From: Brachyhypopomus gauderio
Lineage: Eukaryota > Chordata > Actinopteri > Gymnotiformes > Hypopomidae
Length of the DNA stretch: 64,000 nt
NCBI RefSeq assembly: GCF_052324685.1
Contig: NC_135220.1
Span: 24,532,823-24,596,822, forward strand
Direction: 5' to 3'
Below the pieces are notes generated by a model, which saw only the letters and a list, made by a program, of their open reading frames with translations, had not been told where the DNA came from and ran no database searches. Shown here piece by piece: positions 1 through 64,000 of the stretch. Positions within the stretch are counted from its first letter, which is position 1. Every line of letters begins with the position of its first letter. A program made the position numbers and the translations under genes.

Positions 1-104
1 TACCCATAAAGTAGCACTGTGCCAAATGGAACATTAAATTACTAAAACCTGGTTATAACCACTTCTGTCGATGCCTTGTGCTTAGGTTGCTGTTGAGACT
101 AAAG

Positions 105-1774
<1,670 letters not shown>

Positions 1775-1913
1775 GCATAGGTATCACTTGTATGCAGAAA
1801 TGAACACAAACATATTGAAGGTATTCCACCATGGCAGTATTTTGTTTTTAGAGAACTGTACCTGCAGAAACGTGTCTACAAGCTCTAGCAGATTCTCACT
1901 GTGGAACAGAGAG

Positions 1914-1919
1914 AATAAA
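1914..1919 (+). promoter_or_regulatory. Polyadenylation signal of aebp1
   Basis: AATAAA about 140 bases after the aebp1 stop codon. A second candidate (taataaaaat) lies near 2096. Either could end the transcript. Confidence 0.55.
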
Positions 1920-3536
1920 TGTAACTGAATAATGTTTTATTAAAAAAACTGAGATCAAAGAAAGTTTAACAGTGACCAAATAAATATATGTGGTTTACTA
2001 TAACAAGAGTTTAAAAGTGAAATTCTCAAAATCAATCTATCTTGTCACTGATTTACTGCACTCTTTTTGTATTGTCACGTGTTAAAAGCTTTTTCTAATA
2101 AAAATATTTGAATTGAGTCTTATGTCAACAGCATTATGAAACTGTACTAAAAATCAAGTAAATTAAGAATACATATTTAAATGCTAATTAAATCTACTAC
2201 TTAGCATCTGATATTATCTATGGTGGACAAAAGGAGACAAATACAAAAATCAAAAGTAAATAAATGGGTTAATAAATAAAAAAAATATTAAATAGGGCAT
2301 AAAAGTAAATGTACTTTTGTGGTAGATTTCTTAAATAAATGAAAATAAATGTGGTATAGAAATGCACAGATACGTTAATAAATATTAATTTATATTAAAT
2401 ATATATATATTAGCATTTTATTTATTTATGCATTTTTTATTACTAGATGTTTTCGTTCCGTCCTTTCCTATTAATGAGGTGGGCAACAAAAATTCATTTC
2501 CAACAACCTATTAGTCAAAGGTGGGCAAATAAGGCGGACCAGATGCAACTCAATGTAGTGCTCATTAAGTTTTGCTTTCATGTTTTACATGTATTTTAAT
2601 CATTCATTTATTTATGAGTTTTTTTTTATTTTGTGAATATGTGTGTGTCACCTTTCTGAATATTCATAGCCGGCTCGCTTTTATTTTGAAAGCAACATAT
2701 ACGGAATGTTTGGCGTCAGGCTACTTTTTTACTTTCTGAGGAACGACTGTCAGCTAGTTAGCAGTCAAGTTTTCGAAACAAAGATCTTGCGATAACCTGT
2801 GTAATCCGTAGCACCACACTGACTGCCGTAAAATCCATTAAAGGAGGCGTTTTAAGTATGACTTTATTTATCCTTCAGTAAGAACGTCGCTTCTATAAGT
2901 CCATTTATCACACCTATCGTTGAAGAAAGTCAACCACCCGGCTAGCTACTTTAGCTAGGTAGCTAACTGGCTAACGGTAGGTTGTCAAGTTGTAGCTAGG
3001 CGCTTGGGTCCATTTGGAAGTAGATTAGCCCGACATTTGTGCTCCAAAACGGTAAGACGCGACTTTGCTGTTATAACATTATGGTCATAAACATGTTGTG
3101 ATGGGTACTTGTGTTTTGTGTGACATTGGTCAGATAAAGTAGTTGGCTTATAAATAAGAGCCTGTTGACTCTCGGGGTATTAACTGCTAGCATAGCCCGT
3201 TGACTGTGGAAATATTGTGTGACACGTCTCTGTGTTTGCTAAGCTAAGAGTGCTAGCTAGCTAATCCTTCATTAGGCTACGAGTAAGCGCCACCCATCTG
3301 AATACTCGGGAGAGTGAGGGGACTGATTTCTACAATATACTTGGTTACACTTCACTTCGTCCAGGATGTTGCTTCCTGGAATATATATATTTTTTAGAAA
3401 ACGTTTACCTTGTGAAAGCCACGGTAGCTGCAAACTTAATCCGTTTACGGTGTTAATACTTAAGTCTTGCTAGCTAACATTACATAAATCTGTGTGCTCT
3501 GTTTCAGGTCTTCTTAAAAACATTTCATAAAGCATC
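1920..3536 (+). other. aebp1-ykt6 spacer and ykt6 5' noncoding region
   Basis: From 1920 to about 2650 the DNA is very AT-rich and I see no gene. The stretch from about 2650 is more balanced and likely holds the ykt6 promoter. A probable noncoding first exon ends at 3051 (aaaacg before gtaaga), and its partner acceptor is gtttcag ending at 3507. That leaves 3508-3536 as 5' UTR directly before the ykt6 ATG. GCTAGC/TAGCTA words are frequent here. No clear TATA box is seen. Confidence 0.5.
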
Positions 3537-5486
3537 ATGAAACTCTACAGTTTAAGTGTGTTGCACAAAGGCTCGACTAAGGCTAACCTACTTAAAGCCG
3601 CCTTTGACTTGTCTTCGTTTAGTTTTTTTCAGCGGTCCAGGTGGGTATCCAAATATGAATATGAATTAGGATTTCTACTAACTAAGAAATAGTACGAGCT
3701 TGCCCCTAATGTGCAGTTACACATGTAGAGTTGTGCTCGTCGCATGTCCTTAATTTAATTATTATTTTCATCTCATCCAGTGTTCAGGAGTTCATGACGT
3801 TCACCAGCGCCCTGATAGTGGAGCGATCGTCTTTAGGGAGTCGCGCTTCTATAAAAGAACAAGGTTGGTACCAGGGGGCTGGAAACGGGCCCCGCTTTAC
3901 GCACGGGTCCATAATTATTCAGAACCGGTCATTACTTTCGCTGTTACTGGACGTGTAAATTAGCAGGCTGCTGTTTCCTCAGCCTTTAGTTTCACTGCAG
4001 TTGGAACAAGGAACTGGCCAGCTGGTGATTATCTGTCAAATTTTACAAGGGCACATCAAATACTGAATGCAAATACAAAGTATTTTCATAACATACAACT
4101 GAACTTCATTGTTTTCTATTAATTAACTGGCCAAATTTGTGGTAATATAATTCACATTAAAAAAATTGTAATCTTATCAAATGACTTAAATCACAGTCAT
4201 TATGTGCCTTAAGCTTGGCACCTTTAGTAAGAGCTGAAAGGAAGCCAGAAGAAGGCTACACAGGGCAGTAAACACGGCTGGTTCTGATGTGATGTGTTCT
4301 CTCTAGCCCGACTTGACAGACAAAGCTGATCATATCTGTTCCACAGAATACTTGTGTCACGTCTACGTTCGAAATGACAGTCTCTGCGGAGTGGTGATTG
4401 CCGACAATGAATACCCCTCCAGAGTGTGCTTCACACTGCTCGATAAGGTGGGACGTTGTGTTCTTGGAAAGAGCTCAGGGAAGGGCACGCTGGTGTTTAC
4501 CGATAAGTATTAAAGCCTGTTTGATGCATGCAGGAGAAAACAATCGTCTAATTTGACAGTGTTATGGTTTCACTTTTGGTTTGGAGGATATACACATTTT
4601 TTCTTTGCGTTTCTCTTTGCGTGCCGGCTTAAAGCCGACCCAGCACAGCCTGATCAATGAGTCTGTGTTCTTTAAAGCATCACACTCCTGTTGCAGGTGC
4701 TGGAAGAGTTCTCTCGGCAGGTGAACAGCATAGACTGGCCTTCAGGTTCACCAACCACCATTCAGTACACAGCCTTGGACAGCTACCTGGCCAAGTATCA
4801 GGTATGATGCGTTTTTCCTTCATAAGGCTGGAAAGTGAACTGCGACAGTTCCTGCTGGCGCACGCTGCACGGCTGAGTCATTCTTCACAAGCATGATCTC
4901 ATTTATTTGACAGAATCCACGTGAAGCGGACGCCATGAGCAAAGTACAAGCTGAACTGGATGAGACTAAAATTATTCTGGTGAGAAAACGTAGATGCGTA
5001 AGCAGGTCGCCATTCACTGCTTTATTTATTAGGTGATTGTATTCCACCTGTAATGTCGTTTCCCTGTCAGCCGTGCATGGCGTTAGAAGGACCATATCCC
5101 CTTTTAGTCTTTTAGGGAAGACTGTCTCCTTTTACAGCACAACACTATGGAGTCTCTACTGGAGAGAGGCGAGAAGCTGGACGATCTGGTTCAGAAGTCA
5201 GAGCACCTGGGCAACCAATCGAAAGCCTTTTACAAAACGGTTAGTAGCACACTCACTACACATGGTTCAGGATGGCTAGACAGCTCTGCGGGGCACAGTG
5301 AGAGCTGTCCCACAGTTAGGAGCACTTACCCACACAAGGCTAGCATAAAGAACTGTTGGCTAAAGGCAGGGCTCTAGCCGCTCGGTCCTGCTGGATTTCA
5401 TAATAAAGGCACATCGATGTTGTATGTGCAATGTCTGGTGTCGCCTACAGGCACGGAAGCAGAACTCTTGCTGCGAGGTGATGTGA
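3537..5486 (+). CDS. ykt6: YKT6 longin-type R-SNARE
   Basis: YKT6 drives membrane fusion in ER-Golgi, endosomal and autophagosome traffic, cycling between cytosol and membranes. Seven coding exons: 3537-3640, 3781-3863, 4347-4447, 4697-4801, 4914-4979, 5138-5239, 5451-5486. They give 198 residues, the same length as human YKT6. The protein starts MKLYSLSVL, and the longin domain (about residues 1-130) contains QEFMTFTSALIVERSS and YLCHVYVRNDSL. The R-SNARE core (about 138-195) contains QAELDETKIIL and MESLLERGEKLDDLV. It ends CCEVM, keeping the palmitoylated Cys next to a CaaX farnesylation box (human ends CCAIM). All splice sites are canonical. Confidence 0.99.
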
Positions 5487-6269
5487 TGATAAAACCACGA
5501 TGGAACGGATCCTCCTGGGACACCCACTCCCCTGCCCCATCCTTCTCCATCCTTCTCTCCATGTTCTCTCTCTCTCCTCTCTCCGCGTTCTCTTTCTCCT
5601 GATTGTTGCGAGGCCACAGGGCAGGCGGAGCGCTTCCTGACAACCCCAGGGCAGTAGGACAAGCAGAAAGACCCAATTTGAAGGTTTTTTTTTTTTTCTT
5701 TTTTGGTTTGTGCATTTTTCAAAGCATCAGGAGGTACTGGTTTCTCAGACTACACCTCACTTGTATTGCTGCATGAGAATTCGCTGTTCTTCAGTGTCCT
5801 TGAGTTGCAGGGTCTGTGGTTAAACCCTCCAGATGGCATCATCACGTTTTGGCTTAGGCTGGTTTAGGATGGAGGGTGGGCAACGCAAAGGGTGGGTGGG
5901 GGGGGGACTGGAGGCGGGGCCAAGTCACACTTGCCCACTGTGCCTTTCTCGTAGGTGTCTGGATCTTAATCTGTGCATTCCAGTTTGACCGTTTGTTCAG
6001 TCTTCGGTTCATTTAGGAGATGCGGACACTTTATTTCAAATAATTTCTGATTGGCTTCTGCATTCCGTAAGGTAGCGCTTTGTAGAGCAGGAGCATAGCT
6101 CTTGAAAAGGTCTTGAAATCACAGGGCAAAACTCATTAATATTGAGCTATTGTGTGGGATTAGGTTAACTGCCCCTCAGAGCTGAAAGCAATGACGTTGT
6201 ATGAAGTCAAGTGTTACGGTAATTTTCTAGAATAGTGTATAATTAATTTAAATTCTTCTTGAAATGTGA

Positions 6270-6275
6270 AATAAA
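6270..6275 (+). promoter_or_regulatory. Candidate polyadenylation signal of ykt6
   Basis: AATAAA about 780 bases after the ykt6 stop codon, the first clear canonical signal after the gene. It defines a likely 3' UTR of roughly 800 bases. Confidence 0.45.
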
Positions 6276-8324
6276 TGTGTAATAGTGTTTGTCCATTCAT
6301 CCTGGCTTTTACTGTGGTTGCTTACATCTCCAATTTTTTTTATATCCCCTTAATTCAGAAACTAAAAGCCACATTTTGTTTGCTGCCGTTGCGTATATTT
6401 GTTCCCAGCAGTTGTGCATATCACATTAGTGGCAGTTATGCTCAGATTAGGTGTGTTTTAATAAAGTGATGATCAAAGCCTTACAGTGTAGTCTCTGAAA
6501 TCAGTCTCCCTGCCCTGGGAGAGCAGGACCTCCAGAATGGGCAGCTGCCAGTCTCCGTGTTGGAAGCCTGGCCTGTTAAACGCTGCCTGTCCAGTCTTGC
6601 AGAACATGCCGCACACACTACTCTTTACAGTGAGCCTACGATAACCATGGACGCAAAGTCTCCGTCTGGATGACCTGTTTTTTTTTTTTTGCCAGAAGGT
6701 GCCGATAAAACTGCGTCCATCACACAGGGTGAACCCCAGAAACGCTCGGATGTATTTAAACCAGGGCATCACGAGGTCCATGGTCCAGGACCTATAAGAG
6801 TAGGGTGTATACTCACATTCACAAACTAGACCCTCCTTGTGCTGTTCGTCTGTTGTGTGGAAAGCAGATATTTGCTATCTTGGAGAAGCTGGTATTACAC
6901 GGCTTTCATAAAATGTCTGGGATTATTGTGCAAGTGTGCTTGTAATGCTGAACCGACTGTCATCTGACTGTGTTATTGCTTATTTTGTGTGGCTTCTGTG
7001 AACCCCATGCAGTATGTTGCAGGGTTGTATCATGTAAATGACGGTGTGATTCCTTGTCCAGAATGACAAGGTGCTCTGGGGAACCTTTTTAGGTGCCTTT
7101 CTTGTAATTGCCAAATTCTTGCTAGCTTATTAAATCTTAACATGCCATAATGGCAAAGTTCAACATTTAGTTGTGAATAAACTTTGCAAAGTGTACTCCT
7201 CTTACAGTTAATAAATGTATTTATATGCAACATGGTTAACATTAGGCATTAAACATACTGTAATGTCTTTCTCAGTTCATGCAGATGTAATCAACTTTGT
7301 ACTTAGTCATTTTTAAAATCTTGCTCTTGTCATAATGTACTTAATGTATGATATAACACTGTTGTACTTAGTGGGAAGTTCTTTCAGGCTGTAAAATCTG
7401 AATAACATCTTTTTGCTGAAGCTATGTTGTGGGATGATTGTCTCTCTAAAGGCTGCCATTGGGTTTGGAAAGTAAAGCCCAGTTTCCATGTTGACTGAAA
7501 AACCTTCTCATCACTGATAATTCATCTATCACTGCACCCTTAAAAATATAAACATCAAAATGTGAAAATTAAAACAACCATTTGATTTGTAATGTTAAAG
7601 GCTGTAATCTGAATTAATTCAAAGTTAATCTGAGGGTTTAATTCCTCTGTTGCTCTTAGATTGTTTGCTCAGTGTTTGGACTCTGAACTCCTTTAATCTG
7701 ACCTTCACTGCCTGCTCACTGAGCGATCACATGGTGCTCCAGCTCCACCTCATCAGGTGCTTGGACATCTGTAAACATTTGCCTACTTTTCACGTTTCAA
7801 GCAATGAAATGAACGTAGACAGAAGGGATAGGCCAGGGTGTCTAAATTGTAATATCTGCAATCAATGACAATGCAATCTTTCATATACAAGTAAACATCA
7901 TTTGACTACTCGTCTGGAAAAAAAAGGTAAATTTCTGACTGTCCTGTGAGGATGAGCCACTCCTGAGGGTGGAGGGGGTTGGAAAGATGATGTTCTGAAA
8001 CAAAAAAAGAAACAACTCCAACCAGACATGCTCTTTATGTGAGCACTGCAAATAACACTTCATCCTAAAACGATACAGCTAACAGGTGAGGAACGTTAAG
8101 TGTGAGCATGTTTGCGTCCGCACCATCTGGTGCTGCTCTTTCCCCATACACATGGGCCCTCATGATGGAGCGGGTGTGTGCTTCAGGACTGGGCCATCAT
8201 CCATACTCATCTAGGCACGTGCAGCCTGTCCATAGTTTGCCGGTGGGACATATTTAAATGAGGATGCATTCCTCTTAGAACATCCACACCATGCACTTAG
8301 GGCTGGTGGCTGCCGAACAGATCT
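6276..8324. other. Convergent spacer between ykt6 and ddx56
   Basis: This stretch lies downstream of both ykt6 (+) and ddx56 (-). Around 6473-6781 the minus strand is open for about 100 codons, but the reading frame runs through an A-run and matches no family I recognise; I take it as chance or an unrecognised old repeat. The rest is unremarkable AT-rich DNA. Confidence 0.4.
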
Positions 8325-8678
8325 TGAACTGTGCTGTATGATTATTCTTGAACTATAGTTATTCCTGAACTATATGACTGAACTATAGTTAGTTAACTAC
8401 TTGGTAGCATGTCACAGCTTTTAAGATGTATAAGTAGTTAGCTCGGATGGTGTTACAACCCTCGCACTACAGTCCTGACTTGTTTACACACACATAAAGA
8501 TGCTACAGATTATATTCGGGAGTATAGTATACTTTCGACAGACATTGTGTTGGCATCACTAAAATTATACTCCCGTTATTAGAAATAACCCCTGTTGAAC
8601 GTAGACATGTGCTTTATATATACATATAGCGTACACATCCAGATAAGTCCTCAAAGACGTTAACCAGACGATTCAGTC
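8325..8678 (-). repeat. Inverted repeat arm A (ddx56 3' end)
   Basis: About 354 bp that recur, reversed and complemented, at 13648-13983. The copies differ by only a handful of substitutions plus two small indels; arm A has an extra ACTATATGACTGA-like duplication near 8370. Its upper edge at 8678 falls in the last sense codon of ddx56, so the ddx56 stop codon (8673-8675) and the whole proximal 3' UTR lie inside the repeat. Confidence 0.93.
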
Positions 8679-11600
8679 AGAGTTCTTCTTCCGACTGTAG
8701 CGGAAGCTCTTCAGGGGGTTCTTGCCTCTGATGTTCTTCTGTAGGTATGAGGAGAGAGGAGACTTGAGGCTGTTTGCCTGCAACATCTTAGGAATATCAG
8801 CCTTTAAAAACACGGATGCGTGTTCACGTTTATCCCGATATGCAAGGTAATACAAATTCCTTCATGTCACTGGTTCCATAAACAAACTGTCCACCAAGGG
8901 CTAATTATCTCCCCCAACAAGATGGTACAAGTTTGCTTTTTCTGAGTGTTTCTCACCTTAAAGGTTGTCTTCACAACCCCCTTAGGCTTGAGTTTGGTCT
9001 TGGTCTTCTTCTTCCGTAAGAGGGGATTGACCAGACTCTTCAGCGTGGATGGAACTGAAGCAGGAATCAAATGAAATCATCCTTTAACGTCTCACGCACC
9101 AAACAAGTTAAAGCAAGCACCAACGTAACTGAAGCTACTGTGAAGTTACCTAGGTAATCGGGTACGTTTCTCAGGTGGGGTTTGATGACGGCCGGATGGA
9201 GGTCTTTATCGTGCCGCAGCAGTTGCAGGTCTCTGGGGTTGTCCTCGAAGTACGCCTGGGCCACACAGACACCTTAACCAAAGCGGCTTGAGGAGATGAT
9301 CTCAGAACAGCAGTGCGTACAGTGCCACTGCACTCACCTTAAGTTTCTCCGAGTTCAGAAGCTCCTGCTTGATCTCTTTCAACCTGGCCTCCTTCACGGC
9401 CTGCTTGGTGACCGATCGCATGGCATCCTACAGGGATGAGTACCATCACAGTCACTTCATTGTTTCATGGAACCTTTACAGGGTTCATACACTTTTTTGA
9501 CAATCAATTTCCATGACTTTTCCATGACTTTGAGGCAAATTTTAATGACTATACATTCTCTAAACATATGTGTAGACATGAAAAATAAGAAAAAATCCAG
9601 GCCAAAATTCCACAGTATATCATAAATTAATGACAAGCCACGTGGTTTAATTGAAAAAATAAACATTTACCGTATTTTCAATATCAATATAAACCGGAGT
9701 TACGACCTACTTTTTTTATTATTTCGCGCGTGCACGGAGGAGCAGTGGCAGCACAGTGGAGTGTTGTGGAGTGTTGTGTACGATAAGCTGAGGCAGCACA
9801 GGCTCCACTGCAGCCCATCTCGGCAACACGATCGCTCTTTCTCGCGTTGTACGCACGAGGACATCGTTAGTTTTTTTTCTATACTGTGTTTACGATCAAA
9901 ACGTATCTAAATCTAGGGTCGCGCTTAACAACGAAAACTGCTTTATGACGGACTTTTCAGTCTCTAACCCCATCGTTAACCGTGCACATTTTGCATGCCC
10001 CGTGTCCTTGTCTTTCACAAGCCATAGCTTGTATTTGTCCAACTGAAGCAGTCATTGTTTAATCGGCATTTACCAGCATTACGCTGATTTACATCAAAGT
10101 ACAATCTACAGCTCCGCTTGGAGTCCGACGCTAACGCAGTGAACTAATGTGTGAAGTTACGTTAGCGGTCCGCACAATGAAAAAAAATGGCTATATTATA
10201 TTTATTAATTTTTTCTTCCGGTTATCAGAACAACATACATTTATTGTGTCAAGCAAATTTCCATGACTTTTCCAAAACATTTGAGTATTTTTTATTTTTC
10301 CAAAACTTATCCAGGCCTGGAAATTGCTATTTTCAAATTCCATAACTTTTCCAGGTTTTTCATGACCGTACGAACCCTGCTTTAACATTGTGCTTTAAAA
10401 CAACTGTGCCCTGTTTCTGCACAACAAACAGAGAAAACAACTCAGCAGGTTTAAATATGTTCAAGTCATACCCGACATCTGTATCTAAATCCCTCGATTT
10501 CCTCCATTTTGAACCCATATGGCTTCAGCGTGCTGTCCGAATTGTCTGTGTACAATAAGGGTAAAATATTTCAGACTCACTTGAGTGATGTCAAGTAACT
10601 ACATCATATTATCCAGAATATTAATATTCACTTACTGAAATTTTGGTAAAAATTAAATCTTTTTCCACAAGCATTACCTCCAGTAAGAGCACTCTCAACG
10701 TCCTCCAGCAGGGGGACCTCTGAACTGGAAACAAATGTCAGGGCAGTGCCAGAGTTGTCTGCTCGGGCGGTCCTACAGAAAATGGGAGAAAAATATATGA
10801 AGGCGGCACATACGGAACTTATTTATCTTCAATAGATGTGACTGAGCTTAAGTTCACCTGCCAACGCGATGAATGTATGATTCAACAGAGGGAGGAAAAT
10901 CAAAGTTGATGACATTTGACACATTCTGGAAGTCAACCCCTCTGGACACGCCGTACTCTTTGTCTTTACCCCTGGGGAAACAAAATGGCAACAGCCCAGA
11001 GGTCATTCCTTGAATATTTTACATCCCCTGTACACAAAAATGTAAAATTCTTAAAAATATGACCCAACACCATGAATGTTTTGTTTTTGCCAAGTTGTAT
11101 AGTAAACGTCAATCATCTGGACAAACCATACGTTGTACTCTTTGAAGTCTTCCTTCTCTTCTTTTTCCCTTTGCTGTCTGCATTCTGGGGAGCCACCTCT
11201 GGGTTATCAAGTCCTTGCTCATCTGTGGCAATGATGTAATTATAAAATCCCTGGTTAAACTGAGATATGATGTGACACCTGTGAAGACAATGAGAAGGAA
11301 ATCCAGAATGAATCACAATGTCCAAAAATGCATCTCATCCGAAAATGTATTCTGGATTTGTTAAGACAGATAACTCTTCCTTTCCCCCCTTTAAGCCCTT
11401 GCCTAGAATGAACGGGTAGCTCAGAGTTGAGCACGCAGGCCGGGATGGCAAACTGCTCCAGGAAGAGCTTGAGCCGGTAGCAGCGGTCAAGACCGCCGAC
11501 GAAAATGAGTGTCTTGCCCTGCACGAGGCCCAGCTTGAGGAGCGTGTAGATGAGAAGAAACTTGTCTTCCTCCTCACACTTCACGCTGTACTGCTGCAGC

Positions 11601-14256
11601 TGCGAGCAGTCAGGCAGCTGGGAGCCCTGGAGCTTCAGGGTCACCTGTGGAGATCAGGAAGCCACAGATTATGAATAATGTAAATGTGCCATATTTTGTC
11701 AATTGTGATTTTTACACCGCAATCAAAATTTGTCCTCCGCTTTTAACCCATCTGTGCAGTTAGAACACACACACACACACACACACACTCTAGTGATTAC
11801 TAGGGGGCTGTGAATCACACGTGCCCAGAGGGGTGGGTAGCCCTAGCCCGGCGAGCAGTCGGTCTGGGAATCGAACCCACGACACTCCTATCACAAGACC
11901 AGTTCCCTACCACCAGGCCATAATCCTACATAATCTAAGACTAGTCTTAACCTGTCTGTTCCAGATGGAATGCTCCGTTTGTAGAGTATTTATGTCTAAT
12001 CATGCTCATCACTGGTTTTAGGATTGATTCAAATGGTAAACATTTGCATTCCCCATAAAGAATGACTATGAAAATCATCATTTGCATGCTTACAGGATTG
12101 TGCAGAACCAGCTCCTTCAAAGCCTGAACCTCATCATTGAGTGTGGCCGACATGAGGAAAGCTTGGTAGATCTTTGGCAAGTGACTGTAAAGGAACAATG
12201 AATTCAACTTAGGAGGTTCATCACTGAAGACAAGACATTATCGATCCACAAGGAAACCGCAGCAAGATAAGCCAGCCACCAATGGTGCACTAACCAGACA
12301 GTAAACATTTCTGGACAGCAAAGTAGAGCTTTTACCCACAGCAACAACAGCAGGATCTGTGCCACATTTATTTAAGACCTGCACATTAATTCCTACACGC
12401 ACTAAAGGTATGAGAAGTTCGCTGAGGTTCAAAGCACTCACCATATGAGGCTCTTTATGTCGGACTCAAAACCAAAGGAGAAGAGGAGGTCTGCCTCATC
12501 AATGACCAACATCTCCAGAGCAGAGTGCAGAGTCAGGTTCTTGGCATTAATGTGGGCTTGCACACGAGATGGAGTACCAACCACAATATCAGGCTTCTCC
12601 ATCAAAATCGGCCTAAACAACACACATGACCACTTCAGATTACATACATCAAATCTTACAAATATACATATATAATTTTTTTAAGTGTACTGACCTCTGT
12701 GCTGACACGTCTGCTTTGCCCGAGATGTCTGCCACTCGTACGTCCCTGACACAGTAAGCGGTGAGTTGACAAATCATAGTCCGGACTTGCTGTCCCAGCT
12801 CTTTGGTAGGTACCAGCACCAACGCTCGGACAGCCGGGTCACGCACAGTCTGTCACAGGAGTAAGATGCCATCAAACATCAAATCCCTTTGAGCTAAACA
12901 AGTTTTCCTTCCCTTATAACATGAATCCGTGCGATTTGATTTCAACAGTAGCTAATTATAGATACTACCGAAAATGCTTTCTCTTTCTCAACAGGCTTCT
13001 TTTCCGAGCAAAACAGTCTGAAGCTGCAAATTATGAAACACACTGAAATGGATTTACCTGTTTAGAAGTAAGGAGCCCCTGAATAAGTGGAATAGCATAG
13101 GCGGCTGTTTTTCCTGACCCAGTTCGAGCTCTTGCCAGGACATCTTTTCCGTCCAGAGCTAATGGAATGGCTTTCTCTTGAATAAGAGTTGGTTGTGCCC
13201 ATCCCAAGTCTGCAATCGCCTGATATAGTTTATAGAAATGAAGAGGATTATGACAAAGTTATGTACGTAAGATTGCTAGGTCTAGGATCTAGATTGAGAC
13301 AGGTGTTGCTCAGCAGAATCCGACTCCCCACGTTTGCATGCACATAAAGACGCTACAGATGATGTATGTGATATCCGTTGTTTCTATGCATGAATAAGGA
13401 CTAAGTTTTAATGATCCAAAACAACATACTTGCTATACCGAAGTTCACCTCTGACCACGCTACTTCGTAGTATTACTTTGTTCCTCGTCATTACTGACAA
13501 CCTTACATCTGATATATCTTACTGACAACCTGACTTATTTCCTTTTTAATAAAATATTTTCCAATTATTCCCTAAATATGTCCAAATATATAGTTAGGAC
13601 AAAACTAGAGTGCTCAATGAACTAAGTTATAATCACGGTACTCACAGGACTGAATCGTCTGATTAACGTCTTTGAGGACTTATCTGGATGTGTACGCTAT
13701 ATGTATATATAAAGCACATGTCTACGTTCAACAGGGGTTATTTCTAATAACGGGAGTATAATTTTAGTGATGCCAACACAATATCTGTCGAAGGTATACT
13801 CCCGAATATAATCTGTAGCATCTTTATGTGCGTGTAAACGAGTCAGGACTGTAGTGCGAGGGTTGTAACACCATCCGAGCTAACTACTTATACGTCTTAA
13901 AAGCTGTGACATGCTACCAAGTAGTTAACTAGCTATAGTTCAGGAATAACTATAGTTCAAGAATAATCTTACAGCACAGTTCAGCGTTTCGTGTGTCCTG
14001 TCACACAAGATGACGATTATCCAGAATCGAATCGAAATTAATGCGTTAGCATAGCAAACGGAGACTAGCCTAGCCCACAGAGATAGTTAGCTAGTGTCCT
14101 GCCACAGGATTGAGGGAATGCTCGACATAATATTCCCCGGATAATTCGTTTGACACTTAAAATGGCAGGCTGTTAATCTTTGTATTCAGACAGAAATACC
14201 TTTAAAAGACGATCGTCCAAACCCATCTCATGAAACTGAAGCCTGTCGGTCGCCAT
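8673..14256 (-). CDS. ddx56: DEAD-box RNA helicase DDX56
   Basis: Nucleolar ATP-dependent RNA helicase for large-subunit ribosome assembly. Fourteen coding exons from the 5' end: 14256-14200, 13219-13058, 12849-12695, 12612-12442, 12184-12094, 11644-11403, 11278-11132, 10971-10858, 10772-10678, 10545-10472, 9427-9338, 9255-9150, 9054-8957, 8801-8673. They give 576 residues (human 547). Motifs: Q-motif region [13 protein letters not shown], Walker [20 protein letters not shown] in [16 protein letters not shown] in LMSATLND, motif VI HRVGRTARAD, then a Lys-rich tail. The start ATG ([18 protein letters not shown]) matches the family N-terminus. Intron 6 appears to have a GC donor (11402-11401), because only this join restores [15 protein letters not shown]. 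Intron 10 carries a hAT-like element, the intron between exons 5 and 6 a SINE, and intron 1 an inverted repeat arm. Confidence 0.98.
9479..10379. mobile_element. hAT-like nonautonomous DNA transposon in ddx56 intron 10
   Basis: About 900 bp bounded by terminal inverted repeats, CAGGGTTCATAC at the left and GTACGAACCCTG at the right. Subterminal repeats of the type CCATGACTTTTCC occur near both ends. The flanks acctttac and gctttaac agree at 6 of 8 bases, as expected of an aged 8-bp hAT target duplication. No transposase is seen inside. It sits between ddx56 exons 11 and 10 and should be spliced out. Confidence 0.7.
11700..11932 (-). mobile_element. tRNA-derived SINE, reverse orientation, in ddx56 intron
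   Basis: Read on the minus strand it begins with an A-box-like TGGCCTGGTGGTAGGGAA. About 50 bases on comes a B box GGTTCGATTCC (plus-strand 11866-11880 region). A short body, a CA/GT microsatellite (about 11766-11790) and an unrelated tail follow. This is the layout of a Pol III tRNA-type SINE common in fish. It is unlikely to be active, judged only by the imperfect A box. Confidence 0.6.
13648..13983 (+). repeat. Inverted repeat arm B (ddx56 intron 1)
   Basis: 336 bp that are the reverse complement of 8325-8678. It lies in ddx56 intron 1, antisense to the ddx56 3' UTR copy, about 5 kb away. It starts gactgaatcg, the antisense-side equivalent of the ddx56 Asp-stop codons, and ends ...cacagttca. 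Outside the two small indels I count fewer than ten mismatches with arm A. Confidence 0.93.
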
Positions 14257-14492
14257 CTTTCCACGTGCGTTCGCCAATGCCGAAAAGTGGTCAGAGGCGA
14301 TATCAGCACGTGTGAGTCCAGTGAAAAGTCCGGAGATATAATTTCTTACTGAACAGTAAAGCAATTTAAGGCAACTGATATAGAGTTAGCTCATTAGAAA
14401 TAAGCTAATCAATCCAATCGTGAATAATGTAAATAAACTAATGAGAGGCCAACTGCTCTGTGGAGTCCTCCCAGTCCAAATAAGCTACGTCT
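14257..14492. promoter_or_regulatory. ddx56 upstream region
   Basis: The start of the divergent spacer between ddx56 (-) and ccar2 (+). It presumably contains the ddx56 transcription start within the first 100-200 bases. No TATA box is apparent, as expected of a housekeeping promoter. Confidence 0.4.
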
Positions 14493-14840
14493 GAGGCCCC
14501 GCCGCTAGGTGGCAGTAGTGCGTGTCTGTGGAGGCCCCGCCGCTAGGTGGCAGTAGTGCGTGTCTGTGGAGGCCCCGCCGCTAGGTGGCAGTAGTGCGTG
14601 TCTGTGGAGGCCCCGCCGCTAGGTGGCAGTAGTGCGTGTCTGTGGAGGCCCCGCCGCTAGGTGGCAGTAGTGTGTCTCAGTAGAGGCCCGCCGCTAGGTG
14701 GCAGTAGTGTGTCTCAGTAGAGGCCCGCCGCTAGGTGGCAGTAGTGCGTCTCGGTGGAGCTCGCCGCTAGGTGGCAGTAGTGTGTCTCAGTAGAGGCCCG
14801 CCGCTAGGTGGCAGTAGTGCGTCTCGGTGGAGGCCCGCCG
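14493..14840 (+). repeat. Minisatellite of nine CTCF-like motifs
   Basis: Tandem units of 36-38 bp, each containing CCGCTAGGTGGCAGTAGTG. The CTAGGT word starts at 14505, 14543, 14581, 14619, 14657, 14694, 14731, 14767 and 14804; a tenth unit is cut short at 14840. Copies 1-5 share a 38-bp unit with GTGCGTGTCTGTGGAGG, copies 6-9 a shorter unit with GTGTGTCTCAGTAGAGG or a close variant. The core fits the CTCF consensus CCRSYAGRKGGCRSY at every position, always on the + strand. It lies in the shared promoter region of ddx56 and ccar2. Confidence 0.95.
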
Positions 14841-15420
14841 CACTTTACTCCACAGAGAAGAGGAAGGAGACAGATCGATAGACAAGAAGCTCGAGGTGAG
14901 TTTGACTTCTAAATGGGAAAGTAATAATATCGTCAGTGAAAATTAATTGTTGACTATCGTTTCGGTGAAAAAAGGCAGTCAGTGAAAACGTAGCTGAATG
15001 CATTTGGCGGTCAGTTGGCAGCTGGCTAGGTTAGCTAGCTAACGGCTTTATGTGCTGTAGGTAGCTCGGAGATACAGGTTAGCTAGCTAGCTGGTTCTCC
15101 TGGCTTGATGGCTGGGAAGCTAAAACCGACCTGGAATTTGATATAGCAGCAGATAAAGTTGCCTTTCCTTAACCAGATGTCAATGATCTGTTATGGTTAA
15201 TACCGAGATTAAGAGTGATTCACTGTTCAAACTGTTGTGCTATTACTAAATATTTAATTTGAACGTTATTTCTTAGGTTTTTTTACAATAACTTTTTACA
15301 GTAGCTTAGTTAGCCACATTTGGCCCATGTTTGTTGTAGTAGAAAGAACCGGTGGAATATATATATATATATATATATATTACGAGGTCTTCCTCCGGTT
15401 CTTTCTACTATATATATATA

Positions 15421-15463
<43 letters not shown>

Positions 15464-15525
15464 ATATATGTATGTATAACTTGGGTCTCTCTGAATTCCC
15501 CTCTCGCAAACGGAAGCAAGCTGAT
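14841..15525 (+). promoter_or_regulatory. ccar2 promoter-proximal region and noncoding exon 1
   Basis: A likely noncoding first exon ends at 14895 (gctcgag before gtgagt). The following intron holds the AT-rich inverted repeat at 15337-15475 and ends before the ATG-bearing exon, whose acceptor is probably cggaag just before 15518. Nothing else is recognised. Confidence 0.5.
15337..15475. repeat. (AT)n with embedded 21-bp inverted repeat
   Basis: A 21-bp arm at 15337-15357 (tagtagaaagaaccggtgga...) is repeated inverted at 15390-15410 with one mismatch. The arms surround (AT)n, and further (AT/GT)n follows to about 15475. It can fold as a hairpin. It lies in the 5' intron of ccar2. Confidence 0.85.
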
Positions 15526-16790
15526 ATGGAAACACAGGTACGTTCTATCTTAACCGAGTGTTATAACAGCACTGTTATAACTGCAGTCTTACTCTAGATT
15601 AATTGAAGGAATTGTTTCTCAGATGAGGCAGCGAGTTTTCACAGGAGTCGTCACCCAGCTGCAGGACCACCATGGGATGGTGGACCAGGAGGTGCGCTTC
15701 CCTATAAGGTCTGCGTCTTCGTGCTTCCACTCACGGTGAGTGCTTTACGGTATGGCGCCACGGCCCGCTCACTCTCCTCCGTTGGCATTCTGCAGCGTTG
15801 TGGTGGGGAGAGTGCCCTTGGTTGGCGAGAAGGTGCTGGTGAAGGCGGTGCAGGATCCGTCGCAGCCTGTCAGCTGGACAGCCCAACGAGTGCAGGCGCT
15901 TAATGGACAGGTAGGCTGTCTCTTCATAATATGGTAGATGTGTTTGCAGCGTCAGCCTCCCGACGATTAAATTAAATTGCCCCTCCCGTGTCCTGCTTTT
16001 CACTGTATCCTGTAAGCCGTTCAAGTCTCCTCCTCCGTTGTTGCCCTCCATGTCTACAAACATGAAGCCGGGGATTTTGGGAAATAAACCCCAACCGCTG
16101 CTGAAGTCCCCCAAAATCCCTCCACTTATTCCTAGTATGCAGTCAAACCCAGGTAAGAGAGTTGTTCTTATTAAAATACCCAATGCTACTTTTACAATAA
16201 CGGCTTCATGGTGTAATCCCCAAGAGCACAGATTCCTTGTTTCATTCCCTGTATATCCTGATTTCCAACCTGGTTTGTGTCTCAGGTGGTATGCACCAGA
16301 TGCCGCATCACCAGCAACTGCCCTGGACTCCTCCATTTGACGGCTGGGGCGGGGGAGGCAGGAAGAGACACTGCGAGGCCATAGGAGGGCGACGAGGTGG
16401 CCGCTGGTGAGTTATTCCCCTGTGGTTTGCATTGCTCCAGGAGGTCGTTTTGAGATTTGAGTCTTGTCGTCGTCATGGCTTGGCAAGTGAAGTTGGCCTG
16501 GTTAGAGCACGGCTGCTATTCAGGCCTCTGATTGTCTTTTTTGTTCCGGATGGGCTCTGTGTACACTCCAAGCACATGGGCTCATCCATCCCAACCCGTC
16601 CCCTGCTCTGTTCTTTGGCTCAGGGAGGAGGGTGGAGCCCCCTGGTCATGTGACAGCTCACACCTGAAGAGGAGGAGGTGGAGAGCCCCGGCTGAGGATG
16701 AGGTGCCGAAGAAGAGCAGCTCCGTGGCTACCCAGAGTGCACCTCTCTTCTCCCGCTTCCCACGAGATAGGTGCCTGTGCTTAGGACATA

Positions 16791-16822
<32 letters not shown>

Positions 16823-19800
16823 GTTTATGTTGAGCAAAAGAAGCAAGTCTTTACTCTGGACTTAAAGAAGCCTATAGAGCTTTCACATCAAAATGATTCC
16901 AGAGTTTGGGAACTATTTCTGAAAAAAGCCAGTTTAAGGTGCCATGAGAGTGCCATGACTTGGGCAGGAAAGCGTGCATGCGTTTAAACTTCCCTCTGGC
17001 TCCCTCTTTAGCCAGGCCTGCGGTAGCCTGGAGCTGCGTATGCGCTACCCCCACCTCCGCACCCCCGCCTCCCTCTTCCACGTGCAGCTCTGTTGGCCCG
17101 AGAGCTTCCCCCCCAGACAGCCACTGCCACTCGCCGGACCCTGCCTCTTCCACGTGGGCCCCGGCCGGGCAGAGGCACTCGCCCCCGAGCCCGAACCCGC
17201 TGCCCCGACGTTCTCCGTTAAGGTACCCGTTGGAGAGTAGTCCCAGGCTGCGGGGAAGCCGCACGTGATTCTAGCCCCGCTCGTGCCCGTCCACCCTAGT
17301 CATGGTCGTTTGTTGTCCTTGAAGGTGGTGCTGCTGTCCTTGCCGGCTATGGAGGACTTCTACTCTCAGTGCTGCGGCTGTGCAGAGGACGGCCAGGCTC
17401 ACGGGGACACGGTGCACCCTATAACCCTGTTTAAGGTCCGCACGTCCTGCCCTCCATCCTGCTCGTATTTGAATATCCGTCATGTTCACTATCTAGCAAC
17501 AATCAGTTTATCGTTGTTGGTATAAGGCTGCATAATGAGAATAGAATATTGTTTTGATTATGTTGATGGATATGATTTGGGAGTTGCATTGCAGTACACT
17601 TATTGTGTAAATATCTTCTCAGAAATTGGATCATTATGTAATTATACTGTGTGTGTGTGTGATGTGACGCAGTTTCTGTTGTTGGAGAGAAACGGAGAGT
17701 TGGAGTTCCCTGGAGGTCCCTGGTCATCCAAGGTGGACGGTCCCAGTCCAGCCAAGGACACCAGCTCTCTGGTCCGCACTGCGGTGCGCTGTGTGAAGGA
17801 GCAGACCGATCTGGACCTCTCAGCCTGCACGCAATGGTCAGTCCTTCAGCTAACGCCACACACTCGTAATCATGCACCCACGACTTTGTGTACGGATGTT
17901 TCTCAATGCTGAGACATCAATGTGTGTTTAGCTCCTGTAACTGTGAGGTTTCTAATTCTTTTAGGTATGTGAGTACTCTTTTGTTTTTTATTACTTAATC
18001 ATCACCATGTTTTGCAGGTGTGTTTTGTGTTCGTTGAGCAATGATTCCACTGTTGAATTTTGACTGATGTTTCACCCTGCTAACTCAGGCACAAAATGGC
18101 AGAACTCAGACTGCTGTCTGGTGATAAAATGGAGACCGTTGTGATCTTCATGCCAGATGTGTGGAATCTAGTACAGACGGCGGAGGAGTGGTCCAAGTCC
18201 CGCGAGGAGCAGAAGGTTTGGGAGAGCGCCACCTCAGCTCGTGCACGGCGTGCATGTTCTCCACAACTGAGGGGGGGGGGGGGGGGGGGGCGCAGACCGG
18301 GAGTAAAATGTGCAACGTGTGATTTGAACAGTGTTTGTGCCTGTGGCGCTTGCAGGCAGATGAGCCGCCTTACCCCGACACGCCGTCTCTGGTCCTTCAG
18401 CCCTCCGCAGGCCTGAGTGTGTCCGCCGTCCCCCTCTCGACTTTACTGGAGCCCCACAGCTCCCCGAACTGCAGCACATTCGAGGTTCGTGGGCTGTGCC
18501 CTGCCCACAAACACGGGCAGCCAATTGTGCTTTAGAATCTGCTTTCTGGCAAAAGCTTAACCGTGCTTTTGAAAGTGGTTGCCACACAGCAGTCCTTTGA
18601 ATTGTGCGTACGTAACGTTCAGTGTTGTCGCATGAGAGCGTCAGAGGCTAGAAATATATGGCGATTTCTATACAATGTCTTTAAATTTATTTATTTTTTA
18701 CTATGAATCAGCTATTTTCATTTTGCTTGTCATCTTGCATGTAGGATGTTTCTTTTCATTTGTAAGCCGTGTGCTGTGCGGTTGACTGGGTCTCCTTCAG
18801 GTTTGTTTGGCCAGTGAGCTGTTTAGTGAGATGCTCCAGAGGGATTTTGGACTACAGCTGTACCACTCACTCTGCAGCCTGCCTCATGGTCCTAGTGCAC
18901 CCCAACCCAATACCATGACAGAGGACATCGAAGCTCCCCTGGTACTCAGACCCCATAAGAAATAATGCATGGAAAAAAAACCACTTGAAGTTAATACAAT
19001 CAATGGCAGCAGCGAAGTGCTGATTCTGATGTCCTTGCGTGCCGTCTCAGCAAGATGAGCCGGAAAAGGCAGACAAGCAGGTGAAGAAAAGGGGAACGAG
19101 CGATGCTGGGAAGAAGAAGACAAAGGAGGAGTGTGGAGGTGGGGAGGAGATGGTTGGGAAGGAGGAGCTGGACCTGCCTGAGAACCCGACGGAGAACCGG
19201 AGGGAGAGCAGGAGCCAAGAAGGAGGTGACGAGGAGTTGCCCGGTGGGATATCGGACAGTCCGTCACTCAAGGACAATGTGAGGACTGAGTCGCTCGTGT
19301 GATGCTTGCGTGTTTGCATGCTTATCAGGATGCCTCCTTTATTTTTCCTCACTCATGTTACATGTCAGAGATCATTGGCAAAGTCTTATTCATCACAGCT
19401 TTAATGCTCACTTTTAATCTTTGTATTGCATAAAAGCAAGTACATTATTCTGAATCTCTCTCTCTCTCTATGTCTCTCTCTCTCTCAAGGATGGCCCCTT
19501 GGGCCAGTGTGAAGAGCTTCCTCGCAAGGTGCTTCTCTCCTGGGTGTTTTTTGACAGGCAGCTCATAGGCCACCTAAGAGAACAGGACCTGCAGGACATC
19601 CTGCTGTCCCTTGGACTCTACCTCACTCCAGCTCAGGTCTTACTTCCTTCATAACGGGACTTTCGGACAGGAAGGGTTTAAGTTGTGACTTGCAAACAGG
19701 CAAAGAAAGGACATTTAAGTTTTTTTTTTTTTTTTTTGTTATTTCACGGTTTAGGCACAGAACCTAGTCAGAAAGGCATCGGTTGGTGGACGGTGTTTGT

Positions 19801-20610
19801 ACCGCAAGCTGTGCTCTCGTTGGACAGACCAAGAGGAGGTGGCCTGTGATCTCAGTGCTGAGGGTATGATGTATAACCACCACACACCCTCACCCAAAGA
19901 TGCAAAGTCATTCTAAATGTTCTGATGTATTACACCACATCACCTTTTTTTTTTTTTTTTTTTTACTCAGGCAATAAAGCCTTGTTACCCGGCCTGCCTC
20001 CCAAGGAGAGGGGCTCTTCTCGCCGGTCAACGGGCAGCGCTAACCCGGACGTGGTCAACTACAAGGGGAACGTTGTGAATGTCCCTAACCTGCTGCAGTC
20101 CCTGGAGAGCAGCAGAGAGGCCCAGCGTGAGCTGGAGAGACGCCTCAGCTGTCTGCAGGCCAGACTGGGTACTGTTGACCTGCTTCCACTGCCCCGGTCT
20201 GGTGGGAGGGGGGGGAATTAGTGGGATGGTAGAAGTTGAAAGCCAAAAGTGCTGCTCTGGGGGTGATCTGCTTTAATGAATTGTATGGTAATTATGGACC
20301 TTTATTTAGTGTGTGGGTGTGTGTGTGTTTTACAGAGGCAGCTGAGGCAAAGCAGGTTTCTCACCAACAGGAGCAGCTGAAGAGCAAGCTGGAGAAAGCG
20401 GAGTCCCTCAATAAGACGTATGAGAAGAGTCTGAAGGAGAACGCCGGACATATGATCGCCGTCATCGAAAAGATGCAGAAAATGGTCGATCAGGTAGATT
20501 CGCCGTGATGTCCCCGATATTAAATTTGAATTTGGTTTTCAAGCTTTTCCAATCGTTTTATCCGTTTGCAGACAACGCTCCTTACAAGGACGAAGGAGGA
20601 GAAAGACTGA
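15526..20610 (+). CDS. ccar2: Cell cycle and apoptosis regulator 2 (DBC1)-like
   Basis: Nuclear regulator of transcription, splicing and SIRT1/HDAC3 in its family. Coding exons: 15526-15537, 15623-15708, 15796-15910, 16017-16152, 16286-16406, 16624-16770, 17012-17222, 17325-17435, 17673-17836, 18089-18215, 18356-18484, 18801-18941, 19051-19278, 19490-19636, 19755-19863, 19971-20168, 20336-20493, 20572-20610; 792 residues (human CCAR2 923). Order: S1-like RVFTGVVTQLQDHHG and VPLVGEKVLVKA; GILGNKPQPLLKSPKIPPL; RYPHLRTPASLFHVQLCW; the inactive Nudix-like FPGGPWSSKVDGP...DLSACTQW; VVIFMPDVWNLVQ; SELFSEMLQRDFGLQLY; an acidic Lys/Glu-rich stretch; the EF-hand-like LSWVFFDRQLIGHLREQDL; and a C-terminal coiled coil. 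No SAP domain is seen, which favours CCAR2 over CCAR1. The start METQ is short compared with human; basic codons just upstream (RKRKQAD) are in frame, so the true start may lie earlier. Confidence 0.92.
16789..16821. repeat. (ATT)n microsatellite in ccar2 intron
   Basis: About eleven ATT units within the intron after the exon ending at 16770. No function is implied. Confidence 0.9.
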
Positions 20611-21728
20611 CCTGACTGCTCGAGCGCCAGAGCCACCTGGAACAGTTTTGTAATTTATAAGTGCGCATTTCTTTTTCAGCCATCATAAACACCATTTAGA
20701 CGTGGAGTATAAGTGGGACTGTGTAGTTCCAGTATCTTTACAAATGTCAACACTCAACACCAGCTTAAATTCAGAGACTGTCTGAAAGATTTTTGTTTAG
20801 AAACGTTAGTTTAGTTTATTATAGAACTTGCCTAGATACGTTAACTTTACCCTCTGTGTAGATACTATGAAAGTTAATGTCATAATTTTGTGATTTACTT
20901 TATATTATTATTTATTTTATCTTTAAATCTCGTAAAGGGGAAGGGGGTTATTAAAATACCAAGTTTTGGATAGTGGTTTGATCTCTATCTTGAGTGTTCT
21001 CTCTTCTTGGGTCAAATGTGTATGTGACTGGGTGTTCCTCACTGAAGGGAGTCTTTTTGTTCATTAAGCAATAATCAACAAGTTGCCTAATACTAAAATC
21101 TCTAAATCCGACTCTCTAAATCTAAACATTATAGGAAAGTAAGTAAACATATGTACATACAGTGATATACTGTATGCATGCACAATACTTATGCAGTATA
21201 AATCTATACAAATAACTATTTTAATTAATGATTAAGTATGCATCACGTCAAAATTGTAATATTAATTAGAACAGACGATAATTAAAAGTAATAGTTAAAA
21301 AGTTAATAAACTAGTGCCTTGTTATGAAACGGTTGTAGAAAGGCCAGAAAATTCAGATTTTCGAACCGTCAAATACAGATGATAATGTGTTTGTGCCTTT
21401 TTCCGTGTTTAAGCCCATGTTTAAGCTTTAAGTGCGTAGTTTTGTAAAGTTTCGTTCTTTGTCGTGTTGACGAGGCTACACACGGGAGTGTTCGCTGTTC
21501 CCAAAGATAAATTATGTACATAGTACAGCGACACTGCTCTTGCTGGTTTAACGGGCCACTGTCTCACGTCGTTATTGTGCAATTGATAGAGGACGATTGT
21601 TTCCATTAAATTCGTCTCCCGCCATTTTGGCAACACGTATGACGCGCGTGCATTAACGAAAATCTCCGGTTCTGCGAATTTGACTTATACATTCTGGGCA
21701 TCGAGACTCCAACGCGCTATCAGGCGAC
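20611..21728 (+). other. ccar2 3' UTR and h2az2 promoter region
   Basis: ATTAAA near 20950, about 340 bases after the ccar2 stop codon, is a candidate polyadenylation signal. The last few hundred bases before 21729 include the h2az2 promoter and 5' UTR. A GC-richer stretch with CpGs (tgacgcgcgtgc) lies near 21640. No other gene is visible. Confidence 0.45.
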
Positions 21729-24199
21729 ATGGTAAAAATGTTTTTAATGATTTTGGTATACCGTCTAGTTATTTTACCCTGGCGGCCAAAGCCACACGTT
21801 CTCTTGTTCGTGTTTTATTTTGTTAATATTTCCATCCATCTTTTTTTGCGTAAAACGCGACTCGCCGTGTTTTAGAAAGACAGCTACAGTTAGCTAGCAT
21901 GTTGCGGTGAAAGAGCGCCAACCGCTGTAGCTACACAAGTAAACCTTGTGCGTTTTCCAGGGAAGATTTTATTACATTTTGCTAGGCACAATAAATTATT
22001 TGTTAAGTACTATTACTGCACGTCCGTATTAAATAATTGCATTAGGTGGAGATTTCCCACCTGTTTTATCTAGTTGGATAACTCGCTAGAGCGGTTGTGT
22101 AATGATCTTATAAGCTGCTTCGCTAATTAGCCGGTGGTGTGTGGCTAATGTTAGCGTGGTGGGCTTGGCGCCTCTCCCCTCAGTAACGGACGGAACTAGC
22201 CGGCGGCCGCTGCTCGGTTAGCTGCTATTGGCTAGCTCGGTTACGTTGGACAGATAGCATCGCTAGTTAGCTGATTGATTACTATAGGTTCAAGTGAAAC
22301 GTAAACGTTTATTAGTAACTTACGCCCTCGGCGGTGGAAATATTTGTCTAAACATGTTGGAGCAATCTAGTTAACTAAGTTAATATTAGTTAAGTTAATA
22401 TTAGATAAGTTAATGTTAGTTTTTCGGTAGCAACATGTTGGGTATCTTATCGAGGTAGTATTTGTGGCGTCTTGTACGGTCATTTGAACGGTTAGTTAAG
22501 TTGACCCATATCTTGGACATTTAACCGGTTAACTAGCATGGCTATTATTAATTTAGGAGATGGACCGTTTATTTTATATCTAGGTTAGTCTTAGGAAGGA
22601 TGGATAACGTAGATACCTGATTCGGATTAAGATTATTATATAATATAAATGATATACAGATTATATAATTTTATATATTTTTATCTAGGTTACTGTTAAC
22701 ATTAGATAGCTAACTCGAATTAAACGTATTATATAAACTGTTGGTGTATTGGTTTTCAAGATTTCTACAAGTGACCATCTGCCTGTTTCTCTCAGTTAAT
22801 ACCGCTATTTCGCTATTTGACATGAGTAAATTGAATTGCCACTTTTGGAAACACTTTTGTTTGACTTTGTTAAATTAAAACGAGAATATTAAATTTGGTG
22901 GCTAAATGGGTTACTTTATTAGAAATGTCTGAATTTAAGAGACTGATGAAATGTTGAAATGCCACATTCCTATTTCACGAATCGCTAGGCAGGTGGAAAG
23001 GCTGGGAAAGACAGCGGCAAAGCCAAGGCGAAGGCGGTTTCCCGATCCCAGAGGGCTGGTCTGCAGGCAGGTGTATTTCTCTCGGTCAGTAAGATGCACA
23101 TGCTCCGAGGAGAAGGCGTGTCATGACGGCTGTGCTTTGTCCTGTAGTTCCCGGTAGGTCGTATCCACCGGCATTTGAAGACGCGCACCACGAGCCACGG
23201 GCGCGTGGGCGCCACTGCAGCCGTGTACAGCGCCGCTATCCTGGAGTACCTCACTGCTGAGGTAAAGCTGGAGAGCCACTGTCTCACAGGGGGGCGGGGT
23301 GTTTATGTTAAAGATTGTCATCTGGACTATGGTTTTGTTTTTCTTTTAAATGTTTATATAAAAAAAGAATGCATTCGACTGCATTACCAAAGTTGCTGCA
23401 TAATACAATTTGTGCCCAAAAGCATTTGTAAACTCTTAACTACACATGGTAAAGGTCTGCCTGCATTATGGTGACCACATTATTTGTTTGTTGAATCACA
23501 AAAATCCAGTATGGTCTGATATTAATCCGTGTGCTCACAGGCCATGACCTGAAGGTTACTGATTTGTAAGAAGCCTTAATTGCGTGTTGAAACCACGGTG
23601 CTCCGTTTGTACACTACAGTGTTGATAAAAGGTGGATGGTGCTGCTTCGCGAGCGGCTGCAGGGTGTTTGTGCTTTAGCCCCATGATGTGATTCAGCCTC
23701 CTGCCCACGTGTGTGTGTCAACAGGTGTTGGAGTTGGCAGGTAATGCATCAAAGGACTTGAAGGTGAAGCGCATCACACCGAGACATTTACAGCTGGCCA
23801 TTCGTGGTGACGAGGAGCTGGATTCGCTCATCAAAGCCACCATTGCTGGTGGAGGTTGGTGTTACACACACACAGGCATCAACCGGGCTGATGTAATGAA
23901 AGCACTGACACCCCAGACGTGTGCTGAAGCTCCAATCACTAGATCTCCTTCTGCTAGTCAAGTTATTTTTAAAAATGAAAACAACCGGGACTCGTCTAAT
24001 TTTCCTTGGTGGCCGTTACAACGTGGTATTCATGGTGCCTACTTAACATCAGGCTTGAAGTGTTGGTTTAGTAAGAAACTGAGCCTAGGCCATTGCTTTT
24101 CCTCTTGTGTTTACTCAGTTCTGTTCTGTCCTTGTAGGTGTGATTCCACACATTCACAAGTCACTGATTGGGAAGAAGGGCCAGCAGAAGACTGCGTAG
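21729..24199 (+). CDS. h2az2: Histone variant H2A.Z.2
   Basis: Replacement histone placed at promoters and +1 nucleosomes by SRCAP/p400-type remodellers. Coding exons: 21729-21731 (the ATG alone), 22989-23066, 23148-23261, 23725-23854, 24138-24199, giving 128 residues, the exact family length. It reads [17 protein letters not shown], then [57 protein letters not shown] and ends KKGQQKTA; the final Ala points to H2A.Z.2 rather than H2A.Z.1. The acceptor ctag before GCAGGTGGAAAG gives ATG-GCA-GGT. The second intron appears to have a GC donor: GGTCTGCAG is followed by gcaggt, and using the GT four bases later would shift the frame. Confidence 0.98.
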
Positions 24200-24296
24200 A
24201 GATCAGTGTGATGGTGGTTGTGTAGTTAAAGGCAGACAGCAGAAGACTGCGTAGAGATCAGTGTGATGGTGGTTGTGTAGTTAAAGGCAGACAGCA
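24183..24296 (+). repeat. 55-bp tandem duplication across the h2az2 stop codon
   Basis: A 55-bp unit (24183-24237) containing the last coding codons, the TAG stop and proximal 3' UTR is repeated perfectly at 24238-24292. The second copy lies wholly in the 3' UTR, so the protein is unchanged. Confidence 0.95.
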
Positions 24297-26122
24297 TGGA
24301 GAGGGCAGTTGTTTGTATGTTTATCCCTTTGTCGGGTTATTTTGTAACCGTAGTTTTAACATTTAATAGTTTCCTTTTTAAATTGGTTAAAGAGACACAG
24401 AGTTCTCAATGTAATATGTCATTATTATCGGCATGTGTTCTGAATCTGTTTTATACATAAAACATTGAACTTTTCTTAAATATTTGAATTGTTATGGTTA
24501 TTTCAATAGTGTTGACTTGAGCCATAATAACATCATTCTAGTCCTGATCATTCTACATCATTTGAGATGTTGAGCCACAAGCTGACTTGTTAGCAATGTA
24601 TTTAATGTAAATGAAGGTGATTACTTTGTTACTTGAAAAAGCAGATTTTGTTTTAAAGTATTCACAAGTCTAAAGAAATAAGAAATTTTAGATGGGCCTG
24701 CTAACAAATAATTTATCTTCCAGTATCAGATCTCTGTCCTATCCAGTGTCAGAATAGGCAATAAGTTGTCACACATAGACACACATAATCGTGTTAAGCT
24801 GTAACACGTCTTCACAGATGTCCTAGCACCCTGTAACTGCTGCATTTAGTACTGTCCAGGGGTGGCACCCTCCAGTATTTCTAGTTCAGTTGGACAGATG
24901 GAGTGGTAGTGGTAGCTTCAGTCTCACAGCTATATGCTTCCCTTCAAATTCATCCCATACTGATACAATCATGGATGCAAACTATAGTGGAACAAAACAC
25001 TTTCAAAATATTTGAAGATATATGTGATTCTTAATCTCAGGAAAGATACCAATTGTAAATACTCTAGTATATTTTAGAAGACGAGGTCAAACAACGAAGG
25101 GATGTCACGCTGACCATTTCTCATGATGAGATTACACTTTTGGCATCTTCATTAATTACAGATTGTAATAATTCATGGTAGCTGAGTCATGTGAGCCTGT
25201 GAGAATGATTGTGTGTGTGTGTGTATGTTGTGGCTTCCTGTAATTATGCCTTAGACGGAGCACAGACCATCTAACATTATCTATCATTTAATTTCAGTAT
25301 GAAACCGAAAGCAGATTCAGAATGATCATTTTAAGAAATCAAGACATTGTGATTAAAGCCTGAGTTGCCTGAGCTTGAATGCTGTGCCTTGACTGTACAC
25401 GTATGTTCCTGCTCATGCAAACAGAAAACACCCCCCTCCCCTCCTAGTGTCTAGCTTTTATAGAGATCAGCGGCTGAAACTAAAGTATTCTGCAGGGGTG
25501 CAACAAACCGCTGTGATGGGGACAATAAACGAGTCCACATGTGCACACTCAACAGCCTGTAGCTGTATTCTCCATTGAACATTACAAAACTTTGGTTTTC
25601 AGGGGTAGTTGCACCATGTAATAAACAATGGTGACTATTTTGATTTAGAATGACTGCATTATAATAAAAGTATTTTACCATAGGTTTGACTGTTTTTGCA
25701 TTTTGTCAACCTGTCACATAAGAGCAAAACACATTTGGAATGATATGTTCTTGCTACCGAGGGTTATTTTGTTATTGTTACCTTTCCACTAGAAAGGACA
25801 TGATCACGGTTTTGTCTTTAGACATTTAGAAATTATTCCTATATTTGGTACTATTGTGCCATCTGTTAATCACGTGTGGAAGAGCAGATGCCAAGCAATT
25901 AAACAGCAGCATTCAGACAAACATTTATTACATGGTCATATTGTACAAATAAACATGAACAAAATATACCTTTAAATGACGTGTGTACTTAAATATTTAA
26001 CATCTAAAAAACAAACGTACAAAAAAATAGATATTCATTATTGCACTGCACCCTGTGTTCCAGAACGGGTGTCTATAGACACCTCTAAGACTATAGTCCG
26101 CATGTCTCCCAATTCTCCGTTC
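24297..26122. other. Convergent spacer h2az2 - homeobox gene
   Basis: AT-rich DNA with the h2az2 3' UTR at the left. The ved-like 3' UTR is at the right, where a minus-strand AATAAA is read as tttatt near 25924. A short (TG)n lies near 25210. I see no gene here. Confidence 0.5.
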
Positions 26123-27773
26123 TCATTGCGAGCTGAAGTAACGGTGGTGATACGGCTGGAAGGGTGGCACGAGGGCTGGGGTCCCTGGAGGAACAGACAG
26201 GCCCTGGGGGCTCCTGTACTGGTAGAGGGCGCTGGCCGGCACGGGAGTGGCCGCAGGTGGCCCATAGTGGAGACCGGGGGAGCCCAGGTAGGGAGCCGGG
26301 GTCTCCTGGGGCGGGTAGTAGCAGGGGTAGGGGGCCGGCCTGAAAGACTGCAGCTCGGGGTAATGCATGAGCTGGGAGGCGACGTTGGCCTGGCAGGCGT
26401 GAGCCAGTGCGTCCTGCACTGTCCTCTTCAGCTTCATACGTCTGTTCTGAAACCAGTTCCTGATCTGCAAACAAAGGCAAACGGATCGTTACTACACACA
26501 GGAGCACCAGTTTGAGATTAAAGCTTTTTATGTAGTATACTCTAAGACACTAGTATACACTAATTTAAAACACTAAGACACTGTAGTATAGACTACTTTA
26601 AGACACTAGTAATAAATACATTTAAACACGAAGATACTGTAATCATCTTATAATGTTTATTTATTGTTTGTTTTATATTATTGTCTGCTTGTAATGTATG
26701 TTCTTCAAGAGGCTGTGCCTCTTGCCAGGCTGCCATTGCAAAAAAAGCTGTTCTTAATGATTTGCCTGGTTAAATAAAGGTTAAATAAATAAATAAATAA
26801 TAAAAGTAATAAACATTAATTTAAAATACTAAGATACTGTAGTAAACACTAATTTAAAACACTAAGACACTAGTAAACACTAAACACTAGGACACTGTAG
26901 TAAACAATAAGAAGCTCTTGGGCACACAGCTGTAAATCTCGTACCTGTTTATCAGAGAGACTGAGTCTTTTGCAAAGTTCAGCTTTGTCCTGGGCCCCCA
27001 GGTAGGCGTTCCTCTTGAAGGCCCTCTCCAGGTGCTCAATCTGCTCGGTGGTGAAGGCGGTGCGGGCCCGGCGCCCCGTGCCGGGGGAGGTTGACGACGG
27101 GGCGGCCTCCTTGGAGGCGTCAGGTGAGAGGGAGCGGCTGCCTTCACTCTCGTAGCCCGACGTCTCCTCTTCTTCGGCACCGCTGCTGAAACCCAACTCT
27201 GGAACTGCAGTGAAACGAGGGAGGAAGACATTGAGCAGGATTGACCTCTCCTGGAGTTGTGAGTCCCTTTACTTCTGCTGTTATGTTACAGAAGAACGCT
27301 AAACGGTTTACTTGTTTAACTTTGTTTCCTCACAATAATGGTGAACTATGCATACACATTTACAGCAATCAGTTTGTACATTTTCAATACTTGGAATTCA
27401 GTAAATTCTGATTTTCTGAAAGCCAACTGTATGTGTGTGGGGTGGGGGATCATAGGTAGGTTGTTGGTGTCTTACCATGCTGGAGCCTCTCAGGGTTGCT
27501 TGTGTCCTTTTTGTGGTTTGCTGGAGTCATAGCGCCCTGTACAGTAGATGCATCACTCTGCAGAGGTCGTGCTGGCTCAGGCTGATTCTGCTGAGCTCCT
27601 GTGCTACCCAGACTCCAGCTGTAGAAACCCGGGAGACTTTCCGGAACTGTCCCTGAGGTTCTGGCGACATCAGAGGCCACAGAGGTCCAGGAGTTGGGAG
27701 GCTGCTCCACACTCAGGCTCGGTGGACCATGGCTGCTTTGGGACAGCCATTCGATAGAGAAGCGTCCCATCAT
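26123..27773 (-). CDS. ved: VENTX-family homeobox transcription factor, ved-like
   Basis: Sequence-specific nuclear repressor; family members (Vent, Vox, Ved) specify ventral fate downstream of BMP in fish embryos. Three exons: 27773-27476, 27204-26945, 26464-26123; 299 residues. The N-terminus MMGRFSIEWLSQSSHG matches the family signature (human VENTX has SVDWLSQSS). The homeodomain (about residues 143-202) begins GRRARTAFTTEQIEHLERAF and ends IRNWFQNRRMKLKR; all 60 positions are present, with F8, W48, F49, Q50, N51 and R53. The C-terminus is Pro/Tyr-rich (PAPYPCYYPPQE). The intron inside the homeodomain falls after residue 44. Two ATGs are adjacent (27773, 27770), and an open frame continues upstream to 27860. 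Ved is preferred over vox/vent because no tandem paralogue is next to it; that choice is only an inference. Confidence 0.85.
26650..26800 (+). mobile_element. 3' tail of a non-LTR retroelement in ved intron
   Basis: The stretch gccattgcaaaaaa... to tgcctggttaaataaagg, followed by (AAAT)n, has the form of the common fish LINE/SINE 3' end with its short-repeat tail. It lies in the intron between homeodomain exons and is antisense to the gene. Confidence 0.55.
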
Positions 27774-27992
27774 TGTGGTCAGAGGGGGCTTTAATCCAGC
27801 AAAGACAGAGAATATCCAAAACCAATGGAAATGTTCTTGTCCTTTCTGCCAAGGATCCAATGATTGCGGAAGTGTTCCTGGGGGATCTGCAGAGAGTAAA
27901 GCTGTTGCAGTGGATGGCGTCCTAGGAGCAAATGAGGCAGAGCTCAGTTTGTCTTTGGGTAAGTAATAAGCACCTCCAGCACGCGGATGGGG

Positions 27993-28000
27993 TATTTATA
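27993..28000 (-). promoter_or_regulatory. TATA box of the ved-like gene
   Basis: On the minus strand the sequence reads GGATTAGCGCTATAAATACC, a good TATA box about 220 bases upstream of the ATG. Initiation is expected near 27965. The adjoining GGATTA is the core recognised by K50 homeodomains such as Goosecoid and Otx. A TAATTA core and a T-box-like TCACAAGTGTG lie about 90 bases further upstream (about 28085-28110). Confidence 0.6.
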
Positions 28001-28504
28001 GCGCTAATCCTACCTCATTTACAATTCACTTAGGCCAGGATCAAAGGAAACATCCTCCCGTCTCTGCCCACCCCCACCCCTTGAGTTTTCACAAGTGTGG
28101 TAATTAAGACGTCTCAATCGCTTCTGAATGAGCCCATCAATTCCTGGCTCCAGTATGTCTGGTGATGTAGCAAGACGCACTCCTCCCAGACACACACACA
28201 CACACACAAACATCCCAAACCATCTAGGATCCTGTCTGTTCTCTGAGGTTTCTGATTATATGTGAGGGAGTGATTTGTTTATATTGAGAATTGATGTTCA
28301 GCATAAAAAATATATGACGTTTTGGGCCTCAAATCACAAATACTATTTGACTAATGATTCCAGTACATATTGTATTTTAGATTGAGATTGTGTAATTCAG
28401 GAAACACTTTGTTTTTTTTTTTTTGCATATGACATCGCTTTATAATAAAATTGACAATGGAGCAATAGTTTATATAGACAAATAGAAGTCTAATTCTAGT
28501 ATAA

Positions 28505-28558
<54 letters not shown>

Positions 28559-31500
28559 TGAGTAGCTGCAAATCTGGGTAATTCATCCCTTGTTTATGTC
28601 CTCCTTAGCTGGTATTGGTATCAAAGCGCGCAGGTCCTTTGAAGTGCCAGGTAGCACTTAATGGCCTATTATAGGAACGCTACACGGAGAGCTATCGAGT
28701 GTGGAGACAGTAGTCTGGAGAACCGCAACTACTGATGGAGATAAGTGTAGAGACTGGCGCTTTTACTTGGTCTTTTTAAAATGGAAATATTACCGTAGGT
28801 TGATCTAATCGATCAGGTGTTTGTCGCGGGATTGAACGTTTAATCTACGAATCGTGTAATAAAGCCCAATCTAGTTTTGATTGCAGAAAGGCAAAAGGTT
28901 TCCAAAGCCGTCATATCATTGTGTGCTAAAGATCTGATTGATTTGATCCCCTTAAATCCAGCGCAAAACAAAGGAGTAAAAAGACGGCGCCATGGGTGGA
29001 GATTTTAGGCACGTCACACCGCGATTTATAGTGTAAATCACGACCCCGTAGTTTTGGATTAAATCCATTATAGCAAGCTGCCAGTTTTCAGTGCGTTCTG
29101 TTATATATATATATATATATATCACACACACACAAGGCCAGTATAATATAGTCACCTTTATGAAGGTCTATGGCTCAAATGCGGTAGGTATTACACTAAA
29201 TGGCTTTTAATTTAGAATATAACGACATTCTGATGAACCCATAAATCTTAACACGTAATTTAGTTGTTTACATTTGAATGTGTGTATATTCAGGTGTGTT
29301 TTAATGAATTGATTATTTGTGTACTCAAAGCATCGCTTATCTAGCCGAACCAGCCCAACCAGTCATTACTGTAAATAATGAATAAGATACCAGTAAATTG
29401 ATGTTTTCATTTAACATATACGTATTATAATATACATTCTTTATTAAAATTTTAGTGGTCTTGCTCTTTAAAAAGAAGCTGACTTATGTGTGTGAAGACC
29501 AAGTGAAGTACAGAAATATTTTTGTTTTCTTTGACTTAGATTGCAAAATAATCTCCCAAGGTGACCACAATTCAAATGAACACCACCTAGTTTTTCCCAT
29601 TCATGACTTCAAAGGACAGATAACTTGTCAATTCCCTCTCATCATATCTACATTGCTATCTCTTTTCTTTTATTAAAAGACCACAACAAAACCCAGAGCT
29701 TTGCCTTTGTGTGTCTGCTGCAGATCTTTCAGACTAGGCTGAGTTTCTGTACTCGTGGAATGTTTGGTGAAGGTACAGTCCCCCGACCGGGTCCAGCTTC
29801 CTTGAGTCCTCCGACGTGATAAAGGACAGGAATTACTTTGATGTGAGTGACAGACAGGAGAGGGACTGTGAGTGTGAGAGAGCTACAGTAGAGACGCTAT
29901 GGTTTTATGGAGGGCGGACAGGAGGAACAGGAGACGCCATGACCACGACCTGTTTCACAGAGACCTGTGCCACCTGGAGAGATTACAGTTTGCTTCTGTG
30001 GTTTATTGGCAGGTTAATGTAGCAATCAAGGTGACTGGCGGGGATAATCTGGTCTCAGACCAATGGGCTGTTGAAAAAAATGATCAACATAATGTAAATA
30101 AAATGTGCAAAATATATCTACTTACAATTCACAGTCAGATTGATTGGGGTGCTGAACCTCTGTATGTGAGGAAGATCAGTACCAGCAAACATTTCTGCCT
30201 GAGATGGGGTCTTTCCACTACAGAAAAGGATAAAAGATAGTGTCCAGATGTCAGTGGTTTTAGATAACACAGAATTCTTTTTTTTACTGGTTATTTCTTT
30301 TGTTCTCTGTTCTCAGGATCGGCACTTACTGAAATAGCATGGACAGTCAGTCATGGAATTATTAAGATGCATAGTATTTAAAACATGACTGATCATACAG
30401 AGAACTAAGTTAATTTACCTGTGACAACTCATTATTAGTTTACTGTTCACTGATTATTAGCTTGAGTAAATTTAGGCAGGACCTTCATTTTCAGTCTTCA
30501 GGTTAACACCTCCAAATTTGCAGTTGGTCATGTTGGAGAATTAGTGTTATTTTCCCTCCCTCTGCACATTTTATTTGTGTAAATCTTATGACTTTTTCAG
30601 TAACTGCCAGCAGTCTTTATTTGCAATGAAAGTGTCACTCAAGCAGACTCCCTCCCTCTAGTTCAGGCTTGAGAGCCCCGTACAGACGACGGTCTCTGAG
30701 GGAGAATGACCTCCAGCCGTGAGCGCCTTTGATCGCCCCCCACTGATCCCCTTTCATCTTTAATGGGTGCTGTTTGCTGCTCTGTTAGGGCTGCAAACGC
30801 GTCGTCCCAGTCCCGCCCCCCTTCGGAGCTCATCCCACAGTGGGGAGGCAAAAACCAGAACCAAACGGAGCAGGATTTCATCTCAGCCAGGTGATCGTCA
30901 TCTTTCACACAGGACGAGAAAACATGCTCACGGTGTTGCGGGTTACGGGAGAGCCGCCAGGGTGCCGACTTGCATGAGCAGTTGTGATCACATGCACGTT
31001 AGTGCATTTAGTGAATATGTTATTACTTTATAGTCCTACATTAAATATTTACATTAATACATTAATTACATCGTTTTTGAGTATTGTACATTTGCATAAA
31101 GTTTTCCTGTGTTGAAAGTTTAGGTGGATTTTGCAATGCACTTATTTTGCATTTTGGGGGGAGATTAGAATAACTTTTGGATATTCTCTCATTGGAAACC
31201 TTCCCAAATAACACATCCATTCATCTTATAATGACATCATTTTGACTACAATGCCCCCATTAACCCTCCCCAAGGGATTGTAATCAGTGACAACTTCAAA
31301 GAGGGGATCTGGGGTAGCGGTGAAACTGGTCTTATTTGAAGAGCAAGCTCTGGTCCTGTGATAACAGTGTAGGTAGGGGGTGGGGGTACTGGCCATCTAC
31401 ATCAGCTGGAATCCACTCAGAAGCCCCGCCCCCCCCAGACGACAACCCCAAGCATGACTCCGAAGGGCGGCCGCCGTCTACCGTCTGTCCCTGAAACATG

Positions 31501-32910
31501 GAGACACTCTCGGTTCCTATTCACGAGACTGCTGCTTTCACACGTATGGCCCAGGAAACAGAAGAGGTGAGTGTCGACATGGGATTAGGCCCCATTGAGC
31601 ATAGCCGATCCCCCCCTGCCCCCCCCACACCTTCTCACGGGGCCACGCTCGAAACCCCCGCCAAGGGGTGGGCGCCACGGACCCGAAACACACCCCCATG
31701 TTTGTGAATGGGATTTTAGATCATGGCCAATATAGTTTCAAAAGAGTGTTGCAATGGTCTCTGCGGCCAGAGGGTGCGACGTTTTAGGTTTTCCTTTTCC
31801 TGTTAAAGTGTGGTATAAAGAGAGGTATGAGGTGTGACTTTGGCCTTTGAAGAACAAAGGACATTTGGAGGTCAGTTATTGGTGTTTGGAAAAGGTGGTT
31901 GGAAGTTTATGTTGAGTTCATCCTGAAGCATTAGTACATACAAATATCCTAACATGTAAATATGTAAACACCACAGGAAAAACAAAGTAACTAAAATAGT
32001 TTATTGGGGTTTACCGTATCTATGATAATATATTTTAATGAGATATGAGGTATTTTAAAGAGTTGCAAAACAGAAACAGCATGCTGTGATGCTTCAGTGG
32101 TGACAAAATTGTGGAGGAAAAAGCCAGTATGAAAAAAAAAACAATCTCAATATAAAATGATAGGGCATGAAATAATTAAAATATATTTGGTTTGCATTTC
32201 ATATGTAGTACAAAACCATACATAAACATCAGCACACGTTACTGTTTTCCTCAGTGCTGGCGTAATGATACCCACCTTCAGTGAGGTGGCAGAGGTGAAC
32301 AGATGTGCGCACAGACACTAGAAGGGGTTATAGGGCTAATAGTGAGTCATAGGAAATGGCAGTTGGAAAAAGTAGGCCAAAACAAACCAGGTGCACATGC
32401 AAGTATGAGGAGACATGTATGATTTAACTGTGACGGCATCCTGCACAACCCACAGGTAGAAAATGAACCATGCACAGAGTTCATTCAAAGCATTCATCTC
32501 TCTCTAGTGTTCACCATATCCATCTGACCCACCCTTGTCTACAATTAAAGAATTTGGAGTTTGTTTTTGACAAGGCACACAGAAACAGAGAGAGGATTGA
32601 ATAGTTAATTTTCATTCCTTTAGGCATCAGTTAAACTCAGCTGTTCTGTGTGGCAAATTTTTAGCGGTGTGACAGAAGAAATGATCAGTTATTACAACTG
32701 TGTTGAAGCATTCACAACATCAAACGAATAAGAAACTCTGAGAAATGCAGTCGCAGAATACTGCCTATTTCTAAGTCACCTGTATGAAGGCACAGGCTCG
32801 GTTCTCAGATCAAGATTAGACTGAAGGCAGAGCCGTTGAGACCCTTTATCTGGTGAGAGTAGCCTGACCCCTGGCCGTGTGGTCAGTCTGCTGAGGTAGT
32901 GAGGAGGGCC
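28001..32910. other. Upstream region of the ved-like gene / 3' flank of polm
   Basis: Nearly 5 kb with no gene I can support. It includes a pure (CT)n at about 28508-28555, (AT)n near 29102, short C-runs near 31430 and 31610, and otherwise AT-rich unique-looking sequence. The proximal kilobase is where embryonic enhancers of the homeobox gene would be expected. Confidence 0.45.
28508..28555. repeat. (CT)n microsatellite
   Basis: About 24 perfect CT units, upstream of the ved-like gene. Confidence 0.95.
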
Positions 32911-36455
<3,545 letters not shown>

Positions 36456-37453
36456 GGTTTGTACAGCACGCTAGCTACTTAACTATGCTCCCTCCCTAAT
36501 ATACTTGGCTTAAAGAACATAGTATAGTCGATATGAAAAAGACATTGCTTCCACTAAAAATAAGAATCCCCAGACTGCTAGCCAAGTATAGCCTCAGAAT
36601 ATTCTTCACTCCACCTGAGAGGCTTTAACGTTCCCGTGTTTACAAGCGTGTGCAGCAACGAAAATAGTTCCGACGGAAGTAAAGCAAGCACAACGTTTCC
36701 ATAGCCAGGATGACAGGCTAAACTGGCCACTTGTTTATTTACTGTTTTTTTTTACACTGAATATTTAGTAAAGTTGTAGCGAATCTCTACAGGATTAACG
36801 TTATTGAAGTAACATTAAGTTTCGCAAATCACACATGTTGCTGGTGTAATTCACACTGGTCTGACGGCAATATTGCGATATGTAATTAGCTAACTAACTA
36901 GTTTGTCATTAATAGCTTTGATATCTGAATAATGCTGTTGAAATGTTATCTAGCCAGCCGACTAGCACCAGCAAATTGCTCAAAAGTTACAGACTTTGTT
37001 GTAGTTACAAGCCTAGCTAGATAATGTTAGGTACACGGTGGTTTCATATCCTTTTACACTGTAAAATACAGTTGACATTATCTTATTGACTATTCGTTCA
37101 GCCGTGGTAGTCTTGCCACTATCTGATTCACCGTTTTTTTTATTTTCTGTTCCATATTTCTCGTGATATTACATCAGACTTGCCACACTCACGTTAATTA
37201 GACATGTAAAAAAAACCTGGAAACGTAATTGTTTTATTGTCCAAAGTTTCTGTTCATTTGAACAGTAACGCTCGTAGAAAGGTTAAAAGTCCCTCTTCAA
37301 CAGCAGAGAAGTCATATGACCACAGAATTGCACTTCCTCAATCCTCGCTAGACCATCCCACCGTAACAGCAGTCTAATGTCAGCATTAGGTACAATGCCA
37401 TTTTAAAAAAGGTTTATCTGGGTAGACTAAGTAGCTACCAGCGTGAATCTCTC
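36456..37453. promoter_or_regulatory. Divergent polm/gns promoter region
   Basis: About 1 kb between the two start codons. It is AT-rich, without an evident TATA box, CpG island or repeat. It must contain both promoters and 5' UTRs, but I cannot place the start sites. Confidence 0.45.
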
Positions 37454-40400
37454 ATGGCAAGTTCTAAGCCAGGGTCCGGTATCAGGAACCCTCACAGAAA
37501 AGCGAGCGAGGGTGCAAACGCACTGGTGTTTCTCACGCTGCTCACCTGCACACTCAGGTGTTCAGAAGGCACCAAAGCCAGCAACATCGTTCTAATTGTT
37601 GCCGACGACCTGGACGTTGAGCTCGGGGGAATGGTGAGTGTAAAAAAACAACATGAAGCAGGAAACAAAGGTTTTTAGCGGAAGTTCAATAGTTTTTAAA
37701 TGTAATGTAACGCCGTCAATTTGGATACCGGTGAAGTCACAGCGTTATCTCTTCCTTGATTAAGTGTGAGGCGCTTGACGAAGTGTCATTATTTTGATGC
37801 AGGACCCATCTTACTGTTGTCTTGAAACTGCATGTTGGTCTCTGTACAGCTTCAGTTAAACAGCGCATCTTCTCAATTTATAGTGTTTTAAATTTGAAGA
37901 ATTTGGCTTTGTAACTTATCTAAATAAACATGTTAAAGCCCAAGAATGTATGATTAACAAACAACCATGTCATGAAAATTGTGTATGATCATGGCCTATG
38001 CTGGTTTTCATGGTTCTCTACAGACACCTATGAAAAAGACTACAACCCTCATTGGTAATGCTGGTGTCACTTTTTCTAATGCGGTAGGTGAAACCATTAA
38101 GTCAGTTTCGTTGCTAATACTAGTTCCTCCTATAGCCAGAAAATCCATAGCCTCTGAATATCTGATTTTTGCTACTTTGTCTCATGGGTCTGAATCATTG
38201 TCATCTGGGGTGTCCAGTACACAGTGACGCCCCTGTGCTGCCCCAGTCGGAGCAGCATCCTGTCCGGTAGATATCCACACAATCACATGGTCCACAACAA
38301 CTCCTTGTCGGGCAACTGTAGCAGCAGTGACTGGCAAAAAGGACCAGAGAGCCAAGCCTTCCCTGTCTACCTCAGCAAGCAGCATTATCAGACCTTCTAT
38401 GGGGGGAAGTACTTGAATCAGGTCAGTATCCTACCCCCATCTCCCACCCCTTCTATGTTTGAGAGACTTTGGGGTGGTCATTTTGAATTGTGCACACTGC
38501 AGCATAAGATGCCTTCTACCAGATTTCCAGGTGTTTGCTAACTTGTAAGGGACTTTCGGTTCTTAACTGACTACACATCATTACACGTCTGCCTCTTTCT
38601 GATGCAGTTGCAAGTGAGCTAATGAGTTACAAAAGTTTCATTTGTTAGTGTGTTAAGATCTGGTTTGCTTCTGATCATCAGGCGTCCAGTGGGGCCGTGT
38701 ATAATCCTTTCTGCTGTCTTTGCAGTACGGAGTGAATGAGGCAGGAGGCGTTGGCCATGTTCCTCCAGGCTGGGACCAGTGGCATGCACTGGTGGGTCAT
38801 GTGTTTGGTCATCACCCTCACACTGCTTCATGTTGCTTAACTATAAACAGCACTTTCCATGTCAGCCTGTAGCTTCTGTAATCTCCATTGTGGACTTATA
38901 AACTGTAAAATTATATGACCCCCAGGAGTTTCATCAACTTTTAGATGAGGTTCTTCTAAAATAACCTCAGGGTCTTTTATCGCATGTGACCTAGCGGTGT
39001 CTTGCAGGGGTTTTCCAGGAATTAATTAAATGGAGTTATGTAATACTGAAGTTTGGGAGGAAGACTGTACCGGAACATTTTCCCTCCTACTTAAAGTACT
39101 CCTGTCCAACCTGTACTCTGTGATATCACACAACCTCCATGTCTACTTTGCTGACACCTTTAATCGCACGTCTTGTTGCTGGTTCTTTAGATAATGGCGA
39201 TAGCCCTCCTGAACTCCAGCTCATGTTCTCAGAGATGATCTCAGCCTTCTTCAGTTTGACCTTGCTTCCTTAAACTATTATCTTCACAAAGTATTAGCTG
39301 AAGTACAAAATGACTTCAGGGGGAGAAATGGTTTTGAAGTTGTTATAAACTTCCTAAAGTGCTAAACCTCTGTCTAATGTGTTTCTGTAGGTGGGGAACT
39401 CCAAGTACTACAATTATACACTCTCCGTCAATGGAAAAGCAGAGATTCATGGGGACAACTATGAAAAGGACTACCTCACAGACCTTATTGTAAGCTCCTG
39501 ATAATGAATCAATGAGGAGTAAAGCATACAAGCTGATTGGCTGTCTGCAAGGCAGAGCAGCAGAGTTAAGGGTTTAGGGTCTTCCTTTTAAGTGCCTGCA
39601 GGTGTTTAACACTGGAGTGTGACCATTAAGGAAGTGGTTTCAGACTTCATGTCCATTGATCTGGCGTATGCAGTGGTGTATGTTCATTTTCTCAGTATTC
39701 AGGTTCATATTGGTGAGTGTTGTTTTTTTGGAATGTTGATATTCAGGTGAGCTAAACTTCCTGGTACATTGGAAACCGTATGAAAGCTGACAGGATCTTG
39801 TCTTGTATGAAACTTTGCTTGTTTCAAACAAGACAAAACTTGACTATCTGCTTCTCCATGACCTTTGCAACATATTTTTATTGTCAAAATCATGAAATTA
39901 GGTGTATTAAAATATGTAAAGACTACCACTTCAACTTTCTGAAGGAATCTCTTTCATCTTAGCTGTCAGCCCACTCATGTTTATCCAGGGTCACTGTCTA
40001 AGGCCATATTTTTCATGCATTACAATATAAAGCCTGTAACATGGACAAAATAAACTGCCAAACTACCCTCTCAACAGTCCAGAAGAAAGAGACTTTTCTA
40101 GACTCATTCCCCAGAGTTGTGACTTTACTAGACTCGTCCCTCATGTTACTCATGTAAACGGCACAATGCAGTGGTTGACCATCAAATGCAAATGCAAAAT
40201 GCACTGCACTGCAGATTCTTGAATGCAAGCAGCTGCTTGGAACATATCGGTAGCAAGCTCACATTTTCTTTGGAATTTGATTAGAAATATTTTTGTTAGT
40301 GTTTTTAATACCACCCTTTGATTTCACCCTCTACCTCATGCCGACGGTCCCAGCTGAACCGGTCACTGACGTTCCTGGAGGACCGAAGTCCCTTGCATCC

Positions 40401-42918
40401 CTTTTTCATCATGCTGTGTCCACCAGCCCCTCACTCTCCCTGGACCGCCGCTCCTCAGTATCAGAAGAGTTTTGACGATGTCAAAGCCCCACGCGACGGC
40501 AGCTTCAACAAACCCGGCAAGGTGGCCCACCTGCTCTAGGCCCGCCGATATCAAAGTCGCCCGCTAGCCGAGCGCCAAGGTCAACATCGGTCTCATTGTC
40601 TTGTTTTTCTTTGTTTCAGGATAAGCATTGGTTGCTACGGCAGCCCGTGAACCCAATGCTCAACAGCTCCATCGAGTACCTTGATAACGCTTTTCGCAAG
40701 AGGTACGCAGACCGCGGCGAGCCATCCACCCTCCCCGCTCTCCTGTCATGCACATTGTTCTCACTGTGTGCCCTTGTTTGCTTTCAGGTGGCAGACCCTA
40801 CTCTCTGTGGACGACATGGTGGAGAAACTGGTAAACAAACTGGAAGCCATTCAAGAATTAAACAACACCTTCATTTTCTTCACGTCCGACAATGGATACC
40901 ATACAGGTAGGCTCAACGTTCTGCATTCCTTTTAACGGGACCTTTACAGGTAGGGTTGCATTATTGTGTCATTCCTGTGCTCTAGGTCAGTTCTCACTCC
41001 CCACTGACAAGCGGCAGCTGTACGAATTTGACATCCGCGTACCGCTTTTAGTTCGAGGACCCGGAATTAAGCCCAAACAGATTCTGCAGGTCAGCCCCAG
41101 CTGGTGCTCCATGGACACACGCTCATCCGCATGTGTGTGTGTGTATGGGGGGGGCAGTGACCTTTGTTTTCATGTCTTCCAGGACCCAGTGGTGACTATC
41201 GACTTGCCATTAACAATTCTTGACATTGCTGGAGTTAATATCTCTGCCTTGAATATGGATGGACAATCATTTCTCCCCCAGCTTGTGAGTAGACAGGTTG
41301 TACTTTACAGTTTCCTTACAGCACAGTGAGTTCTGATTTGTATTTGGGACGTAATGACGAGCTTGAGGGTAAAGTGAAGAATGTCAGCTTTATTTAAAAT
41401 GTTCATTCATATGCATCATGTGAAATGGGTGCTCCTTCTTAAATCGCTTGGACAAACTAATATTACATATGGAAATATAGTATAATTCTTTGTAGGTGAT
41501 GCAGCAGCTACCACAGATAAAGAGCTTTACCCATCATCCGTGCGCCGAGGACATTTTCACACACTTTTTTGTTTCTGATCCTCCACTTTCATTTTGTGTC
41601 ATGCTTGTTTAAGTGTGATACCTTAGTTTGATCAGTCAAGAAATTTCCACTTCTTAGCTGTGAGAAATATGTTTCAAGCCCCTTGCAGACTGATGTGTGG
41701 TTTATTTAGGTGTGAAGGCCCTTTCCTGACTCACTTGGCTTGCACAGCTGATATCACTGACAAACTAGAATTAATACTGGTGCACTACAGCGGTGGCAAA
41801 TCACAAGTCAAAGTCACAATGCTTTCTCCTACGTGGTTCATAGATGAAGTGCTTTACATCACTGCCAGTAAAGGTTTACCACCACTTAAAAAAATAAGTG
41901 CTTGTAGAATGTTCTGGAATCTTCAGACCTCAATTTTGTGCTTTGATCGGTGATGTCCACTCTGTGTATTTCTCCACTTTGCCTCATCTGTCACTTAAGA
42001 GTTTCCTTTCACAACTGATATTACTCCTCATGAGCCTTTTTATATAGGAGATATAGTTTCTGAATGCTTGTGGCTGATGTGGTTAAGTTCAGGTTCACTA
42101 GAAGCTCCAGTCAGTTTTGGTTTTTACAATACATTGGTAGCACAGGTGCAGGGAAAAAAAAAAGTCCAAAGAGAAACATGTTAAAACAAGTTAAATACAG
42201 TTTCTGGTTTGGTTTAGGCAGCTGAGTGTTCTGGATGCTGTAATAGACCATTACAGGCATTTTATAGTTCCTCAGAACAAGCGCACATGTAATCACGCTG
42301 TCATTCTCCACATAGACTCTATCGCATGGCGCTTCATCTCGCTCTTACTTCCTGGTGGAGTACACCGGTGAGGGCAACGTGCTTGAAGACCCGTACTGTC
42401 CCAAACTTGGCCCGGGGCTGGCTGTATGTGTATTTTCACCTTTTGCCATTCAACCCGAAGTTGATTTCACAAACACACATGAATCGGCACTGTGTTCAGT
42501 CTTGCCTTTTTCGCCTCTGGTCCCTTAGAACTGTTTTCCAGACTGCGTTTGTGAGGATGCCTTCAACAATACGTACGCCTGTGTTAGAACTCTCAAGGGG
42601 AACAATTTGCAGTACTGTGAATTTGCCGACAACCAGGTACGTCCTCTTTCCCTTTTAACACATCAATCTGCACTTCTCTCCAATAGAAGGTACAGGTTGG
42701 TCTGTCTCCGCCCACGATCGACGATTGGTCATAATAGCATTCCCCCCCCCTTCCCAATCTCTGACCAGTCATTCGTGGAGGTGTACAACATGACTGCTGA
42801 TCCGCACCAGCTGGAGAACATTGTGAAGAAGGTGGATCCGGCTCTGCTACAGGCCATGAACCAGAGACTCATCAAGCTGCAGTCATGTCAGGGCAAGAGT
42901 TGCCAAGACATCAAATAA
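37454..42918 (+). CDS. gns: N-acetylglucosamine-6-sulfatase
   Basis: Lysosomal sulfatase that removes 6-sulfate from GlcNAc in heparan and keratan sulfate. Thirteen exons: 37454-37633, 38024-38083, 38218-38421, 38726-38791, 39391-39489, 40354-40521, 40620-40702, 40788-40906, 40986-41089, 41183-41284, 42316-42423, 42529-42636, 42769-42918; 516 residues (human 552). Residues 1-40 contain a signal sequence ([12 protein letters not shown]). [10 protein letters not shown] gives metal ligands. The formylglycine site is Cys87 in [41 protein letters not shown] and [20 protein letters not shown] follow. Several NxS/T sites (for example NNT, NYT) fit glycosylation. It ends [11 protein letters not shown], about 30 residues short of the human C-terminus. 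At exon 3 the acceptor tgtccag is chosen over the next AG because only it gives [14 protein letters not shown]. Confidence 0.97.
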
Positions 42919-45336
42919 TGATCATAAACCTCATTCTGCTTCAAACCAAAGTATGACGCTCTGTCATTCAAAGCCAACTTAAGTATGCATCCCCCAATGT
43001 CGTGATCAGAATATTTCATTGGCTAAATGTCACTTTTATGATTATTAACATAAACTTGCCATTATGTGTTTATACACAACCTTTGCTGCTACATGTTTTG
43101 AATTAGATTTACTTGAGTTTAGAAAAACTTGGCCTTCATTTATTACTTATGTGATGATTGAACTTAATTGCTGCATATCATAATTTTTTAAGCAATTATC
43201 ATTTTCAAAAATAGTTACAGATATCTTTCAAGTTATATCATGTCATTATAAATAATAAAACTATATAGATGCATAATGAGATTATCCTACAAAAGTTTTA
43301 ATATTAAGGTTTATTAAAATGTAGAAAAGACTGTAGCTAGTCTAGTGCATACACTGGACAATACATAAATTCGTCCTTATCTGATCATTTCTAAATTCAT
43401 ACGCCCATAGTTTACCACTTTAAAAATTCACCTACAGGTTTTGAAGAAAATGTGATCAGATCATCTTGACCAACACCTCCATGAAACTCCCCATTCTGAT
43501 CTGATGAGGTTGTGTACAAAAAATTTAAAATGACTCCCTCAAATGTGAATGTGTCCATAGTATGAGGATGTCTGTGCAGTATTGCGTCTCGGGCACTTCG
43601 GCTCTGGGTTTGTTTGTTTGGTTTTTAGAGTAGTTGGAGATCCAGCATGAGGGCAAATCAAATGGCTATAAAGACCCCCTATTTGCATTCACCCTGGTTT
43701 TGCCTTTACAAAGTGCAAAATTGTTTTTGAGCACCTTTACACGCAATGGAACATCATGACTACATTTTGCCTGTTCACTTGAAATGTGAATCGGTTGAGA
43801 GCCTTAAATTTTTATATTCTGTGTGTGTTAATTATGGGTACAAACTCCTGGTTGTTCTTTGTTGTCTTTAACCTTAAATGTGCACCTCCATTGTGTGTGT
43901 GATCTATTACAGGTCTTTGAGGAGGTCCGTCTGTGCCATTACAACACTGTCCTTTTTGTTTTCTTGTTTAAAACTTAATTTCATTTTGTGAAATGAATGT
44001 TGGATGTGTAAGGGAAGCTGTTGGATTCATCCAGTGTTTCATGATGGGATTCTGTGCCTTGGCTTCTGCATTAAAATAGTTTTTGTGCCTTTGTGTAACA
44101 GAAGCATCTTTTTTTCAAATAATGGATCTGCTTATGTCCTGCATAATCACTACTTCCAGTTTAGTCCTGTTTCTTTCAAGAATACCAAAAACACACACAT
44201 GACAATTCTTAAGAGAAATCTCATCACGTGTGAAATGGAGGGTCTTTTTTGCTTTGGCTGGTGAAGACAATAACATGCATTAGAACAACTGTAGTTTTAA
44301 AGACATTATTTTCTGATTCAAACCTTTAGCTGTTTTTTAACCACCGAAACAATAGTACATAGTGTAACTCAGGACTTGAAAGGAGACCAAAAGGTAAAAA
44401 AACCATTTGTGCCAAATAGGTTTAGTTAATTATTTATTTAATCATGTTTATATTAAGAACACTGCAAATTTAAAAAGTGTGTTTATCATGTTATTGTTTT
44501 TCATGTTTGACCCTTTTCATCTGCTGAAATGAGTTCCTTTCCTGCACTATGCAAGGCATTGATATTGTTGAACTCTCTTATGTTGAATATTAATGTGAAA
44601 TATGCTACATTTTTGTATGTTATGTCATTTGCTCTGAGGAAGACTTTCTGCTCAGCTCCTTATGGAATGTGTGTTTCAGAATGCAACTTTTGTTCTAATG
44701 TGTGATGTTTCGCTTGTACTAGATTACATGATTACCTCCTGCAGCAATAAAAGTCACTCTAACAGCAAACCTGTTGCCTTACTATTTAAGTCATAAAACA
44801 ACTGTTACAGTTCTGCAGATATCAGACTGTTTGCATCAGTTACTTGTCACACAATAAATAGGAAATTGTGTTCAAAGATCTGCATGGTTTTGTTCTTCTC
44901 TCACATTCTTTGATGTGGAGCTGAAATCCAACCACCACTAAACAAGACACAAGATTGAAACATCAAGGTTGAAGAAATATTTGAAGGGTTTATGAACTTG
45001 TGAGATGAGTGACTCTTGCACTTTGTTCCACCTTAACTCCAGCAGGATGGAGGTGGGGTACTGTTATGGGCTGGTAATATTGAGTTGGCTGAACTTGCCT
45101 AATTGTGCAGTGTGCTTTCTCTCCTTTTTTTTATCCTCCCTCCTGAGTTTGTGATGCAAATGTAGGTACAAGTGACTTGCTATAAAAATCTAACAATTAA
45201 AGATCCAGATGTTCATATTGCGTTATTTTCTGTATTATGGAATAAGACTATCACAAGTAAATAACATTCAGAAATATACCCAATGAAATATTAGTATTGG
45301 CCAGTCTAACTGTTTCTTGTTTACCAAAGGAAGCCC
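42919..45336 (+). other. gns 3' UTR and convergent spacer to mrps24
   Basis: Low-complexity-free AT-rich DNA. AATAAA at 44746-44751 (gcagcaataaaagtc), followed by GT-rich sequence, could end a long gns transcript of about 1.8 kb 3' UTR. An earlier weak site is near 43255. No gene or recognisable mobile element is seen. Confidence 0.45.
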
Positions 45337-46523
45337 TTACAGATACTTATAGATAGCTTTGTCCTCTAGCATCTGAATTTCCATCTTTACAGGACACTTG
45401 TAGAAGTGTGAGAGTAATTCCTCAGCATATCCGATAAGAAAATAGAATTTTTGTGGCTGCATTTTCTGTAGCATTAAAGCACAAATAATCAGTATGTTGC
45501 CTCTGCGCTTTATGACCAGTTCGTTAGCTAGACACCCATGAAAAGTGCCGTATATGAAGCGCCTGATGAAGACGTCTTCGACAACTCGATCTGCAGCTCC
45601 ATCTTCTCCTTGGAGATTGCCTTAGGGAAGACAAGAAGTTCAAATCCATTGGTAAACAGAATTTTTGCAATAAGTTATTAACATATTTCAAAAACAGAAT
45701 ATATTGCCCTATATATTATCTTATATCAGTACATGTTTTTCTCTGAGAGCTAATATTTAAAATGTATTTTGATGTTAAACTTACTTGTGTGTTGTGAAAG
45801 CCATCCTTTTTTATGAGCTATGTGGTGGGGGTGCAGAGCCTGCTCATAAGTCACCGGTTTATCGCCTTTGCCCACACGAATACGAGCCGCATAGTTCTGG
45901 AGAAACATAGCACCAGGCCGTTGTATGTAAATGTCAAAACAAGCAAAAAAATTGAGCATTCACCGACATCTTTTCTTTTAACCCAGCAGTGCAATTACTC
46001 TTAAACCTATAGTCAAATAATTAACATTTTATGCTTCGTATGTATACATTTCGAAATTAAACTTAGCCACACTGACAACTGGAAGGTATTTTGTTTGTGA
46101 ATTTTGGATGCCAGTGAGGTAATAAAGTAAAAGTATTAGTGTTATTCAATCATACATAACTTTACCTTATAACACATTGCAGTGGAGTGTATGCTCCTCG
46201 CTGCAGCGTTCATGCATGCAGCAGAGCTCACCTGCCAACGCGCAATCTATATAAATATATAGATATAAATATATGAAACTTAATTATACTTATTACACGT
46301 CTTAGTTACTCTACAAGATAACACTAACTGCGTGTTGACCACAAGCTAAGGCTTACAGCATGTCATGTCAGTGCTATATTAAAATGACAAAATTATTAAA
46401 AACATTAACAACAGCCACCTCAGAAATAAAACGGTTATACATAATGTAGCTACTATAAATGAACAGAGTATTCAAGCAAAACATGCATACCGATAATAAT
46501 TTGTTAGTCAAGGACGCTGCCAT
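45337..46523 (-). CDS. mrps24: Mitochondrial small ribosomal subunit protein mS24/uS3m
   Basis: Nuclear-encoded mitoribosome small-subunit protein. Four exons: 46523-46491, 46231-46166, 45896-45785, 45620-45337; 164 residues (human MRPS24 167). Exons 1-2 encode a basic, Ser/Ala-rich targeting presequence ([11 protein letters not shown], then [11 protein letters not shown]). The mature part contains [61 protein letters not shown] and ends AIYKYL, all matching the family. Exon 2 could start 15 bases earlier (46246) in the same frame; the presequence is tolerant, so this cannot be settled here. It is divergent from nudcd3. Confidence 0.95.
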
Positions 46524-47655
46524 TTTAGTTACGCATACGGTACGCGAACTCGCTGGTTTTGAACTGGCATGATTGACAAACTCATTATTGCCATCTGCTG
46601 GACAGACGTTTTGTGGAGTAGTGATGGCAAAAGTGGGGCTTTTGGGAGATCGAATCAAATGAACCAATTGATTCGGAAAATGATTCGATCTTGTGAAACG
46701 TTCGAATCATCACACGCCACAGTGACATTTAGTGGGCAACCAGGGCCTAAATCCACAACTTTATAACAGAAACAGAAGTAATGTGTTTTTTAATGAAAAT
46801 TGACATGAAATATTTCCCCAAAGCATATCCAAGAGTGTAGATCAGTTATTTTTCTTTGAATTTCCTAATTGCTCATTGCTGTCATTACAAAAACTGGCAA
46901 TGCAAACAGAAATGTTCATTATAGTGTCCATTAGTATTAAAATGCCTCGCCATTGGAAATGACAAATCCTTCATTCTAATGGTCCAAATGTCCAACAAAC
47001 AGATCTATGACTTCCTCAGGAAAACCACAGTTCTGATTTTCACACATTTCAATCATTTTCTGGAGGAAGTCTTGTCAAAACAAATGCGCTTAAGTCTCAG
47101 TAGTTGCGATTAAGGGATCGAGTTTTGTATTCTAGATAGGAATGAATGTCCATAGGTTTATAATGTATGGTGGTATTTAAAAACAAGAATTTATAAAAAC
47201 ATTCAAGAAGGTTATCCTCATCCTCAAGTGTGTGCTGTATTCCATGCATATTTAAAAGTTTGCTGGAAAGAACAGTTGGAGCTCTTCTAAATTGTAAGGC
47301 TACAAGTGTATTGTTCAAAAAAATCTTTCTCGACATATAAAACAAAGAAGTGTATAAACGTTTAATGCCCATAAAAAGACAAAAGTTGTCAGGAACTATT
47401 TGTCCTTTCATGCGTTCAAGCTTTTGTCTAAAGTGTGAAGTCTTTAACGTATGTCAGAGTCTTTTATTTTGGTGATTAAGACCGGAAGTATGCTAGACTT
47501 GCGTCCTCCTAGTGGTCTCGTACCTTCTTCGAATCAGTGTCAGTGTGTGTGTACCGTTTATTTCTCTTGCTGTTAAGTAAAACAGTTTAATATAACACAG
47601 CTGTAGAGTTCAGGACTATTTTTTGGTTTCCTTTTGTTTTAAGAATTTTTCAAAA
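46524..47655. promoter_or_regulatory. Divergent mrps24/nudcd3 region
   Basis: About 1.1 kb between the two start codons. It contains a CTCF-like motif at 46589-46601 and, next to it, sequence rich in gattcg/gaatc words (46645-46720) that looks like a degraded dispersed repeat. The mrps24 promoter should lie just above 46523 and the nudcd3 promoter near 47450-47600. The sequence otherwise shows nothing. Confidence 0.45.
46589..46601 (-). promoter_or_regulatory. Single CTCF-like motif
   Basis: The minus strand reads CCAGCAGATGGCA, a full match to CCASYAGRKGGCR. It lies about 70 bases upstream of the mrps24 ATG and points opposite to the array at 14.5 kb. Confidence 0.5.
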
Positions 47656-50375
47656 ATGTCCTCGCCGATGGAAATGACAGAGTTATACGACAATGCTTTG
47701 CTCGGAATCTTGCAGCATGTTGGAAACATTCAGAATTTTCTACAGATCTTCTTTGGCTTTTTGTACAGAAAAACAGACTTCTATCGCCTATTGACCAGCC
47801 CAAATGACCGTATGGGGTTTCCACCAGGAGTAGCGGAAAAAATGGTCCTAAAGGTAATGTTGTATCTATATGGCTGGTTGACTTGGCAAGTTTTCCTTTG
47901 GATACTGCTAGCTTTGTTATTAGCACCTGTCACCAAATTCGTCACAGTGCTTGCGACAGCCTCCCCCTAACCAGATACCCGATCAGTAGTGGTTTTGCGT
48001 TTGTGTCTGACTAATTAACATTTCTGTATTTACGTTAGGTTACTGGATTTTTTTTTTATTATTTGTTGATGTTCTTTTGTGAGTGTCAGCACACAATGCT
48101 AACTAGTTAGCCAGCGGCGTACCTGTAAAATAAAAATACATGCAAAAGTCTTTAGTTGTGGTGTTTCGAAATAGTGGTGCAAAGAATTGATTTTTGTAAA
48201 GTTCATAATTTTTAATCTTTAAACTGAACACAGCCTACTTGTGAACTATGCTCCTCTCCATTATTGCAATGCAAATGAAAAAAAAACTCTCCTCTCTGCA
48301 GACGTTTCGACTGTTCGAAAAGTTGGCCGCGCACGACAGAGAGAGGGCGATGCAGCTCGTTGAGGAAGCGAAAGCTGTGCCCGCAGTAGCGCAAGAGCTC
48401 GAGGTTCAGTCGCAAGCAGAGGACGCGGCATCTGCAGCGGGCAAGGAAGACCCAGCACGCGCCACAGCTTCGCGCGCTGAGCCGCCCGGCGCCGCAGCCT
48501 CAACGTCTCGCGATGAAACAGATGTGCAAAGTGCGGAGAGCGAACAGCCTGCAGGGGCGTCTACGGGGACGGACGCCGAAGACTCTGTAGCAGCGACCGC
48601 GACCGGCTCCGATTCCCGTGCAGATGTGCCGTAAGTGGAGTCAGATCACCTTTAATTACATAGCACGGGTGTCGACCAAAGTGACACCTGTTCAAGTAAA
48701 AAGCAAGTAATGTCCAATAAAGGTCAGTAAAACACAGCAGAACAAGCCAGAGATGAAATGACAGATCTGACACTTTACTACATCATAACGTTCAATTGCC
48801 TGGAAAATAAACTAATAAACAGTAAACAGTCAGTATTTAGCATAGATATAGCTCGGAGCAATGCCATGAAGTACAATTGTATTACATTAACTATAGCAAG
48901 AACGTCCTAAATCGGAATGAGTTATTTTGGTTATTGGTTTATACAGGAATACCATATCGAATTGCAAAGTAAAGCTTTAACAAATATTGAAGCATAATTA
49001 TTGTAATACATTACATACATTACATACATTACATACGAGAACTGAAGCGGTCTTATTGTTTATTTCATAACTCTTTGGTCTGTTATTCATTGTTTTGCAG
49101 TGGGCAGTCAAATTTCCAGTCCAACCCAGATAGTTACAATGGTGCTGTCAGAGAAAACTACAGCTGGTCTCAGGATTACACCGATGTGGAAGTTCGAGTT
49201 TTTGTCCAGCCCAATATTATCAAGGGCAGACAGGTATCTACAGTTGCAGGCATTCAGTGGCCCAAAATCGCAGGCACCACAGTATTCCTATACTGTGGAT
49301 AAATTCACACGTTAAACTATGCAGCTCTACTAAACATCAGTTATGATAACACCTCTAAGTTTACTTGACCACTAGCTATCTGTACATTAAAGCATTTATT
49401 TTTACAGTAATTTTAACTACTTCCTGTAATTACAGTTCTATTTCCAGCTCAACATTGACTCTTTTTTCAGGGTGGACTGTTAACTCTCTCTCTTTGTTTG
49501 CACAGGTGTCTGTCAGTCTTCAGTCTGACAGGGTGCGTGTGGCCGTGAAAGAGGGAATGTCTGAAAAAGTCCTAATGGAAGGCGAGTTCACGCACAAAAT
49601 CAATATGGAGAACTCCCTGTGGAGTCTCGAACCGGGGCAGTGTGTGTTGGTAAGCAGTGAATAATTTTTCTTCTTCTGCATCTGTGGTTTCACTTTTCAG
49701 TCTTCACCAATGGACCTCCTTAGTCATGCCTCTAACACACTGTGAATAGATTGCCTCCAAAATAAAAGTCCTCTGGTACAAAGCAGACCAGTGATCAACA
49801 GAGTAGAGGAACATCAGTGTGTAATTCTATAATTGCAGTAAGGGCTGGTACAAGGCAGATGTTTAAATCTAAAGTGGCCAGTGTTTTTGGAAATGCAGAT
49901 AAAGCAAATATCTTTTAATATTTAGAGTGCAGCAACAGTGGGGGGGGTTCTCCTTTTCTCATCAGCTGTCTCTAAGTAAGTGCGGAGAGGTGTGGTGGAG
50001 TGCAGTGCTGAAAGGAGAGAAGGAGATCGATGTCAACCAGATCAACCGTGAGCGCTCCATGGCCACGGTGGACGAGGAGGAGCACGCCGTGCTGGACCGC
50101 CTCACCTTCGACTACCACCAGAAGCTGCAAGGGAAGCCGCAGAGCCATGAGATGGTAAAGTCACAGGGAGAGTCGGCACGCTTCTGCAGGCAGCGCTGAC
50201 CAGGTTGCACCGTTGAGACGTTTTCTCAAATATTTGTTTTCTGTGTGTGTATGTGTGTGTTTAGAAAGTTCACGACATGCTGAAGAAGGGTTGGGATGCG
50301 GAGGGATCACCGTTCAAAGGCCAGCAGTTCGACCCATCCATGTTCAACATACCCCCAAGCTCCGTCCAGTTTTGA
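47656..50375 (+). CDS. nudcd3: NudC domain-containing protein 3
   Basis: HSP90 co-chaperone that stabilises dynein intermediate chain and WD40/Kelch clients. Six exons: 47656-47853, 48302-48630, 49101-49233, 49506-49649, 49966-50154, 50265-50375; 367 residues (human 361). The N-terminal domain reads ELYDNALLGILQHVGNIQNF and FLYRKTDFYRLL. An Ala/Glu-rich low-complexity linker fills exon 2; it is GC-rich and poorly conserved. The CS domain starts near SNPDSYNGAVRENYSWSQDY and contains VRVFVQPNIIKGRQ and LMEGEFTHKINMENSLWSLE. The C-terminus has ERSMATVDEEEHAVLDRLTF, DYHQKLQGKPQSHE, KKGWDAEGSPF and ends PPSSVQF. All borders are GT-AG. Confidence 0.98.
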
Positions 50376-50814
50376 GCTCAAGACGTGTATGGCAGATGCT
50401 AAATGAACAGCCAGAAGTTCAAACCCATACCATACACTATAGGTCCATCACTGATGACTCAGTCCAAACACTTATTGGGGAAGAAGAGTTTACAATAATG
50501 CAGTGTGGCTGACTACAACAACATGCCAAAGTGCTTGTGAAGAAGCTGTAGATACAAAATTTTCTTTTTCTCAAGTTTGTTACCGTATGGCATGGAGAGA
50601 TGGTCAGGCCTGTTTTAGCTTTCCTTTTGTTTATGTAGAAGTTTTGCAAATGGTTACATTTATCTCATATAATGGCCACTGCATTACACTGGAATCCTTG
50701 GCCAACAATTTCACTAGAGTTTTAAACTGTGGCTAAATTCCTAATTAAATCAGCTGTTGATCAACAATAACGATAAAGGTAAAATATATTTCAAGGGGGT
50801 TTGTTAGACCAATT

Positions 50815-50874
50815 AAGAATATATTTTACATCTCATTTTCAAATAAGAATATATTTTACATCTCATTTTCAAAT
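50815..50874. repeat. 30-bp perfect tandem duplication
   Basis: The unit aagaatatattttacatctc... occurs twice in a row without a mismatch, in the nudcd3 3' flank. Confidence 0.95.
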
Positions 50875-50983
50875 GTTCTTAAGCCACAGTGAGCATTTCT
50901 CTCATTAAGAAGCTTGGTGGATATTGTAAGGTCTATATTTTATTTTTGGTTCCATTAAAATTTTGATGGTTGTGCCTGAATTC

Positions 50984-50989
50984 AATAAA
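50984..50989 (+). promoter_or_regulatory. Candidate polyadenylation signal of nudcd3
   Basis: AATAAA about 610 bases after the nudcd3 stop codon, in ttcaataaacatc. The 30-bp duplication would then lie in the 3' UTR. Confidence 0.5.
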
Positions 50990-51839
50990 CATCATTACAA
51001 AGGTAGTTTGGCATCTTATATGGCTTAACTATTACTAATATGTTGCAGAAAGAAATTAAAACGGCCTAGAATAGAGCACTTCTGTTAATGTGTTGCAAGT
51101 TTACTCGGTTTCTTTGCCCTACCAAGGTATTCTTCCGCCATCTAGTGGCGATATTATTCCGTGTACAATTTATGGAACACCAAAAGTGCCAAAACAGCAA
51201 CCCAACTTAAGCATTTGAATTTAATATAAATTATGGAATTACAACATATTTTAAACTATATATAAATGCAAACACAGATACTGAATCAATATCTAATGTC
51301 TCTCAATGAGTGATTAATAAATTATTTCCTTAGCCTAAGCTTTATACCTAAATCTTAAAGCACTATCATTAAAGCCATGATCAAGTGACCTCGATCAGTG
51401 AACTTGTTGATTACAGTTACAATTCATTACAGTTTTGCATTGCCGGTTATTAGAATAAATAAACCATCTGCTAAATTCCAGCTCATGAATATTAGCTAGC
51501 AAGTTGAAATGGCATTTATGCAAGTATATGAGTACCTTCAGACAGGGACTGGTCATAACACAGTTGGTAACATCAAAGCTCCACCTACTGACAGATCTAC
51601 CAAAATTCTAAGACCAGCTTATGTGTTGCTTAGCAAACATATAAGTAAATGCTGCACTCCTTGAAATCTAAGCTTTGTAAAAAGTCAATGTGACTATAAG
51701 AGCCTTCATTCAGAACTCAGTGTACCACCGGACCAAAGCAATTGATCTTCTAAAGACCACATAAGAGACCTAGAAGATAGTTATAAATACTTAGGGATTA
51801 TGTAGTCACGTGAGAACTATGAGGTAAGAATTGGGGTAG
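50990..51839. other. Spacer with one CTCF-like motif
   Basis: AT-rich intergenic DNA. The only item of note is CCACTAGATGGCG on the minus strand (51136-51148), a full match to the CTCF core. No gene is seen. Confidence 0.45.
51136..51148 (-). promoter_or_regulatory. Single CTCF-like motif
   Basis: The minus strand reads CCACTAGATGGCG, matching CCASYAGRKGGCR. Same direction as the motif at 46.6 kb and opposite to the nine-copy array. Confidence 0.5.
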
Positions 51840-52162
51840 GTATGGAGAGTATGGAATGTCCTCAAGAATTAGTAGCTGACATAAGACAAGCCTACCAATG
51901 GCTGGGAAATGTAGGACTTAAGGACAGCACAGTCACAAATCATGGCATCACAATATCAAGTAAGCACAAACCGAGAGACACAATCAAGAGACAGGAAATG
52001 TATACAGGATCATATGAAATGCAAATTAGCTGGACATTCCCAAATCCAAATGTGGAACCTACAGTTCCAGACAGACAACCAGACATCATGAAAGTGGACA
52101 AGATGCAGAAAATATCAGTGGTAATAAATGTAGCAGCTCTCAAGTGATGTATGCATCCAGAT

Positions 52163-52997
52163 CAGGCATGGGCAACTTCCATGATAAAGAGGGCCAAAAC
52201 TTTTTCAGCACTATTATTGGAGGGCCACATGACCACGCACTTCAAATAATTGGATATGAAAGACACTACAAATTATTCTCAATAAGAACACATTTTAAAT
52301 GAATTCAGATCTGTATGTTTATTGCACCAACATACATCTATTTTCTGCATATAAATGCATTAACATGTCCTTAATAAGCAACAAAGACGAAACATTTGCT
52401 TAATAAAAAAGTGCAGAAAGGAATTTGAACTCCTTCATATCAAAGAACTGTAACGCGTAGCGCGCTGCGGAGCGAGGAGGCGGACACAAACGCTGAGAAG
52501 AGCGAGATTTAATAAGGGGAATTCCATAGACGAAGTTGTTTGTACAGGTATGGGTCAAAACGGGAGAGCCATCCAAGTGGTCAACAGGACAGGCAGGAGT
52601 CGTAACAGGAGAGCCATTCACAACGAAGAAACACAACGGAGACGGAAAATACCAGAACAGCGATGACAGATAATCCACAAAACCAAACAAACCACAAATA
52701 ACTGACAACGGGTGAAACACAGAGATACAAGTACACAGGACTAAACTAGACACAACTGAACACAATGACGACACGGGCGTGGCAGACAGAGGGAAACCAG
52801 GGCAACAGACACGCAGGGCGGGATAACCGGGCATGGAACAACACCGACACGGGAGAGGGGGGCGTAGCCCTAAGTCACAAGAACAAAAAAGTCCTGCTCT
52901 ATCGGTTTTTTTTCTTTTAATTATTAAATTATTATTGATCTATTTGCGGGCCGCACTGAGTGAGGACGGCCCGCGGGCTGCCAGTTGCCCATCCTTG
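52163..52997. mobile_element. hAT-type nonautonomous element inserted in the LINE
   Basis: 835 bp with terminal inverted repeats CAGGCATGGGCAACTT and AGTTGCCCATCCTTG, flanked by a perfect 8-bp target duplication ATCCAGAT (52155-52162 and 52998-53005). The 8-bp duplication and CAGG ends place it in the hAT superfamily. No transposase frame is visible. About half of its length is the nested solo LTR. Confidence 0.9.
52449..52879 (-). mobile_element. Solo LTR nested in the hAT element
   Basis: 431 bp beginning TGTAAC and ending GTCACA (TG...CA ends), bounded by a perfect 5-bp target duplication AGAAC. On the minus strand an ATTAAA lies about 60 bases before the end, suggesting that orientation. 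No internal region, gag or pol remains. It is a fossil LTR retrotransposon (family not assigned, Gypsy-like by length and ends), younger than the hAT host element. Confidence 0.82.
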
Positions 52998-53439
52998 ATC
53001 CAGATGAATATGACAAGTTGGAAAACAACATGGACTGAAAGAAGAAATAGAGAGAATGTGGAAGGTTGACACAAAGGAAGTGACCCCTAAGGTAACATGG
53101 AGCTGTGAATCCTAAACTGGAGGAGTGGCTCCAACAAATATCAAGATTAACAGCATTAGTCTGGGACAATATTAGTCCAGATTTTAGTTTTTTTTCACAT
53201 TATACTCACTTTTCCCAGCTTTCAAGATAATAGGCTGTCGTGCTCAATTGTTGGCAAATTCCTGTCATTTTTATGATTATATATTTTCTGCAATGTGAAG
53301 AAATTAGATGGACTTGAAGGACTTGAAGAAACTACACAACTAGAAGACAAAGTATTAATGAGGAGGGTGCAGAAGGAACTGAAGGTGAGACTGAGAGCAA
53401 ACAAGGAGGATTCCACATAAGTGTAATGACCAGCCAGGT

Positions 53440-53665
53440 TGAGACAGCTGGACAAGCTGAAGCCAAGCTGCTGGACCTGATGGAGTCAATGCAAGGGTAC
53501 TGATGGTTTGTGCTGCCCAACGATGTGGAATCCTACAGCAGCTCTTTAACCTGAGCCTCAAACAGGAGATGGTGCCAGTACTGTGGGAAACATCCTGCCT
53601 GGGTTCTGTTCCAAAGAAGCCTACTACCTCCTTCAACTACAGACCAATGGCCCTCACATTTAACT
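53440..53665 (+). mobile_element. LINE reverse-transcriptase fragment
   Basis: The reading frame through this stretch gives segments such as NLSLKQEMVPVLWETSCL and then a YRPMALT-like end, the fingers/palm part of a non-LTR reverse transcriptase (normally YRPVALTS). It is broken by several frame changes and stops, and only about 70 codons remain. Confidence 0.6.
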
Positions 53666-54705
53666 GAATTGAATTGTTTACATTGGACTGACTATTACTG
53701 CACTTTGCACATATTTATCTCTAATTTAACTCCATATTTAACTCCACAATTGTTGACCTTATTTCATCTTAAAACAAACCAATGGGCATGGACACTCCAT
53801 GGACATTCTTCCTCTGCTTTGTACCCTCAGTCTTTCACCACACAGCCCTTCCCTGTTCTTGTCTGTTCACCCTGTACACGACCTTGTCTTTCCATTGTGA
53901 GAATTTGACACTAATGTTTTGTGTCTATATGTTTGTCAATTCAAGGATCATGAGATGCACCTTTGACCTATGGTTGAGACCATTGGTTGATCTTAACCAT
54001 CACAAATTCCTCTTCTTAACTGAAATATTCACCTTTGATGATTTAATGAACATTTTTCAGAATTTCAATTCTGATCTGAGGAATGAAACAAATCGACTGA
54101 GAAAACTAAAAATAATGGGAAATAATCATGTATAAGATGGGACTCCTTTATCAGAAATGAAGCCTGTGGTGAATTGGTCTAATGTGATCTTGTTCAACTC
54201 TGATTGGCTGAACAATGTCCAAATGTATTGGCTGTCAAAACAGGCAGGTGGTGCTCATAGCCTATTACAAAAGTATCATAAATTAGGCATAGTATGGAAT
54301 GCCAAAATATTAAATTTACGGTTGTTGTTATTTTACTCTAAATTACAGGTTTTTGACATTTTGACAGCATTCTCAATAACTGTGACAAGGGATAATGAGT
54401 AAAAGGTGTGATAGTACAATAAGTTACAAAAATCAATATGCATTACGGCAGTCTCGTTTTGACCCTTTTGGCGTTCCATAGAAAACAACTGTATTGCAGT
54501 TGGACGGCGCATTCAGTGAGGGGTTGGGAAGGCAGTGAAGCTTACTTGTCAGCGAACCTATCCCTCACTTGGGTACATATCTGCATTTTATTGTAGCAAT
54601 AATATTATAGCGCGGCGACACGTTCTACATAAGCGGTATCGTAGTGTTGTAGCGTGGAGGAATACAGCTCGGATTTGCCCACGAACCAAGCATAGGAGGG
54701 GAGAC
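53666..54705 (+). other. Spacer and camk2b 5' region
   Basis: AT-rich spacer becoming CG-containing near 54600-54700. The camk2b 5' UTR directly precedes 54706 (gaggggagacATGG, a good Kozak context). No TATA box is seen and no further gene. Confidence 0.45.
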
Positions 54706-63937
<9,232 letters not shown>

Positions 63938-64000
63938 GTAATGACCTTTGAACCACCGCCACCCCTCCCCCCACTTCCTCTCATCCCCCCCAATATTCCT

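Follow-up and report, generated by a model that had tools for sequence, protein, structure and literature searches.

A nine-unit minisatellite of same-direction CTCF-like sites in a divergent promoter of Brachyhypopomus gauderio: a candidate promoter-proximal CTCF platform

Between a DEAD-box gene and a CCAR-family gene of the fish Brachyhypopomus gauderio lies a minisatellite with nine exact copies of a strong CTCF-like core, all of which point toward the CCAR-family gene. We tentatively prefer the reading that this array would act as a promoter-proximal CTCF platform aimed at the CCAR-family gene—presumably ccar2—and would raise its transcription directly. Promoter activation is also the most specific hypothesis for the array. 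Its sequence, copy number, orientation, position, single locus in the assembly and invariant core are known directly. Hereafter, the window is the whole stretch of 64,000 nucleotides that was analysed (C10:24532823-24596822), taken from a genome of 796.5 Mb on 840 contigs.

Tandem Repeats Finder places the minisatellite at 14493-14841 on the plus strand, as the sole array reported there, with a period of 38, 9.3 copies, 94% matches and a score of 544. The array and its cores are:

14493..14841, plus strand: minisatellite of nine full units (36–38 bp) and one partial unit, with one CTCF-like site per full unit, directed at ccar2
14502..14814, plus strand: nine exact cores CCGCTAGGTGGCAG, starting at 14502, 14540, 14578, 14616, 14654, 14691, 14728, 14764 and 14801

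The 14-mer CCGCTAGGTGGCAG occurs exactly nine times in the 64-kb window, every time on the plus strand, and no match beyond these nine appears there with up to two mismatches. In shuffled sequence its mean count is 0.33, and a count of nine was reached in 0 of 100 shuffles. The cores follow one another at 38, 38, 38, 38, 37, 37, 36 and 37 bp, which confirms the nine same-direction tandem copies that the initial annotation had described. This spacing corresponds to 3.4–3.6 helical turns at 10.5 bp; hence, neighbouring sites would face roughly opposite sides of the DNA. The linker 3' of the core comes in three types—A in units 1–4, B in units 5, 6 and 8, and C in units 7 and 9—and units 1–4 are identical copies. 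A core kept unchanged amid varying linkers was thus correctly recognized, while the proposed split of the linkers into copies 1–5 and 6–9 is only roughly right, since another choice of unit boundary would shift it. The B and C linkers differ by three substitutions, two of which change a CpG to TpG or CpA; the CpG of the core, likewise noted in the initial annotation, is intact in all nine units. With a CpG observed/expected ratio of 0.74 against 0.56 for the window, and with one CTCF-like site in each short tandem unit, the array shows two of the features of a DXPas34-like CTCF minisatellite.

The described location in a divergent promoter spacer holds as well, since the array sits between a minus-strand DEAD-box gene and a plus-strand CCAR-family gene:

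14176..14256, minus strand: start of the DEAD-box (ddx56-like) gene, from the reading frame, with the ATG at 14254-14256
14842..14895, plus strand: putative non-coding first exon of the CCAR-family (ccar2-like) gene, from an initiator-like match with its A at 14847 and a splice donor after 14895
15624..15910, plus strand: first recognized coding exons of the CCAR-family gene, with an S1-like domain (Pfam E 2e-30) and approximate exon ends

For the left-hand gene, Pfam finds a DEAD domain (E 5.6e-33) on a downstream fragment. We take this gene to be ddx56, a provisional name, as a search of solved structures returned only other DEAD-box helicases among the best 60 matches. The right-hand gene carries, in addition to the S1-like domain, a DBC1 domain (E 8.5e-19); a fourth fragment of it has no Pfam match. 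We assume that it is ccar2 and not ccar1. A distance of 237 bp separates the ddx56-like ATG from the near end of the array. Just past the other end, a splice donor (GAG|GTGAGT, 14893-14901) follows the A at 14847, which is the sole plus-strand initiator match in 14815-14900, and a short non-coding ccar2-like first exon directly after the array is therefore probable. Relative to 14847—a start proposed from these signals—the core centres lie at -338, -300, -262, -224, -186, -149, -112, -76 and -39, five of the nine being at most 200 bp upstream (-186 to -39). The sites are forward toward ccar2 and reverse relative to ddx56.

Several further features of this neighbourhood can be appreciated. The GC skew goes positive (0.14 to 0.23) across the array and the probable ccar2 start, as followed over 14250-15249. 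The ddx56-like start codon lies inside a YY1-like AANATGG match, with two CACGTG boxes just upstream (14253-14312). Most of the ddx56-like gene is flanked by inverted copies of a repeat element at 8325-8678 and 13648-13983, whose arms are 96–98% complementary. The two copies are 93% alike overall, against 72–86% for 38 other genome copies (40 of 229 candidates were scored), and this closeness suggests a local duplication or gene conversion. Pfam domains identify four more genes in the window:

3540-4750: Longin-domain gene
23000-23860: histone H2A.Z-like gene
26100-27300: homeodomain gene
47600-48000: Nudc_N-domain gene

We take the Longin gene to be ykt6-like, the homeodomain gene vent-like and the Nudc_N gene nudcd3-like; the gene block is presumably similar to human 7p13, apart from the added CCAR and homeobox genes.

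The match of the cores to CTCF was judged with two motif descriptions. A scan with a working CTCF count matrix, the check proposed in the initial annotation, gives 18.35 bits for eight cores and 19.0 bits for copy 8, of a possible 26.1, which corresponds to p = 0.9-1.5e-7 per core. The initial annotation saw a fit to the CTCF consensus at every position, which is nearly correct; the exception is a G at matrix position 6, a minority base (7%; A 82%). The second description is SNMGGNGGCRGNV, a scanning consensus for CTCF given in a figure legend of PMC3149622; it matches all nine cores, and the window contains 12 matches to it where 1.0 would be expected. A literature search for a further consensus, CCGCNNGGNGGCAG, which is not used as evidence, found no papers. 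On the protein side, the genome encodes CTCF-like zinc fingers at C2:23466743-23467469, in three pieces short of an assembled full gene, which are 83–95% identical to a segment of human CTCF; the next best place, among 150 of 1512 candidates that were scored, reaches 39–44%. The two motif descriptions and these fingers together support the CTCF-like identity of the sites, and binding of CTCF at the array is predicted as likely. Excerpted text of PMC6600276 states that methylation at position 2 of a 15-bp CTCF sequence affects binding. In our own alignment the position-2 cytosine of the array cores precedes a G, which makes methylation sensitivity of these cores plausible.

The reading as a promoter-proximal platform joins this geometry to a rule reported for mouse cells, not fish. 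According to PMC12695661, CTCF whose motif is forward and lies a short way upstream of the start (median about 79 bp) activates promoters directly and without cohesin; from further upstream it blocks antisense transcription, and at or just after the start it represses. The nine sites are forward to ccar2 at -338 to -39; hence, if the rule carries over, direct activation of ccar2 would be predicted from sites that point at this gene about 40–340 bp upstream of its likely start. Such rules of position and orientation would favour direct promoter activation over the strong insulator or loop anchor suggested initially. Weighing against the platform are a constraint P of up to 0.08 with fewer events, the four identical units, and a comparison array (L087, see below) whose core is also invariant.

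Nearly as likely is a neutral origin, in which a stretch containing a single CTCF-like site was amplified by slippage or unequal exchange; nothing would then depend on the array, although CTCF may bind it. The identity of units 1–4 is what recent copying is expected to leave, and tandem CTCF-like cores are common in this genome. The 13-base cores CCACTAGRKGGCR and CCGCTAGRKGGCR form 43 and 28 tandem pairs, respectively, with 12–42 bases between the partners. Grouped by position, these amount to 14 + 6 = 20 loci, ten of which hold at least three pairs, and the linkers are unrelated among the loci. For the 10-base core, 226 tandem pairs among 19,221 occurrences (1.2%; the first 100 pairs listed by position) compare with 64 of 2,763 for its reverse (2.3%), 251 of 8,892 for a shuffle (2.8%) and 41 of 3,293 for the reverse of the shuffle (1.2%)—counts in which pairs inside one array are not independent. 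CTCF cores thus enter tandem repeats at a rate similar to or below that of other words, and with 20 such loci and a tandem rate no higher than in three controls, the claim that same-direction CTCF arrays are unusual does not stand. As such tandems are common and not over-represented against controls, a chance origin of the array needs no explanation. The idea that CTCF cores attract minisatellites, prompted by 226 against 64 pairs, was rejected on these rates. Counting against that rejection, the 13-base CCGC core has 28 pairs among 577 singles, and its shuffle has 0 pairs with its singles uncounted; the reverse has 0 pairs among 11 singles, and the picture is less clear for the 13-base form than for the 10-base core.

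The array itself is found at one place. The exact 14-mer occurs 20 times in the genome, nine times in the array and 11 times elsewhere, and in a search that skips very common words the 521-bp array region has one genome match, namely itself. The same minisatellite at many unrelated loci, which the initial annotation had named as an argument against a CTCF role, is therefore not what was found. An origin of the array from a dispersed repeat family was rejected on this self-match and on a blast search with the unit and with the array, which in the remainder of the window gave only matches of at most 19 bases with an E of at least 0.19. When viral contigs were scanned for the 14-mer, 33 stretches each matched it once, which was taken as chance.

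Set against the neutral origin are the position and orientation of the array, which match the published activating geometry, and the invariance of its core next to variable linkers. For the latter, the window array was compared with 16 other arrays, 15 of which were scored (the core of L060 was unscored); L047, L053 and L059, whose match lay outside any repeat, and L048, with two copies only, were left out. The window array shows zero variation in the 10-base core, while variation in the rest of its unit is 0.085 (one gap column included), the highest of the 16 arrays scored. Among the 15 others, the core varies in ten and is invariant in L043, L051, L054 and L081—each with at most three units—and in L087. 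Of ten other arrays with at least five units, half (L037, L045, L055, L092 and L096) vary in the core at least as much as in the rest and half (L070, L080, L082, L087 and L099) vary less in the core. The comparison arrays should lean toward conservation, as they were found through intact cores. In the window array, the seven polymorphic columns all fall outside motif positions 2–19, with P 0.006 under independence; variants of the test give P 0.027 (14-mer), 0.045 (19-mer, one allowed) and up to 0.085 (five events). Hence, constraint on the core is suggested, which is not proof.

Two of the comparison arrays deserve a description of their own. L037 (positions 1347-2457; contig C8, near 17.80 Mb) contains a separate 26-bp, 43-copy minisatellite with the half-site of the window array, CCGCTAGGTGG, in which the 10-base core is intact in 12 units and lost in the remainder. 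L099 (contig C29, 914633-915150) is a 33-bp minisatellite of 17.7 units with CCACTAGAGGGCG cores, kept in 14 of them, and holds more CTCF-like sites than the window array.

An improbable alternative is that the array works as a CTCF–cohesin insulator or loop anchor, whose plus-strand sites would halt extrusion and close a loop of 32–37 kb with two distant sites. These are the only others above 15 bits in the window by the matrix scan:

46586..46604, minus strand: lone strong CTCF-like site, 19.4 bits with the CTCF matrix, convergent with the array
51133..51151, minus strand: lone strong CTCF-like site, 20.4 bits with the CTCF matrix, convergent with the array

The one point that the window offers in favour of such a loop is the convergent orientation of both sites, which as loop partners of the array are speculative; convergence of two out of two is itself a 1-in-4 chance. 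Tandem CTCF sites do insulate in mouse and human gene clusters, as excerpts of PMC7087399 describe, but at CTCF-dependent promoters the ratio of cohesin to CTCF is reported to be lower (PMC12695661). Least probable is that the array acts through its G+C-rich linker—as an SP/KLF-type box or by the effect of a CpG island—and resembles CTCF sites only incidentally: five units contain GGCGGGG on the minus strand and the G+C content is 0.64 over 14501-14900, yet GGCGGGG is missing from four of the nine units, GGGCGG was not found in 14251-14900, and the invariant part is the CTCF core and not the linker.

The array can be placed beside several known systems, described here after excerpts of the cited papers. 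By analogy, its form—a short CpG-rich unit with one CTCF site each, beside a promoter—is that of DXPas34, the minisatellite of the mouse Tsix region (PMC3149622). The DXPas34 unit measures 34 bp and the fish unit 36–38 bp. DXPas34 belongs to the rodent X-inactivation centre and the fish array to a protein-coding divergent promoter, and no sequence kinship is claimed; moreover, numbers of CTCF sites and CpGs vary between species in DXPas34 (PMC3149622), whereas the fish array is known from one assembly. Clustered CTCF sites (2xCTS; PMC4562119, PMC10832218) likewise have at least two CTCF motifs close together and are tied to active transcription; they are defined by ChIP-seq and BORIS co-binding, the fish array by nine motifs in the sequence. 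With the activating promoters of PMC12695661 it shares the forward motif just upstream of the start, but it has nine tandem sites and a start read from sequence signals. The tandem CTCF sites of Pcdh and Igh (PMC7087399) also are several in one orientation; those are distributed across gene clusters and influence enhancer–promoter choice, while the fish sites are packed within 350 bp as a minisatellite. The other CTCF-core minisatellites of the B. gauderio genome have same-direction units too, with unrelated linkers and, in 10 of the 15 scored, a varying core. TERRA 61-29-37 repeats were considered as a parallel and set aside; in these, according to excerpts of PMC6600276, about 300 bp separate the CTCF site from the 29-bp repeats. 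Among the matches listed in the open-access literature, judged by title and for queries without the gene name, nothing concerned this fish array or CTCF sites of the ccar2 promoter.

Under the preferred reading as a promoter-proximal platform, local growth of a minisatellite whose unit holds a strong CpG-bearing CTCF site would have placed nine same-direction sites in the divergent promoter spacer. CTCF most likely binds there and, once bound, most likely acts directly on ccar2, holding its promoter open and increasing its transcription. Initiation toward ddx56 may in addition be limited by the far sites, and anchoring of a loop would be a secondary possibility. We infer the transcription start, the occupancy, the activation and the polymorphism: the number of units probably differs between individuals and would then form a dosage series. 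A more far-reaching and rather unlikely version is that the minisatellite has made a divergent housekeeping promoter into a copy-number-tuned CTCF one: the number of forward sites, varying between individuals, would determine the output of ccar2 and how far it is separated from ddx56, in a manner sensitive to methylation, with selection keeping the core of each unit while the linkers drift.

In a minisatellite-rich genome, a CTCF-like minisatellite is by itself not evidence of function. Two questions about CTCF at promoters are under active study: to what extent it acts directly and not through loops, and how the size of its effect depends on the number of sites. If the array is variable in length, a nine-site promoter array in a single orientation would be a natural dosage series for the effect of CTCF, to which about 19 other loci with tandem CTCF cores in the same genome might serve as comparisons.
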